51,026 nucleotides of DNA from Roseibium sp. TrichSKD4 (lineage in GTDB: Bacteria; Pseudomonadota; Alphaproteobacteria; Rhizobiales; Stappiaceae): assembly GCF_000148725.1 (NCBI RefSeq), contig NZ_GL476310.1, forward strand, positions 316,512-367,537, given 5' to 3'. Shown here in pieces: positions 1-51,026 of this stretch. The stretch's first letter is position 1. Each line of letters begins with the position of its first letter. The translations under genes were made by a program, and so were the position numbers. Below the pieces are notes generated by a model. The model was not told where the DNA came from. It made no database searches and worked only from the letters and a program-made list of their open reading frames with translations.

Positions 1-796
1 GATATTTGCACATCTGGCAGTTCATCAGGTTCTGGCCTTCCAGGATCTCGTTGACCCGGTCCGCCATGGTGTCGATCACCTGCGGGTGGTCATTGAGATA
101 ACCGGCCTTCAGGAATTCAATATCCGGATAGGCCGCAGCCACTTCGTCTGTCGCGTTGTAAATCCGCTGAACCAGAACACCGGTAAAGAGGAAATACGGG
201 AAAACGATAACGCGCTTGTAGCCAAGCTTGGTCGCGTGTTCCAGACCGGGTGTCACAAGCGGAAAGGTGACGCCGGAATAGCAGGTTTCGGCCCAGCCGA
301 ACCCAAAGCCTTCCCAAAGCAGGCGCATGATCTTGGTGACGTTGGAGTTGGCATCTGGATCCGATGCTCCGCGTCCGACCACCATCAGCAGTGTTTCATG
401 AAGCGGAACGTCGGTTTCAGCGGCGTCGATGGCATCCTGAATACGGGCTGCAGCGGCGCGGACCATGCGAGTGTCTACAGCAAGTTCCCGGCCATAAGTG
501 ATCTTCATGCCGGGGTTCTGCGCCTGATAGGTGTTCAGAACAGAAGGGATGTCGTTTTTGGCGTGCCCTGCTGCGAACAGCATACCCGGAACAGCCAGTA
601 CATGTGTGCATCCCTGATCCCGCAGCTTGTCGAGACCATCCTTGATCACCGGGTTGGCAAATTCCAGATAGCCGTATTCCACTGGCCAGTCGGGAAAGCG
701 GGATTTCAAACCTTCTGCCAACTGCGCGAACTGCTTGACGGCACCCTTATTGCGGCTGCCATGGCCACAGATCATCAGGCCAAGTTTTTCACTCAT
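1..796 (-). CDS. cbiX: Sirohydrochlorin cobaltochelatase CbiX (3' end beyond window)
   Basis: CbiX-type chelatase inserts cobalt into sirohydrochlorin early in cobalamin synthesis, in the cytoplasm. The protein starts at an ATG (MSEKLGLMICGHGSRNKG). It shows the metal-site His in GHGSR (residues 11-15), the family motif AAGHAKNDIP further on, and a C-terminal NCQMCKY cysteine pair where the window ends. That pair is typical of long CbiX forms that carry a cysteine-rich tail. The gene is open at base 1, so the last residues are missing. Its start overlaps the end of the upstream small His-rich gene by 8 bases, which suggests translational coupling. The family assignment is firm; cobalt over another metal is family inference. 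Confidence 0.9.
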   Translation of the reverse strand, partial: MSEKLGLMICGHGSRNKGAVKQFAQLAEGLKSRFPDWPVEYGYLEFANPVIKDGLDKLRDQGCTHVLAVPGMLFAAGHAKNDIPSVLNTYQAQNPGMKITYGRELAVDTRMVRAAAARIQDAIDAAETDVPLHETLLMVVGRGASDPDANSNVTKIMRLLWEGFGFGWAETCYSGVTFPLVTPGLEHATKLGYKRVIVFPYFLFTGVLVQRIYNATDEVAAAYPDIEFLKAGYLNDHPQVIDTMADRVNEILEGQNLMNCQMCKY

Positions 797-1034
797 TGGG
801 TGGCCTCTGTTTCTGTGTCGTGGGCTTCAGCGTCCCCTTCTTTGTCAGACTTGGCGTTTTTTTGTAGCCACGTGCAGCCACGACGGCGGCAATGGCAGCT
901 GCGCCAGCCAAAGCTCCCATGGCGATCCAGTGTGAGTGTCCTGCCAGTTCGCCAATATGTCCGGCATGGGCAAAAGCTGGGCTGGATGCCAGCAATGCAG
1001 CAGCAGATACGGCAAGGCCGATTGAAGGTCTCAA
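789..1034 (-). CDS. Small exported His-rich protein, DUF6732-like
   Basis: About 81 residues. I chose the TTG start because a GGGAG ribosome-binding site lies just upstream. The resulting N-terminus (MRPSIGLAVSAAALLASSPAFAHAGH) is a clean signal peptide ending AFA-H, whereas the longer ATG start would bury it. After cleavage comes a short segment with four histidines (HAGHIGELAGHSHW), then one membrane helix and a basic tail. Small proteins of this shape sit beside cobalt chelatase genes in alphaproteobacteria, and the 8-base overlap with cbiX repeats that pattern. A role in cobalt handling is inferred from the histidines and the neighbour only. Confidence 0.7.
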   Translation of the reverse strand: MRPSIGLAVSAAALLASSPAFAHAGHIGELAGHSHWIAMGALAGAAAIAAVVAARGYKKTPSLTKKGTLKPTTQKQRPPNE

Positions 1035-1103
1035 AGGTACTCTCCCTGCAAGGTCCAAAACCAGTTGGTTTCGGTCGCGTCAGTTGGTTCAAGAGGCTAC
1101 CCG

Positions 1104-1343
1104 TCAGGAGAGAAAGCGGGTGCAGCTCATCGCCCGAGTTTGGGGCGAGTGCAGAACCTGTGACAGCTCCAGAGTTGGTTCCCGATTTGGGTCAACCGCA
1201 GCCAGAATCGCTTTCAGTCCGTCTAGGGACGCCGTCGAATTGCGGCCAACGTAGAGAACGGACCAAGACGGATCAAGCAGGAAAACGACATCAAACGAAA
1301 TGGGTGCGGTATTAATGGGTCCTGACCCTAGGCAACTGCCCAG
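1104..1343 (-). other. Open reading frame without a standard start, possible gene remnant
   Basis: Between the Hsp70-like gene and the DUF6732-like gene one minus-strand frame stays open for about 79 codons. It reads like protein (for example SFDVVFLLDPSWSVLYVGRN) but has no ATG, GTG or TTG start. Only CTG at 1343 or ATT at 1316 are possible; the latter has an AGGG about 9 bases upstream. I do not recognise the product. It may be the remnant of a longer gene, a rare-start gene, or chance. The region could equally be plain 5' leader of the small exported protein gene. Confidence 0.25.
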
Positions 1344-2617
1344 TCAGCGGCATCGTCTCGCGCACCGATCATCGCCAAACCCTTGGCCACAGAGGTTAGT
1401 TCTTCGCCGCCTGACAGGCGGTCTGTGCCAAAGCGCGTTTCAAATTGCCGGCGCAGGGCTGGGACAAACGAGGTGCCGCCAGTCATGAATACATGGTCAA
1501 TGTCTGCGTCCTTTAGCCCAGCATCCATAAGGGTCTTGTCCAAAGCCTGATCCATCCGCTTCAGGTCCGGTGCAATCCAGCTTTCAAAGTCATCCCGTTT
1601 GATAGTGACGCAAAAATCCTTGCCCAAAGGCGCGAACTTAAGCTCCGCACTGTCATTGGAGGAGAGGGCCGCCTTGGTTGTCGAAACGGATTTGAACAGC
1701 GGATAACCCTGATCTTCCTCCACTAGTTCGATGAAGAGTTCGATCTTGTCGTCTTCATCGCAATAGCGCAGAAGCTTCTTCAGCTCCTTGTAGTCGTGCG
1801 AGGTCTTGAAGATCGACAGGAGGTGCCAGCGGGCAAAATTGGTGAAAAGGTTCGGCGGAACCTCCAGTGTCTTGCCCATGCTGGAATAGGTGGTGCCTTT
1901 GCCAATTTCCGGCAGTATGATCTTGTCGAGAATGCGATAATCGAATGTATCACCGGCAATTCCGACGCCGCCGCGGCCCGGCGGCGTTGCGGTGAGCACG
2001 TCGCCTTTGCGCTCAAATCGCATCAGGGAGTAGTCCGTCGTGCCACCGCCAAAGTCGGCGACGAGAACCGTCGCTGCCTTGTCCAGCCGGTTGGCAAAGG
2101 AAAAGGCCGCCCCCACTGGCTCATAAACAAACAAGACTTCTTCTACGCCAAGACGGGAAAGCGTCCCCCGATACCGCTTCATGGCGAGATCCTCGTCCGG
2201 AACATTGCCGGCAAAAACAACCGGCCGTCCAACAACAACCCGCGACCCTTCTGGAAAAAGTGTGCCGCCCCGGTGCTCACCTGCCTTTTGAAGGAACGTC
2301 TGCATCAGGTCTTCAAATTCAAACCGTGTTCCAAACACGCCTGTGCCATTGAAGAGACTGCTGGCAACAAAGGTCTTTAGGGACTGAATAAAGCGGACAT
2401 CGTCCAGACTTTCCAAAAACGCCCGAATGGCCCATGGCCCGATGGCCGCTTCGGGTCGACGCTGAGGGCCACGATCAATAAAGCTGAGAACCGTCGGCAG
2501 GCTTGCAAAGGCTTCATTGCCCTCGCCGAATTGAACAGGCGTGATGGCACCAGCATCATCTGCAGACACCATCACTGTGTTGGAGGTGCCAAAATCCAGT
2601 CCGAGCGCCAGCGCCAT
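1328..2617 (-). CDS. Hsp70-family ATPase, YegD-like
   Basis: About 429 residues, with the actin-fold nucleotide site of Hsp70: phosphate-1 loop LDFGTSNTVMV near the start, phosphate-2 loop VADFGGGTTDYSLM in the middle, and adenosine motif MTGGTSFVPALRR near the end. The peptide-binding domain of DnaK is missing, which matches the shorter YegD group of putative chaperones. The ATG at 2617 (MALALGLDFG) was preferred over the upstream in-frame ATG because all YegD-like proteins begin within a few residues of the first loop and a GGAAAAA lies ahead of it. The gene stands alone, divergent from the DUF2946 gene. Client and function are unknown. Confidence 0.85.
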   Translation of the reverse strand: MALALGLDFGTSNTVMVSADDAGAITPVQFGEGNEAFASLPTVLSFIDRGPQRRPEAAIGPWAIRAFLESLDDVRFIQSLKTFVASSLFNGTGVFGTRFEFEDLMQTFLQKAGEHRGGTLFPEGSRVVVGRPVVFAGNVPDEDLAMKRYRGTLSRLGVEEVLFVYEPVGAAFSFANRLDKAATVLVADFGGGTTDYSLMRFERKGDVLTATPPGRGGVGIAGDTFDYRILDKIILPEIGKGTTYSSMGKTLEVPPNLFTNFARWHLLSIFKTSHDYKELKKLLRYCDEDDKIELFIELVEEDQGYPLFKSVSTTKAALSSNDSAELKFAPLGKDFCVTIKRDDFESWIAPDLKRMDQALDKTLMDAGLKDADIDHVFMTGGTSFVPALRRQFETRFGTDRLSGGEELTSVAKGLAMIGARDDAADWAVA

Positions 2618-2818
2618 TTTGATTTTTCCAAATAAAGCATGTCGACCGCCGCCCAAAGGGACAGGTCACAAGAAATTCAGGGTGTGTGGTAAAACGGGAC
2701 GACGTACCTAGACCGAAATCCACCAGAGGGCAATTGTCTTTTCCTGAAAACTCCGTTGGTGGAGTTCATCCACCTATCAAACTCTGTGTTGCAGCTCCTG
2801 ATGGTTTAAGCTAGTCAG

Positions 2819-2837
2819 CATCTTCAATGAGAAGATG
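2819..2837 (+). promoter_or_regulatory. Leader hairpin next to the DUF2946 ribosome-binding site
   Basis: CATCTTC and GAAGATG pair across a 5-base loop, and the AGGGG ribosome-binding site follows directly at 2838-2842. Such a placement could affect translation of the DUF2946 gene, but the stem has only 7 pairs and this is inference. Confidence 0.3.
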
Positions 2838-2848
2838 AGGGGCGCTTC

Positions 2849-3256
2849 TTGGTGATACAGGCAGGCACAAACTGGCGATCGTTTGCAGGAGCATTGCTTC
2901 TGTTGCCGATGCTGTTGTCTGCGCTCATCCCTCAAGGGTTTATGCCCACCACAACCGATGACGGTTATATTTCGGTTTCTCTGTGTACGACGGAAGGTCT
3001 GCGCACGGTTCTCTTGAACGCGCAAGGGGTCGAGGTTGACCCTGCTGATCAGCCGAATGTTCCGCGGGATCAGAGGCAAACAACTAACCACTGCTTATTC
3101 GCCTCATTTGTAGCCCTCGGACTTCCAGAACACGGCGAGCTGGCCAAACCGATTGCCAAATCTTCGGTTGAAGTTTCCAAACTGACCGACTTCCTTCTGG
3201 CTCTTCGTGGGAGCCATCGTCCTGTCGGCGCGCGCGCGCCACCTGTCTCTGCCTGA
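2849..3256 (+). CDS. DUF2946 family exported protein
   Basis: A 135-residue protein with an N-terminal hydrophobic signal or anchor (about residues 10-28). It has the family pattern P-x-GFMP, then a LCTTEG segment and a later NHCLF segment, giving two conserved cysteines. DUF2946 proteins of unknown function usually accompany TonB receptors or PepSY membrane proteins in copper or iron regions. Here a PepSY gene follows 83 bases later on the same strand. Translation begins at TTG 2849 or GTG 2852; both sit behind AGGGG. A metal-related role is inferred from neighbours. Confidence 0.7.
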   Translation: MVIQAGTNWRSFAGALLLLPMLLSALIPQGFMPTTTDDGYISVSLCTTEGLRTVLLNAQGVEVDPADQPNVPRDQRQTTNHCLFASFVALGLPEHGELAKPIAKSSVEVSKLTDFLLALRGSHRPVGARAPPVSA

Positions 3257-3339
3257 CGTCAAACAAACTCAAATTCATTACAGGTTTTCGGAGCCGGAAC
3301 CGCAATGAGCGCACCGGCTGCCGTGAAGGAGACGTATTT

Positions 3340-4746
3340 ATGGCACCTCAAGAGTTGCCCGAGCAGTCTGCTGCGCCCGCCAAGGACACATTCTATCTCG
3401 CCGCATGACGTTGGCATTTTTATGCCGGAATATTTGCAGCACCCTTTATGATCATGCTCGCCGTCACCGGTTTGGTGATGATGTATATCGCGGTGTTCGA
3501 CGGGAGAGATGGAGAAAAAATCACCGTCCCAATCGGCTTGGAAAAGGCGGCAATTGCCGAGCAGGCGAACTCCGCAGCAAAGGCGTTTTCACCTGATTCA
3601 AAACTCGTAGAATGGATTGGTGCCAAGGAGGCGGACCGCGCATCGGTGTTTCGGATCAATGATGGTGGTACCAACCATATGGTGGCCGTTGATCCTTATA
3701 CCGGCGAGGTGGTCGAAACGTGGGTGCGCAGAAATGGATGGTATGACTTTATGTCGGACATTCACGGTGAGCTTCTGATCGGCACGGCGGGGGATCGAAT
3801 GATCGAAATTGCCGCTGGTTTCGGCATCGTCTTGATCATTACCGGGCTTTATCTCTGGTGGCCCAAAGCAAAGGGCGCTGGATCGGCTTTCGTTCCTGAC
3901 CTTTGGGCGAAAGGCAGAGAGTTTTGGGTGAGCTTGCACAAGGTGGTCGGTACCTATTCAGCCCTCATCCTGTTCGTCTTCCTGTTGTCCGGGCTCGCAT
4001 GGGCCGGTGTTTGGGGAGGGAAGTTTGTGCAGCCCTGGAGCACATTCCCGGCGGAAAAGTGGAACAACGTTCCCTTGTCCGATGAAACCCATGCCTCTAT
4101 GAACCATGGCGCAATGAAGGACGTGCCGTGGGGGCTGGAGCTGACAAAGATGCCCCTGTCAGGTTCTGATGCAGGTATTGAAGGGTTGCCGGAAGGTGTT
4201 CCTGCCAATGTCGACACCATTGCGCTGCTGGGCCATGCGCTTGGGTATGAAGGCCGCTTTCGTGTACACTACCCGAAAAACGCGACTGGTGTTTGGACAT
4301 TGAGCCAGGACTCAATGTCTAATGACAGTGAAGATCCAACAGCTGACAGAACCGTTCATATCGACCAATATACTGGAAAGGTCCTCGCGGATGTTGGCTT
4401 CGCTGACTATTCATTGCCTGCTAAGGGAATGGCCGTGGGTGTTGCGTTTCATGAAGGAGATATGGGCCTCTGGAACCTTGTTCTGAACACGGTGTTCTGT
4501 CTCGGTGTGATCTTTTTGTCGGTAAGCGGCATCGTGATGTGGTGGATCCGTCGCCCGAAAGGAAGCGCGCTTCGCGTGTTTGCGCCAAAAACGCCGGAAA
4601 ACCTGCCGCACTGGCGTGGTGCAATGATTTTGATGCTTCTGGTGTCTCTTGCGTTTCCGCTGGTCGGTATCACTCTGATTGTCGTGCTCTCGCTCGACTA
4701 TCTGATAGTGAAAAGGGTGCCTCTCTTGCGGAAGGCCTTTGCGTAA
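3340..4746 (+). pseudogene. PepSY-associated membrane protein interrupted by an in-frame TGA
   Basis: From ATG 3340, preceded by a good GAAGGAG site, the frame reads 22 codons to TGA at 3406-3408. It then continues in the same frame without a break to 4746. The text around the stop is FYLAA-stop-RWHFYAGIF, where relatives of this PiuB-like family have WRWHFYAG, so a Trp codon TGG has become TGA. The rest is intact: first helix MIMLAVTGLVMMYIAV, a PepSY region, His motifs IHGELL, LHKVVG and FHEGDMG, and four more helices ending near residue 465. The family is linked to siderophore or metal reduction at the inner membrane. An internal start at 3448 would remove only the part before the first helix, so partial function is possible. 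Confidence 0.8.
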
Positions 4747-4913
4747 CCGGAGTTCGTTGGCGAAAGGGAGATGCGGATGCTCATTCGCATCCCCCCAGTC
4801 ATCGGAAGCCGTCGAACACCGCGTGTCGGATGCTGATGGTCAACTCGTCGCATCCGGCTTGTCAGAGTTAAGCTTTGATGTCTCTAATGGTCCCATTGGA
4901 TTTGGAGGGCCTC

Positions 4914-5432
4914 GTGACACAACAACTCGTCTTCACCGTATTGGCATCAGACCGCCCCGGTCTTGTTGAAACTCTGGCCGATGTGATTGCCGAAGCCGGT
5001 GGCAATTGGGTGGAAAGCTCGATGGCGCGCCTTGGAGGCGAGTTCGCTGGTATTGTCAGCGCGGAGATCCCGAACTCTTCGGTCGATAGTTTGAAAACCC
5101 GCCTAGCCGCTTTGAAAGAAGACGGAATAAACGTCACAGTCCGTGCGCATGAAGTCGCTGCCGATGCGCAGGTGGGGACGAGCGCGCATCTTGAGATCAC
5201 GTCCCAAGACCATCCCGGCATCCTGCGCGATGTCACTCAGGTTCTCGCCCAGCACAAGGTGAGCATCGAGCAGTTGGAAACTTCGGTGGAACAAGGCTCC
5301 ATGCAGGGAGGAGCCATGTTCCGGGCTTTTGCGGAACTTCGCCTTCCAGATGGTCTGACCCCAGATAAGCTCAGCGAGGCTCTTCATGAGACCGCCGGAG
5401 ACTTGATGGCGGAAATTACTCCGGCGGATTAG
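4914..5432 (+). CDS. Tandem ACT-domain protein, glycine cleavage repressor (GcvR)-like
   Basis: About 172 residues forming two ACT domains. The first begins LVFTVLASDRPGLVETLADV and the second LEITSQDHPGILRDVTQVL, the layout of GcvR-type proteins that bind amino acids and modulate regulators. The GTG at 4914 was chosen because GGAGG sits 5 bases upstream and the protein then begins directly at the first ACT domain. No gcv gene or GcvA-like regulator is adjacent, so the target cannot be read from context. The gene faces the SDR gene with only 20 bases between them. Confidence 0.75.
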   Translation: MTQQLVFTVLASDRPGLVETLADVIAEAGGNWVESSMARLGGEFAGIVSAEIPNSSVDSLKTRLAALKEDGINVTVRAHEVAADAQVGTSAHLEITSQDHPGILRDVTQVLAQHKVSIEQLETSVEQGSMQGGAMFRAFAELRLPDGLTPDKLSEALHETAGDLMAEITPAD

Positions 5433-5452
5433 AGATTTCTAATTGCTGTGAC

Positions 5453-6244
5453 TTAGGCAACCAGATCTCGGATTGTATCGACAACGACCGCGACTTTTGC
5501 AGCATTCAATGCATCTGGGTGCGGTTGGGCGAACGCACCGGAATCGTTGTCAAAATACTTGCCGGAGGCATTCGAAAACTCGTCCGAAAGCGAGGCGCGG
5601 ATAAGGATGTCTGCGCCAATGCCGATATCGCTGCCGGCAACCCCAAACCCTTCCTTGACCATTTTGCTGGCAAGGAGGGAGCCGGGATTAACCGCAATCA
5701 CAAGCGGGCCGTTTTCTCCCAAGGTGGTCGCAAGCGACTGGGACCACATGGTGATCGCCAACTTGCTTTGAGCATAGGCATCCATATCAGCCAGCTGTGC
5801 TTTACCTGTGAGAGCCGCCAGATTGACCGGGGCTTGAGCGGCGGAGGATAGGTTTACAACCCGCCCACTGGCAGTCATCAAAGGCAGAAGCATTTGGGTC
5901 AGGAGATAAGGTGCCAGGGTGTTGACCACAAAGCGGACATCCTGGCCGTTCGGCAACAACGGCGATGGTGATTTTAATATGCCTGCATTGTTGAGGATGA
6001 CATCAAGGTGTTGGTGTTTGGACGCTATCTCGGTTGCCATGGCCCGGACTGCAGACAGATCTGACATATCGGCAACATAAGTTTCGATACGTGCATTACT
6101 GTCAGCCAAATCAGCTGCGACACCAGACAACTTGGCCGCATTTCGACCGTGGATGAGAAGCGTGTGCCCAGCGCTTGCAAGCCGTTTCACGGTTTCAAGT
6201 CCGATACCGTCAGTTGCACCTGTCAGGAGAATTGTTTTTTCCAT
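5453..6244 (-). CDS. SDR family NAD(P)-dependent oxidoreductase
   Basis: A 263-residue classical short-chain dehydrogenase. It has the cofactor motif TGATDGIG (residues 8-15), NNAG at 85-88, catalytic serine in NLSSA near 133, and YxxxK as Tyr157/Lys161 (YAQSK). The closest general types are retinol-dehydrogenase or WW-oxidoreductase-like SDRs; the substrate is unknown. It lies 12 bases downstream of the LLM flavin enzyme gene on the same strand, so the two are probably one transcript controlled by the divergent LysR gene. Confidence 0.85.
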   Translation of the reverse strand: MEKTILLTGATDGIGLETVKRLASAGHTLLIHGRNAAKLSGVAADLADSNARIETYVADMSDLSAVRAMATEIASKHQHLDVILNNAGILKSPSPLLPNGQDVRFVVNTLAPYLLTQMLLPLMTASGRVVNLSSAAQAPVNLAALTGKAQLADMDAYAQSKLAITMWSQSLATTLGENGPLVIAVNPGSLLASKMVKEGFGVAGSDIGIGADILIRASLSDEFSNASGKYFDNDSGAFAQPHPDALNAAKVAVVVDTIRDLVA

Positions 6245-6256
6245 GGTGTTTTGTCC

Positions 6257-7225
6257 TCAGCCTGAAAAATGGGGAAGGAGACCGGCTGCCAACCGGTTCA
6301 AAGTTGTTTCCATAGGCTCCTGATTGAACCTGAGGTTCAAAGCGACGTGGTTCATGCCGATGGCTTCGAGGCTTTGAAGGTATCGGCGTAAGGGGTTGAT
6401 CCCAGATCGAAACCCAAGATGAAGCGGTTGTGGGCTTTCGTCCTCATTTTCGGAAAGATCGATATACAGAGGTTGCATAACTGGCTTGTTGTTGCCGCCG
6501 ACGGCGCGAATACGGTGCCGCCATTGACTGATAATTGCCTCTTGGCTTTCGATGTTTCTCGTGTAGGTCATCCAGCCATCGCCATTTTCAGCAAGCCAGT
6601 CAGGATGTTGCTGGCTACCACCTGTCACGAGCAGGGGCACCCGTCCCGAATGTGGCTTTGGCAACATGTCCATGGAACCGTTGAGAGTGCCAAAACTGTT
6701 TTCAAACGAGGGATAAGTCTCTTCCATGCTGCGAATATAGTCATAGCTTTCGCGAAAACGCTGCCCACGCGTATCAAAGTCCTGGTTTGTAGCAGGGTAT
6801 TCTTCGGGCCGGTCGCCCGACGCAATGCCAAGGAGCAAGCGACCTCCTGAGAGGACATCAGAACTGTTGGCTGCTTTGGCGACATGCGCAGGATGTCTGA
6901 GTGGAAGAATAATGCTGGAAACCCCGAGTGCGATCCTTTTCGTTGAACCAGCCAATAGACCCAGATAAACGAAGGGGTCAAACGTCTGTCTCGCATCGCC
7001 AAAGGCCGGCACATTGAAAGGGACATCACGCAGCCAAACAGCTGAAAAACCGAGATCTTCAGCCAACTGTACGCGGTATACGTGATCCTGCATGCTCGGA
7101 ACCGGTTGTTGACCATAGCTCTCGATTGGAACCACAAGACCCAAGGTTAGCTTGTTGCGCTTGAAGACCGCGTTGTATCCATTATTGATCTGAGGAAAAT
7201 CCAGATGTTCTGCCTTGGTCAACAT
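6257..7225 (-). CDS. LLM-class (luciferase-like) flavin-dependent oxidoreductase
   Basis: A 322-residue TIM-barrel flavin enzyme. It shows the family beginning LTLGLVVPIESYG, then AVWLRDVPF, then IALGVSSIILPLRHPAHVAKA and the core GGRLLLGIASGD. Members use FMNH2 or F420 with a wide range of substrates; this sequence does not identify one. An in-frame start further in, closer to the barrel, is possible, since about 25 residues precede the first strand. It is the first gene of a two-gene unit with the SDR, divergent from a LysR regulator. Confidence 0.82.
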   Translation of the reverse strand: MLTKAEHLDFPQINNGYNAVFKRNKLTLGLVVPIESYGQQPVPSMQDHVYRVQLAEDLGFSAVWLRDVPFNVPAFGDARQTFDPFVYLGLLAGSTKRIALGVSSIILPLRHPAHVAKAANSSDVLSGGRLLLGIASGDRPEEYPATNQDFDTRGQRFRESYDYIRSMEETYPSFENSFGTLNGSMDMLPKPHSGRVPLLVTGGSQQHPDWLAENGDGWMTYTRNIESQEAIISQWRHRIRAVGGNNKPVMQPLYIDLSENEDESPQPLHLGFRSGINPLRRYLQSLEAIGMNHVALNLRFNQEPMETTLNRLAAGLLPHFSG

Positions 7226-7300
7226 GGCAATGTCCTTGGGTGTGCTTGCTAATCGATCAGCAGCATTGAGTATGCCTGAACAGTAGATATTGGTTTTTAT

Positions 7301-7335
7301 TTCAGAATAAACTCACCATTGATAAATTCAGAATA
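7301..7335 (+). promoter_or_regulatory. Direct repeat TTCAGAATA, candidate LysR binding region
   Basis: TTCAGAATA occurs at 7301-7309 and again at 7327-7335, 26 bases apart, in the AT-rich gap between the divergent LLM and LysR genes. The spacing puts both copies on roughly the same DNA face. The second copy ends 17 bases before the LysR start. Binding by this LysR protein is inference from position. Confidence 0.35.
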
Positions 7336-7352
7336 TCGGAAATGAATATAAT

Positions 7353-8261
7353 ATGCAGACCGAAGCCATTCGCCTCTTTGTCCTGGCTGCAGAAAAACTA
7401 AACATCAGTGCAGCGGGCAAAAAGCTGGACATGGCACCGGCTGTTGCAAGCTCGAAGCTCGCAAAGTTGGAAAAACAGCTAGGTGTGGAACTGCTGCATC
7501 GATCTACTCGCAAGGTATCGCTTTCACTCGAAGGCGCAGAGTTTCTGTTCTATGCAAAAGAGATGCTGGCACAGGAAGCGGAAGCATTGGCGGCCTTAGG
7601 CAAGGGCAAGTCAGAGGTCTCCGGAACACTCAGGTTCACAGCGCCGAGCACCTTTGCGCAACTCTATATCGCTCCGATCCTTCCGGATTTTTTGGACCAG
7701 AACCCCAATATTGACCTCGATCTCCGGTTATCCGACGCGCGGTTTGATTTAATTGAAGGCAGTTTTGATCTTGCGCTTCGAAATGCGCGTTTGGAAGATA
7801 CCAGTTTGAAGGGCCGAAAGCTGGCTGATGATGTTCGCTTACTATGCGCTTCACCCAACTATCTTGAAACCCATGGAGTTCCGAGAACGCCAGATGATTT
7901 ATCAGAGCATCAACTGATGTTGTTCCAAGGGCAACCTTCCTTGAAGTTGATTACCAAGGAAGGCGAGGGCTGTGATGTTGCTCCGATTTTGTCGAAATAC
8001 AGAGTGTCGGTCGATGATGGCTTGAGTCAGAAACTGTTGACCATGTCGGGAGCAGGAATATCCATCAATTCCCTTTGGAGTGTTCATAAGGAGCTCAAAG
8101 AAGGCACACTGGTTCGTGTGCTGCCGGACTATGTGGCGAACCACAACAGCGTTCTTTGGCTCGTGTACCCCAAGTCAAATGTTCTGACACCGAAGGTCCG
8201 GGTGTTCATGGATTTTATTTTGGAGCGCCTTGGCCGAAACCCACCTTGGTTAGGTCTTTAA
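7353..8261 (+). CDS. LysR family transcriptional regulator
   Basis: A 302-residue LysR protein. The helix-turn-helix lies in residues 1-60 (FVLAAEKLNISAAGKKLDMAP, SKLAKLEKQLGVELLHR), and the effector-binding domain follows from about residue 88. It is divergent from the LLM/SDR pair, the usual arrangement of a LysR regulator and its targets, and convergent with the alcohol dehydrogenase gene. No strong ribosome-binding site precedes the ATG. The effector is unknown. Confidence 0.88.
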   Translation: MQTEAIRLFVLAAEKLNISAAGKKLDMAPAVASSKLAKLEKQLGVELLHRSTRKVSLSLEGAEFLFYAKEMLAQEAEALAALGKGKSEVSGTLRFTAPSTFAQLYIAPILPDFLDQNPNIDLDLRLSDARFDLIEGSFDLALRNARLEDTSLKGRKLADDVRLLCASPNYLETHGVPRTPDDLSEHQLMLFQGQPSLKLITKEGEGCDVAPILSKYRVSVDDGLSQKLLTMSGAGISINSLWSVHKELKEGTLVRVLPDYVANHNSVLWLVYPKSNVLTPKVRVFMDFILERLGRNPPWLGL

Positions 8262-8311
8262 ATCAAAATCGACGGCAACTGGCGTGCCACCGATCATTAA
8301 CTCGTAGCCTC

Positions 8312-9331
8312 TCACATCGTCATCACGATGCGACCGTCGATATCTCCGGCGCGCATCTTGTCGAAGATGGCGTTGATATTGTCGAGCTTGTCTTCCGAGT
8401 AGTGCGAGGCAACTTTACCTTCAGCTGCAAACTGAAGGGATTCCATCAGGTCATTGCGTGTTCCCACGATCGAGCCGCGAATGGTCTTGCGCGTGAGCAC
8501 CGTGTCGAAGATTGGCAGCGGGAAGTCTCCGGGCGGCAGGCCGACCAGAGACATCGTGCCTCGGCGTCCCAACATTCCGAACGCTTGGCTGAATGACTTG
8601 GGTGAGACCGCTGTGACCAGCGCACCTTCCGCTCCGCCACCCTTTTGAACTTCTGCGACTGGATCGACTTCTGCCGCATTGATGGTCATGTCAGCGCCGA
8701 GGTCACGTGCCAGTTTCAGCTTGCTGTCTGCAATATCTACGGCAATCACGTGAAGTCCCATGGCCTTGGCATATTGGACAGCAAGATGGCCGAGACCGCC
8801 AATCCCCGAAATGACAACGGTGTCCCCGGGACGAGTATCGGTTTCCTTCAGACCCTTGTAGACGGTCACGCCCGCGCACAGGATCGGTGCGGCTGGGGCA
8901 AAGCCAAGGTTATTCGGCAGGTGTCCGACGTAGTTGGGATCGGCCAGAACATATTCGGCAAAGCCACCATTCACGCTGTAACCGGTGTTCTGTTGATCGC
9001 CGCACAAGCTTTCCCATCCACCAACGCAGTGGCGGCAATGGCCGCACGCTGTGTGAAGCCACGGTACGCCGACACGATCACCTTCCTTCACAGACGTGAC
9101 CCCTTCGCCGACTTCGCACACGAAGCCAACGCCCTCATGGCCGGGAATGAAGGGTGGATTGGGTTTAACCGGCCAGTCCCCTTCGGCTGAGTGAAGGTCG
9201 GTGTGGCATACACCGCAGGCTTCGATTTTGACGATGACTTTTCCCGGCGTTGCTGTTGGTCGGACAACTGCAGATACATCAAGTGGAGCACCAAAGGCGC
9301 GAACAACCGCCGCCTTCATTTCGTTGGGCAT
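8312..9331 (-). CDS. adhP: Zinc-dependent alcohol dehydrogenase, AdhP type
   Basis: About 339 residues of medium-chain alcohol dehydrogenase. Catalytic zinc ligands lie in CGVCHTDLH and GHEGVG. The structural zinc loop has four cysteines (CGHCRHCVGGWESLC), and the NAD site is GIGGLGHLA. The length and order match AdhP, which oxidises ethanol and other primary alcohols in the cytoplasm. I chose the ATG at 9331 because GGGAG lies 6 bases upstream and the extra upstream residues of the longer frame have no counterpart in the family. It appears to be a single-gene unit. Confidence 0.9.
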   Translation of the reverse strand: MPNEMKAAVVRAFGAPLDVSAVVRPTATPGKVIVKIEACGVCHTDLHSAEGDWPVKPNPPFIPGHEGVGFVCEVGEGVTSVKEGDRVGVPWLHTACGHCRHCVGGWESLCGDQQNTGYSVNGGFAEYVLADPNYVGHLPNNLGFAPAAPILCAGVTVYKGLKETDTRPGDTVVISGIGGLGHLAVQYAKAMGLHVIAVDIADSKLKLARDLGADMTINAAEVDPVAEVQKGGGAEGALVTAVSPKSFSQAFGMLGRRGTMSLVGLPPGDFPLPIFDTVLTRKTIRGSIVGTRNDLMESLQFAAEGKVASHYSEDKLDNINAIFDKMRAGDIDGRIVMTM

Positions 9332-9469
9332 GGAAAACTCCCAAATACCTAGAATGACGAGCGAAGGAATACGCAACCATTGCGGGAGTGACAATACGCG
9401 TCAAACCCTATGAAGAAACACGAAGTAATGGTGTTACACCAATGAGTTACGTTGGGTGGAGTGGAGAGT

Positions 9470-11779
9470 TCAGGGGCGCTGGGCTTTCGAAGTTAAGGCT
9501 GCAACCAATGTTTCGCGGAGGCGGTTCAAAGTGTAGGGTTTTCTCAAGGTGGTGAAGACGTTGGGGTCTTTCAAAATGTCTGACTGAGCTTCTTCGGCAA
9601 AACCTGAAACGATGATGGCACAAACATTCGGATCAATTGCCTTCATTTCTGCAAGCGCCTGTCCACCATCCATCCGCGGCATATTGATATCAAGAAGAAC
9701 TGCGCTGATAAGATCCTTGTTGGCTGCATATATTTCGACGCCTTCTTTTCCGTCTTGGGCGAACAAGACCCTGTAGCCAAGGACGTCGAGAAGCGAGTTG
9801 GCGATATCCCTCAGATCATCTTCATCTTCCACCAATAGGATCGTTGAGTTTTCGGTTACACTCGCCTGTCCTGAAGGTGGGGTTGAATTGTGTTGCGTCT
9901 TCTCAAGCGGCCCGTTTGCGGTAGGAAGCAGAATTGTAAATGTAGTGCCAAGCTGAACACGGGTTCGAACAGTGATCGCTCCCTTGTGATCCTGCACAGT
10001 ACCCAAAGCGGCAGCCAGCCCCAGACCAGTTCCTTCCGAACTGCTTTTGGTGGTGAAAAATGGATCGAAGATACGGGGCAACAAGTCATCCGGTATGCCA
10101 GTGCCGGAGTCTGAGATCGAAATTCTTACATATGCACCAGGTTCAATTTCAAAGGCTGTAAGCAGTTGAGTTTCCCTTTCTGTAAGCGTGCAGTTCTCAA
10201 GCTTGATCCGCAATTCTCCGCCATCTGGCATTGCTTGAATGGCGTTGATGCCAATGTTCATGAAAACGGCTTGAAGACTGCTTGTGTTGCCCAGAGTAAG
10301 CGTATTTTTTGCGTCATTAGTACAATTGATGGAAATCCGGCGATCAATCGTGTTTTTGAGCAGTTCAAGTGTGTCTTCGATAATTGTATGCAGATCGACC
10401 GTGCTGAAGGAGTACTCCGTAACACGGGCAAAAGCCGTCAGTTTGTCTACGAGTTCTGAGGACTGTTCGGCTGCGCCAATGATTTGGCGGATCAGTTTTT
10501 TGCTTTTTTCAGAGACGTTTTTGCCATCGTGGAGCTCGATCAGCTCCACAGCGCCCAAAATGGCCGCCAGACTGTTGTTGAAGTCATGTGCAATACCGCC
10601 GGCGAGCTGACCAATTGCCTGCATTTTTTCACTGGAACTGATCCGCTGTTCCATCAAGTACTCATCCGTAACATCGCGAAACACGAGCACGACGCCAACA
10701 ATTTTCCCACTTGTGTCCCGAATAGGAGCTCCAGAATCTGCTATCTGAAATTCTGGTCCTTCGCGGGAGATGAGAGCCGTATGGTTTGCAAGTCCAATAA
10801 TGTGGCCCGTTTCCAGAACCCGTTCGACCGGACTGGGCACCGGCGCACCCGTTTGGCTGTTTTTGATAACAAACACCTCTGACAGAGGGCGACCTGTAGC
10901 TTCTTCCGCACTCCAGCCTGTTAGCTGTTCGGCAATTGGGTTCATACGCGTTACGCGCCCATCAGTATTAGTCGCGATGACAGCGTCACCAATTGAGTTT
11001 AGTGTAATACGCAGGTTTTCTTCACTGATGCGGAGTTGTCGTTCAGACTGATATCGCGCATGAATATCGAGAATGAATGCAATCACTAATGTGACAGTGC
11101 CCTTGCTCTCTATGAGAGGCGCGTAGGTGATCGACGTCATTCGATTTTCTGAGGCCGCAAACAGAATATCGAATGAGGAAGCCTGTCCGGCAAAGGCATC
11201 TTCAAGATGGGGTCGTAGAATTGGCCAATTCTTGTCGCCCACAGCAGCTTTGACGGTTAAGCCATTTGCTATATCGGTATCCGAGATGCTCCTCGTTCTC
11301 CGGTAGGTGTTGTTAGCTGACACGATTTTGTAGTCTGGAGATATCCCGCAGACCGCCGCAGGAATGTTGTCGAGGAGAACCTGTATTTGAGCCTGGGTGT
11401 TTGCGAGGTTTCGAATGTTTGGACGCAGAATGCGCCACCAAACAAAGACGATAATGCTCAAAAGCCCCAAAAGACTGAAGAGAAAGATCTGCCAAATTCG
11501 CCTGATGGTTTTGTCGCGAACCTCTTCCAGTAAGTTGGATCGGGCAAAAATCGGGTCCATGACTTGTCCGCTCTGAAGAGCAAAAACAAACTGCACGCTC
11601 CAATGCGAAAAGTTGTTGCGGACAAGGGCTGTGGGAGCGGTAGCCGCTTCAAACAGCCTTGCGCGAGTTTTATCTGAAGTGAACAAGGTTGCCAGTTGAA
11701 GTTCAGTTTCTTCATCAGTGACCACAAATTGGCGATGTAAACGGCTATGTGCGAGACGCTCTTTGATATCATCATGCAA
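9470..11779 (-). CDS. Hybrid sensor histidine kinase, main part after an in-frame stop
   Basis: About 769 residues. In order: rest of an extracytoplasmic sensor region (1-90), a membrane helix (about 97-116), two PAS domains (about 130-245 and 250-375), a HisKA domain with His398 in GGIAHDFNN, and an ATPase domain with Asn508 and G boxes DSGTGIPDD and GTGLGLA. A C-terminal receiver follows, with Asp697 in LLDINMPRMDG and Lys747. The first membrane helix is encoded just upstream in the same frame, separated by a single TAG at 11804-11806. The TTG at 11779 is only the first possible restart. If translated alone, the product would lack its first helix and the sensor region would lie on the wrong side of the membrane. 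Confidence 0.85.
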   Translation of the reverse strand: MHDDIKERLAHSRLHRQFVVTDEETELQLATLFTSDKTRARLFEAATAPTALVRNNFSHWSVQFVFALQSGQVMDPIFARSNLLEEVRDKTIRRIWQIFLFSLLGLLSIIVFVWWRILRPNIRNLANTQAQIQVLLDNIPAAVCGISPDYKIVSANNTYRRTRSISDTDIANGLTVKAAVGDKNWPILRPHLEDAFAGQASSFDILFAASENRMTSITYAPLIESKGTVTLVIAFILDIHARYQSERQLRISEENLRITLNSIGDAVIATNTDGRVTRMNPIAEQLTGWSAEEATGRPLSEVFVIKNSQTGAPVPSPVERVLETGHIIGLANHTALISREGPEFQIADSGAPIRDTSGKIVGVVLVFRDVTDEYLMEQRISSSEKMQAIGQLAGGIAHDFNNSLAAILGAVELIELHDGKNVSEKSKKLIRQIIGAAEQSSELVDKLTAFARVTEYSFSTVDLHTIIEDTLELLKNTIDRRISINCTNDAKNTLTLGNTSSLQAVFMNIGINAIQAMPDGGELRIKLENCTLTERETQLLTAFEIEPGAYVRISISDSGTGIPDDLLPRIFDPFFTTKSSSEGTGLGLAAALGTVQDHKGAITVRTRVQLGTTFTILLPTANGPLEKTQHNSTPPSGQASVTENSTILLVEDEDDLRDIANSLLDVLGYRVLFAQDGKEGVEIYAANKDLISAVLLDINMPRMDGGQALAEMKAIDPNVCAIIVSGFAEEAQSDILKDPNVFTTLRKPYTLNRLRETLVAALTSKAQRP

Positions 11780-11803
11780 GGAAAATTGCGCATCGAGATG
11801 ATC

Positions 11804-12112
11804 CTACAGCCGCTTCTGAATAGCAGATAAAACTTGGTTTGGAGTTTTCTCCGTCGAGTCAGGTTCCAGCAAATAACCGACAATGGTAAGCGTCTTGCGC
11901 CATTGATTGGCCTCCTGGAATGTTAGGATCGATATGGTGTTGGCCGCTTGGTAAATACTGAAAAGCCAGACAGCCAAGCCAGCGCACAAAACCGCAAAAA
12001 CCGCAATTGAAATGATCGAAATGTCGGCAGCGCTTCGTCCCGCCAAAAGCCTCGGTAAAACCTTTGGTGTTCCCGGTGGACTGGTTGAAGGGGGGGCTGT
12101 TCCTCTCGTCAT
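11804..12112 (-). pseudogene. N-terminal part of the same sensor kinase, ended by an in-frame TAG
   Basis: 102 codons: a Pro-rich cytoplasmic start, one membrane helix (about residues 33-55, ISIAVFAVLCAGLAVWLFSI), then the beginning of a periplasmic domain ending AIQKRL before TAG. Beyond the stop the frame goes on through DHLDAQFS directly into the kinase, with no shift. Together the two parts form the normal helix, periplasmic domain, helix, PAS, kinase plan of about 880 codons. A CAG-to-TAG change is the simplest cause. The ATG overlaps the stop of the solute-binding-protein gene in an ATGA. Whether readthrough or a sequencing error applies cannot be told here. Confidence 0.75.
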
Positions 12113-13392
12113 TCGGCCCCAAGCTTTTCTCTAGCAAGACTTAGAGCTTTCAAAGAGTGTAAGGCTTCCTCAACAGCGTCGTTGATCGAATGGGATGGGT
12201 CGCGCCAGATGATTTGGCCAACTGCTGCGATCGCATCCATAGTTTGTGTCCATTCCCGTGAACTCAGTAGGAATTTATCACTGGCTTTGTCCCAGTGTTC
12301 GGTTGACTGTTTGGAGCAGGGGTGCAGCAAGCTGCTGTCGACATTCTTGTAGGCTGGAACCCCACCTTTTCGTATGATGTAGGTTTGAATGTGTTCGGGA
12401 ATAGCAACGGTTTCGATAAATATATTTTGCCCGGCTGTGTGCCTAACACCCACAGCGTTCGTGAGAGCGATTGTATCCAGCGACCAGAGTACATAGGTGT
12501 TTCCCGGTGGCATCTCGCACGTTACTCCCCCCGAGGGGGGGAGAAGTGGAGACGAAAAGTCGCCGAGCACATTCGCAAGTGCGCGTCCCTGGACGACATG
12601 GTCGACGGCTGTGTCCCAGTATAAGTCCTTGAAGTCCGGATTAGCGACGTAACGGAGCCTTTTTAAAACTTTGAATGAAAGCCCAAGGTTTTCTTTGATC
12701 TGGGGAGACTGACTGTCACCGGAGATAAGCGTTTGAAATTGATCAGCGGAAAAAAATTCCGCCATTATGGATCCGATCAGAAAGCGAATTTGCCACCGTT
12801 GGTCTGAAACGCTGATGCCATAATACCCTTTGGCATGAACCATTTCGGCTAGGCTGAGAAACTGTTCCCATGTCTTTGGTGGCTCTTGAGCGAACAATTC
12901 AAGTAAACCATCATTGTAGAGGATATGGTTTTGAAGATGGATGCCGACAGGCAGAAGTGCAAAATGACTTTCGTCATAGCGAACAACGTCCAAAATTTCA
13001 GTTCTAAGTATTTCCGAAAAGTCGTGTCCTCCGACTTCGAGCGGGATCTTTCGGAATGTCCCTTGGTCAACGAGGGCTGAAACGGCCTCGTTTCCACCTA
13101 TCCAGAAAACTGCGCTGGGTGGGGCAAAAAGAGCAAGGCGCTCTGCATACGCGCGACGCACGCCCAAAAAGTTGGTTTCCACGGCATGTTCTGACCAATC
13201 TACACCTTTTTCTTTCGTCGGATTGCTGAAGGCTCTCAGTGCGTGGCCTTCCTCTGGAGTTGCCCAAAGGTGCAGAAGTTCAAATTTCGGTGGTGCCTCG
13301 TCGGATTTTGCAAGGACTTTGTCAGTCACCGTTCCGACAACTAGAAGCAAGCTACAGAATATCAGAGTGTGAAATCGAAACGTTTTGAACAT
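12109..13392 (-). CDS. Periplasmic solute-binding protein (family 1) coupled to the sensor kinase
   Basis: About 427 residues. It has a signal peptide (MFKTFRFHTLIFCSLLLVVG, cleavage near VLA-KS) and then a periplasmic binding fold of the sugar-type family 1: LLHLWATPEEGHALRAF, later LLPVGIHLQNHILYNDGLL and TWEQFLSLAEMVHAKGYYG. No ABC permease or ATPase is near. Instead its TGA overlaps the ATG of the sensor kinase. I infer that it serves as a ligand sensor delivering a carbohydrate-like signal to the kinase periplasmic domain, as binding-protein/kinase pairs do elsewhere. The start was set at ATG 13392, which begins the signal peptide; a TTG five codons upstream is also possible. Confidence 0.8.
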   Translation of the reverse strand: MFKTFRFHTLIFCSLLLVVGTVTDKVLAKSDEAPPKFELLHLWATPEEGHALRAFSNPTKEKGVDWSEHAVETNFLGVRRAYAERLALFAPPSAVFWIGGNEAVSALVDQGTFRKIPLEVGGHDFSEILRTEILDVVRYDESHFALLPVGIHLQNHILYNDGLLELFAQEPPKTWEQFLSLAEMVHAKGYYGISVSDQRWQIRFLIGSIMAEFFSADQFQTLISGDSQSPQIKENLGLSFKVLKRLRYVANPDFKDLYWDTAVDHVVQGRALANVLGDFSSPLLPPSGGVTCEMPPGNTYVLWSLDTIALTNAVGVRHTAGQNIFIETVAIPEHIQTYIIRKGGVPAYKNVDSSLLHPCSKQSTEHWDKASDKFLLSSREWTQTMDAIAAVGQIIWRDPSHSINDAVEEALHSLKALSLAREKLGAE

Positions 13393-13745
13393 GACACAGC
13401 CACACAAATGAAAAGTATAGCTCGAAGGCTATAGTCACTGTGTTCTCGCAGCAACATGAGAATTTTACTTAGATTCTATTGGTAATGTTAAATAAACCAA
13501 AGATAGAATATTTCTCCTTTAAGTTGATTCATTTTGTGATCAGGTCTGACAGCACACGGGGTGATAAATTGATGTATTGCCCTTTCGAGGTGTTGGTGCG
13601 AATGTACAATGTAAGTGCTGTGCCGAGTAAAAAAGTGAAAGGCTCAAGTCAAAATTGCCTCTACTCAAAGTCTATTTTTTTCGATAGTTCTGTCTTGCGT
13701 AAAAACAACATATTGCTGTTACCTATATGAGGTCCGGTCCTGGCA
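13393..13745. other. AT-rich intergenic region between divergent sensory genes
   Basis: This 353-base gap separates the solute-binding-protein gene (minus) from the MarR gene (plus). It is clearly richer in A and T than its surroundings and should hold the promoters of both units. An open frame at 13479-13730 has no protein-like composition or ribosome-binding site, so I do not call it a gene. I found no convincing -35/-10 pair or operator. Confidence 0.5.
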
Positions 13746-14195
13746 ATGATAAAAAAAGATGTCGCTGCGGCAATTTTGATGGAAAAAATCGTCCGGGATG
13801 TTTATTCCAATAAGGGGTCTCGGGAAGTTCAGCCGTTGCAATGGTCGATTTTGCGGTATTTGGATCGTGCATCAGCAAAGAGTAGCGACTTGACATCCAT
13901 AGCCAGATTTTTGGGTTTGACTCTGTCGCCGATTAGTAGAGCGGTGCAGACGTTGGAAAAACGTGGGTTTGTTACAAAGCGACCTGATCCGCAGTCGGGT
14001 CGCGCGGTTGTCATTTCATTGTCGGACGAGGGTCAGGCAATTCTTGAGGCGGATCCTATCCTGAAAATTGCAGGCAAGATCAACGCCCTTCCGGAGGCTG
14101 AGCGCGAACAGTTTAGAACCGCACTCAGATCGTTATGGCTGCTGGAACAAATAGAAGATGGGGATGCGGATGGCGCAGATCTTGCTCATCGATGA
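13746..14195 (+). CDS. MarR family transcriptional regulator
   Basis: A 149-residue winged-helix protein. The recognition helix region reads LTLSPISRAVQTLEKRGFV, followed by the wing with the DPQSGRAVVISLSDEG pattern typical of MarR. The C-terminal dimer part is short. It overlaps the next gene, a response regulator, by 26-38 bases, so the two are co-translated. It faces away from the binding-protein/kinase unit, suggesting that one of the two units may control the other. The ribosome-binding site is weak, so the exact start is uncertain. Confidence 0.82.
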   Translation: MIKKDVAAAILMEKIVRDVYSNKGSREVQPLQWSILRYLDRASAKSSDLTSIARFLGLTLSPISRAVQTLEKRGFVTKRPDPQSGRAVVISLSDEGQAILEADPILKIAGKINALPEAEREQFRTALRSLWLLEQIEDGDADGADLAHR

Positions 14196-14547
14196 CGACG
14201 CCGATCTAGTAGAGCTATTTGCGGATATGCTCAGCCATGACGGGTTTAAAGTCAGTACAGCCGAAACGTTTCAGGCGGGGATAGATTTGATCCGCAATGG
14301 CTTTGTGCCGGATGCCATGATTGTCGATTTCTGGATTGGAAACGAAGATCCGGTTGGCTTTTTGGATGCTGTTAAGGCAGAGCACCCGGATATTCCATTT
14401 TTGATTATTTCCGGGGGGCGGGATGCCCTCTCACTTGAGATGACACAGGCTGTCGCTGAAATCAGTGGTGCAGTTGTATTTTTGCAAAAACCATTTCGCC
14501 GTGCCGATCTTACCAGCGCACTTAACGGAATTTTAGCAACAAATTGA
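14170..14547 (+). CDS. Single-domain response regulator
   Basis: About 125 residues and nothing but a receiver domain. Acidic pair DDDAD follows the first strand, the phosphate-accepting Asp is in AMIVDFWIG, then a Ser in IISGG and Lys in LQKPFRRADL. It carries no output domain, so it acts by protein contact, as a phosphate carrier, or as a partner of the MarR protein whose gene it overlaps. ATG 14170 was chosen because GGGGA lies 5 bases upstream. ATG 14158 and 14164 are also in frame. The hybrid kinase on the other strand is the obvious candidate phosphate donor (inference). Confidence 0.8.
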   Translation: MAQILLIDDDADLVELFADMLSHDGFKVSTAETFQAGIDLIRNGFVPDAMIVDFWIGNEDPVGFLDAVKAEHPDIPFLIISGGRDALSLEMTQAVAEISGAVVFLQKPFRRADLTSALNGILATN

Positions 14548-14609
14548 GGCGTCTAACCGCCGTAAATCGACTCATGCGATAAATAACTATGTCGAGTTCA
14601 ATTTCCTGC

Positions 14610-14638
14610 TTGACATTAGTTGCCACTAGCAATAGAAA
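14610..14638 (+). promoter_or_regulatory. Sigma-70-like promoter with no gene behind it
   Basis: A perfect -35 hexamer TTGACA (14610-14615) is followed by exactly 17 bases and TAGAAA (14633-14638). It lies 63 bases after the response regulator stop and points to a stretch without an open frame that ends at a terminator. Confidence 0.45.
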
Positions 14639-14644
14639 GTTATT

Positions 14645-14850
14645 GTCGGAGAAACAAAGAGACTACGGCTCAGTATGGGTGTCAAAAAATACTGAAGCAA
14701 AAGCTTCGCCTAGGCTGTGTTTGAGTTAACAATCCCAATTCCGGCTAGTGCATCTAATGCGCGAAAAGCTGATTGCCTGTGGCCCCATCGCATAACAGTC
14801 AGCCGATAAACTAACATCTGACAGGCCGCCTTGGCGGCCTTTATATTTTT
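14645..14850 (+). ncRNA. Candidate small RNA, about 205 nt
   Basis: Bounded by the promoter-like element ending at 14638 and the terminator at 14823-14850. Inside, CAGTAT and ATACTG can pair across about 11 bases near the 5' end. No ribosome-binding site with a credible frame is seen. I do not recognise a known RNA family. Alternatively the terminator simply ends a long 3' UTR of the response regulator transcript. Confidence 0.35.
14823..14850 (+). terminator. Rho-independent terminator
   Basis: AGGCCGCC and GGCGGCCT form an 8-bp stem with a 2-base loop, followed by TTATATTTTT. The T-rich tail is on the plus side only, so it mainly ends plus-strand transcription. Confidence 0.75.
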
Positions 14851-14883
14851 CAAATATAAATGTTTGGAACAGGCTTTGTTCGA

Positions 14884-15597
14884 TCAGGTTTCCGCGTCAA
14901 CCGAAAGGGTGACGCGATCACCCGCAAACCATGTTGCGCCATATTCAACAGGTTGCCCATCGCTCGTTATGTTGATCGATATTGACTTTAGGACAGGCGC
15001 GTTTTCTGGAATTTTCAGTTTCAGGGCGACAAGGTTGGTCGCGCGCTTCGATGTCAGGCGTGTGCTGGCGCGTGTGTAGTCGTTTACGCCGCAAGAATTG
15101 AGGGCATGTGTGGTAGATCCAGTTGCTTGAATGTGTCTAAGCAAATCGGGGTACGGCCCGGCTGGAAAAGCCGAGCGAAACACAGCGAGCGGAACATCAT
15201 CTGCATATGAAATGCCCTCGATGACATGTACTTTTTCCCCCTCAACCAGCTTGAGCGCATTTCTTTCTTTTTCGTTTGCACTGCGGGTCTCTGAGGCGGT
15301 TATTTCCCGTGACCCAGCTTTGCCAATTGCGGAGAGGTTTTGGTGAAATCGGACGCGTTTTCCAATTGGGTAGTCAATTGGCGTGGTTGCGACAAAGGCC
15401 CCAGCGCCCCGCCGTGTAAAAATCACACCATCGTCAACAAGTGCGGCGAGGGACTGACGAACAGTGTGACGGTTGACTCCAAAGCGAGCGGCGAGTTGGG
15501 CCTCTGTCGGCAATTTATCGCCCGACTTGTAGTGAGCATTTGAGATATCCGAAAACACCGTATCTCGGATGGTCTTCCAAAGTGGTTCGCGGGCCAT
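14884..15597 (-). CDS. phnF: Phosphonate metabolism transcriptional regulator PhnF (GntR/HutC)
   Basis: A 237-residue GntR-type regulator. The N-terminal winged helix holds DKLPTEAQLAARFGVNRHTVRQSL and VFTRRGAGAFVA. The UTRA ligand domain follows from about residue 85, with LKSISINITSDGQPVEYGATWFAGDRV near the end split by strands typical of the HutC group. Divergence from phnG identifies it as PhnF, the local repressor of the carbon-phosphorus lyase operon. A palindrome over the phnG promoter is its probable site. It probably also controls its own transcription from the same 115-base gap. Confidence 0.9.
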   Translation of the reverse strand: MAREPLWKTIRDTVFSDISNAHYKSGDKLPTEAQLAARFGVNRHTVRQSLAALVDDGVIFTRRGAGAFVATTPIDYPIGKRVRFHQNLSAIGKAGSREITASETRSANEKERNALKLVEGEKVHVIEGISYADDVPLAVFRSAFPAGPYPDLLRHIQATGSTTHALNSCGVNDYTRASTRLTSKRATNLVALKLKIPENAPVLKSISINITSDGQPVEYGATWFAGDRVTLSVDAET

Positions 15598-15632
15598 GTG
15601 GGTCCTGTCATCAAAACTTCACCAAAAGATCA

Positions 15633-15661
15633 TTGCCAGTGAAAGGGCAACTCGATAATAT
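15633..15661 (+). promoter_or_regulatory. Promoter of the phnG-L operon
   Basis: TTGCCA at 15633-15638, a 17-base spacer and TAATAT at 15656-15661 form a good sigma-70 type promoter. Transcription would begin near 15668, about 45 bases before the phnG GTG and inside the palindrome. I saw no clear Pho box, but could not score one. Confidence 0.6.
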
Positions 15662-15690
15662 TTGTCTAGTTGTATAGTAATCTAGACAAA
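15661..15690. promoter_or_regulatory. Palindromic operator, probable PhnF site
   Basis: TTTGTCTAG (15661-15669) and CTAGACAAA (15682-15690) are perfect 9-base inverted arms around a 12-base centre that itself carries TTGTATAG. The element begins at the last base of the -10 box and covers the expected start site, the right place for a repressor. HutC-group regulators bind short palindromes of this style; assignment to PhnF is inference. Confidence 0.6.
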
Positions 15691-15712
15691 TTTACAAGAT
15701 GTCGAGGATCTC

Positions 15713-16165
15713 GTGCCTGATCAAACGGAAGAAAGCATCGCTAAACGGAAGTCCTGGATGTCAACGTTGGCGAAGGGGAAATCAGCGTCGATTGGCAAAT
15801 TGTTTCCCGATCTTCCAGTGTATGAAGTCATTCGTGCGCCGGAAACAGGAACCGTGATGGTCCGCGGCCGGACCGGTGGAACCGGCGCGTCGTTCAATCT
15901 AGGGGAAATGACTGTGACCCGATGTGCCGTACGACTGCCAGATGGAACCACTGGGCATGGGTATGTTCAGGGGCGAGACGGAGAGCATGCAACCCGGGCG
16001 GCTATCATTGACGCCCTCATGCAAGGTGTCGATGCCGAGAGAGTGGCGGCGGAGGTGATCGCCCCGCTTGAAGCAGAGTTCGAGGCATCTCGCCAAAGCC
16101 GCGCGGAAAAAGCGGCTGCGACGAAGGTGGACTTCTTCACGATGGTTCGAGGAGAAGATCAATGA
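15713..16165 (+). CDS. phnG: C-P lyase subunit PhnG
   Basis: A 150-residue PhnG. It starts at GTG with GAGG five bases upstream and shows the family core RKSWMSTLAKG, VMVRGRTGGTGASFNLGE and RCAVRLPDG. PhnG joins PhnH, PhnI and PhnJ in the cytoplasmic complex that couples alkylphosphonate to ATP and then cleaves the C-P bond. It overlaps phnH by 4 bases. Confidence 0.95.
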   Translation: MPDQTEESIAKRKSWMSTLAKGKSASIGKLFPDLPVYEVIRAPETGTVMVRGRTGGTGASFNLGEMTVTRCAVRLPDGTTGHGYVQGRDGEHATRAAIIDALMQGVDAERVAAEVIAPLEAEFEASRQSRAEKAAATKVDFFTMVRGEDQ

Positions 16166-16773
16166 ACATGCATAAGACGGCTGGCGGAGGGTTCAAAGAC
16201 GCGCCTGTTGAGGCTGCGCGAAGTTTTCGGATTCTGATGAACGCCATGGCCCGTCCCGGCAGCATCTCGCAACTGGATGCGATAGAGCCACCAGATCCAC
16301 TTTCCCCTGCAGCTGGCACTGCTCTTTTGACGCTCGCTGATCCCACAACACCTGTTTTTCTAGCCGGAGCGGCAGATACGGAAACGGCGAGGAATTGGGT
16401 CGCATTTCATATTGGTGCGCCAATCATAGAGCCATCGGATCTTCGCTCCTTTGCTGGGCGTGGCAGACCACCGGGGGAGGTGTTCGCTGTAGGGGCGTGG
16501 GCAGACTTACGGGGGCATCTCGAGGCCCTTCCGATAGGACGGCCCGATTATCCGGATCGCTCGGCAACTTTGATTGCAGATTTACCGACAATCGCTAACT
16601 CCGGAGCAAAATTATCTGGTCCTGGGATCCGGGCCATTGAAGCTCTGTCCCTGCCTGAAACGGAGGTGTTTCAGGAGAATAACGCACGCTTCCCACTTGG
16701 TTTTGATGTGTTTTTCACCTCCGGCTCCTTGGTGGCTGCACTGCCAAGGTCAACGCGAGTGGAGGCTGCTTGA
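16162..16773 (+). CDS. phnH: C-P lyase subunit PhnH
   Basis: 203 residues of normal PhnH length with the family text FRILMNAMARPGSI near residue 22 and a PLGFDVFF segment near the C-terminus. PhnH is a dimeric, catalytically silent subunit of the PhnGHIJ core, needed for the purine-displacing step that forms 5-triphosphoribosyl phosphonate. The start overlaps phnG by 4 bases, and the stop is directly followed by the phnI ATG. Confidence 0.95.
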   Translation: MNMHKTAGGGFKDAPVEAARSFRILMNAMARPGSISQLDAIEPPDPLSPAAGTALLTLADPTTPVFLAGAADTETARNWVAFHIGAPIIEPSDLRSFAGRGRPPGEVFAVGAWADLRGHLEALPIGRPDYPDRSATLIADLPTIANSGAKLSGPGIRAIEALSLPETEVFQENNARFPLGFDVFFTSGSLVAALPRSTRVEAA

Positions 16774-17856
16774 ATGTATGTAGCAGTAAAAGGCGGCGAA
16801 CGGGCGATCGACAATGCGCATGCCTGGCGGGATGAAGAGCGACGGGGTGACACCTCAATCCCAGAGGTGTCATTGGCTCAAATTCGAGAACAGTTGGCTC
16901 TTGCGGTTAATCGTGTGATGGCCGAGGGCTCTCTGTTTGATGCAGACTTGGCGGCTTTGGCCATTAAGCAGTCTCGGGGAGATTTGATTGAGGCCATATT
17001 TCTGATCCGTGCTTATCGCACGACGTTACCGCGTTTCGGGGCAAGCCGTCCTGTAGCGACATCAAAGATGGCCGTCGATCGCCGTGTGTCGGCAACATTT
17101 AAGGATCTGCCGGGTGGGCAAATCCTTGGGCCAACTTTTGACTACACCCATCGGCTTTTGGACTTCAAACTGGCTGCGGAAGGTAAAGCCCCGGAAGTTA
17201 AAATCGCGCCGGCCACCAAGGAAGATGTGCCGCATGTCACAAGCTTTCTCAACAAGGATGGCTTGATTGAAACCGAACTGCCGTCAAACGAAGAGCCACG
17301 TGACCTGACGCGGGAACCCTTGGAGTTTCCGGCAGGACGCGATTTGCGCCTCCAGTCAATGGCGCGGGGAGATGAGGGGTTCATCCTGTCACTCGCTTAC
17401 TCCACCCAGCGCGGGTACGGGCGCACTCATGCCTTTGTCGGTGAATTGAGGATCGGACGGGTCGCGGTCGAAATGGACATCCCTGAACTGGGGTTTGCCA
17501 TTGAGATCGGAGAGGTTGAACTTACTGAATGCGAAACCGTCAATCAGTTCAAGGGCTCTAAAACTGAGCCACCGCAGTTCACGCGTGGCTATGGATTGGT
17601 GTTTGGTCAATCTGAGCGCAAGGCCATCGCCATGTCACTGCTTGATCGAAGCCTGCGTTGGCAGGAACTGGGTGAGGACTTTGTCGGCGCACCTGCGCAA
17701 GACGAAGAGTTTGTTCTGGCCCATTGCGACAACATTCAGGCCACCGGTTTTCTGGAGCATATCAAACTGCCGCATTACGTCGATTTTCAAAGTGAATTGG
17801 AACTTGTCCGTCGTCTGCGTACCGAGGCAGAAGCGGCACAGGAGGCAGCCGAATGA
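16774..17856 (+). CDS. phnI: C-P lyase subunit PhnI
   Basis: 360 residues. It begins MYVAVKGGERAIDNAHA, the conserved PhnI start, and contains IKQSRGDLIEAIFLIRAYRTT and the later GYGLVFGQSERKAIAMSLLDR. PhnI is the nucleosidase-like subunit that removes adenine from ATP and attaches the phosphonate to ribose. The ATG follows phnH without a gap, and its end overlaps phnJ by 4 bases. Confidence 0.95.
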   Translation: MYVAVKGGERAIDNAHAWRDEERRGDTSIPEVSLAQIREQLALAVNRVMAEGSLFDADLAALAIKQSRGDLIEAIFLIRAYRTTLPRFGASRPVATSKMAVDRRVSATFKDLPGGQILGPTFDYTHRLLDFKLAAEGKAPEVKIAPATKEDVPHVTSFLNKDGLIETELPSNEEPRDLTREPLEFPAGRDLRLQSMARGDEGFILSLAYSTQRGYGRTHAFVGELRIGRVAVEMDIPELGFAIEIGEVELTECETVNQFKGSKTEPPQFTRGYGLVFGQSERKAIAMSLLDRSLRWQELGEDFVGAPAQDEEFVLAHCDNIQATGFLEHIKLPHYVDFQSELELVRRLRTEAEAAQEAAE

Positions 17857-18731
17857 ACGCGCAAGCTTACAATTTTGCCTATTTGGATGAGCAAACGAAG
17901 CGAATGATCCGGCGCGCCATCTTAAAAGGCCTCGCGATCCCGGGATATCAGGTGCCGTTTGCAAGTCGGGAAATGCCAATGCCCTATGGTTGGGGCACCG
18001 GCGGCGTGCAGGTGACGGCAGCCTGCCTTGTGCCCGAAGACAAACTGAAGGTGATTGATCAGGGGGCGGACGATACGACCAACGCTGTCAGTATTCGCAA
18101 GTTTTTTGAAAAGACGGCGGGTGTTGAAGTAACGGAGGCAACCGGTGAGGCAAGTCTCATTCAAACGCGCCATCGCATCCCGGAACAAGACCTGAGCAAG
18201 GATCAGATCCTCGTCTATCAGGTGCCAATCCCCGAGCCGTTACGCTTTCTTGAGCCACGCGAAACAGAGACGCGGAAAATGCACGAACTGGAAGAATACG
18301 GTCTCATGCATGTGAAACTTTACGAGGACATTTCCCGGCACGGTGAGATTTCCACTTCCTATGCCTATCCGGTGAAAGTCGAAGGGCGCTATATCATGGA
18401 CCCGTCTCCAATCCCGAAATTCGATAATCCCAAACTGTCAGACAGTTCTGCAATTCAGCTGTTTGGTGCGGGGCGGGAGCAGCGCATCTACGCTTTGCCT
18501 CCTTACACAGATGTCCAAAGTCTCGATTTTGAAGATTATCCCTTTGAGGTGTCAAAGGCCCCGCATGACTGTGATCTTTGCGGTGCAAAGGACACCTATC
18601 TGGATGAAGTGATCACCGATGATGCGGGAAGCCGCATGTATGTGTGCTCTGATACCGATTTCTGCTCCACCAGGCGCCAGAACGGTCATGTTGGCCGCTT
18701 GGGTACACCCGTTTCAAGCGAGGTCGCGTGA
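17853..18731 (+). CDS. phnJ: C-P lyase radical-SAM subunit PhnJ
   Basis: 292 residues. PhnJ cleaves the C-P bond of ribose-linked phosphonate using S-adenosylmethionine and a 4Fe-4S cluster, releasing the alkane. The cluster cysteines are visible near the C-terminus as CDLC, then Cys after 21 residues and Cys after 5 more (YVCSDTDFC), exactly the CX2CX21CX5C pattern of the family. The MPYGWGTGG segment near residue 43 is also characteristic. It overlaps phnI and phnK by 4 bases each. Confidence 0.96.
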   Translation: MNAQAYNFAYLDEQTKRMIRRAILKGLAIPGYQVPFASREMPMPYGWGTGGVQVTAACLVPEDKLKVIDQGADDTTNAVSIRKFFEKTAGVEVTEATGEASLIQTRHRIPEQDLSKDQILVYQVPIPEPLRFLEPRETETRKMHELEEYGLMHVKLYEDISRHGEISTSYAYPVKVEGRYIMDPSPIPKFDNPKLSDSSAIQLFGAGREQRIYALPPYTDVQSLDFEDYPFEVSKAPHDCDLCGAKDTYLDEVITDDAGSRMYVCSDTDFCSTRRQNGHVGRLGTPVSSEVA

Positions 18732-19528
18732 TGACCGCGGCGGTTGCTCAGATACAGACCAATTCCATTGAAGATGCGCCTCTGCTCAAGGTGCAAAATC
18801 TCGCCAAGTTTTATGGCAGCCGGGTTGGATGCCAAAATGTGTCCTTTGATCTTTTCCCCGGTGAGGTGTTGGGCATTGTCGGGGAAAGTGGGTCAGGAAA
18901 ATCCACCCTGTTGGCAGCGCTGGCTGGGCACCACCAACCGGACCGTGGAACCATTCACTATCGTGATCAGGATATTCTGGCGCTTCAGGAAAGTGAGCGT
19001 CGGCGATTGAGCCGAACTGAGTGGGCGTTTGTCCACCAGAACCCGCGCGATGGACTTCGTTTGGGTGTTAGCGCTGGTGGCAATGTTGGCGAACGCTTGA
19101 TGTCTGTTGGCAGTCGGCACTACGGCAATATCCGCACGCAAGCACTGGATTGGCTGGAACGGGTCGAGATTTCACCAGACCGGATCGATGACCGCCCGTC
19201 CTCCTTTTCCGGAGGAATGCAGCAACGTCTTCAAATCGCCCGCAACTTGGTGACCAGTCCAAAGTTGGTTTTCATGGACGAACCGACAGGGGGGCTGGAT
19301 GTCAGTGTTCAGGCACGTCTTTTGGACTTGCTTCGCGGTCTTGTGCGAACTCTCGGACTGTCCGTGATCATCGTCACCCACGATTTGGCTGTTGTCCGCC
19401 TTTTGGCAGATCGCTTGATGGTCATGAAATCTGGTGAAGTGGTGGAGCAGGGGCTAACAGATCAAGTGTTGGACGACCCACAACACGGGTATACCCAGCT
19501 TCTTGTATCCTCGGTTTTGCAGGTGTGA
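18728..19528 (+). CDS. phnK: C-P lyase ABC-type ATPase PhnK
   Basis: 266 residues with Walker A GESGSGKST, signature SFSGGMQQRLQIARN and Walker B LVFMDEPTGGLD. PhnK is not a transporter component; it docks on PhnJ in the C-P lyase complex. It may start at GTG 18728 or ATG 18731, both overlapping the phnJ stop. It overlaps the possible GTG start of phnL. Confidence 0.94.
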   Translation: MMTAAVAQIQTNSIEDAPLLKVQNLAKFYGSRVGCQNVSFDLFPGEVLGIVGESGSGKSTLLAALAGHHQPDRGTIHYRDQDILALQESERRRLSRTEWAFVHQNPRDGLRLGVSAGGNVGERLMSVGSRHYGNIRTQALDWLERVEISPDRIDDRPSSFSGGMQQRLQIARNLVTSPKLVFMDEPTGGLDVSVQARLLDLLRGLVRTLGLSVIIVTHDLAVVRLLADRLMVMKSGEVVEQGLTDQVLDDPQHGYTQLLVSSVLQV

Positions 19529-19530
19529 AA

Positions 19531-20202
19531 ATGATCCAGATTGAAAACCTGTCAAAAAGCTTCACGCTCCACAATCAGGGTGGTGCCGTCATACCGGTCA
19601 TGTGCGGAGCGACATTAACCGTAGAGCCGGGCGAATGTGTCGGCCTGATCGGGCAGTCGGGCGCGGGCAAGTCCACCTTGATGCGGATGATCTACGGCAA
19701 CTATCTGGCAGCTGGCGGGCAAATCCGGATTGGCAACGTAGGTGTTGTCGGCGCAACGCCTCGCGAGCTGATCCGTTTGCGCCGGGAAACGCTTGGCTAT
19801 GTCAGTCAGTTCCTGCGTGTGGTTCCACGCGTGCCAACGGTCGATGTTGTTGCAGACCCTTTGCTTCAATTGGGTGTATCAGAACGTCAGGCACGTTGTC
19901 GGGCAGAAGAACTGCTCAAGCGATTGAATATACCAGAGCGGCTCTGGAGCTTGTCACCGACCACCTTTTCCGGTGGAGAGCAGCAGCGGGTGAATATCGC
20001 GCGAGGTTTCGCGCATCCGTATCCAGCCCTGTTGCTGGATGAGCCAACTGCAAGTCTTGATGCGGCCAATCGCAAGGTGGTTCTGACGCTGATCGAAGAA
20101 GCCAAATCCCGCGGAGCTGCGGTTCTCGGCATATTCCACGACCAATCAGCCCGCGATCAGGTCTGCGACCGTCTCGTAGACGTTACAGCCTTCGCCCCCT
20201 GA
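19531..20202 (+). CDS. phnL: C-P lyase ABC-type ATPase PhnL
   Basis: About 223 residues: start [18 protein letters not shown], Walker [10 protein letters not shown], signature [16 protein letters not shown] and Walker [12 protein letters not shown]. PhnL pairs with PhnK on the PhnGHIJ core. I preferred ATG 19531, with AGGTG five bases upstream, over GTG 19525. It is the last phn gene here. phnM, whose pyrophosphatase is needed for the pathway, does not follow; the next feature is a tRNA on the other strand. Confidence 0.93.
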
Positions 20203-20250
20203 CAAGGTAAGCACCGAGCAGAGGCCATATAGGCAGGCATATAAGGAAAA

Positions 20251-20340
<90 letters not shown>

Positions 20341-20684
20341 GTTTCGTCAAGCATTGCTGCCGGCGAGGCCCGCAATATACTCATGAAGGGTGGGAGCGCA
20401 AGTGGGGTGGCAGGTTTTTTCCCGCAGGTGGATAAGTTTTGTTCTCAAACGGATTTTTGCCCGTTTGAGAACAATGCGAACTGATGCGCTCCATCATTTC
20501 TTTCTGACGGAGTTTTGATCAGGTGTCACTGGGAATTCCGCTGTATTTAGCCCATTTGTAGCAGCGTTGCGGTATTGTCATTGAACAATCCGACAAGGGC
20601 AATTAAAGGTAAAGCCTGATTGCAGTCCCCCTGACAAATGGGGGTGGCGTCAAGCCGCATGAGTTTACCGCGGAGATTGTGAAT
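20341..20684. other. Intergenic region with a strong inverted repeat
   Basis: The 344 bases between tRNA-Ser and a small membrane protein hold no supportable gene. The tRNA promoter must lie at its left end. The main landmark is the 14-base inverted repeat at 20439-20474. Confidence 0.5.
20439..20474. repeat. Perfect 14-bp inverted repeat with an 8-base loop
   Basis: TTGTTCTCAAACGG (20439-20452) and CCGTTTGAGAACAA (20461-20474) are exact reverse complements around ATTTTTGC. Neither side has a run of T, so it is not a normal terminator. It could be a large operator, a processing hairpin on the tRNA precursor side, or one copy of a dispersed palindromic repeat. Confidence 0.7.
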
Positions 20685-21008
20685 ATGACCGTTGTTCGAT
20701 TTGTTGTGAGACTGTTTGGTTATGCTCTGTTGGCATCTGCGGTGATTGCGCTTATCGCCGACGGAAGCTACTCCATCGCGCAGTCGGAGCTGGCTACACG
20801 CTCATTCGGTCAGGTTTGGTTCACATATTCTGCTGAGAGCCTCAATCTCGCGCAGGCTGTGATCCAGCGCCATGTCAGCCCGGTGATCTGGGACCCGATC
20901 ATTCAAACCTTGCTGACTTGGCCTGTTTGGGCGGTGACCGGTCCTTTGGCGATCCTTTTCCTTTGGCTGACCACCCCCGGTGAGCAACTGAAGCGGGCTT
21001 ACGCCTGA
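20685..21008 (+). CDS. Small two-helix membrane protein of unknown function
   Basis: About 107 residues with hydrophobic helices near residues 5-25 and 80-98, and a hydrophilic loop in between (SYSIAQSELATRSFGQVWF). I do not recognise a named domain. Both helices, a GGAG site upstream of the start and ordinary composition support a real gene. GTG 20679 is the alternative start. It lies about 90 bases upstream of the MsrA-like gene on the same strand and may be co-transcribed with it. Confidence 0.65.
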   Translation: MTVVRFVVRLFGYALLASAVIALIADGSYSIAQSELATRSFGQVWFTYSAESLNLAQAVIQRHVSPVIWDPIIQTLLTWPVWAVTGPLAILFLWLTTPGEQLKRAYA

Positions 21009-21097
21009 CTATTTGCCTCTCGTTCTGAAGTCGCGCTTGTGGTCATCCTGTCTGCCTTTCATAAAGAGGCAGGTGAATAGTTTGCGCGAGGCCGTTG

Positions 21098-21742
21098 ATG
21101 TCTTTCATGACCATGCTCAGCCGAAAATTTGAGCTTCCCAAGCCGAATGAGGCACTACCCGGGCGCAGCGAACGCGTTTGCCCATATGACAAACACGCCA
21201 AACTTGGCAGGCCACTTCTTCCGCCCTACCCGGATAGCTATCGGTCTGTCATTCTCGGGATGGGCAGTTTCTGGGCGGCTGAGGCACTGTTCTGGTCTCT
21301 TCAGGGCATCTACGTCACAGCTGTCGGGTTTTCTGGCGGGCATACGCCAAACCCGACCTACAACGAAGTCGGAACGGGGCGAACTGGACATGCTGAAGTT
21401 GTTCAAGTGGTCTACGATCCGGACCTTATAGCCCTTGAAGACATTTTGAAGATATTTTGGGAAGGCCATAACCCCACACAAGGCATGCGGCAGGGCAATG
21501 ATGTGGGCACGCAATATCGGTCATTGGTTTTGGTTGACCGGCAGGACGACCTTGAAGCAGCAGCGGCCGCAAAAGAGCGATATCAGCGAACATTGAATGA
21601 AGCAGGCGTCAAGTCGACGATCACCACTGTGATCGATGTTCAATCCGAATTCTATTTCGCCGAGGACTATCACCAACAATATTTGATAAAAAATCAGGGT
21701 GCAGATAAAGCCGTTAGAGGCTTGCAAGTGCCATTCGAATAG
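21098..21742 (+). CDS. MsrA-family protein with catalytic Cys replaced by Ser
   Basis: About 214 residues with the whole MsrA fold: YRSVILGMG, then GFSGGHTPNPTYNEVGTGRTGHAEVV, IFWEGHNPTQGMRQGNDVGTQYRS and FYFAEDYHQQYL across the family order. Active MsrA has GCFWG at the catalytic site; here the codon at 21266-21268 is AGT, giving GSFWA (Ser57). The usual cysteine in the EVCTGRTGHAE segment is Gly, and the cysteine-containing tail that recycles the enzyme is absent. The only Cys is residue 28. Peptide methionine sulfoxide reduction as known is therefore unlikely. It may be a binding pseudoenzyme. The start at ATG 21098 has GCGAGG six bases upstream. Confidence 0.88.
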   Translation: MSFMTMLSRKFELPKPNEALPGRSERVCPYDKHAKLGRPLLPPYPDSYRSVILGMGSFWAAEALFWSLQGIYVTAVGFSGGHTPNPTYNEVGTGRTGHAEVVQVVYDPDLIALEDILKIFWEGHNPTQGMRQGNDVGTQYRSLVLVDRQDDLEAAAAAKERYQRTLNEAGVKSTITTVIDVQSEFYFAEDYHQQYLIKNQGADKAVRGLQVPFE

Positions 21743-21879
21743 GTGGCTTAAAGTAATAAATATAGAAATAAGTACTGTAAAATATATCAATATGAAGTAT
21801 TTTAAAGAATAAATCGATAGTTTTAAGGTCTGTTAATCATAATATCGGACGCTCTACTCAGGATTGGGTGGAGGGTCTT

Positions 21880-22215
21880 GTGAAAATTAAACTCTCCGGA
21901 CTTTTGATCGCAGGTTATTTCGGCCTTGCGTTGATCTTGGTTCTGCTCGCTGGCCTGATGCCTTCGGAGCATGGGCGCGTCGCGGTCTTGCAATTTCCCT
22001 GGAGTGACCAGTCGGCAGTCGAGACTGTCGCACGGGCAGGGGGGCAGATTAATTCCGCGAGCGCACATGAATACGTTGCGATCACCCAATCAGAGAACAA
22101 GGGGTTTGTCTGGCACCTTTATCAGGAAGGGGCCGGAGTCGTGATTTCCGCATCTGCGGCGGCTGCGTGTGTGCGCCTGATTAAGACCGTCAAAAGGACT
22201 GACACTAATGGATGA
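21880..22215 (+). CDS. Small single-helix membrane protein coupled to a chemoreceptor
   Basis: About 111 residues. GTG 21880 was chosen because GGAGGG lies 6 bases upstream. One N-terminal helix (LLIAGYFGLALILVLLAGLM) is followed by an approximately 80-residue domain, probably periplasmic, ending in SASAAAACVRLIK. No family recognised. Its last 8 bases overlap the start of the chemoreceptor gene, so the two are translated together, and a helper role in sensing or assembly is plausible (inference). Confidence 0.65.
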   Translation: MKIKLSGLLIAGYFGLALILVLLAGLMPSEHGRVAVLQFPWSDQSAVETVARAGGQINSASAHEYVAITQSENKGFVWHLYQEGAGVVISASAAAACVRLIKTVKRTDTNG

Positions 22216-23701
22216 CCAAGAAGCAACTGAGATGTCCAGTGTTGATCAGCTGAGACACGCCTATTCTCTCAGACTGATCTACTTTTTGTGGCTGAATGTT
22301 CCGATAGTTGTGGGAACCGGATGGCTCGTGGGCCATGCTCCCATCACGTTTTTAGCCGGGATCGCGCTGTTGTTGGCTGTGGTTTCCACGGCTGTTTGGT
22401 TCAAGCGCGGCATCGCCAGTGAAACACGATATGTAACTTCCATCTCCATGGCGGCAATGGCTGGTCTGTTTGTGGCAGCGTTAGCGACACCGGATCAGGC
22501 TAATTCGCTCCAACTTGATGGGCATATGTATTTCTTTGTGGTGTTCGCTATCCTTGCCGGTTGGGTGGATTGGCGTCCGCTTGCGGCATATGCGGGTTTT
22601 GTTGCGCTCCATCACCTGTCATTGAATTTTGTCTACCCCACACTGGTGTTTCCCTATGGATCGGACCTGACACGGGTCGTTTTTCACGCCGTGATGGTTG
22701 TTGCTCAGTTTGCCTTCTTGTTCGCAGCGGTCAGTAAGCTGGCGAGCCTGCTTGCCCATAATGATGAGGCTAAGCAGAGCATCGAGAAAGTGCACCGGGA
22801 AACGATTGCGGCTTCTGCCTCTGAGGAAGAGCGCCGCGAGCAGGAGCACGCGGAGCAGACGCGCATCAATGAAATGATCGAAATGTTCCGTTCTGATATC
22901 GAAGCCAAACTGACTGCAGTGATTGCCAAAGTCAGTGATATGAGAAGCGCATCTCAAGAACTGAGTGGGGTCGCAGACGTCACGTCTCAGCGGGTCGCGT
23001 CCGCAACTGATGCCTCAGATCGTGCGTCGTCTAGTTCGGGAGCAGTTGCATCGGCGGCACATGAACTGTCTCAGTCGATTAGCGACATCTCCCAGCAGGT
23101 AGCTCAGGCCAAGCATATTGTGGTTTCGGCTTCAAAAAGCGCTGAATCCAGCAACGAGAAAGTGGCTGGTCTGGCTGAAGCAGCAAATCGCATTGGCGAA
23201 GTTGTGACCCTCATTCAAGCGATCGCAGAACAGACCAATCTTCTGGCGCTGAATGCAACAATCGAGGCTGCGCGGGCGGGAGAAGCTGGAAAGGGGTTTG
23301 CGGTCGTGGCTACCGAGGTCAAGGAACTGGCTATGCAGACCTCCAAGGCGACTGAAGAAATAGGCTCCCAGATATCAGCCATTCAGGCCGAGACGGAGGA
23401 AGTGGTGGATGCCATTGGAGAGATTTCGTCCACAATGGGCGAAGTGAGCAATTGCACGACTTCAATTGCAGATGCAGTAGAGCAGCAAAACGAACTAAAC
23501 ACCCGAATCTCTCATAATCTCGATGACGCTGTCAGCGGGGCCACTCGTGTTTCTGAAAACGTTTCGACGGTGTCAGATTCTGTCCAAGGCACCATGGGAG
23601 CTGCACAAACCGTTGCGGAATCGGCTGAGTTCCTTGAGCGGGAAGCCAATGAAATGCGCGGTTCTATCGAAGCATTCCTGCAGGATGTACGCGCTGCATA
23701 A
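22208..23701 (+). CDS. Methyl-accepting chemotaxis protein with a multi-helix membrane sensor
   Basis: A 497-residue receptor. The first 190 residues form about six closely spaced membrane helices with hardly any periplasmic loop, then a coiled coil with no HAMP domain evident, then the signalling domain. The conserved tip reads IAEQTNLLALNATIEAARAGE, followed by KGFAVVATEVKELA. The sensor part has histidines in or near helices (LDGHMYFF, ALHHLSLNF), which suggests that the signal is sensed within or near the membrane. The start overlaps the small membrane protein gene. It should signal through CheA/CheW encoded elsewhere. Confidence 0.9.
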   Translation: MDDQEATEMSSVDQLRHAYSLRLIYFLWLNVPIVVGTGWLVGHAPITFLAGIALLLAVVSTAVWFKRGIASETRYVTSISMAAMAGLFVAALATPDQANSLQLDGHMYFFVVFAILAGWVDWRPLAAYAGFVALHHLSLNFVYPTLVFPYGSDLTRVVFHAVMVVAQFAFLFAAVSKLASLLAHNDEAKQSIEKVHRETIAASASEEERREQEHAEQTRINEMIEMFRSDIEAKLTAVIAKVSDMRSASQELSGVADVTSQRVASATDASDRASSSSGAVASAAHELSQSISDISQQVAQAKHIVVSASKSAESSNEKVAGLAEAANRIGEVVTLIQAIAEQTNLLALNATIEAARAGEAGKGFAVVATEVKELAMQTSKATEEIGSQISAIQAETEEVVDAIGEISSTMGEVSNCTTSIADAVEQQNELNTRISHNLDDAVSGATRVSENVSTVSDSVQGTMGAAQTVAESAEFLEREANEMRGSIEAFLQDVRAA

Positions 23702-23711
23702 CGCCCTTATG

Positions 23712-23750
23712 AAACCGGTCGGTCAATTAGATCGCGACCGGTTTTCTCTT
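23712..23750 (+). terminator. Rho-independent terminator after the chemoreceptor
   Basis: AAACCGGTC and GACCGGTTT form a 9-bp stem around 15 bases, followed by TCTCTTT. It begins 10 bases after the chemoreceptor stop. Confidence 0.65.
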
Positions 23751-23889
23751 TCCCATCCATTTGATCAGAGATTTATCTCAGCTTGCTCTTGACCCTTGGT
23801 CGCTTGAGTGCCATTTGCCGACCTTCCTGTGACACCGAAACGGTGAGATTTTCGACCTTCTAGGCAATGCAAGAAGGCGGCGGTGAAGG

Positions 23890-25719
23890 ATGAACGCGAA
23901 ATCCATGCCTGCAAATCAATTGGCTCCTGGAACGGTGCTGCTGGTCGATGCCCTGAAGGACCGAGCTGCACGGCTGTTTCAGTCACCGCTGGACGTCATC
24001 ACATGCAATGATCTGACACGTGTTTCTGAGGCCCTTCAAGCTGTCGAAAGGGCTCGAAAAAGCGGCAAGCATGTCGCTGGTTATCTGACATACGAACTGG
24101 GTTATGCGTTTGAAGAAAAACTGGCTGGGCGTTGGAAAAACACCGGTGAGCCTTTGCTGTGGTTTGGTGTTTACGAGGGTCCTGTATCCCTGTCTCTCAA
24201 AGAAACGCGGGAGCTGTTGAGCGGGACAGAGCCAAGGGAAAGTGGCAAGGTGTCCGTCTCCGGTTTCGATATGGATAAGCGGGAGTATGAAGATTCTTTT
24301 CGCGAGGTTCAAAACAACTTGGCGAAAGGCGACATCTATCAGGTCAACCTCACGATGCGGGCCGGTCTGCAACATGAAGGCGCGCCGGAGCATCTGTTTT
24401 CTGACCTTTTGAGTCGGCAGCCGGTGGCACATGCCGCTTTGGTGAAAACAGTCGACCGATCCATCCTGTCAGTATCTCCAGAACTGTTTTTGGAAAGACG
24501 CGCGAACACACTGCGAACGCGCCCCATGAAAGGAACCGCTGGCCGAGGTCGCACTATTGCGGAAGATCGTTCAATTACAGCGAATTTGGCGAGAGACCCA
24601 AAACAGCGTGCAGAAAACACCATGATTGTGGACTTGATGCGCAATGACCTCTCGCGCATTTGCAGGGCCGGGTCGGTGAAGGTGACGTCGCTTTGTGATG
24701 TTGAGCGTTATCGCACGGTCCACCAAATGACATCCACCATCGAAGGCGAGCTGGAAGCTGATGTTCAGTTTCCGAAAATCATAGAGCATCTTTTTCCTTG
24801 TGGGTCGATCACAGGTGCGCCGAAGCTGAGCGCCATGATGATAGCCGACCGGCTGGAAACATCGCCGCGCGGGGTCTACACCGGCTCAATTGGCGCAATG
24901 GAACCAAACGGAGACTTTGCGTTCAATGTGGCAATCCGCACGCTGGACCTGAAATCAAATGGGACAGGCGTTGCCGGAACCGGATCTGGTGTCGTCTTCG
25001 ATTCAGGGGCCGGGCCTGAATATGACGAATGTGCGCTCAAGCTGAAGTTTTTGTCGTCAGACTTACCGGGTGTTGGTCTCATAGAAACTTTTGCTTATCT
25101 GCCCGAAGAAGGCTTTCTCTTGCTGGAACGTCATTTAAACCGGCTTGCGCGCTCCGCCAAGTATTTGGGATTTGTGTTTGAGGAAGAGCGCCTGCGGGGA
25201 GAGCTTTTCAAGGAGGTTAAAAGCTCAAGCGGTGCATTGCGCGTGCGTCTTGAAATGGCCGAAGACGGAACGGCTAGTATTCAGGCTATGCCGCTGGTGA
25301 CTGCGAGCGATGACACGGTCTGGAAACTCTGTCTGGCGGATGAGCCCGTCGATTCTGGAAATGCGTACCTGTTTCATAAGACAACACATCGGGCCTTTTA
25401 CGATGAGACACGAACCAGAATGGCCGCGGAACTCAGCGCTCAAGAAGTCTTGTTCGTCAATGAAAACGGCTTTTTGACGGAAGGGAGTTTCACAACCTTG
25501 TTCGTCAAGAAGAACGGCAAGCTTCTCACACCTGCCTTGGAGCATGGGCTGTTGCCGGGCATCTTGCGGGAAGCGCTTCTGGACAAGCGCTTAGCCTATG
25601 AGGCGGACCTGAGGCCGGAAGACTTGATAACCGCTGAAGCGCTTTTTGTCGGAAATTCAGTTCGCGGGCTGATCCGCTCTGAGTTGATGGCAGTGTCAGC
25701 TCTAAAGCAAGCTTCCTGA
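23890..25719 (+). CDS. pabB: Aminodeoxychorismate synthase component I fused to aminodeoxychorismate lyase (PabB-PabC)
   Basis: 609 residues in two parts. Residues 1-390 are the chorismate-binding PabB enzyme (DIYQVNLTMR, RPMKGTAGRGR, DLMRNDLSRIC, PCGSITGAPKLSAM, GSGVVFDS). From about 395 a class IV aminotransferase-fold PabC follows, with the PLP lysine in HKTTHRAFYDETR and a second motif LTEGSFTTLFV. One chain thus makes 4-amino-4-deoxychorismate from chorismate and converts it to p-aminobenzoate for folate. The glutaminase PabA is not in the window. ATG at codon 6 is an alternative start. Confidence 0.93.
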   Translation: MNAKSMPANQLAPGTVLLVDALKDRAARLFQSPLDVITCNDLTRVSEALQAVERARKSGKHVAGYLTYELGYAFEEKLAGRWKNTGEPLLWFGVYEGPVSLSLKETRELLSGTEPRESGKVSVSGFDMDKREYEDSFREVQNNLAKGDIYQVNLTMRAGLQHEGAPEHLFSDLLSRQPVAHAALVKTVDRSILSVSPELFLERRANTLRTRPMKGTAGRGRTIAEDRSITANLARDPKQRAENTMIVDLMRNDLSRICRAGSVKVTSLCDVERYRTVHQMTSTIEGELEADVQFPKIIEHLFPCGSITGAPKLSAMMIADRLETSPRGVYTGSIGAMEPNGDFAFNVAIRTLDLKSNGTGVAGTGSGVVFDSGAGPEYDECALKLKFLSSDLPGVGLIETFAYLPEEGFLLLERHLNRLARSAKYLGFVFEEERLRGELFKEVKSSSGALRVRLEMAEDGTASIQAMPLVTASDDTVWKLCLADEPVDSGNAYLFHKTTHRAFYDETRTRMAAELSAQEVLFVNENGFLTEGSFTTLFVKKNGKLLTPALEHGLLPGILREALLDKRLAYEADLRPEDLITAEALFVGNSVRGLIRSELMAVSALKQAS

Positions 25720-25740
25720 TCGGTTTCCAGCCCCGACACC

Positions 25741-26391
25741 TCAGGCTTCTGGCCAAGGTTCAACCGTCAGCTCCGGCCAAAGCACCTTCATGCGGGCACC
25801 TTTTTCTATATGCGTCTTGCGATTGTCGAGCGCCGTATTTGGAACCAGCCGCATTGCAAAAATGTTGGACAGTCCAAAAGGAGCGTGCACGTGCATACGC
25901 TCATCCGCATCAAGACGAACGGCAACGGCATGGGTTTTCGCGGCATAGTTCACCAGGCTTTCCATGGAGCAGCCAAGAGGCGGATAGCAGCATCCAAATC
26001 GCTTTTCATACCAAAGATGAACTCTGGCTTGATTGCGGGTTTCGATCCGGTCTGCAAGGTCGGGCAGGGCGGCTTCAACCTTCTTAATGACCCGGTCTTC
26101 CGCCTCATAGCTGAGATCTGAGCCATCGAAATAAACGATGTCATAGTCCTTCAACCCGTGCTCATGGGGGCGATCCGTCATGATGTTCCACATGGTCTGA
26201 TAGATGGCGCCTGAAACCAGCCAGCAGTCCGGAAGATCAAGCGATCGCATGGTTTCCAACAGCCGCATTAACGTTGGAACAGAGCGTACCACGGCGCTAA
26301 TGCTTTGCTTACGTTCATCTTCACTCGAACGGTAAGGGTCAGCCAGCCTTTCCCAGTCCTTCAGTGCCGGTGCCATCTCTGTTGCTTGCAT
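25741..26391 (-). CDS. Nucleotidyltransferase family protein (COG3575/PF06042)
   Basis: 216 residues matching a family of uncharacterised nucleotidyltransferase-fold proteins. Diagnostic pieces are DCWLVSGAIYQTMWN, GLKDYDIVYFDGSDLSYEAED, ARVHLWYEKRFG and the C-terminal ESLVNYAAKTHAVAVR. The acidic pair DYD in the second piece matches the metal-binding Asp residues of the fold. The substrate is unknown. It converges on pabB with 21 bases between stops. Confidence 0.82.
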   Translation of the reverse strand: MQATEMAPALKDWERLADPYRSSEDERKQSISAVVRSVPTLMRLLETMRSLDLPDCWLVSGAIYQTMWNIMTDRPHEHGLKDYDIVYFDGSDLSYEAEDRVIKKVEAALPDLADRIETRNQARVHLWYEKRFGCCYPPLGCSMESLVNYAAKTHAVAVRLDADERMHVHAPFGLSNIFAMRLVPNTALDNRKTHIEKGARMKVLWPELTVEPWPEA

Positions 26392-26570
26392 GATTTACCC
26401 CTGCTTTGTTCTCGATTTGTGTATCTGATTCACCATAGCGGGGGTAGGGTGATTGGGATGCTCGCAGGGCTCTTTGCTTATTCACGAAAATGCGATGTCT
26501 CGAAGCACTTGACGTTTGAGGTAGAAGGCCAATTTTGGGTTTACACTTGGTACGTTTCTGGAGACCGCCC

Positions 26571-26891
26571 ATGACAGCTGTTTTTGCTAAAAGACTGGTG
26601 ATGGCCAGTTTCGGTTTATTTCTGATCTTGGGATTGGGAACTCAGGCCGCCCATGCGCGCCCAGATAGTCGGTCTATGACGTGTGATCAGGCGCGGGAGC
26701 TGGTGAAAAAGAAGGGAGCAGTTGTCATGAACACCGGTCCCAAAACATATGACAGCTATGTTTACAGTCGACAATACTGTGTTTCGATCCAGCAGTTCCT
26801 GATCCGCGCAACGGTGCCGACCCGAGACAACAAGCAATGCCGCATAGGATATCTTTGCCAGCAAGAAAGCCCGCTGTACCGAGGGTACTGA
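26571..26891 (+). CDS. Small secreted four-cysteine protein
   Basis: About 106 residues. ATG 26571 has GGAGA six bases upstream and gives a proper signal peptide (MTAVFAKRLVMASFGLFLIL, cleavage near AHA-RP). The mature part of about 75 residues has four cysteines (MTCDQ, QYCVS, KQCRI, YLCQQ), enough for two disulfide bonds. I believe similar small proteins are widespread in Hyphomicrobiales but do not know a function. A terminator follows 5 bases after the stop. Confidence 0.75.
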   Translation: MTAVFAKRLVMASFGLFLILGLGTQAAHARPDSRSMTCDQARELVKKKGAVVMNTGPKTYDSYVYSRQYCVSIQQFLIRATVPTRDNKQCRIGYLCQQESPLYRGY

Positions 26892-26896
26892 AAATG

Positions 26897-26929
26897 AAAA
26901 AGCCCCGAACCAGTTGGTCGGGGCTTTTT
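26897..26929. terminator. Bidirectional Rho-independent terminator
   Basis: AAAAAGCCCCGA and TCGGGGCTTTTT form a 12-bp stem around a 9-base loop. A and T tracts on both sides serve the small Cys gene on the plus strand and pheT on the minus strand. Confidence 0.88.
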
Positions 26930-26953
26930 GAAAACTTTCGGACCTGAACCTGC

Positions 26954-29371
26954 TTATCCGCGTAGCGTTCCGCCAGTTGCTTTTTCTACCGATGCAACGA
27001 TTTTCTTCGACACGGCTTCAATGTCTTCATCGGTCAAGGTCTTTTTGACCGGTTGCAGAAGAACATCAATCGCCAGCGATTTTTGGTTCTCGTCAACACC
27101 CTTGCCCTTGTAGATGTCAAACAGTGTCACATCGCTGATAAGGGTCTTGTCGGCCCCACGTGCCGCTTTGAGCAGCTTTTCAGCTTCCACGCCGTCATCC
27201 ACGACAAAGGCAAAGTCACGGCGGACCGGCATCAAGTCGGAGGCCTGCAATTTGCCCTTGGAGCGTGTGGCCTTGTTCTTTGGCTGCGGAAGTGCGTCGA
27301 GATAAACCTCAAACGCGACAACCGGTCCATCCAGATCAAGGTCTTTCAGGATGCGCGGATGGATTTCGCCAAAGACCGCAAGAGTGTTTTTCGGGCCTAG
27401 CTTCAAAGTGCCAGAACGACCGGGGTGGAAGTAATCTGGTGCATCGCGATAGACCTGCAATTTTTCAACCGGCGCACCGATTGCAGAAAGGGCTGCTTCT
27501 GCATCAGCCTTTGCATCAAACACGTCCACCGCATCCGAAGTACCGCTCCAATGGCGACCTGACCCTGCATGGCTTGCGGTGCCACGACGAATGCCAGCAG
27601 CGACCATTTTTTGATCATCCGGTTGGTCACCCGTGAAAATCTGTCCCACCTCAAAAAGGGCAGCATCCGGGAAGCCACGGTCCGCATTGCGCTGACCTGC
27701 TGTCAGAAGGCCGGGCAGTAGGCTCGGACGCATGTCCGACATGTCGGAGGAGATCGGATTGGCAAGCACGAGCGCATCGGCCCCACCGTCAAACGTGACG
27801 GCCTGATCGTGCGAAATGAAGGACCAGGTTACAGCCTCGTTCATGCCACGGGAGGCAAGAGACCGGCGGGCTTTTGAGCGTCTGATTTGGCCAGTTGTGA
27901 GAACGCGCGTTGTTACCGTGTCTGAGCGTGGCAACGGCGTGGAGGGCACGCGGTCAAGGCCGAGAATGCGCACAATCTCTTCCACAAGATCAGCCTTGCC
28001 TTCAATGTCTGGACGCCAGCTCGGCGGCGCCACTTTCACGACATCTCCGGTGCCGGAAATCCAGAAGCCGAGGGACTTCAAAGTAAGGTTCATTTCCGGA
28101 ACAACGGTGTCGATGCCCGACAGACGTTTGACCTCCGCATAAGGGAAATCGATAATCCGGTTGGTTTCGGGAACCTCACCCGCTTGCACCACGTCCGACG
28201 GTTCGCCGCCACATAGGTCCAGAACCATCTGAGTGGCGGCCTCAAGGCCCGGCAGCATGTAGTCAGGGTCAACGCCGCGCTCAAACCGATACCGAGCATC
28301 GGTATTGACGCCAAGTTTGCGGCCAGTTGCAGCAATGCCGTTTTCGTCCCAAAGCGCAGATTCAATCAGCACATTGGTGGTTTCTTCCGTGCAGCCAGAA
28401 ATTTCACCACCGAGAATACCGCCCAGGCTTTCAACGGCGTTATCGTCAGCAATCACACAGACGCTGTCATCAACCGTGTAGCTCTTGCCGTTCAAGCCAT
28501 CGATGGTTTCGCCGTCCTTGCCACGGCGAACAACCAGATCGCCATGCACCTTGTCAGCGTCGAAAACGTGCAGCGGACGACCCTGATCGAAGGTCATGTA
28601 GTTGGTGATGTCCACCAGCGTGTTGATTGGGCGCAGGCCAATGGCCACCAGACGATCTTGCATCCATTTAGGCGAAGGGCCGTTCTTCACACCCTTGACC
28701 AAGCGAAGGCCAAACGCCTTGCAAAGAGCAGGAGTGTCACCGAACTCCAGATTCACATTGGTCGGGCACGGGAAGGTGCCTCGAACCTGCTTAAGTGGCC
28801 GCTCTTTCAACTTGCCGATCCCGGCTGCAGCCAGATCGCGTGCAATACCGTAAACCCCGGTACAATCCGGACGGTTCGGTGTCAGGCCAATCTCGATAAT
28901 CGGATCATCAAGGCCTGCCCACTGTGCATAAGAAACGCCCACAGGCGCATCTTCCGGAAGGTCGATGATGCCATCATGCTCTTCAGACAATTCCAGCTCG
29001 CGCTCAGAGCACATCATGCCGAAACTTTCCACGTCACGGATTTTGCCGACTGCGAGCGTGAAGTCGAGACCAGGAACATAGTCACCCGGCCGTCCCAGTA
29101 CGCCGACCAGCCCTTTGCGGGCATTCGGAGCACCGCATACGATCTGCAGCAGCTCACCGCTGCCATTGTCGACCTTGAGAACCTTCAAGCGGTCGGCATT
29201 CGGATGTTGTTCCGCATCCACTACCTTCGCGATTGTAAAAGGCTTCAAGCGTCCGGCACGGTTGGTTACTTCCTCGACCTCAAGGCCGATCATGGTCAGC
29301 TTTTCAACGATCTCGTCGAGGCTGGCTTCGGTCTCAAGATGATCCTTGAGCCATGACAAAGTGAATTTCAT
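26954..29371 (-). CDS. pheT: Phenylalanine-tRNA ligase beta subunit PheT
   Basis: 805 residues, full length for PheT. Order: start [21 protein letters not shown], the tRNA-binding EMAP-like domain (about 40-150, with [14 protein letters not shown]), the B3/B4 editing domain ([22 protein letters not shown]), the B5 domain, and the C-terminal anticodon-binding domain ending in [19 protein letters not shown]. With PheS it forms the cytoplasmic heterotetramer that charges tRNA-Phe. It follows pheS on the same strand but a membrane-protein gene lies between them. Confidence 0.97.
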
Positions 29372-29453
29372 GCGTTCAACTCTTTTCGTGTCCGGCGCTG
29401 CGGCGTCTACAAGATCATGCCGGCAGCGGGAAAATCAGGGATTGGCTGTCAGA

Positions 29454-30110
29454 TCAGTTACCGCCAAAGCGTTCAATATCCGGCAGCACGGAGCCTTCGG
29501 CATAGTTCTCGGCAAAGCGGCGTCCAATTTGCGACAGCTCAATGGTCCAACCCTGAACCAGTTCCGGTGTGATTTCACGGCCCGTGGAGATCGCTTGCGC
29601 AGCTTCCGTTTCAATCCTGTCCCGAAGCATGCCAAGCTCGATCTGAGCGGCATATTCAGCCCGGTATTTTCCAAGCCATCCAATGGCGACGACGACAATC
29701 ATGACGAACAGCGCGGCAGAGCTGGCAAGGCTGGCCCATTTGGCTGTGCCACCAATGCGGCGGTCACTGGCAACAAGCACCATCGAGCAGATTGTCAGAA
29801 ATCCGACGATGTAGATGGCGGACAGGAAGCTCTGATACTTTTCGGCAGCAGATGCTTCGTGAGACGCTCTCAGGCCGGTGATACGGTCTCGCAGATACAA
29901 AAGCGCGTCGGCCTGCGTGCCCAGCTTTTCGCGGAAGTACTCTCCGCAAAACCGCAGGCGCCCACGAGATTCGATTTTGTCAGCACATGATTCCAGAAAT
30001 GATGTCGGTGTGGCCACACGAGCATCTTGGTCCGTGGTCTGGGCTACTGCGCCTGTTACAGCCATAAGGCTCAGAAGAACAGCGGCGATCAGTCTTGAAA
30101 GAAGCGGCAT
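29454..30110 (-). CDS. Membrane protein of unknown function between pheS and pheT
   Basis: About 218 residues starting at ATG 30110, with AAGG about 9 bases upstream. A signal peptide (MPLLSRLIAAVLLSLMAVTG, then AVAQ) leads into a region with two cysteines (SCADK, RFCGEYF). Two membrane helices follow (about 100-120 and 130-150) and then a charged C-terminal tail (LGMLRDRIETEAAQ). No named domain recognised. The 37-base gap to pheS and 82 bases to pheT place it inside the pheST transcript. Any link to translation is unknown. Confidence 0.72.
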   Translation of the reverse strand: MPLLSRLIAAVLLSLMAVTGAVAQTTDQDARVATPTSFLESCADKIESRGRLRFCGEYFREKLGTQADALLYLRDRITGLRASHEASAAEKYQSFLSAIYIVGFLTICSMVLVASDRRIGGTAKWASLASSAALFVMIVVVAIGWLGKYRAEYAAQIELGMLRDRIETEAAQAISTGREITPELVQGWTIELSQIGRRFAENYAEGSVLPDIERFGGN

Positions 30111-30147
30111 GGAAGGAAGCCTTCTTCGGAAATTGAGAGGGTGGCGA

Positions 30148-31230
30148 TCAGTTCGACAACCCGCCAAACAGGGTCGGAAGGTCCAGCGGCCGGAAGCCGT
30201 AGTGCTGGACCCAGCGGATATCAGCGTCAAAGAAATCACGCAGATCAGGCATGCCGTATTTCAGCATGGCGATCCGGTCGATGCCCATGCCCCAGGCAAA
30301 GCCCTGATATTCATCTGGATCGAGGCCGCAATTGCGGATGACGTTCGGGTGGACCATGCCGCAGCCAAGGATCTCAAGCCAATCGGAGCCTTCGCCGATT
30401 TTCACTTCGTCACCAGAGCGGTCACACTGGATATCAACTTCCATGGACGGTTCTGTGAACGGAAAGAAGGATGGGCGGAAGCGCATCTTGATGTCGTCAA
30501 CTTCAAAAAAGGACTTGCAGAACTCTTCCAAAACCCACTTGAGATGACCGAAATGCGATCCCTTGTCGATTACCAGACCTTCGACCTGGTGGAACACCGG
30601 CGTGTGGGTCTGGTCGCTGTCACACCGATAGGTTCGACCGGGAATGATCACACGGATTGGCGGTTCCTGGGTCCGCATGGTTCGAATTTGCACCGGCGAC
30701 GTGTGTGTGCGGAGCAAAAGCCGCTCACCGTCTTCCTTTTCATTGAAGAAGAACGTGTCGTGCATTTCGCGGGCCGGATGGCCTTCGGGGAAATTCAGCG
30801 CCGTAAAGTTCAGCTCGTCGGTTTCAATGTCCGGGCCTTCGGCAACTGCAAAACCCATGTCGGCAAAGATCGCGGTTAGCTCATCAACAACCTGGCTGAC
30901 AGGGTGAATGCGGCCGGTATCTGCCGGGCTTGCGCGCAACGGCAAAGTCACGTCAACAGTTTCGCTCTGAAGGCGTGCTTCCAGAGCAGCCTCTTCCAGA
31001 ACGGTTTTGCGCGCGGCGATCGCGTCGGCAATGTCGGTTTTCAGCGCATTGAGGGCAGGGCCCATCGTCTTGCGCTCCTCCGGGCTCATCTTCCCGAGGG
31101 TTTTCATTTGCTCGGAGATGCAGCCCTTTTTGCCAAGAGCGGAAACGCGAATGTCTTCCAGGGCTGCTTCTGTTTCTGCTGAAGAAATTGCAGCCAGAAG
31201 CTCGGATTTAAGTGTGTCTAGTTGGGACAT
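30148..31230 (-). CDS. pheS: Phenylalanine-tRNA ligase alpha subunit PheS
   Basis: 360 residues, the usual PheS length when started at ATG 31230 ([15 protein letters not shown]). The N-terminal coiled coil is followed by the class II catalytic core: [17 protein letters not shown], motif 2 ([25 protein letters not shown]), the Phe pocket ([25 protein letters not shown]) and motif 3 ([14 protein letters not shown]). It is the catalytic partner of PheT. No rplT or infC precedes it. Confidence 0.97.
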
Positions 31231-31367
31231 GCGGTCTTGTTGCGTCCTGTCGCGATAGATCGCGTTTGGTGTCAAACGTAGATGGTTCGGTGTTTTAGCA
31301 GAAATTGGGACATCCGCTACCTGTCAGGCGCATTTCATCGCGAACATGTGGCTGGATGTGAAGAGGG

Positions 31368-31478
31368 TTAGCCCATAAATCGCCCGCAGGCGGGCCCCTG
31401 CAACTTGGCAAGCCGGACCTGTCGCGCAGAAAGAGCGCGGTTCAGGGACTTTTGATCATGGTGTGCCAAGGTCATCAT
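31368..31478 (-). other. 36-codon open frame in the pheS leader
   Basis: ATG-ATG at 31478 opens a frame (MMTLAHHDQKSLNRALSARQ and 16 further residues) that stops at 31368, 137 bases before pheS. It is basic and has one Phe and no Phe run, so it does not look like a phenylalanine attenuation peptide. A GC-rich hairpin (GCCCGC-CT-GCGGGC) lies inside its end. There is no clear ribosome-binding site, so I treat it as a possible small gene only. Confidence 0.25.
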
Positions 31479-31529
31479 GGAGCGCACTCTACAAAGGCGT
31501 GCGCGAAAGGCAAGCCTCAATTCCGTTAT

Positions 31530-32477
31530 TCAGGGTTGGCCGAAATTTGGAATTTGCTCGGGGTCTTCAACCACATCCTGCCCTTTTTGGCGCCCAATGG
31601 AGATTTGTAGTTCTTGCCTGAGCCATGAGGCAAACGCCTGCTTGGCCTTCGTCTGCGGAGCCGATGCGCTTGTAATCAGCCAATAGAACAAGCCTGTTGC
31701 CGGTCGGTCCGGAAAAGGCGAAATCAGCTGGCCGGTTTTCACGGCATAAACGGCAAGGGTCTCCCACGCCAAAAACACGCCTTGCCCCGCAATGGCAGCA
31801 TCCAGACAAAGGGCCCCATCGGAATAGGAGGGCCCGTCTTCTGAGAGTTTTGGTTCAAGCCCGAAATGTCTAAACCATGTCGACCAGTCGTCAGTTTGGT
31901 CCTGATCTCGTATGATCGGCAGTTTGAAGATATCTTCAGGTGTCTGAATGTGCCTCGCCAATGCAGGGCTGCAGACAGGAAAAACACGCTGGCTGAGCAG
32001 TTTGTCTGCCCTGACACCAGAATAAGGACCGCGCCCGACCCGTATGCAGATGTCAACGTCGCTGGTGTTTGGATCTGCAAGATCAATAGAGGCTTCCACC
32101 CGCACCCGAATGCCGGGATGGGCTTTGTTGAATTTCTTCAAGTGCCAGACGAGCCATTTGCTTGCAAACACCGGAGCAACTGAAATGGTCAAGGCGTCTT
32201 CTCGCGCGCGCCGCGTCACTGCGATGGCGGTTGAAAGCGATGACATGGCCGATGTGAGGTGAGGCTGCATCGCGTTCAAGTGCGGTGTTGGCATAAGAGC
32301 GCGGTTTTGGCGCTCAAACAGAACCACGCCCAGCTGGGCCTCGACTTTTTGAAGCTGTGGACTGACCGCACCCATGGTGACACCCAACTCGCCAGCTGCC
32401 TCCTTTAAGGACCCAAGGCGGCCGACAGCTTCCACGGCGCGGAGGCCGGACAGGTGAATGCGGTTGAGATTTTTCAT
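31530..32477 (-). CDS. LysR family transcriptional regulator, GcvA-like
   Basis: 315 residues. The N-terminal winged helix reads HLSGLRAVEAVGRLGSLKEA and LGVTMGAVSPQLQKVE. The substrate-binding domain follows with SVAPVFASKWLVWHL near residue 98 and DVDICIRVGRGPYSGV near 148, a pattern close to the GcvA/AmpR branch. It is divergent from the DUF1127-like small gene, the most likely target. The gap between them is AT-rich and contains TTTAGAAAATCTAAA-like sequence at the LysR start. Confidence 0.88.
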   Translation of the reverse strand: MKNLNRIHLSGLRAVEAVGRLGSLKEAAGELGVTMGAVSPQLQKVEAQLGVVLFERQNRALMPTPHLNAMQPHLTSAMSSLSTAIAVTRRAREDALTISVAPVFASKWLVWHLKKFNKAHPGIRVRVEASIDLADPNTSDVDICIRVGRGPYSGVRADKLLSQRVFPVCSPALARHIQTPEDIFKLPIIRDQDQTDDWSTWFRHFGLEPKLSEDGPSYSDGALCLDAAIAGQGVFLAWETLAVYAVKTGQLISPFPDRPATGLFYWLITSASAPQTKAKQAFASWLRQELQISIGRQKGQDVVEDPEQIPNFGQP

Positions 32478-32603
32478 TTTAGAAAATCTAAAATAAAAAG
32501 CAGAAGAAGTCGATTTATTTTAGGGAAAAACCGCCTATGTTGAGAGCATAGCTAAACCTATACGAGGTTTGGCACCGCAAGAACAAAAATAGGAATGAAA
32601 CAC

Positions 32604-32741
32604 ATGATGAAACTGTTCACACGCTATATGGGCTCTGCCTCCCGCCTCCAGTCATACGATCGGACCGATCCAATGTCCCATCCGATGGTTCAGCGCATGA
32701 GCCAGCGCGAATTGGCAGACCTGCCGCTTAATCGGCGATAA
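32604..32741 (+). CDS. 45-residue basic protein, DUF1127-like
   Basis: A short frame of 45 residues (MMKLFTRYMGSASRLQSYDR, ending SQRELADLPLNRR). The C-terminal REL-x-D-x-x-L-x-R pattern resembles DUF1127 small proteins, which occur in Hyphomicrobiales beside LysR or GntR regulators and have been linked to RNA turnover, phosphate or polysaccharide traits in other species. AGGA lies 9 bases before the ATG. It is divergent from a LysR gene and is followed by a terminator, so it forms its own unit. Function unknown. Confidence 0.65.
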   Translation: MMKLFTRYMGSASRLQSYDRTDPMSHPMVQRMSQRELADLPLNRR

Positions 32742-32789
32742 GGTTAGCGCCTAGCAAAATCTTACGTGATCATTTTGATCTGAAAAATG

Positions 32790-32820
32790 AAAACGGCGCC
32801 AGTTACCTGAGCGCCGTTTT
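32790..32820. terminator. Bidirectional Rho-independent terminator
   Basis: AAAACGGCGC and GCGCCGTTTT form a 10-bp stem with an 11-base loop. The T tracts on both sides serve the small gene (plus) and lepA (minus). Confidence 0.85.
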
Positions 32821-32845
32821 GTGTTCTTGTCTGCAAGGTTCTGGA

Positions 32846-34651
32846 TCAATCGTCCATCTTGAGGGCCTGAATAAAGGCCTCTTGCGGAATCTCCACCTTG
32901 CCGAACTGGCGCATCTTCTTCTTACCCGCCTTTTGCTTTTCCAGAAGCTTGCGTTTCCGGGTCGCGTCACCACCGTAACATTTGGCGGTCACGTCCTTGC
33001 GAAGTGCTGACAGAGTCTCACGCGCGATCACCTTGCCGCCGATGGCCGCCTGAATCGGGATCTTGAACATGTGCCGCGGGATCAGCTCTTTCAGCTTTTC
33101 CACCATGGCCCGGCCCCGACGTTCGGCTTGCGAACGGTGAACCAGAACGGATAGAGCGTCCACCGGTTCTTCGTTGACCAGAATGGACATTTTCACCAGA
33201 TCACCGGCTCGGTAATCCGAAATCTGATAATCGAAGGAGGCATAGCCCTTCGAGATGGATTTCAGGCGGTCGTAAAAGTCGAAGACCACTTCGTTGAGCG
33301 GCAGATCGTAGGTCACCATCGCGCGCGAGCCGACATAGGACAGGTCAATCTGCAGGCCGCGCCGCTCTTGGCACAGCTTCAAGATACCGCCCAGATACTC
33401 ATCTGGCGTCATGATGTTCGCGCGGATCCATGGCTCACGGATCTCGTCGATCTTCACCACGTCCGGCATGTCAGCCGGATTGTGAAGCTCGACTTCCGAC
33501 CCATCCGTCAACGTCATTTCATAGACCACAGACGGAGCGGTTGCGATCAGGTCGAGATTGAACTCGCGCGACAGGCGTTCCTGAATGATTTCAAGGTGCA
33601 AAAGGCCGAGGAAGCCACACCGGAAACCAAAACCGAGCGCTGCAGAGGTTTCCATCTCAAAGGAAAAGCTCGCGTCGTTCAGGCGCAGCTTGCCCATTGC
33701 TGAGCGGAGGCCTTCAAAGTCATTGGCATCAATCGGGAAGAGGCCGCAGAAGACGACGGGTTGTGCAGGTTTAAAGCCCGGAAGCGGCTCGACGTTTGTT
33801 ACCTTGTCGAGAGTGATCGTGTCACCAACCCGCGTATCGGCAACTTCCTTGATCGAGGCGGTGATAACGCCGATTTCGCCAGCACGGAGTTCGTCAACCT
33901 GCAGAAACTTCGGTGTCATAACGCCGACGCGGTCAATGTCATAGACAGCCCCGGTGCCAAGCATCTTGACCCGCTGCCCCTTTTTCAGGGAGCCGTCAAT
34001 GACGCGGATCATCACCATGACGCCAAGATAGGTGTCATACCAGCTGTCGACGAGCATGGCCTTCAGCGTGCCATTGGGTTGACCTTGCGGTGGCGGCAGT
34101 TGCTTGACGATCGCTTCCAGAACGCTCTCAATACCCAGACCGGTCTTTGCCGAGATCATGCAGGCATCTGCCGTGTCGATCCCGATGACATCTTCGATCT
34201 GTTCCTTGATGCGATCAGGTTCTGCAGCGGGAAGGTCGATCTTGTTCAGAACCGTGACAATCTCGTGGTCGTTGTCGATGGCCTGATAGACGTTAGCCAG
34301 CGTTTGCGCTTCCACACCCTGCGATGCATCCACCACAAGCAGAGACCCTTCACAGGCAGCCAGTGACCGAGACACCTCATAGGCGAAGTCGACGTGGCCC
34401 GGAGTGTCGATCAGGTTCAACGTATATTGTTGTCCATCTTCGGCATTGTAGATCAGCCGCACGGTCTGGGCCTTGATCGTGATCCCGCGCTCTTTCTCGA
34501 TATCCATGGAATCGAGAACCTGATCAGACATTTCACGGTCTGTCAGGGTGCCGGTCATCTGAATGAGCCGGTCAGCAAGGGTCGACTTACCGTGGTCGAT
34601 ATGCGCCACGATGGAGAAGTTTCGAATGTTGGAAATCGGTTCGCTCGTCAT
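32846..34651 (-). CDS. lepA: Elongation factor 4 (LepA)
   Basis: 601 residues of standard LepA. The G domain has [21 protein letters not shown] and [11 protein letters not shown]. Domain II follows, then the LepA-specific C-terminal domain with the late motif [20 protein letters not shown] split across its last 60 residues. LepA is a ribosome-binding GTPase that acts in back-translocation or initiation-stage assembly. It follows mepA at 80 bases on the same strand. Confidence 0.97.
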
Positions 34652-34731
34652 GGCGCCCCTTTACCATCGGAAAAGCGTTTCGCCTAGTACATTGAGCGCG
34701 ATATGAAGCCGAAATCGGAAAAGTCAATCCG

Positions 34732-35865
34732 TTATTGGCGGGCTTCAGCTTGCAGGACGGAACGACAGTCGTTTGGAAGGGCGGCCAATTGCATGGCGCG
34801 CTTCTTTTTGACAACCGGTTTTTTGTTCGGGTCTTTCGGCTTGTTGGGCACCCAAGGCACATCCGACAGCCAGTAAACCAGTTCTTCTCCGCAGCCGTCT
34901 CCAGGTGGTGGTGGATTTTGGTTCTTGCAGCCGATGCTGTCTGGTGGGCAGGAGAGCCGAACATGGAAATGGTAGTGGTGCCCCCACCAAGAGCGGACTT
35001 TTCGAAGCCAGCTTCGGTCCGGACCGCGTTCAAAAGAGCAAAGCGCTTTTTTAATGGTGGGATTGACAAAAATGCGGGCCACACGACGATCCTGCGCTGC
35101 CCGCCGGATCAGCCGCGCATGAGCGTCTGTCCATTTGTTCGGATCGACACTTCTGTCTGCACCTTTTACGTCGAGCGGTCCCTTCAGCATGGAGATAGCC
35201 GAAATCTCTTCCCGCTCTTGTTGGGATAGCCGGCGGTTCGGCATTTGACGAAGCCAGATGTCAGCATCTAAACCGATCTGATGGCTTGCGTGGCCAGAGG
35301 TCATCGGCCCGCCGCGTGGTTGGGCCAAATCACCGACAAGAAGCCCACTCCACCCTAAAGAGGGGGCATCATCAGCCAGATCTTGCAGATAATCGATTAG
35401 GTCCGGGTGGCCCCAATTCCGGTTTCTCGACAGCCGCATGACCTGCCAGGTGTTGCCGTCTTTGGGCAGGAAAGTACCTCCTGCCAGACATCCCTTGGCA
35501 TAGGAACCAATGGACCGTGCTCTGAGATTGGCTGGCTTGGCAGCTGCTCCAAAATACTCTTTTGCAGCACGATCACCGCGCAGCGCCAGTCGCTGGGCAG
35601 GGATGGTGGGGGAGTATCCCTCCGGTACGGCGGCTTTGCGCGCCGGAACAGGCACTGTGGGAGCCGTAGCTGTATCAGCCGCCGCTTTTGTGTTTTGTGT
35701 GATGATCTGCGTGATGTCTGGTGTGATTGAAAGGGTTTGCACCCGGACATCGCCCGGTTTTGCATTTGGACGCGGTGGGTCTTCTGCCAAAGCACTGCTC
35801 AGCGACAGTCCGCCCCAAAGGAAAAGCGAAGTGAGACCGATGACGGCTGATTTCAATCCGGACAA
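34732..35865 (-). CDS. mepA: Penicillin-insensitive murein endopeptidase MepA
   Basis: 377 residues: signal peptide (LTSLFLWGGLSLSSALAED), a Pro/Thr-rich linker to about residue 80, then the LAS-type zinc peptidase. Zinc ligands are visible in HASHQIGLDADIW and in WGHHYHFHVRLSCP. Conserved cysteines lie in the KGCLAGG, LCSFERG and C-terminal DGCGEE segments. MepA cuts D-Ala-meso-diaminopimelyl cross-links in periplasmic peptidoglycan. It is 17 bases downstream of the patatin gene, so the two are probably co-transcribed, and it precedes lepA. Confidence 0.93.
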   Translation of the reverse strand: MSGLKSAVIGLTSLFLWGGLSLSSALAEDPPRPNAKPGDVRVQTLSITPDITQIITQNTKAAADTATAPTVPVPARKAAVPEGYSPTIPAQRLALRGDRAAKEYFGAAAKPANLRARSIGSYAKGCLAGGTFLPKDGNTWQVMRLSRNRNWGHPDLIDYLQDLADDAPSLGWSGLLVGDLAQPRGGPMTSGHASHQIGLDADIWLRQMPNRRLSQQEREEISAISMLKGPLDVKGADRSVDPNKWTDAHARLIRRAAQDRRVARIFVNPTIKKALCSFERGPDRSWLRKVRSWWGHHYHFHVRLSCPPDSIGCKNQNPPPPGDGCGEELVYWLSDVPWVPNKPKDPNKKPVVKKKRAMQLAALPNDCRSVLQAEARQ

Positions 35866-35882
35866 TTCAAACAGACCCTTCT

Positions 35883-36968
35883 TCAGGCGGCATTCTCCAG
35901 ATCACTAGCATGCTGTGAACCGTTGCTAGATGGCAAGTTCGCAATCAGCATCTCTACGAATTCATCCAGAACAACTGTGTTGTCGCGGATTATCCGGTCA
36001 GCCGCCCCATTCAAGGTAATCAGGTTGCCCGGACGTGCATTGTCGAAGTCCTCAGCATCGGGCGGAATTTCCCCGGTCAGGCGGATGTATTTGCCAACGT
36101 TCATTTCTTCAAACAGCCACTTGGCCTGATAGCTGGCTGTCTGAGATTGCCCGTCTGCAAAGATCGACAAAAGCGGCACCCCGTTCGAGGGGCGCATCCA
36201 GCCAAGGGTGCCCCAGCCAACGGCTTGCTCATACGGGTATCCACGTTTAGGGGCGTAGCCAGTACCAAGGGACAGGAGGACGACATCCTCGCATCCCCAG
36301 CCGAGTTTGCGTGCTTCAAGATAGGCGGCAATGCTCGGGTCATTCATGAAGACGCCGCCATCGACCAAAGCTTCTTCGCGTTTGAGTGTCAGATTTTCGA
36401 CGCGGGACGGTTCAAAATAAGAGGGAGCAGCCGTCGTCGCGCGGACCGCTTGCCAGAAGTAATAATCGTCAGGGCGGCGGCTCCCTTCTTCCAGACCATT
36501 TGTCATGAAAAGGGCGCGTCTGTTTTCTATGTCGTAGGCGGTCAGAACCAGATTGGTCAGTCCGCTTGCCATTGAAGTCCAGCCAAACCGTTCCTTGAGG
36601 AGTTTTTCAAACGGGCGAGCATCATAGCTCTCGTCAAACAGACCGTACGGATTGGCAATCATGCGAGCAAGACGGTTGCTGATCGACGGCGTAAAAATCG
36701 TGCGCGCGTCACGCTCGTAGAAGTCCCGCAGCTCGGAAATGGTGGCGACTGCCTCACTTTTCTTGCCATCCGGCTTAGGCGCGCTGAGAGAAGCGGCGAT
36801 AAGCCCACCGGTAGAAGTGCCGCACATCATGTCGAACAGCTCATGCATCGGCTTGTTGACGCCGCGATGGGCCAACCGGCTTTCGATTGTTTCAAGAATT
36901 CGAAGCGGAATGATACCCCGCACGCCGCCGCCATCAATGGATAAAACAAATCTCTTTTTGCCCGCCAT
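35883..36968 (-). CDS. Patatin-like phospholipase family protein
   Basis: 361 residues. The patatin elements appear in order: oxyanion loop DGGGVRGIIPL near residue 13, nucleophile elbow GTSTGG near 50, and DGG in the EALVDGGVFMND segment, giving the Ser-Asp dyad. Such enzymes hydrolyse acyl lipids. No signal peptide is present, so it is cytoplasmic or membrane-peripheral. It heads a minus-strand group with mepA. The closest style is the CapV/cPLA2-like soluble patatins, but no cyclase partner is nearby, so an antiphage role is not supported. Confidence 0.88.
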   Translation of the reverse strand: MAGKKRFVLSIDGGGVRGIIPLRILETIESRLAHRGVNKPMHELFDMMCGTSTGGLIAASLSAPKPDGKKSEAVATISELRDFYERDARTIFTPSISNRLARMIANPYGLFDESYDARPFEKLLKERFGWTSMASGLTNLVLTAYDIENRRALFMTNGLEEGSRRPDDYYFWQAVRATTAAPSYFEPSRVENLTLKREEALVDGGVFMNDPSIAAYLEARKLGWGCEDVVLLSLGTGYAPKRGYPYEQAVGWGTLGWMRPSNGVPLLSIFADGQSQTASYQAKWLFEEMNVGKYIRLTGEIPPDAEDFDNARPGNLITLNGAADRIIRDNTVVLDEFVEMLIANLPSSNGSQHASDLENAA

Positions 36969-37004
36969 GGCTCTCCCTCATGGTCTGACTGATGAAAACT
37001 TCAG

Positions 37005-37022
37005 GGTGTTCGAGCGAACACC
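37005..37022. repeat. Near-continuous palindrome GGTGTTCG-AG-CGAACACC
   Basis: Perfect 8-base arms around 2 bases, located 36 bases before the patatin gene start and upstream of the M42 peptidase gene. The position suits an operator or a short hairpin; no known motif is matched with confidence. Confidence 0.4.
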
Positions 37023-37237
37023 TGACGCTGGATCAAGTTTTGCCGGGAAATACGACAGGCTCAAGGCATGAGAGCCAACTTTCCACTAACGTCGCGAACT
37101 TGGTCAGGAACTCGTTAATCTGCAGCTCAAAACTGAGCCGATCCGCAAGGCCGGTGACAGGCCGCGTTCTTTGGTTGCGTAGAGTGGCCCGGTTCGGTAC
37201 CGATGGAGGCAGAACAACAACAAAAGGCAGTTCATTC

Positions 37238-38284
37238 ATGAATATTGATCTCTTGCGCCGCCTGTGTGAAACGCCGGGCGTTCCAGGCCACGAACATCGC
37301 GTCCGTGAGCTTATCAAGAGCGAGATCGACGGACTGTTTGATACCGTCGAAACCGATGCCATGGGCTCTTTGCTCTGTAAACGGGACGCGCGCAAATCTG
37401 CGAAGAACGGTGAAAGCCCGCAAAAAATCATGCTGCTGTGTCATATGGACGAAATCGGGTTCCTCGTATCGCATGTGACGGACAAGGGCTTTGTCCATGT
37501 TCAGCCGGTCGGCGGTTTCGATGCACGAAATCTGTTCTCTCGCCGGGTGCTTGTGTCCACCGATGAGGGGGACTTCAAGGGCGTCATGAACCCCGGTGGC
37601 AAACCGATCCATATTTCTTCCCCGGAAGAACGCAAGAAGGTTCCTGAACCGAAAAACTTTGTGGTCGATATGGGGCTTGGCGAAAAGACCAAGGACATTG
37701 TCAAGATCGGCGACATGGTGACCATGGACGAGCCGCTGATTGAGATCGGCGACAAGATCGTTTCAAAGGCACTGGATAACCGGATCGCCTGCTGGCTGGG
37801 CATTGAGGCCATCAAGGCACTCGGAAAGGCGAAGCATTCGGCGGAAATTCATGTCGCGTTTACATGCCAAGAGGAAGTCGGACTGCGCGGCGCGCGCACA
37901 GCTGCCTTCGCGATCAAGCCGGACATTGGCCTCGGCATTGATGTAACTTTGGCTTGCGATACACCGGGTGTTCCGGAAGAAGACCGCACGACCGTTCAGG
38001 GCAATGGCTTCGGCCTTCATGTGAAAGATTCCAGCTTCATTGCAGATCGTGAACTGGTGAAAGACATTGAGGCGCTGGCGGTTAAGGAAGACATTCCGTA
38101 TCAGCGCACCATGTTGGCCGCAGGTGGTCAGGATGGGGCTGCTGCTCAGCAGGCAGCTGCTGGTGCAAAAGCTGTCGGGATTGTGGTCGGCACCCGTTAC
38201 ATCCACACCGTGACCGAGATGATCCACAAATCGGACCTGCAAGCCGCATTGGATATCATCGCCGCCTACCTGAAAAAGAGCTGA
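37238..38284 (+). CDS. M42 family metallopeptidase
   Basis: About 348 residues from ATG 37238, where the family begins (MNIDLLRRLCETPGVPGHEH). The metal-site pieces occur in order: LLCHMDEIGF, DNRIACWLGIEA, FTCQEEVGLRGA and VGTRYIHT. M42 enzymes are di-metal aminopeptidases or deblocking peptidases forming large cytoplasmic tetrahedral shells. The longer upstream frame has no matching residues and was discarded. It stands alone with its own terminator. Confidence 0.9.
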   Translation: MNIDLLRRLCETPGVPGHEHRVRELIKSEIDGLFDTVETDAMGSLLCKRDARKSAKNGESPQKIMLLCHMDEIGFLVSHVTDKGFVHVQPVGGFDARNLFSRRVLVSTDEGDFKGVMNPGGKPIHISSPEERKKVPEPKNFVVDMGLGEKTKDIVKIGDMVTMDEPLIEIGDKIVSKALDNRIACWLGIEAIKALGKAKHSAEIHVAFTCQEEVGLRGARTAAFAIKPDIGLGIDVTLACDTPGVPEEDRTTVQGNGFGLHVKDSSFIADRELVKDIEALAVKEDIPYQRTMLAAGGQDGAAAQQAAAGAKAVGIVVGTRYIHTVTEMIHKSDLQAALDIIAAYLKKS

Positions 38285-38302
38285 GATCACGGCATATGAA
38301 TT

Positions 38303-38333
38303 AAAAAGCCGCCAAAGTCGGGCGGCTTTTTTT
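38303..38333. terminator. Bidirectional Rho-independent terminator
   Basis: AAAAAGCCGCC and GGCGGCTTTTT pair around 7 bases, followed by more T. It serves the M42 peptidase gene and the convergent prfH gene, whose stop lies 4 bases beyond. Confidence 0.88.
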
Positions 38334-38336
38334 GGT

Positions 38337-38990
38337 TCAACCTTCGACGAAGCTAGGGCCTTTGAAAGAAAGGGTCGCGTTTCCCCGCTCCAACTGTCGG
38401 TGCAAGAGGTTTTCGGACGATTTGGCCCCTGCATCAGCTTCGGCAGCCAGTAAGTAGAGCCTGTCGTGCAGGCGGTTTAAGGCTGCCGCGCGGTTTCTGT
38501 GTTGAGACCGTTCATCGCGCGCCACAACAGATAATCCTGTCGGCAAGTGTGTTAGCCGCACAGCGCTATCTGTCGTGTTTTGATGTTGCCCGCCTGGTCC
38601 GCCTGCTCGAAAGGTCTCAAACTTGAGATCTGAGGGGCTTAGAGTTTCGGTTTGGTCCCGTTCTGTTGCGAGCGCAAAGACGCCGACAAACCAGTTCTTG
38701 CGCTTGTGATGAGGGCGAAAAGGACTTTGGCACGTCCACCTAATGGTGCCGGTCCAGCGCTTCGCGATCTCGCTCGCGTCCTTTCCACTTAGGCGCAGGA
38801 TCGCCGACGCGGGGTCCTGATTGGGGCCTTCGGTCGATAGCGTTTCCTCGACATTCACCCGAAGTTTGGCAGCCTCTGTCGTGATCCGCGCTAGCACCAG
38901 AGACACAGCGCGTCGGCACTCGCGCGGACCATCCCCACTTGTGACAAGCAGGCGCGCGGTGTCTGTCTTGTCCGTGCATGATTTTACCAT
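38337..38990 (-). CDS. prfH: Peptide chain release factor homologue PrfH
   Basis: 217 residues. It is shorter than RF1/RF2, lacks their codon-reading domain, and keeps the peptidyl-tRNA hydrolysis domain with the GGQ motif (FRAGGPGGQHQNTTDSAVRL) followed by SQHRNRAAALNRL. This is PrfH, which is almost always encoded next to RtcB. The family is known from work on damaged ribosomes: PrfH frees peptide from ribosomes with a cleaved 16S decoding centre so that RtcB can reseal the rRNA. Here it overlaps rtcB by 7 bases. Confidence 0.92.
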   Translation of the reverse strand: MVKSCTDKTDTARLLVTSGDGPRECRRAVSLVLARITTEAAKLRVNVEETLSTEGPNQDPASAILRLSGKDASEIAKRWTGTIRWTCQSPFRPHHKRKNWFVGVFALATERDQTETLSPSDLKFETFRAGGPGGQHQNTTDSAVRLTHLPTGLSVVARDERSQHRNRAAALNRLHDRLYLLAAEADAGAKSSENLLHRQLERGNATLSFKGPSFVEG

Positions 38991-40171
38991 GACCTACGCC
39001 TCCTGTTTTCGTCGCGGACCTTGTGGCGCTTGCGGTCCCGAATATCCTGTGATGACTTCTTGTAGGTCAGCAATGGCTTGAGAGAAGCAACCCGCGTAAC
39101 CAAGCCAAACGATACAAGCTCATCCAAAACATGTTGCGACGATTTGTAGGCTTGCGGAGCCTCCTCAATGAGCAGCTGCCGATCTTCGCAGATGATGAAG
39201 CCGCCGGATGCATTGCGTTTCAAAGCTTCGCGATCCGATTTGGTTTTGCCCGCACGCCCAGTCATGGAGCTGCGATCGTACTTGCGGCCTGACCCATGGG
39301 CGAGAGAGAGCAAACTGCCGGGATGCCGACCGGTCGGGCGCACAACATAACTCAAGGTGTTGCGCGATCCGGCCAACGGTGTCAGACCCAAATCAGCCCG
39401 CGCGGCCCCTTTGCGATGCAATAGACAGTCTCTGTATCTCTCAGCAAGATTGTGAGGTACATCTGCGATTGGAACGATATCTGACTTAAGCGCATGGGCT
39501 GCCCGTTCCGCGATGATGCGCCGATTGAGGCTCGCCCAAACAACGGCTTGAGCGTGCTGTTCCAGATACTGGGTGGCGAGAGCCGAGTTCTGCTCCAGAC
39601 CATGGTCATAGGCCTGCACAGTATCAAAGACCTCCGGGCCAAGTGACCGGGAGCCACTGTGAACCAGCAGAACCAGTTGCCCTTTTCTGAGGTCGGATGT
39701 CTGCTCATTTTCTGCCACGTCATCAACGACCTGCAGTTCGCAGAAATGATTGCCACCCCCAATCGTTCCAAGTGCAGCGGGATGAAGGCTGCGAGACAGT
39801 CCGATCTCTGTGAGGCGGCTATTGGCATCTCCATTCCAAGGGCCTTCGAGGTCACGCAATTTCTCCGCGGCCTTATCAAGCCGGAGTTTTCGTGCCTCCA
39901 GACGAAGCGCAAAAAGGCTCATGCCACACCCGATATCATTGCCGATCAGGTGCGGGTAAAGCCTTTTGGAAAGCACAGCGCATCCAACAGGCCCGAACTT
40001 GCCGGGGTGAAGGTCGGGAAACGCAGCGATAGCTTCCACCTCGGGTAGAGTGGCGATCTGGGAAAGCTGGTCTGTTGCTTTGCCTTCAATCCAGGATTTT
40101 TGAGAAAAGAAGTGATGTACAGCCGCCGGCAGTGAAGCCCCTGGCTGGCCATCCATATGGGAAGTGCCCAT
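38984..40171 (-). CDS. rtcB: RNA ligase RtcB, RtcB2 type, paired with PrfH
   Basis: 395 residues. The ligase core is complete: FPDLHPGKFGPVGCA, the Mn-site cysteine in GNDIGCGMSLF, GGGNHFCE, VHSGSRSLG and the guanylated His in SLAHGSGRKYDR. RtcB joins 2',3'-cyclic phosphate and 5'-OH RNA ends using GTP. The strict pairing with prfH marks the rRNA-repair branch rather than a general tRNA-splicing RtcB. No RtcR or RtcA is nearby. The frame also offers a later ATG (MDGQPGASLP). The basic tail (RDRKRHKVRDENRRRRSW) is unusual. Confidence 0.92.
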   Translation of the reverse strand: MGTSHMDGQPGASLPAAVHHFFSQKSWIEGKATDQLSQIATLPEVEAIAAFPDLHPGKFGPVGCAVLSKRLYPHLIGNDIGCGMSLFALRLEARKLRLDKAAEKLRDLEGPWNGDANSRLTEIGLSRSLHPAALGTIGGGNHFCELQVVDDVAENEQTSDLRKGQLVLLVHSGSRSLGPEVFDTVQAYDHGLEQNSALATQYLEQHAQAVVWASLNRRIIAERAAHALKSDIVPIADVPHNLAERYRDCLLHRKGAARADLGLTPLAGSRNTLSYVVRPTGRHPGSLLSLAHGSGRKYDRSSMTGRAGKTKSDREALKRNASGGFIICEDRQLLIEEAPQAYKSSQHVLDELVSFGLVTRVASLKPLLTYKKSSQDIRDRKRHKVRDENRRRRSW

Positions 40172-40426
40172 TTGGTGTTTCCATTTTCAATGCAAAAGTC
40201 AGGCGCAAGATGGATCTTGCCCTGTGGCATCCCACTGCACCGCTAACGCGGATTAGCTGAGATGTGCTGCCTTTGCGGGCGAGCGGCTGTCGAAATGCAT
40301 GTCCGTCCCCTTTGAAAATGAAATCAGGAAACAGCTAAAAAGCCGAATTTGCTTTGCGGTTCAAGAGCGGGCGGAGGCCCTAAAAGGATATTGCGAGCCT
40401 GCTGTGACTTTCATGTCACGCAGCGT
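40172..40426. other. Intergenic region upstream of rtcB with a short hairpin
   Basis: The 255 bases between rtcB and the HxlR gene have no supportable protein gene. GCAAGAT-GG-ATCTTGC at 40205-40220 is a 7-bp palindrome 34 bases before the rtcB start, and CCGC-GTTA-GCGG lies next to it. They may be leader structure or an operator for rtcB-prfH. Confidence 0.4.
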
Positions 40427-40792
40427 CTAGGACGGAGTTTCTTCCGGGTCTCGTCGCTCGGACCTCAATTGCATAGCCCATTTTGTAGACCAATCCCCTA
40501 AGGGGTGCAGTTTTGTAAATAGGTCTCGCCCGAGAGGTGTCAGTTCATATCCATGATCACCCCGGTCGACAAAAAGACTCTCTCGCAATTCCTTCAGGCG
40601 CTTGTTGAGAACGGTAGGTGATACGGTTTCGCAGCGGGATTGAAGTTCGCGAAACGTGAGAGGGCCATCGGATAACTGCCAAAGAATCCCGAGCGCCCAT
40701 GTGCGCCCCAAAAGGTCAAAGAGCGCCATGATCGGTTTACCGGATTTCGAGCCACGAACAGGCGTTCCGGGTTTGGGTGCTGATTTGGTCAT
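40427..40792 (-). CDS. HxlR family winged-helix regulator
   Basis: 121 residues. The single HxlR domain shows LFDLLGRTWALGILWQLSDG, then FRELQSRCETVSPTVLNKRL, then YELTPLGRDL. It is divergent from a DMT exporter gene and the shared gap carries nested palindromes, so it probably represses the exporter in response to a small molecule. A basic N-terminal extension (PKPGTPVRGSKSGKP) precedes the domain. Confidence 0.87.
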   Translation of the reverse strand: MTKSAPKPGTPVRGSKSGKPIMALFDLLGRTWALGILWQLSDGPLTFRELQSRCETVSPTVLNKRLKELRESLFVDRGDHGYELTPLGRDLFTKLHPLGDWSTKWAMQLRSERRDPEETPS

Positions 40793-40799
40793 GAATCTA

Positions 40800-40845
40800 T
40801 TGCTATCTTTTTTGTAGCGAATTATTGCTACGTATATGATAGCAA
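40800..40845. promoter_or_regulatory. Nested inverted repeats, probable HxlR operator
   Basis: TTGCTATC (40800-40807) is inverted as GATAGCAA (40838-40845), and inside them GTAGC (40814-40818) is inverted as GCTAC (40827-40831). The element fills the gap between the divergent HxlR and DMT genes, so a dimer bound here could block both promoters. Binding is inferred. Confidence 0.55.
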
Positions 40846-40857
40846 ATGGAGGTGGCG

Positions 40858-41751
40858 TTGTTTACTCTTTTTCCTGTGCTTGCAGCAGTAGGAGCTTCTG
40901 CGGGTTGGGCAACTGGCTCGGCTCTGGCCCAGTATCCAGCACGCCAACTGGGCGCGTTCGAGTTCACCCGCATCCAGCTGTTGACGTGTGGCGCATTGTT
41001 ATGGTTTCTCTCCGCAGTTTTTGGCCTTTGGCCCAGCATCAACTGGGCGCATTGGCCAGAATTTGTCCTGTCCTCTTTGGTGGGAATCATCTTGGGCAAT
41101 CTCGCCATGATCGAGTTGCTTCGTCAGGCAGGCCCTCGTCTGACCGAATTGCTCATGTGCCTGAAAGCTCCAATCGTCGCGGTGCTTGCCTTCATCTGGT
41201 TTGATGAGGTTTTGAACCCTGCTCAGGTGCTGGGTGGTGCGTTGGTGATTGTTGGGGTCATCTTGGCGATCGGACGGAGTCACGGCCGCGACGGACTTGC
41301 CCTTCGAGGCTTGAGGAGCTCGTTGTGGATCGCCTTTCTTGGGCTCTCTGCAGCCGCATTTCAGGGCGTTGGTTTTCTGGCTGTCAAACCGGCCCTTGAA
41401 GCAGGAGCTGAACCGCTTGCAATCGGTGCAATCCGTCTTTCGATGGCGGCTGCGATAATCTCCCTGATTGCACTTTGGCCGGCAACCCTGTTTCGCCCGC
41501 ACTCTGGCACTACGCCTTACCTGCTCCTTCGAACGGTGCTTCCGGGCGTCATTGGCTATGGGCTTTCAACGTCACTGTTGCTTTATGCCTACGCCAATAT
41601 GGAAGCAGGGCTGGCCATGGTCTTGGGCTCGCTATCGCCCATCCTTATCATTCCGGTTCTGTGGCTACGTGATGGACAACTGCCGAATACCAACGGGGTG
41701 ACCGGAGCTGGGCTGGCCATCTGCGGGATTGCCTTGATCGCGTTACAATGA
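40858..41751 (+). CDS. DMT superfamily exporter (EamA type)
   Basis: About 297 residues with ten membrane helices in two EamA repeats (first ending AIGRSHGRDG, second starting LWIAFLGLSAAAFQGVGFLA). Such carriers export amino acids or drugs. The ATG at 40846 contains a GGAGG immediately after it (40848-40852), which sits exactly where a ribosome-binding site for TTG 40858 would be. I therefore place the start at TTG 40858; ATG 40846 would add MEVA. The gene is divergent from the HxlR regulator. The substrate is unknown. Confidence 0.85.
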   Translation: MFTLFPVLAAVGASAGWATGSALAQYPARQLGAFEFTRIQLLTCGALLWFLSAVFGLWPSINWAHWPEFVLSSLVGIILGNLAMIELLRQAGPRLTELLMCLKAPIVAVLAFIWFDEVLNPAQVLGGALVIVGVILAIGRSHGRDGLALRGLRSSLWIAFLGLSAAAFQGVGFLAVKPALEAGAEPLAIGAIRLSMAAAIISLIALWPATLFRPHSGTTPYLLLRTVLPGVIGYGLSTSLLLYAYANMEAGLAMVLGSLSPILIIPVLWLRDGQLPNTNGVTGAGLAICGIALIALQ

Positions 41752-41761
41752 AACACAAACG

Positions 41762-41791
41762 AAAAAAGGCCGGGCGCAAGGCCCGACCTTC
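41762..41791 (-). terminator. Rho-independent terminator of cspA
   Basis: On the minus strand AAGGTCGGGC pairs with GCCCGGCCTT with one mismatch and is followed by TTTT after two bases. It is 30 bases after the cspA stop and can also act for the DMT gene. Confidence 0.7.
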
Positions 41792-41820
41792 TTAATCTCA
41801 GTTGGCTTTACGCCAAATAC

Positions 41821-42030
41821 TCAGACAGCAGCAAGGCCGTCGGCAGCGGACTTGCCAGAGCGGCGGTCCTGAACAACTTCAAAGCTGACCTTCTGGCCTT
41901 CGGAGAGAGTTGTCATGCCAGCGCGCTCAACAGCGGAGATGTGAACGAATACGTCTTGAGAACCATCTTCCGGCTGAATGAAGCCATAGCCTTTGGTGGT
42001 GTTGAAGAATTTTACTGTGCCGATAGCCAT
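41821..42030 (-). CDS. cspA: Cold shock protein CspA family
   Basis: 69 residues, one cold-shock domain with intact nucleic-acid motifs: RNP1 KGYGFIQP and RNP2 VFVHISAVE, after GTVKFFN. CspA proteins bind single-stranded RNA and melt secondary structure. It is a one-gene unit with a long upstream gap (279 bases) that probably holds a structured 5' leader, as is common for csp genes; I cannot fold it here. Confidence 0.95.
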
Positions 42031-42309
42031 AACGGTATCCTTTCAATCGGTCATAGTTGAAAGCCACAAGACCGATTGGTTTTGCAGCAGATTAGTCGAC
42101 GTTGAAGGGAAGATCGTTCAGGCCGCAGGAAATCTGCGCAGTCACAAAGTTCGTCAAACAAAATCGATGATGCCAAACTACGCCGATTCACGTATCAGCG
42201 CAAGGGAATTCGGTCACGCAAACATGGGCTTGCGATTATTAACAAGGCCCTAAGCAGATTGCCGCGCGTGGGATGTGAGAGGCGCGAGGGGCTCAGATAA
42301 GCTGAGTTA

Positions 42310-43368
42310 TCAGCTCATCCAGCGCAGTGTTTTTGCCTGAACCGGGTTTTCAAACGGCCGGTTTTCAGCCTGCGATTTGTCCCATTCCCGTTTTAACTGC
42401 ATCCACCAGCGGCCTTGGGTATCAGCATCGTTGATCAGCATGAGCTTCGGATTGAACTCAAGGCCTTCGCGCTGCTGAATGACAACCTCGCGGTCTTGGT
42501 TCAAAAAGACATTCATAAGGTGTTTGACCAGTGGCTTGAGCGGCTTGACCCAGTCCATCGTTGTCCAGAACAGCTGCCGGACTTCTGTTTCATCCGGCGT
42601 TACCGGAGTAATCGTGGTCAAGCCGACCACAGAGTGCTTTGAGCCCTTGATATGTTCGATACGCAATCCCGGCAGGGCGTATCTGATTTCTGTTGTCACA
42701 TCATCGCCCAGCACTTTGTAGGCAATATTTTGCGGTGGCAACGTGTGGCGTACCATGGCCCAGCCGAGGTCTGCCGGTTCGAACTGCTTTTCCTTCGCCC
42801 TGAGCTTCGTGGCATTTTTCTTGAACCACCAGGAGGTATGAACGAACGCTGCATGGGTAGGGTCCATAAGCCCAAGCGCAGCGTGGTCTACTGAGCAGAC
42901 AAAGGGTTGCATGATGTCGACAGTGGGGGCGCTGTCGACAGCAAAGTCAGGCAGCATAGGCGGGTGCGGCTGGCGCCCATCTTCCGGTTTTTCACCATTG
43001 GCGGCAAAATAGACCCAGATCAGACCTTGTTGCTCAATTGCCGGGTAGGCACCGCAGGTGATCCTGGAATAGTCAATGGTCTGGTATTCATGCGTGGAGG
43101 GAATGTCGACACATGTGCCATCCGTGTCGAACTTCCAGCCATGATAGCAACATTGAACATGTTTGCCATCAAACCATCCGTGGCGAAGCGGGATGCCTCG
43201 GTGGGGACAAATATCGCGCAAGGCGAAAACCTTGCCGTTTTCATCGCGGCCCAAAAGCACCAGCTCGCCCATCAGCTTTTTGCCGGTCATGGCGCCTTTT
43301 TTGATCTCCCGGTCCGGGCAGGCCACATACCAGAGCCCGCGCAGAAGATCAGCTTGTAATTTGTCCAC
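42310..43368 (-). CDS. Rieske [2Fe-2S] aromatic ring-hydroxylating oxygenase, VanA/PaO-like
   Basis: 352 residues. The Rieske cluster ligands are in CPHRGIPLRHGW and QCCYHGWKFD (residues about 50-80). The mononuclear iron site follows as DHAALGLMDPTHAAFVH, with Asp and two His. The size and spacing match single-subunit terminal oxygenases such as vanillate O-demethylase or pheophorbide oxygenase-like proteins. No reductase gene is adjacent, so its electron donor is encoded elsewhere. The substrate is unknown. Confidence 0.88.
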   Translation of the reverse strand: MDKLQADLLRGLWYVACPDREIKKGAMTGKKLMGELVLLGRDENGKVFALRDICPHRGIPLRHGWFDGKHVQCCYHGWKFDTDGTCVDIPSTHEYQTIDYSRITCGAYPAIEQQGLIWVYFAANGEKPEDGRQPHPPMLPDFAVDSAPTVDIMQPFVCSVDHAALGLMDPTHAAFVHTSWWFKKNATKLRAKEKQFEPADLGWAMVRHTLPPQNIAYKVLGDDVTTEIRYALPGLRIEHIKGSKHSVVGLTTITPVTPDETEVRQLFWTTMDWVKPLKPLVKHLMNVFLNQDREVVIQQREGLEFNPKLMLINDADTQGRWWMQLKREWDKSQAENRPFENPVQAKTLRWMS

Positions 43369-43476
43369 GATGAATACCCTTCAAACACACATCCGTTCTC
43401 TCGAATGCGGGCAAGATTTACCCGAGGTTCCAATGCGCCTCAAGTGGGGGAGTTACGGAGAAATGCGAAGGGGGTG

Positions 43477-44049
43477 TTAAGCGGTCAATTCCGCCAAATT
43501 GGAAAGCTGCGTGCCAGAGCCAGCATAAAGCGAACTGACGGAAGCGCGTTGTTGGCTGAACTCAAGGTCGCCAAAGTTGCCCTCGATGTTCGATGCGCTG
43601 GCGCGGCGAACGGATAGCCCTGTCTCACTGGAGTAAGAAACACGCTCATAGGAGACAAACTCGGCCGAAATGGTTTGATCGCCGATCTGCGCTTCTATTG
43701 TCGTGGTGGTTGTCGTTCCACTCTCGTAGGTCACATTCGGCTCGCCAGCCTCTTCAACCCCGAGAGCAGACTTCAGTTTCCCAGCCGTATTTTGATAATC
43801 CTCGACTGTGGCAAGGCCGGTCTTTTCTTCGTCTCCCTCTTCGCGGCCTTTCTCAACGGCCTCGCGGAGAGCGGCGATAACAACAGCGTCTTCTTCCGCC
43901 TTGTCAGCTGCTGATTCCAGCAAACTGACAGCTGGTGCTTTCGAGGAGCTCTCTTCTTCCGCTTGTTTCGAGTTGCCGAACTGCCCCTGACCAAATGACG
44001 CCGTGAAAACACTGGCGGATTGCGTGGTCGTCTCTATGGAAATTTGCAT
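43477..44049 (-). CDS. Acidic Ser/Thr/Glu-rich protein of unknown function
   Basis: 190 residues with no membrane helix or signal peptide. The first half is rich in Glu, Lys and Ala (KAEEDAVVIAALREAVEKGR), probably helical. The middle has a run of six Thr (SGTTTTTTIEAQ), and the second half reads like beta strands (ISAEFVSYERVSYSSETGL). No Cys. I recognise no family. The style is reminiscent of small flagellar or secreted proteins, but no such gene is near. It is a single-gene unit upstream of the Rieske gene. Confidence 0.6.
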   Translation of the reverse strand: MQISIETTTQSASVFTASFGQGQFGNSKQAEEESSSKAPAVSLLESAADKAEEDAVVIAALREAVEKGREEGDEEKTGLATVEDYQNTAGKLKSALGVEEAGEPNVTYESGTTTTTTIEAQIGDQTISAEFVSYERVSYSSETGLSVRRASASNIEGNFGDLEFSQQRASVSSLYAGSGTQLSNLAELTA

Positions 44050-44132
44050 GACCCGGCGTTCCCGTTGAAAGGCTGAGAGCGAACTCTAACCACACCGTCA
44101 GTCAAAACTGTTAACAGGCCGTTAACCTTCTT

Positions 44133-44798
44133 TCAGCCAGCGGCAGAAAAACACCGATTCAGGAACCGGCCGCCCAGAACCATTGCGCGTTCATCGATAG
44201 AATGACCAAGGCCTTCTAAAAGATGCCCCTCTACAGCAACGCCGGCGTTGGAAAGGGCCTTAGCGCCCGCGTCCAAATGATAAGGAGGAACAACATCGTC
44301 TTCAGCGCCATGCACCATCAGAACCGGCGTAGTGGTGTTTACACCTTGAAGCTGGTCAGGAGCTGGCAAAAGGCCTGAATAGGCCAGTATGCCTTTTGGC
44401 GGTGCAGTGCGCCGCAAACCTGTATGCAAGGCCATCATGGCTCCTTGGCTGAAGCCGACCAGAGTCATGTCGTTGTCGGACAATCCATACCGCTGCAGTT
44501 CATTGTCCAAAAAGGTGTCGAGAAGTGCGCGGGCGGCCTCGGAGCCGAGACTGTATTCGTGCATGTCGCGCTCCTGAAGAGCAAACCACTGCCGCCCGCC
44601 AAGGACTTCAAAAGGCAGAGGTTCTGGCGCATTCGGAGCAACGAATACAGCATCAGGCAAGGTTTCGGACCACGCGCGTCCAAGATCAATCAGATCCTCG
44701 CCATCAGCTCCATAACCATGGAGGATGACAACCAATTGGCGCGGCGGATTTCCGGATTTCGGCGTAAAACGAGGGCCTGAAAGGTCCAAAGGGTGCAT
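44133..44798 (-). CDS. Alpha/beta hydrolase, carboxylesterase/phospholipase family
   Basis: 221 residues of the Abhydrolase_2 group. The oxyanion segment is VVILHGYGADGEDLI, the nucleophile is in VGFSQGAMMA, the acid is in MVHGAEDDVVP, and the His is in EGLGHSID. These cytoplasmic serine esterases cleave short acyl esters or lysophospholipids. It stands about 80 bases downstream of the divergent cold-shock gene terminator and appears to be its own unit. Confidence 0.9.
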   Translation of the reverse strand: MHPLDLSGPRFTPKSGNPPRQLVVILHGYGADGEDLIDLGRAWSETLPDAVFVAPNAPEPLPFEVLGGRQWFALQERDMHEYSLGSEAARALLDTFLDNELQRYGLSDNDMTLVGFSQGAMMALHTGLRRTAPPKGILAYSGLLPAPDQLQGVNTTTPVLMVHGAEDDVVPPYHLDAGAKALSNAGVAVEGHLLEGLGHSIDERAMVLGGRFLNRCFSAAG

Positions 44799-44835
44799 GT
44801 TTGAAGCAGAACCAATTCTGAAATGCGCAAAACAA

Positions 44836-44856
44836 AAGGGCGGTCAGACCGCCCTT
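44836..44856 (-). terminator. Rho-independent terminator of the divergent cold-shock gene
   Basis: AAGGGCGGTC and GACCGCCCTT form a 10-bp stem around one base. On the minus strand the stem is followed by TTGTTTT. Confidence 0.75.
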
Positions 44857-44880
44857 GGGTTTTGGGATTTGATACGTGCG

Positions 44881-45081
44881 TTACAGGACCTTAAGGTCCT
44901 CCGCGACAGCTTGCCCGCGGCGGTATTCGAGATCAAATGCGACCAATTGGCCTTCAGTCAACGTCTCAATACCGGAACGCTTCAGCGCATTTTTATAGAC
45001 GAGAACTTCTTTTCCGTCCTGCGGTTCGATGGAGCCGAGGCCCCGACCAACATCAAACCATTTTACGTTTCCATGTAACAT
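44881..45081 (-). CDS. Divergent cold-shock-domain protein
   Basis: 66 residues with the cold-shock fold outline GNVKWFDVGRGLGSIEPQDG, then VLVYKNALKRSG and LTEGQLVAFDLEYRRGQAVAEDL. The usual RNP1 (KGYGFI) has become RGLGSI and RNP2 (VFVHI) has become VLVYK, so the exposed aromatic residues that stack on RNA bases are mostly lost. Only Trp9 and Phe10 remain in place. It is either a variant binder or a regulatory paralogue of the standard CspA encoded 3 kb away. It has its own terminator. Confidence 0.85.
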   Translation of the reverse strand: MLHGNVKWFDVGRGLGSIEPQDGKEVLVYKNALKRSGIETLTEGQLVAFDLEYRRGQAVAEDLKVL

Positions 45082-45402
45082 GGTTGCTTCTTTCCAAATT
45101 TCTTGCAGCGTTCAAACACTCCGCTTCTAGTCGAAGAATGAAACGCCGAGATGACAGTAAATAAAACGAAGGCTGCCTATCAGGTGCTTCGTCACGCAAG
45201 ACCAAGTGGAGGTCGCATAATTTACGTTGCGACAACCTTGGGTGCGTATGGTTAACAAATTGCTGCTTTTCAACGATTTATGCAAGTTTCGGCTAAATTC
45301 CGGCCCTCGCAGCAGCTACTTTGTGAAAATAAGATGTGTGTTCTTAAGTATTTTTTCAAGGGGCAATGAGTGTGCCCCCGATTGGACACACTCAAAACGT
45401 GA
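45082..45402. other. AT-rich intergenic region
   Basis: The 321 bases between the divergent cold-shock gene and ytoQ, both minus, hold no supportable gene. TGAGTGTG and CACACTCA near 45368-45394 can form an 8-bp stem shortly after the ytoQ stop but lack a T tract. The right-hand part should include the cold-shock gene promoter and leader. Confidence 0.45.
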
Positions 45403-45861
45403 TTAGCGAGACAGTTCCCCGCGGATCACATACCGCAGGATTTCAACCACCTGTTCTGAGGTTTCCGCGACTGCGAGAGCTGCGGCATCGACCTCTTTCA
45501 AGGGGTGGGTCAGGCTTTCGTCATGCAAGATGATGAGTGATTTGCCAAGCGCTGCCGCATACCCCGCATCAAAGGCCGCATTCCACTGCTTGTACTTGTC
45601 ACCAAAGCGCACCACGACAATGTCGGATTGCTCGATCAAGGTACGGGTGCGGATAGCATTCATCTTCGCGCCCTTGTTGTCGTACCAAAATTTCTTTTCC
45701 TCGCCCCCAAGGATCACGGCACCGCAATCATCGCTGGCGTCGTGGTCAGTGACCGGAGCTGCAAAGGAAATCGGCAGATCAAGCTTTTCACACCCCTCAG
45801 TGATGCGTTCTCGCCAATCAGTATGAATTTCACCAGACAGGTAGACGTGCCAGTCTTGCAT
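45403..45861 (-). CDS. YtoQ family protein
   Basis: 152 residues closely matching the YtoQ family: start WHVYLSGEIHTDWRERI, then VTDHDASDDCG, KFWYDNKGAKMNAIRTRTL and DIVVVRFGDKYKQWNAAFDA. The fold is thought to be related to nucleoside 2-deoxyribosyltransferases, but the activity is not known. It lies 44 bases after the next-upstream minus-strand gene and may share its transcript. Confidence 0.88.
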   Translation of the reverse strand: MQDWHVYLSGEIHTDWRERITEGCEKLDLPISFAAPVTDHDASDDCGAVILGGEEKKFWYDNKGAKMNAIRTRTLIEQSDIVVVRFGDKYKQWNAAFDAGYAAALGKSLIILHDESLTHPLKEVDAAALAVAETSEQVVEILRYVIRGELSR

Positions 45862-45905
45862 GGAAGGCTCCTTGAGTGTCGTTGGTCGGTAGCGATTGCC
45901 AAGCT

Positions 45906-46781
45906 CTAACCAGGTTTGACATCACTCTGATAAAGGGCGGGCAGGGCTACGCGATAGCTGGGATACTGAAACTGGTAGCCAAGTTCGGATTTCACGCGCG
46001 CATTGGAAACACGTTTGTTCTCGCCGTAAAACGACCGCGCCATCGGTGAAAGGTCAGCCGTTTCAAATGGAACTTCTGGGGGCGGCTCAATGCCAAGCAA
46101 CTCCGCAGCATAGGTGACAACATCTTGCGGAGAAGCTGGTTCATCATCCGTTACGTTGTAAATCCGGGTGCGTGGGTTCGCCATGGCGGCTTTTACAGCC
46201 CCTGCAATGTCGGCGACATGAATCCGATTGAACACCTGCCCCGGTTTGATCAAACGCCGGGCGCGTCCCTTCTTGAAGTTCTGAAAGGTGTTGCGGCCGG
46301 GGCCGTAAATGCCGGACAGGCGGAAGATTTGAACGGGTGTGCCCGTCTCTTCCGCAAACGCCAACCAAGAATTCTCTGCATCCACGCGTTGGATGGAACG
46401 CTCGGAAACTGGCTTGCACACTGTGTCTTCGTCTACCCACGCACCATCGTGGTTGCCATAAACGCCTACAGTTGAAAGGTAGCCCAGCCATTTTGGTTTG
46501 GCGGTCTGCAGGGCACTGCGACAGGCATTGAGCACTGGATCGCCGGATGCATTCGGGGCAATCGAAACAAGAACGTGAGTGGCCTGTTCAAGCGCTGACA
46601 ACAGCTCGTCTGAGGCGGTTTCGCCATCGAACAGAATTGGTGAGATGTTGGCTTCTGCCAGTTGAGCGGCTTTTCCCTCGGATCGCGTTGTTCCGCCGAT
46701 CCAGTCAAACTGATCCCTTATATTTTCGATGATGGCGCGTGAGGAGAAGCCAACGCCAAATACAAAGAGGCGATCCGTCAT
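45906..46781 (-). CDS. NAD(P)-binding epimerase-like protein (extended SDR, YeeZ-like)
   Basis: About 291 residues from ATG 46781, with GGAGC 9 bases upstream inside the end of the preceding gene. An atypical Rossmann start LFVFGVGFSSRAI, then GYLSTVGVYGNHDGAWVDED, FRLSGIYGPGRN and HVADIAGAV resemble YeeZ and other NAD-dependent epimerase-like proteins. The usual YxxxK Tyr is not in its normal place. The start of this gene falls just before the stop of the TrmH-type methyltransferase gene, so the genes are coupled. Confidence 0.82.
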   Translation of the reverse strand: MTDRLFVFGVGFSSRAIIENIRDQFDWIGGTTRSEGKAAQLAEANISPILFDGETASDELLSALEQATHVLVSIAPNASGDPVLNACRSALQTAKPKWLGYLSTVGVYGNHDGAWVDEDTVCKPVSERSIQRVDAENSWLAFAEETGTPVQIFRLSGIYGPGRNTFQNFKKGRARRLIKPGQVFNRIHVADIAGAVKAAMANPRTRIYNVTDDEPASPQDVVTYAAELLGIEPPPEVPFETADLSPMARSFYGENKRVSNARVKSELGYQFQYPSYRVALPALYQSDVKPG

Positions 46782-46785
46782 GGGG

Positions 46786-47625
46786 TCAAAGCTCCAGGTG
46801 GTTTCGGCGAATTTCGTAAAGGGTGATGCCAGTGGCCACAGCAAGGTTGAGACTGTCTGCCTGTCCGACTTGCGGGATGCGGATCAGTGTCTTGCAAACT
46901 CGGGTCATTGAAGCGTCTAAGCCTTGTTGCTCGTTGCCCATCAACAAAAGCACGGGTTCCGCGTAATCGGCGGTTCGATAATCGACGGAGCCTTCCAGAT
47001 GAGTTCCAACGACCGGTCCGGGCCACTTCTTGGCAAAGTCCAAAAAGGCGTCCTTGGCGGTCTTGATGATCGGAACATGGAAAAGCGAGCCCATCGTGGC
47101 ACGAACGGTTTCAACCGCAAACGGGTCGGTACAGTCTCCAACCAAAACAACACCGCTGGCTCCCACCGCATCAATTGTGCGAATGACAGTTCCAAGGTTG
47201 CCGGGATCGCGCACGCGGTCCAGGGCGACCCAGGTTGCGGCCGAGTTCGGATCAATGTTGGAAAGACTGACCGTCTTTTGCTCATAGACCCCGACAACCA
47301 TTTGAGGGTTGTCCTTGCGGGTCATGGCCGAAAGAATGGCAGTGTTCACTTCCAGAATGAGCGCGCCACGTGCCTTGGCGCTGGCGGCGGCCTGTTGAGC
47401 AATCGGGTTCTCTCTGGCCTCAGGGCCAAGTGCGAGATAGCGGACATCCCACCCGGCTTCCAAGGCGTCAGTGGCCAGTTTCAGCCCTTCGGCCACAAAC
47501 AGCCCGGACTGGGTGCGGTGCTTGCGCTGGGCAATCAGCCCCTTGATCTCTTTGACAATCGGGTTGGCGTGACTGGTGATTTGTTTCACCGCGCCGACGC
47601 GGGGCGCTTTGCCGGACGTATTCAT
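46786..47625 (-). CDS. TrmH/SpoU family RNA 2'-O-methyltransferase
   Basis: 279 residues. The N-terminal RNA-binding part (VGAVKQITSHANPIVKEIKG) is followed by the SPOUT knot with motif 1 RDPGNLGTVIRTIDA, motif 2 LLLMGNEQQGLD and motif 3 QVGQADSLNLAVATGITLYE. These enzymes methylate a ribose in rRNA or tRNA using SAM. The target nucleotide is not readable here. It overlaps the start of the upstream methyltransferase gene region by 4 bases and leads into the epimerase-like gene. Confidence 0.9.
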   Translation of the reverse strand: MNTSGKAPRVGAVKQITSHANPIVKEIKGLIAQRKHRTQSGLFVAEGLKLATDALEAGWDVRYLALGPEARENPIAQQAAASAKARGALILEVNTAILSAMTRKDNPQMVVGVYEQKTVSLSNIDPNSAATWVALDRVRDPGNLGTVIRTIDAVGASGVVLVGDCTDPFAVETVRATMGSLFHVPIIKTAKDAFLDFAKKWPGPVVGTHLEGSVDYRTADYAEPVLLLMGNEQQGLDASMTRVCKTLIRIPQVGQADSLNLAVATGITLYEIRRNHLEL

Positions 47626-48602
47626 CGACTGCTCCAGCGCGAAAACAACGATGTTGAGAGCGCGCGCTGGCCAACATCTTCTCGGATGACCAATTCTCCT
47701 GATTCCAGCCGTCCACCTTGGTGCGACAATGTCTCAGCCATCAGTTCGTGCATGGCGAGGAAACTGGAGCGGATGGCATAGGCCGTCAAGATCATGAACA
47801 ATGCATCCTTGGCCAAAAGCTTCTGCAAATCGCTCAACATGCCCGGCAGGGACTCATAGATGTCCCACACCTCCCCCTTGGGGCCGCGGCCATATTTGGG
47901 TGGGTCCAGAATGATGCCATCATAGGTGCTTCCGCGTCGAACTTCGCGCGCAACGAATTTGGATGCATCTTCGCATATCCACCTGATCGGCAGGTCGTCG
48001 AGGCCGGAGAGGGTCTGATTTTCCCGCGCATAGGTTATCGCTTTTTTGGACGCATCAATATGCGTAACCTGAGCGCCTTCGCTTGCGGGAAGCAGAGAGG
48101 CAAGACCGGTATAGCCGAAGAGGTTTAGGATTTTGATAGGCTTGTCTGGCGCACGTTTTCGCTCTGCACGGATCTTGCCATTTACCCAGTTCCAGTGGGC
48201 AGCTTGCTCTGGAAAAACGCCGACATGGCGAAAAGACATGAATCGCCCGTGATAACGCGCCGGGCCATAGGCCATTTCCCATGTCTCCGGAACATTGCCG
48301 GAAAACTTCCAGCGACCGGGGCCTTCTTCGTCCGTGTCTCCGGAAAAGACAGCATCCGCCCGCTCCCATTGCGCAGGTTTCAGACGGCGGGATCCCATGG
48401 CCTGTGGCTCAGGGCGGACAATGGTAAAGCGTCCGTAGCGTTCCAGTTTTTGCCCTTCACCCATGTCGAGCAGTTTGTAATCCTTCCATCCCGTTGTTTC
48501 AAGAATGAGAGGATAGCCTGCGACCGGTGCAGATCCATGTGCGGCGAAATGTGATGCGGATGGTGTCTCGGACAAAGCGCTACCTGAAGCCAGAACAGTC
48601 AA
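47622..48602 (-). CDS. Class I SAM-dependent RNA methyltransferase (COG1092, RlmI/RlmK-like)
   Basis: 326 residues. The SAM site is ILNLFGYTGLASLLPASEGA, with VTHIDASKKAITYARENQ, and the catalytic motif is ILDPPKYGRGPKGE. This matches the COG1092 group of rRNA cytosine or guanine methyltransferases, without the N-terminal PUA domain of RlmI. It overlaps the TrmH-type gene by 4 bases, so two RNA methyltransferases are translated together. The start is uncertain; the residues before the Gly-Tyr-Pro segment near 28 may be too many. Confidence 0.87.
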   Translation of the reverse strand: MTVLASGSALSETPSASHFAAHGSAPVAGYPLILETTGWKDYKLLDMGEGQKLERYGRFTIVRPEPQAMGSRRLKPAQWERADAVFSGDTDEEGPGRWKFSGNVPETWEMAYGPARYHGRFMSFRHVGVFPEQAAHWNWVNGKIRAERKRAPDKPIKILNLFGYTGLASLLPASEGAQVTHIDASKKAITYARENQTLSGLDDLPIRWICEDASKFVAREVRRGSTYDGIILDPPKYGRGPKGEVWDIYESLPGMLSDLQKLLAKDALFMILTAYAIRSSFLAMHELMAETLSHQGGRLESGELVIREDVGQRALSTSLFSRWSSR

Positions 48603-48699
48603 AAGATGACTGAGGCCCTAAGGGAACAGCGGGTCTGGGTCAATCGCCTTTTTTGCTAGCGCCGGACACGAAGTCGAGCCGGAAATCAGGCAATTTCGG

Positions 48700-49458
48700 T
48701 CAAACGTGCTGGCCACCATTGATGTGGATTTCACCGCCCGTGACATAGGAGGACGGCGAGGTGCAGAGAAAGTGAATTGTCTCAGCCACCTCATTCGGCA
48801 TGCCCAAACGGCGCATCGGGATGGTTTCGACAAGCTTCTCGGTACCCGGCGACAAAATGGATGTGTCGATTTCACCCGGTGCAATCGCGTTGACCCGCAC
48901 ACCATGAGGGCCAAAATCTGCGGCCATTTCACGTGTCAAAGAGGCGAGAGCGGCTTTGGAGGTCGCATAGGCCGTGCCGGCAAAGGGGTGGACACGACTT
49001 CCGGCAATGGATGTCACATTGACGATGGAACCTTCTGCTGCCTTCAGCTCCTCAAATAGTCCGCGGCCGAGCATGATTGGCGCGAAGAAATTGACCTGAA
49101 AAACATGTCGCCATGTGTGCATGGGAGTGGACAATGAATCCAGCCGCGCGCCGCCGTCCCCCTTCGGGCTTATGCCGGCATTGTTGACCAAGGCGTTCAA
49201 ACGAGAACCATGAGGCTGTAGCCGTTTGCGGATTTCCTGCACTGCGTAACCGAGGTTTTCCGGGTCCGACAAATCCACCTGAATGTGATCTTCCGGCCCC
49301 ATCGGCCACGGACATTTGTCTGAAAATGCATGACGGGAACAGGTGATCACACGCCAACCGGCTGCGGAAAACCGCTTCACGGTTGCATGGCCGATGCCTC
49401 GGCTTGCGCCTGTGAGAACAAGGGTTTGCCGGTCATCATTGGGAGTTTGGGCCTGCAT
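48700..49458 (-). CDS. SDR family oxidoreductase
   Basis: 252 residues. Classical SDR motifs are TGASRGIG (residues 17-24), NNAGIS, catalytic Ser in VTSIAGS and YATSK, with the C-terminal VTGGEIHINGGQ that is typical of FabG-like dehydrogenases. The substrate is unknown. It precedes the RlmI-like gene on the same strand by about 100 bases and is divergent from the Bfd-like gene. Confidence 0.88.
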   Translation of the reverse strand: MQAQTPNDDRQTLVLTGASRGIGHATVKRFSAAGWRVITCSRHAFSDKCPWPMGPEDHIQVDLSDPENLGYAVQEIRKRLQPHGSRLNALVNNAGISPKGDGGARLDSLSTPMHTWRHVFQVNFFAPIMLGRGLFEELKAAEGSIVNVTSIAGSRVHPFAGTAYATSKAALASLTREMAADFGPHGVRVNAIAPGEIDTSILSPGTEKLVETIPMRRLGMPNEVAETIHFLCTSPSSYVTGGEIHINGGQHV

Positions 49459-49498
49459 GGGAAACCTCGAGTGGGTAAAGCGGCGAAGTTGAAAAAAG

Positions 49499-49527
49499 TT
49501 GACTTTTACATGTTAGTTTAGTTTATG
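49499..49527 (+). promoter_or_regulatory. Promoter-like element upstream of the Bfd-like gene
   Basis: TTGACT (49499-49504), 17 bases, then TTTATG (49522-49527). The -35 is good and the -10 weak. It is the best candidate promoter for the bfd-bfr pair. Confidence 0.35.
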
Positions 49528-49586
49528 CGCCAGACTTCTTCTATGCGAAAAACGCGAAACGCGGGATATTTAATTCGGACGGTTGG

Positions 49587-49871
49587 ATGCTTGTTTGCTC
49601 CTGTAATGTGTTAACCGACGATCAATTGCGCAAGGCGGCTGAGGAAATGCGGCAAGACCCGAACGGGAAAATGCCGACCCCCGGTTCCGTCTTCCGACAT
49701 TTGGGGTGCCGTCCCCGTTGTGGCGGCTGCTTTCCAAATGTTATTAAAGTCATTCACGAGGAAGCTCCAGCAAGCTCAGAGCGGTCTGTTTCAGCTGCAA
49801 AGACCAGCTCGACAGCAGTCCCAACCGACACATCGAATGATAAAACGAAGGAATTGACCCATGAAGGGTGA
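49587..49871 (+). CDS. Bacterioferritin-associated ferredoxin-like protein (Bfd)
   Basis: 94 residues. The [2Fe-2S] ligands are C4 and C6 (LVCSCN) and a later CRPRCGGC segment, the CXC...CXXC pattern of the BFD fold. The last 35 residues form a Ser/Thr-rich tail absent from E. coli Bfd. Bfd reduces the bacterioferritin core so that stored iron is released. Its end overlaps the bacterioferritin gene by 11 bases. A promoter-like TTGACT-17-TTTATG lies at 49499-49527. I saw no convincing Irr or Fur box. Confidence 0.87.
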
Positions 49872-50346
49872 CACGCGCGTTATTGAGTATCTCAACAAGG
49901 CTCTGCGTCATGAGCTGACGGCGGTCAACCAGTATTGGCTGCATGCCCGTCTTTTGGACGATTGGGGCTTCGGCAAGCTCGCTGCAAAAGAACTTGCAGA
50001 AGCTGAGGAAGAGCGTGCACACGCTCAAGACCTGATGGACAGGATCTTGTTCCTTGAGGGGCTGCCAAATCTTCAGGTGCTAGATCCGCTGCGCATCGGG
50101 CATTCGGTCAAGGAGTGCATTGAGAGCGACTTGGCTGCGGAATATGTTGCGCGGGCGCTCTATCACGAAGCACGGGAAGTATGCCGGGAAGCTGAGGATT
50201 ATGTGTCCATGAAGTTGTTCGAGCAATTGCTTGCAGACGAAGAGGGGCATATCGATTTTCTGGAAACCCAACTTGGTCTCATCGAGCGCATCGGCATTAA
50301 TGAGTATTCCTTCTTGCAGGCGAAATCTGCTGATCAGGCTGAATAA
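49861..50346 (+). CDS. bfr: Bacterioferritin lacking the haem-ligand methionine
   Basis: 161 residues, full-length Bfr (start [15 protein letters not shown]). All ferroxidase ligands are present in E. coli numbering: Glu18, Glu51, His54, Glu94, Glu127 and His130. Residue 52, the Met that binds haem between subunits, is Arg (EEERAHAQ). The protein should still oxidise and store iron but cannot bind haem in the usual way, unless it forms mixed shells with a second Bfr subunit, as some bacteria do. It is translated with the overlapping Bfd-like gene. Confidence 0.93.
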
Positions 50347-50361
50347 ATCCAAAAGCTGATT

Positions 50362-51006
50362 TTATAGTTCGATCACGGAGCCGCCCGCGGCCTCTGCATC
50401 TTCCGCGTCATGTGTCACAAGCAAGACGGGCAGTTTGCGGTCACGGGTGGTGTCAAAAACAAGCTCTCTGACGTCCGCCCGCCGGGAACGGTCCAGGCTC
50501 GAAAACGGCTCGTCCAGCAAAAGGGCCTGCGGTTCGGCGAGGATCAATCGCATCAAGGCAACACGGGTCTGTTGCCCGCCTGACAGTGTTGCCGGATCGC
50601 GTCCCTCAAATCCTCCAAGGCCAACTTCTTCGAGAGCTGCAATGACGCGTTCCAACCGTTGCTGCCGACCTTTGATGGTGCGCGGCAAGGCAAACAGCAG
50701 GTTTTGTCCAACGGACATGTGAGGAAACAGAAGCGGGGATTGGAACATCAGCCCGACATTGCGCGTTTGGGCCGACTGCTCCGTGATGTTGACGCCATTG
50801 AGGGTCACGCGCCCGGTCGCCTCAAAGGCGGCGGGAAGAAACCCTGCAACCAAATTCAATAGTGTCGACTTGCCACTTCCGCTTTCGCCCATGACGGTAA
50901 GGACGTCGCCGGGGCGGATCAGATGATTTACAGCGACCAGACAACGACCCTTCAGGGAAAGGCTGACGTTATCAAATCTGAGACCTTTTTCAGATGTTTC
51001 CAGCAC
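50362..51006 (-). CDS. ABC transporter ATP-binding protein, YnjD-like
   Basis: 214 residues with Walker A GESGSGKST, Q-loop LMFQSPLLFPHMS, signature LSGGQQTRVALMRL, Walker B ALLLDEPFSSLD and H-loop VTHDAEDA. The short length and these motifs resemble YnjD/ThiQ-type importer ATPases. GTG 51006 was chosen because AGAGG lies five bases before it. Matching permease and binding-protein genes would lie beyond the window, upstream on this strand. Confidence 0.88.
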   Translation of the reverse strand: MLETSEKGLRFDNVSLSLKGRCLVAVNHLIRPGDVLTVMGESGSGKSTLLNLVAGFLPAAFEATGRVTLNGVNITEQSAQTRNVGLMFQSPLLFPHMSVGQNLLFALPRTIKGRQQRLERVIAALEEVGLGGFEGRDPATLSGGQQTRVALMRLILAEPQALLLDEPFSSLDRSRRADVRELVFDTTRDRKLPVLLVTHDAEDAEAAGGSVIEL

Positions 51007-51026
51007 GTAGACCTCTAAGCCCGGTA

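Follow-up and report, generated by a model that had tools for sequence, protein, structure and literature searches.

Signalling families are well known to contain pseudoenzymes; among the matches listed in a search of the open PMC literature, no title or abstract described a cysteine-less MsrA or an Msr pseudoenzyme. The closest described systems are the canonical long-type MsrA proteins of E. coli and cattle (PDB 1ff3 and 1fva; Pfam PF01625) and an engineered C51S MsrA from the PilB protein of Neisseria meningitidis (3bqf), a laboratory mutant that holds its substrate. Roles have been described for Cys51, Glu94, Tyr82 and Tyr134 of the N. meningitidis MsrA. In Haloferax, a Cys-to-Ser change at the MsrA nucleophile abolishes ubiquitin-like activity, and the same residue is needed for reductase activity (PMC5587910). 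A 2026 rhizobial study names GCFW as the motif conserved in its MsrAs (PMC13272141), and another paper mentions an MsrA and an MsrB from a Roseibium sp. whose accession numbers neighbour each other (PMC4247871).

The window analyzed here is a 51,026-nucleotide stretch of the Roseibium sp. TrichSKD4 genome. The gene of interest occupies positions 21,098–21,742 of its plus strand, stop codon included, with an in-frame TTG immediately upstream at 21,095. Its 214-residue product, recognized by ORF reading and profile matches, exceeded the cut-offs of both Pfam PMSR (E = 8 × 10−52, 176 bits, cut-off 23.7) and NCBIfam msrA (E = 3 × 10−52, 176.9 bits, cut-off 108.1) and has the predicted fold of MsrA; it is unambiguously an MsrA by descent. 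We number residues by what we take to be their E. coli positions (Cys51, Cys86 and so on). The window protein differs from the canonical enzymes in lacking Cys51, Cys86 and the resolving cysteines. In the nucleophile motif, which reads GSFWA (21,263–21,277), a Ser codon (AGT, 21,266–21,268) stands for Cys51 and Ala for the next Gly. Cys86 is replaced by Gly (EVGTG; 21,371–21,373), and the C-terminal tail (NQGADKAVRGLQVPFE; 21,695–21,739) is recast without any cysteine, with Lys at resolving Cys198 (21,707–21,709) and Phe at the second resolving Cys, the place where the tail ends. The lone remaining cysteine, Cys28, lies in the N-terminal extension. Further departures from the canonical enzymes at near-invariant columns include G60A, R63A and D125N. 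All six pocket residues checked (F52, W53, Y82, E94, D129 and Y134) are kept, with the Tyr82 equivalent at 21,359–21,361, that of the MsrA general acid Glu94 at 21,395–21,397, and those of Asp129 and Tyr134 within NDVGTQYRS (21,500–21,517).

An earlier note on this DNA had described the change from GCFWG to GSFWA with its AGT serine codon and the replacement of the EVCTGRTGH cysteine by Gly, and re-reading the ORF, which has EVGTGRTGH at the second site, bears out both; its view of the substrate pocket as well kept agrees with the six intact residues. It was also right that all catalytic and recycling cysteines are lost, but the tail that it took to be missing is present in recast form. The arrangement resembles that of the engineered C51S protein, in which a Ser nucleophile likewise sits amid Glu94, Tyr82 and Tyr134. 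The window protein differs in being natural and in having lost the resolving cysteines too. Its sequence indicates that it is almost certainly inactive as a reductase.

The window protein served as query against 87 family genomes around Roseibium sediminis. Of these, 83 have a long-type MsrA, and in each we read the best one, whatever its motif. Column 51 of the resulting alignment (84 rows, the 83 genomes plus the window) held Cys in 81 rows and Ser in three: the window, R. sediminis and a third genome, G045. Since three separate sequences carry Ser there, Ser51 is not a matter of chance. The R. sediminis protein, 64% identical to that of the window, has GSFWA, EVGTG and no cysteines at all, and one pocket change, Y134F. 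The G045 protein is more eroded, with two cysteines, both at non-catalytic places, and with the pocket changes Y82H and D129L. Among the best 80 of 503 relatives in a collection of 84,980 species, 79 had Cys in the motif, the exception being R. sediminis. Scans for serine codons gave the same picture within the near-GSFW motifs that they can see, other losses being missed. With AGY codons, 4 of 385 class genomes had matches, with an MsrA only in R. sediminis, and 11 of 397 order genomes had matches, with an MsrA only in R. sediminis and G045; with TCN codons, 19 of the 397 order genomes had matches, none of them an MsrA. The order scans required G-S-(F/Y)-W-(G/A)-any-E, and the class pattern was narrower. 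Plasmid records matching the window protein, counted irrespective of motif, numbered 1083, all below 60% identity.

The gene lies in a conserved neighbourhood. Upstream, on the same strand, is orf109 (20,679–21,008), a small conserved protein with no Pfam family at E 0.001. Downstream on the plus strand follow orf115 (21,868–22,215), a small neighbour in most loci, also with no Pfam family at E 0.001; a chemoreceptor-like protein, so named from reading its sequence and the usual downstream neighbour (22,208–23,701); and an aminodeoxychorismate synthase-like protein (23,890–25,719), which we take to be pabB/pabC. The minus strand then carries a nucleotidyltransferase (NTP_transf_6; 25,741–26,391) and a presumably PheT-like protein that served as a species marker (26,954–29,371). 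The order orf109–msrA–orf115–chemoreceptor–pabB–nucleotidyltransferase–pheT is common to the window, R. sediminis and G045, and, with some gaps, surrounds normal MsrA genes in relatives. In loci L001–L012, orf109 was upstream and pabB downstream in all 12, and the chemoreceptor and orf115 were missing from part of them. Because relatives with normal MsrA share this gene order, the window MsrA is not a spare copy but the standard one (hereafter MsrA1) itself changed: it is the family's housekeeping MsrA, altered in its ancestral place. The earlier note had suggested checking whether GSFWA proteins form a clade beside a normal MsrA; the gene is instead an in-place orthologue of normal MsrA1, and gene order rejects a paralogue beside it. 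Of the 30 loci L102–L131, 27 have a chemoreceptor-like gene downstream of MsrA1, in most cases preceded by a small protein, as at 21,868–23,701 of the window. What appears to be a phosphonate C-P lyase cluster, presumably a regulator followed by phnG to phnL, occupies 14,884–20,202.

Elsewhere in the R. sediminis genome is an MsrB–MsrA pair (L133, 5890–6857; Pfam SelR and PMSR), the MsrA of which has as its nearest PDB entries Sinorhizobium meliloti MsrA3 (4gwb) and Mycobacterium tuberculosis MsrA (1nwa). We call this second MsrA of the relatives MsrA3, a label of our own after 4gwb. It belongs to the same Pfam family as the window protein but is distant from MsrA1 (32–41% identity) and differs from the window protein in keeping GCFWG and a tail cysteine. 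At a threshold of at least 70% identity, MsrA3 was found in 13 of the 87 family genomes, with msrB adjoining it in 9 of the 13 in the stretches read. The match in one of them, G035 (70%), crosses one stop in the search alignment, the aligned query 3–163 being without a stop. The MsrA3 tree was too weak to separate vertical descent from transfer.

The MsrA1 position varies among these 13 genomes. MsrA1 is absent from three (G028, G035 and G060); there, a single stretch carries orf109 and, without an intervening MsrA, the family gene that comes next, a chemoreceptor-like gene in G060 and pabB in G028 and G035. Two, R. sediminis and G045, have MsrA1 without cysteines at the catalytic places. In five others it is altered: G036 differs at the second tail Cys, G026 both there and at Cys86, and G017, G018 and G019 at Tyr82, Cys86 and Tyr134 as well as in the tail. 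Only G008, G009 and G082 have a normal MsrA1 in addition to MsrA3. The 74 family genomes without MsrA3 comprise 72 with normal MsrA1, one (G013) with the tail out of frame, and one fragmentary genome (G034) with none. The G013 protein (L188) has Asp at the Glu94 column, and its out-of-frame tail could be an assembly error.

The copies in G017, G018 and G019 (L152, L149 and L170) form a second recast MsrA1 lineage. Tyr82 has become Gly, Cys86 Ala or Ser, and Tyr134 Phe; the rebuilt tail has two cysteines, whose surroundings have changed. They are MsrA1 copies of MsrA3 genomes, altered in pocket and tail; unlike the window protein, they keep Cys51 (in GCYWG) and cysteines in the altered tail, and may still be active.

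Altered or missing MsrA1 was thus found in 10 of the 13 genomes with MsrA3 against 1 of 73 without (Fisher's exact test ignoring kinship, P = 8.6 × 10−10), with G013 left out of this table as it was of the 75 normal alignment rows; adding G013 as non-canonical gave P = 4 × 10−9. Among MsrA1 bearers only, the copy was altered in 7 of 10 with MsrA3 against 0 of 72 without (P = 3 × 10−8, kinship again ignored). We also counted phylogenetically independent pairs, coding G034 as non-canonical, on trees of LepA (51 rows) and PheT (52 rows), these being returned matches and picked genomes out of 88 possible rows (87 genomes plus the window). On average, 5.4 of 7 pairs agreed on the LepA tree, none went against and 1.6 showed no difference (median P = 0.0625); on the PheT tree 3.6 of 5 agreed, 0.1 went against and 1.4 showed no difference (median P = 0.125). 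With kinship-corrected P values of 0.06–0.13, the association of altered MsrA1 with MsrA3 is consistent but not significant, and so only suggestive. The LepA proteins of G045 and a further genome, G044 (L238 and L244), are 99% identical while the pabB products of the same two genomes are 56% identical, which suggests transfer of lepA and makes LepA an unreliable species marker for G045.

The window and R. sediminis proteins share Ser51, Gly86, Lys198, Asn125 (as numbered here for the window protein) and other states, and their MsrA1 sequences grouped with support 96/95 after the trait columns were removed. A plain MsrA1 tree placed G045 with them (100/96, with a warning of long branches), and support for this three-way group went down to 58/64 when trait columns were removed and a mixture model was used. 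On the PheT tree, a single clade of the three is rejected (AU test, P = 0.0096). Grouping the G045 MsrA1 with its G044 and G003 counterparts was likewise rejected (AU test, P = 0.0037), which speaks against two separate losses, a result in which long branches may pull. The trio may have had one origin with allele transfer or two separate losses, and G045 may thus be an independent case of cysteine loss.

The window and R. sediminis MsrA1 genes align over 214 codons without a gap (pN 0.24; pS 0.78, saturated), and their proteins share the same aligned end point. In a crude neutral simulation with uniform substitutions and no indels, frames stayed open in 2 of 2000 runs at 0.5 substitutions per site and in 0 of 2000 at 1, with mean identities of 36% and 17%, against the 64% observed. 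These two cysteine-less genes are open, gapless and under purifying selection. The claim in the earlier note that the change is no random private mutation holds up: R. sediminis, the nearest relative, shares Ser51, Gly86 and Lys198, and the reading frame has stayed open and constrained despite saturated silent sites. The opposite case, in which close relatives have Cys and this strain alone is mutated, was checked and is not what we found.

The losses are concentrated. Across 88 columns near-invariant in the 75 normal copies, 17 were lost in the window protein, 19 in R. sediminis and 23 in G045; normal copies left out in turn lost at most 6 (median 0). We divided these columns into 14 belonging to the thiol machinery (the motif except its Phe and Trp, Cys86 and the tail) and 74 others; the columns were grouped after the data had been seen, so the P values are descriptive. 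The window protein lost 11 of the 14 against 6 of the 74 (Fisher, P = 1 × 10−7), R. sediminis 10 against 9, and G045 11 against 12. The focus was weaker in G017, G018 and G019 (P = 0.018, 0.094 and 0.025, also descriptive). We also related MsrA1 divergence to that of the neighbouring pabB and nucleotidyltransferase as a ratio of uncorrected protein distances. Normal copies (8 loci, 28 pairs, out of many at hand) gave 0.55–0.78, with a mean of 0.64, and the three cysteine-less pairs gave 1.08–1.15, about 1.7 times higher, so constraint on cysteine-less MsrA1 is partly relaxed. Altered copies that keep Cys51, compared with normal ones, gave 0.72–0.83 for G026 and G036 and 0.93–1.14 for G017 and G019. 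The window protein thus pairs missing catalytic residues with selection, as a pseudoenzyme does, its inactivity being read from the sequence. Where the earlier note proposed a selected pseudoenzyme, the focused losses and the constraint agree with it, and the roughly 1.7-fold divergence, a sign of relaxation, tempers it.

We think it reasonably probable that the window MsrA is a housekeeping copy turned in place into a retained pseudoenzyme after redundancy arose. MsrA3, with or without MsrB, would repair Met-S-sulfoxide; MsrA1, not needed for repair any more, would lose its thiol chain, an order of events that we infer; and in some lineages it would be deleted. In the window lineage it would have been kept, most likely because turnover-free binding or a scaffold interaction was useful. 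The parts of this account differ in strength. The second MsrA probably made the loss of MsrA1 chemistry tolerable, and there is a good chance that a non-redox role accounts for the retention of the cysteine-less protein; the three genomes in which a normal MsrA1 coexists with MsrA3 count against the account as a whole. Methionine sulfoxide binding by the window protein is plausible, given its pocket and the C51S precedent. As a tentative assignment, the pocket might hold Met-S-sulfoxide, in protein or free, as the C51S protein does, which could make MsrA1 a sensor, a carrier or a binder akin to a chaperone. More doubtful is that MsrA1 would be a natural methionine-sulfoxide reader, in which evolution repeated the laboratory change once a second MsrA had taken over repair; it would then hold oxidised Met, in proteins or free, without reducing it, and would sense damage or act as a carrier or holdase. 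Pocket residues are lost by Y134F in R. sediminis and by Y82H and D129L in G045; these losses, which together with the faster divergence fit relaxed constraint, count against such binding as a rule for the whole group.

The same losses would be expected if MsrA1 were in slow decay, with MsrA3 taking over, MsrA1 heading for deletion and conservation only averting harmful misfolding. The absence of MsrA1 from 3 of 13 MsrA3 genomes, the raised distance ratio of the cysteine-less pairs and the graded series of altered copies in G036, G026 and G017–G019 also speak for decay. We nevertheless consider it rather unlikely, since the window and R. sediminis frames are open and gapless at saturated silent divergence, the two proteins terminate at a common point of the alignment, and the losses are focused, not spread. 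A purely structural or protein–protein role apart from methionine sulfoxide, such as one involving thioredoxin or a protein encoded next to MsrA1, would explain why G045 retains the protein despite losing Tyr82 and Asp129, and would suit the conserved gene neighbourhood; that neighbourhood does not differ around normal MsrA1 genes, however, and the window protein has kept its pocket, so we rate such a role as unlikely. It is very improbable that the protein is still an enzyme by another route, through a Ser nucleophile, through Cys28 or through some other chemistry, for instance dismutation or hydrolysis. The window protein does keep the general acid Glu94 and the tyrosines, but Cys28 is absent from R. 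sediminis with its zero cysteines, and in Haloferax the Cys-to-Ser change left DMSO-induced ubiquitin-like modification undetectable at a residue required for reductase activity (PMC5587910). Moonlighting in ubiquitin-like ligation as in Haloferax is unlikely too, the Cys-to-Ser mutant there lacking this activity. We reject a sequencing or assembly error as the cause of Ser51, an artefact that has next to no chance of being the explanation: nothing was found in its favour, and the same state occurs in the separate genomes of R. sediminis and G045.

A small divergent MsrA-like protein with GGCHWCTEAVFQ and neither FW nor YHQQY is encoded at 5360–5875 of L135 and 7409–7894 of L194; in G045 it lies directly behind MsrA3. 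In this family, one gene position displays a natural series from normal MsrA1 through altered pocket or tail to cysteine-less and gone, linked to the presence of another MsrA. Should the cysteine-less form bind methionine sulfoxide, nature would have provided a reader of methionine oxidation; if it does not, it would be a clear case of redundancy freeing a housekeeping enzyme.
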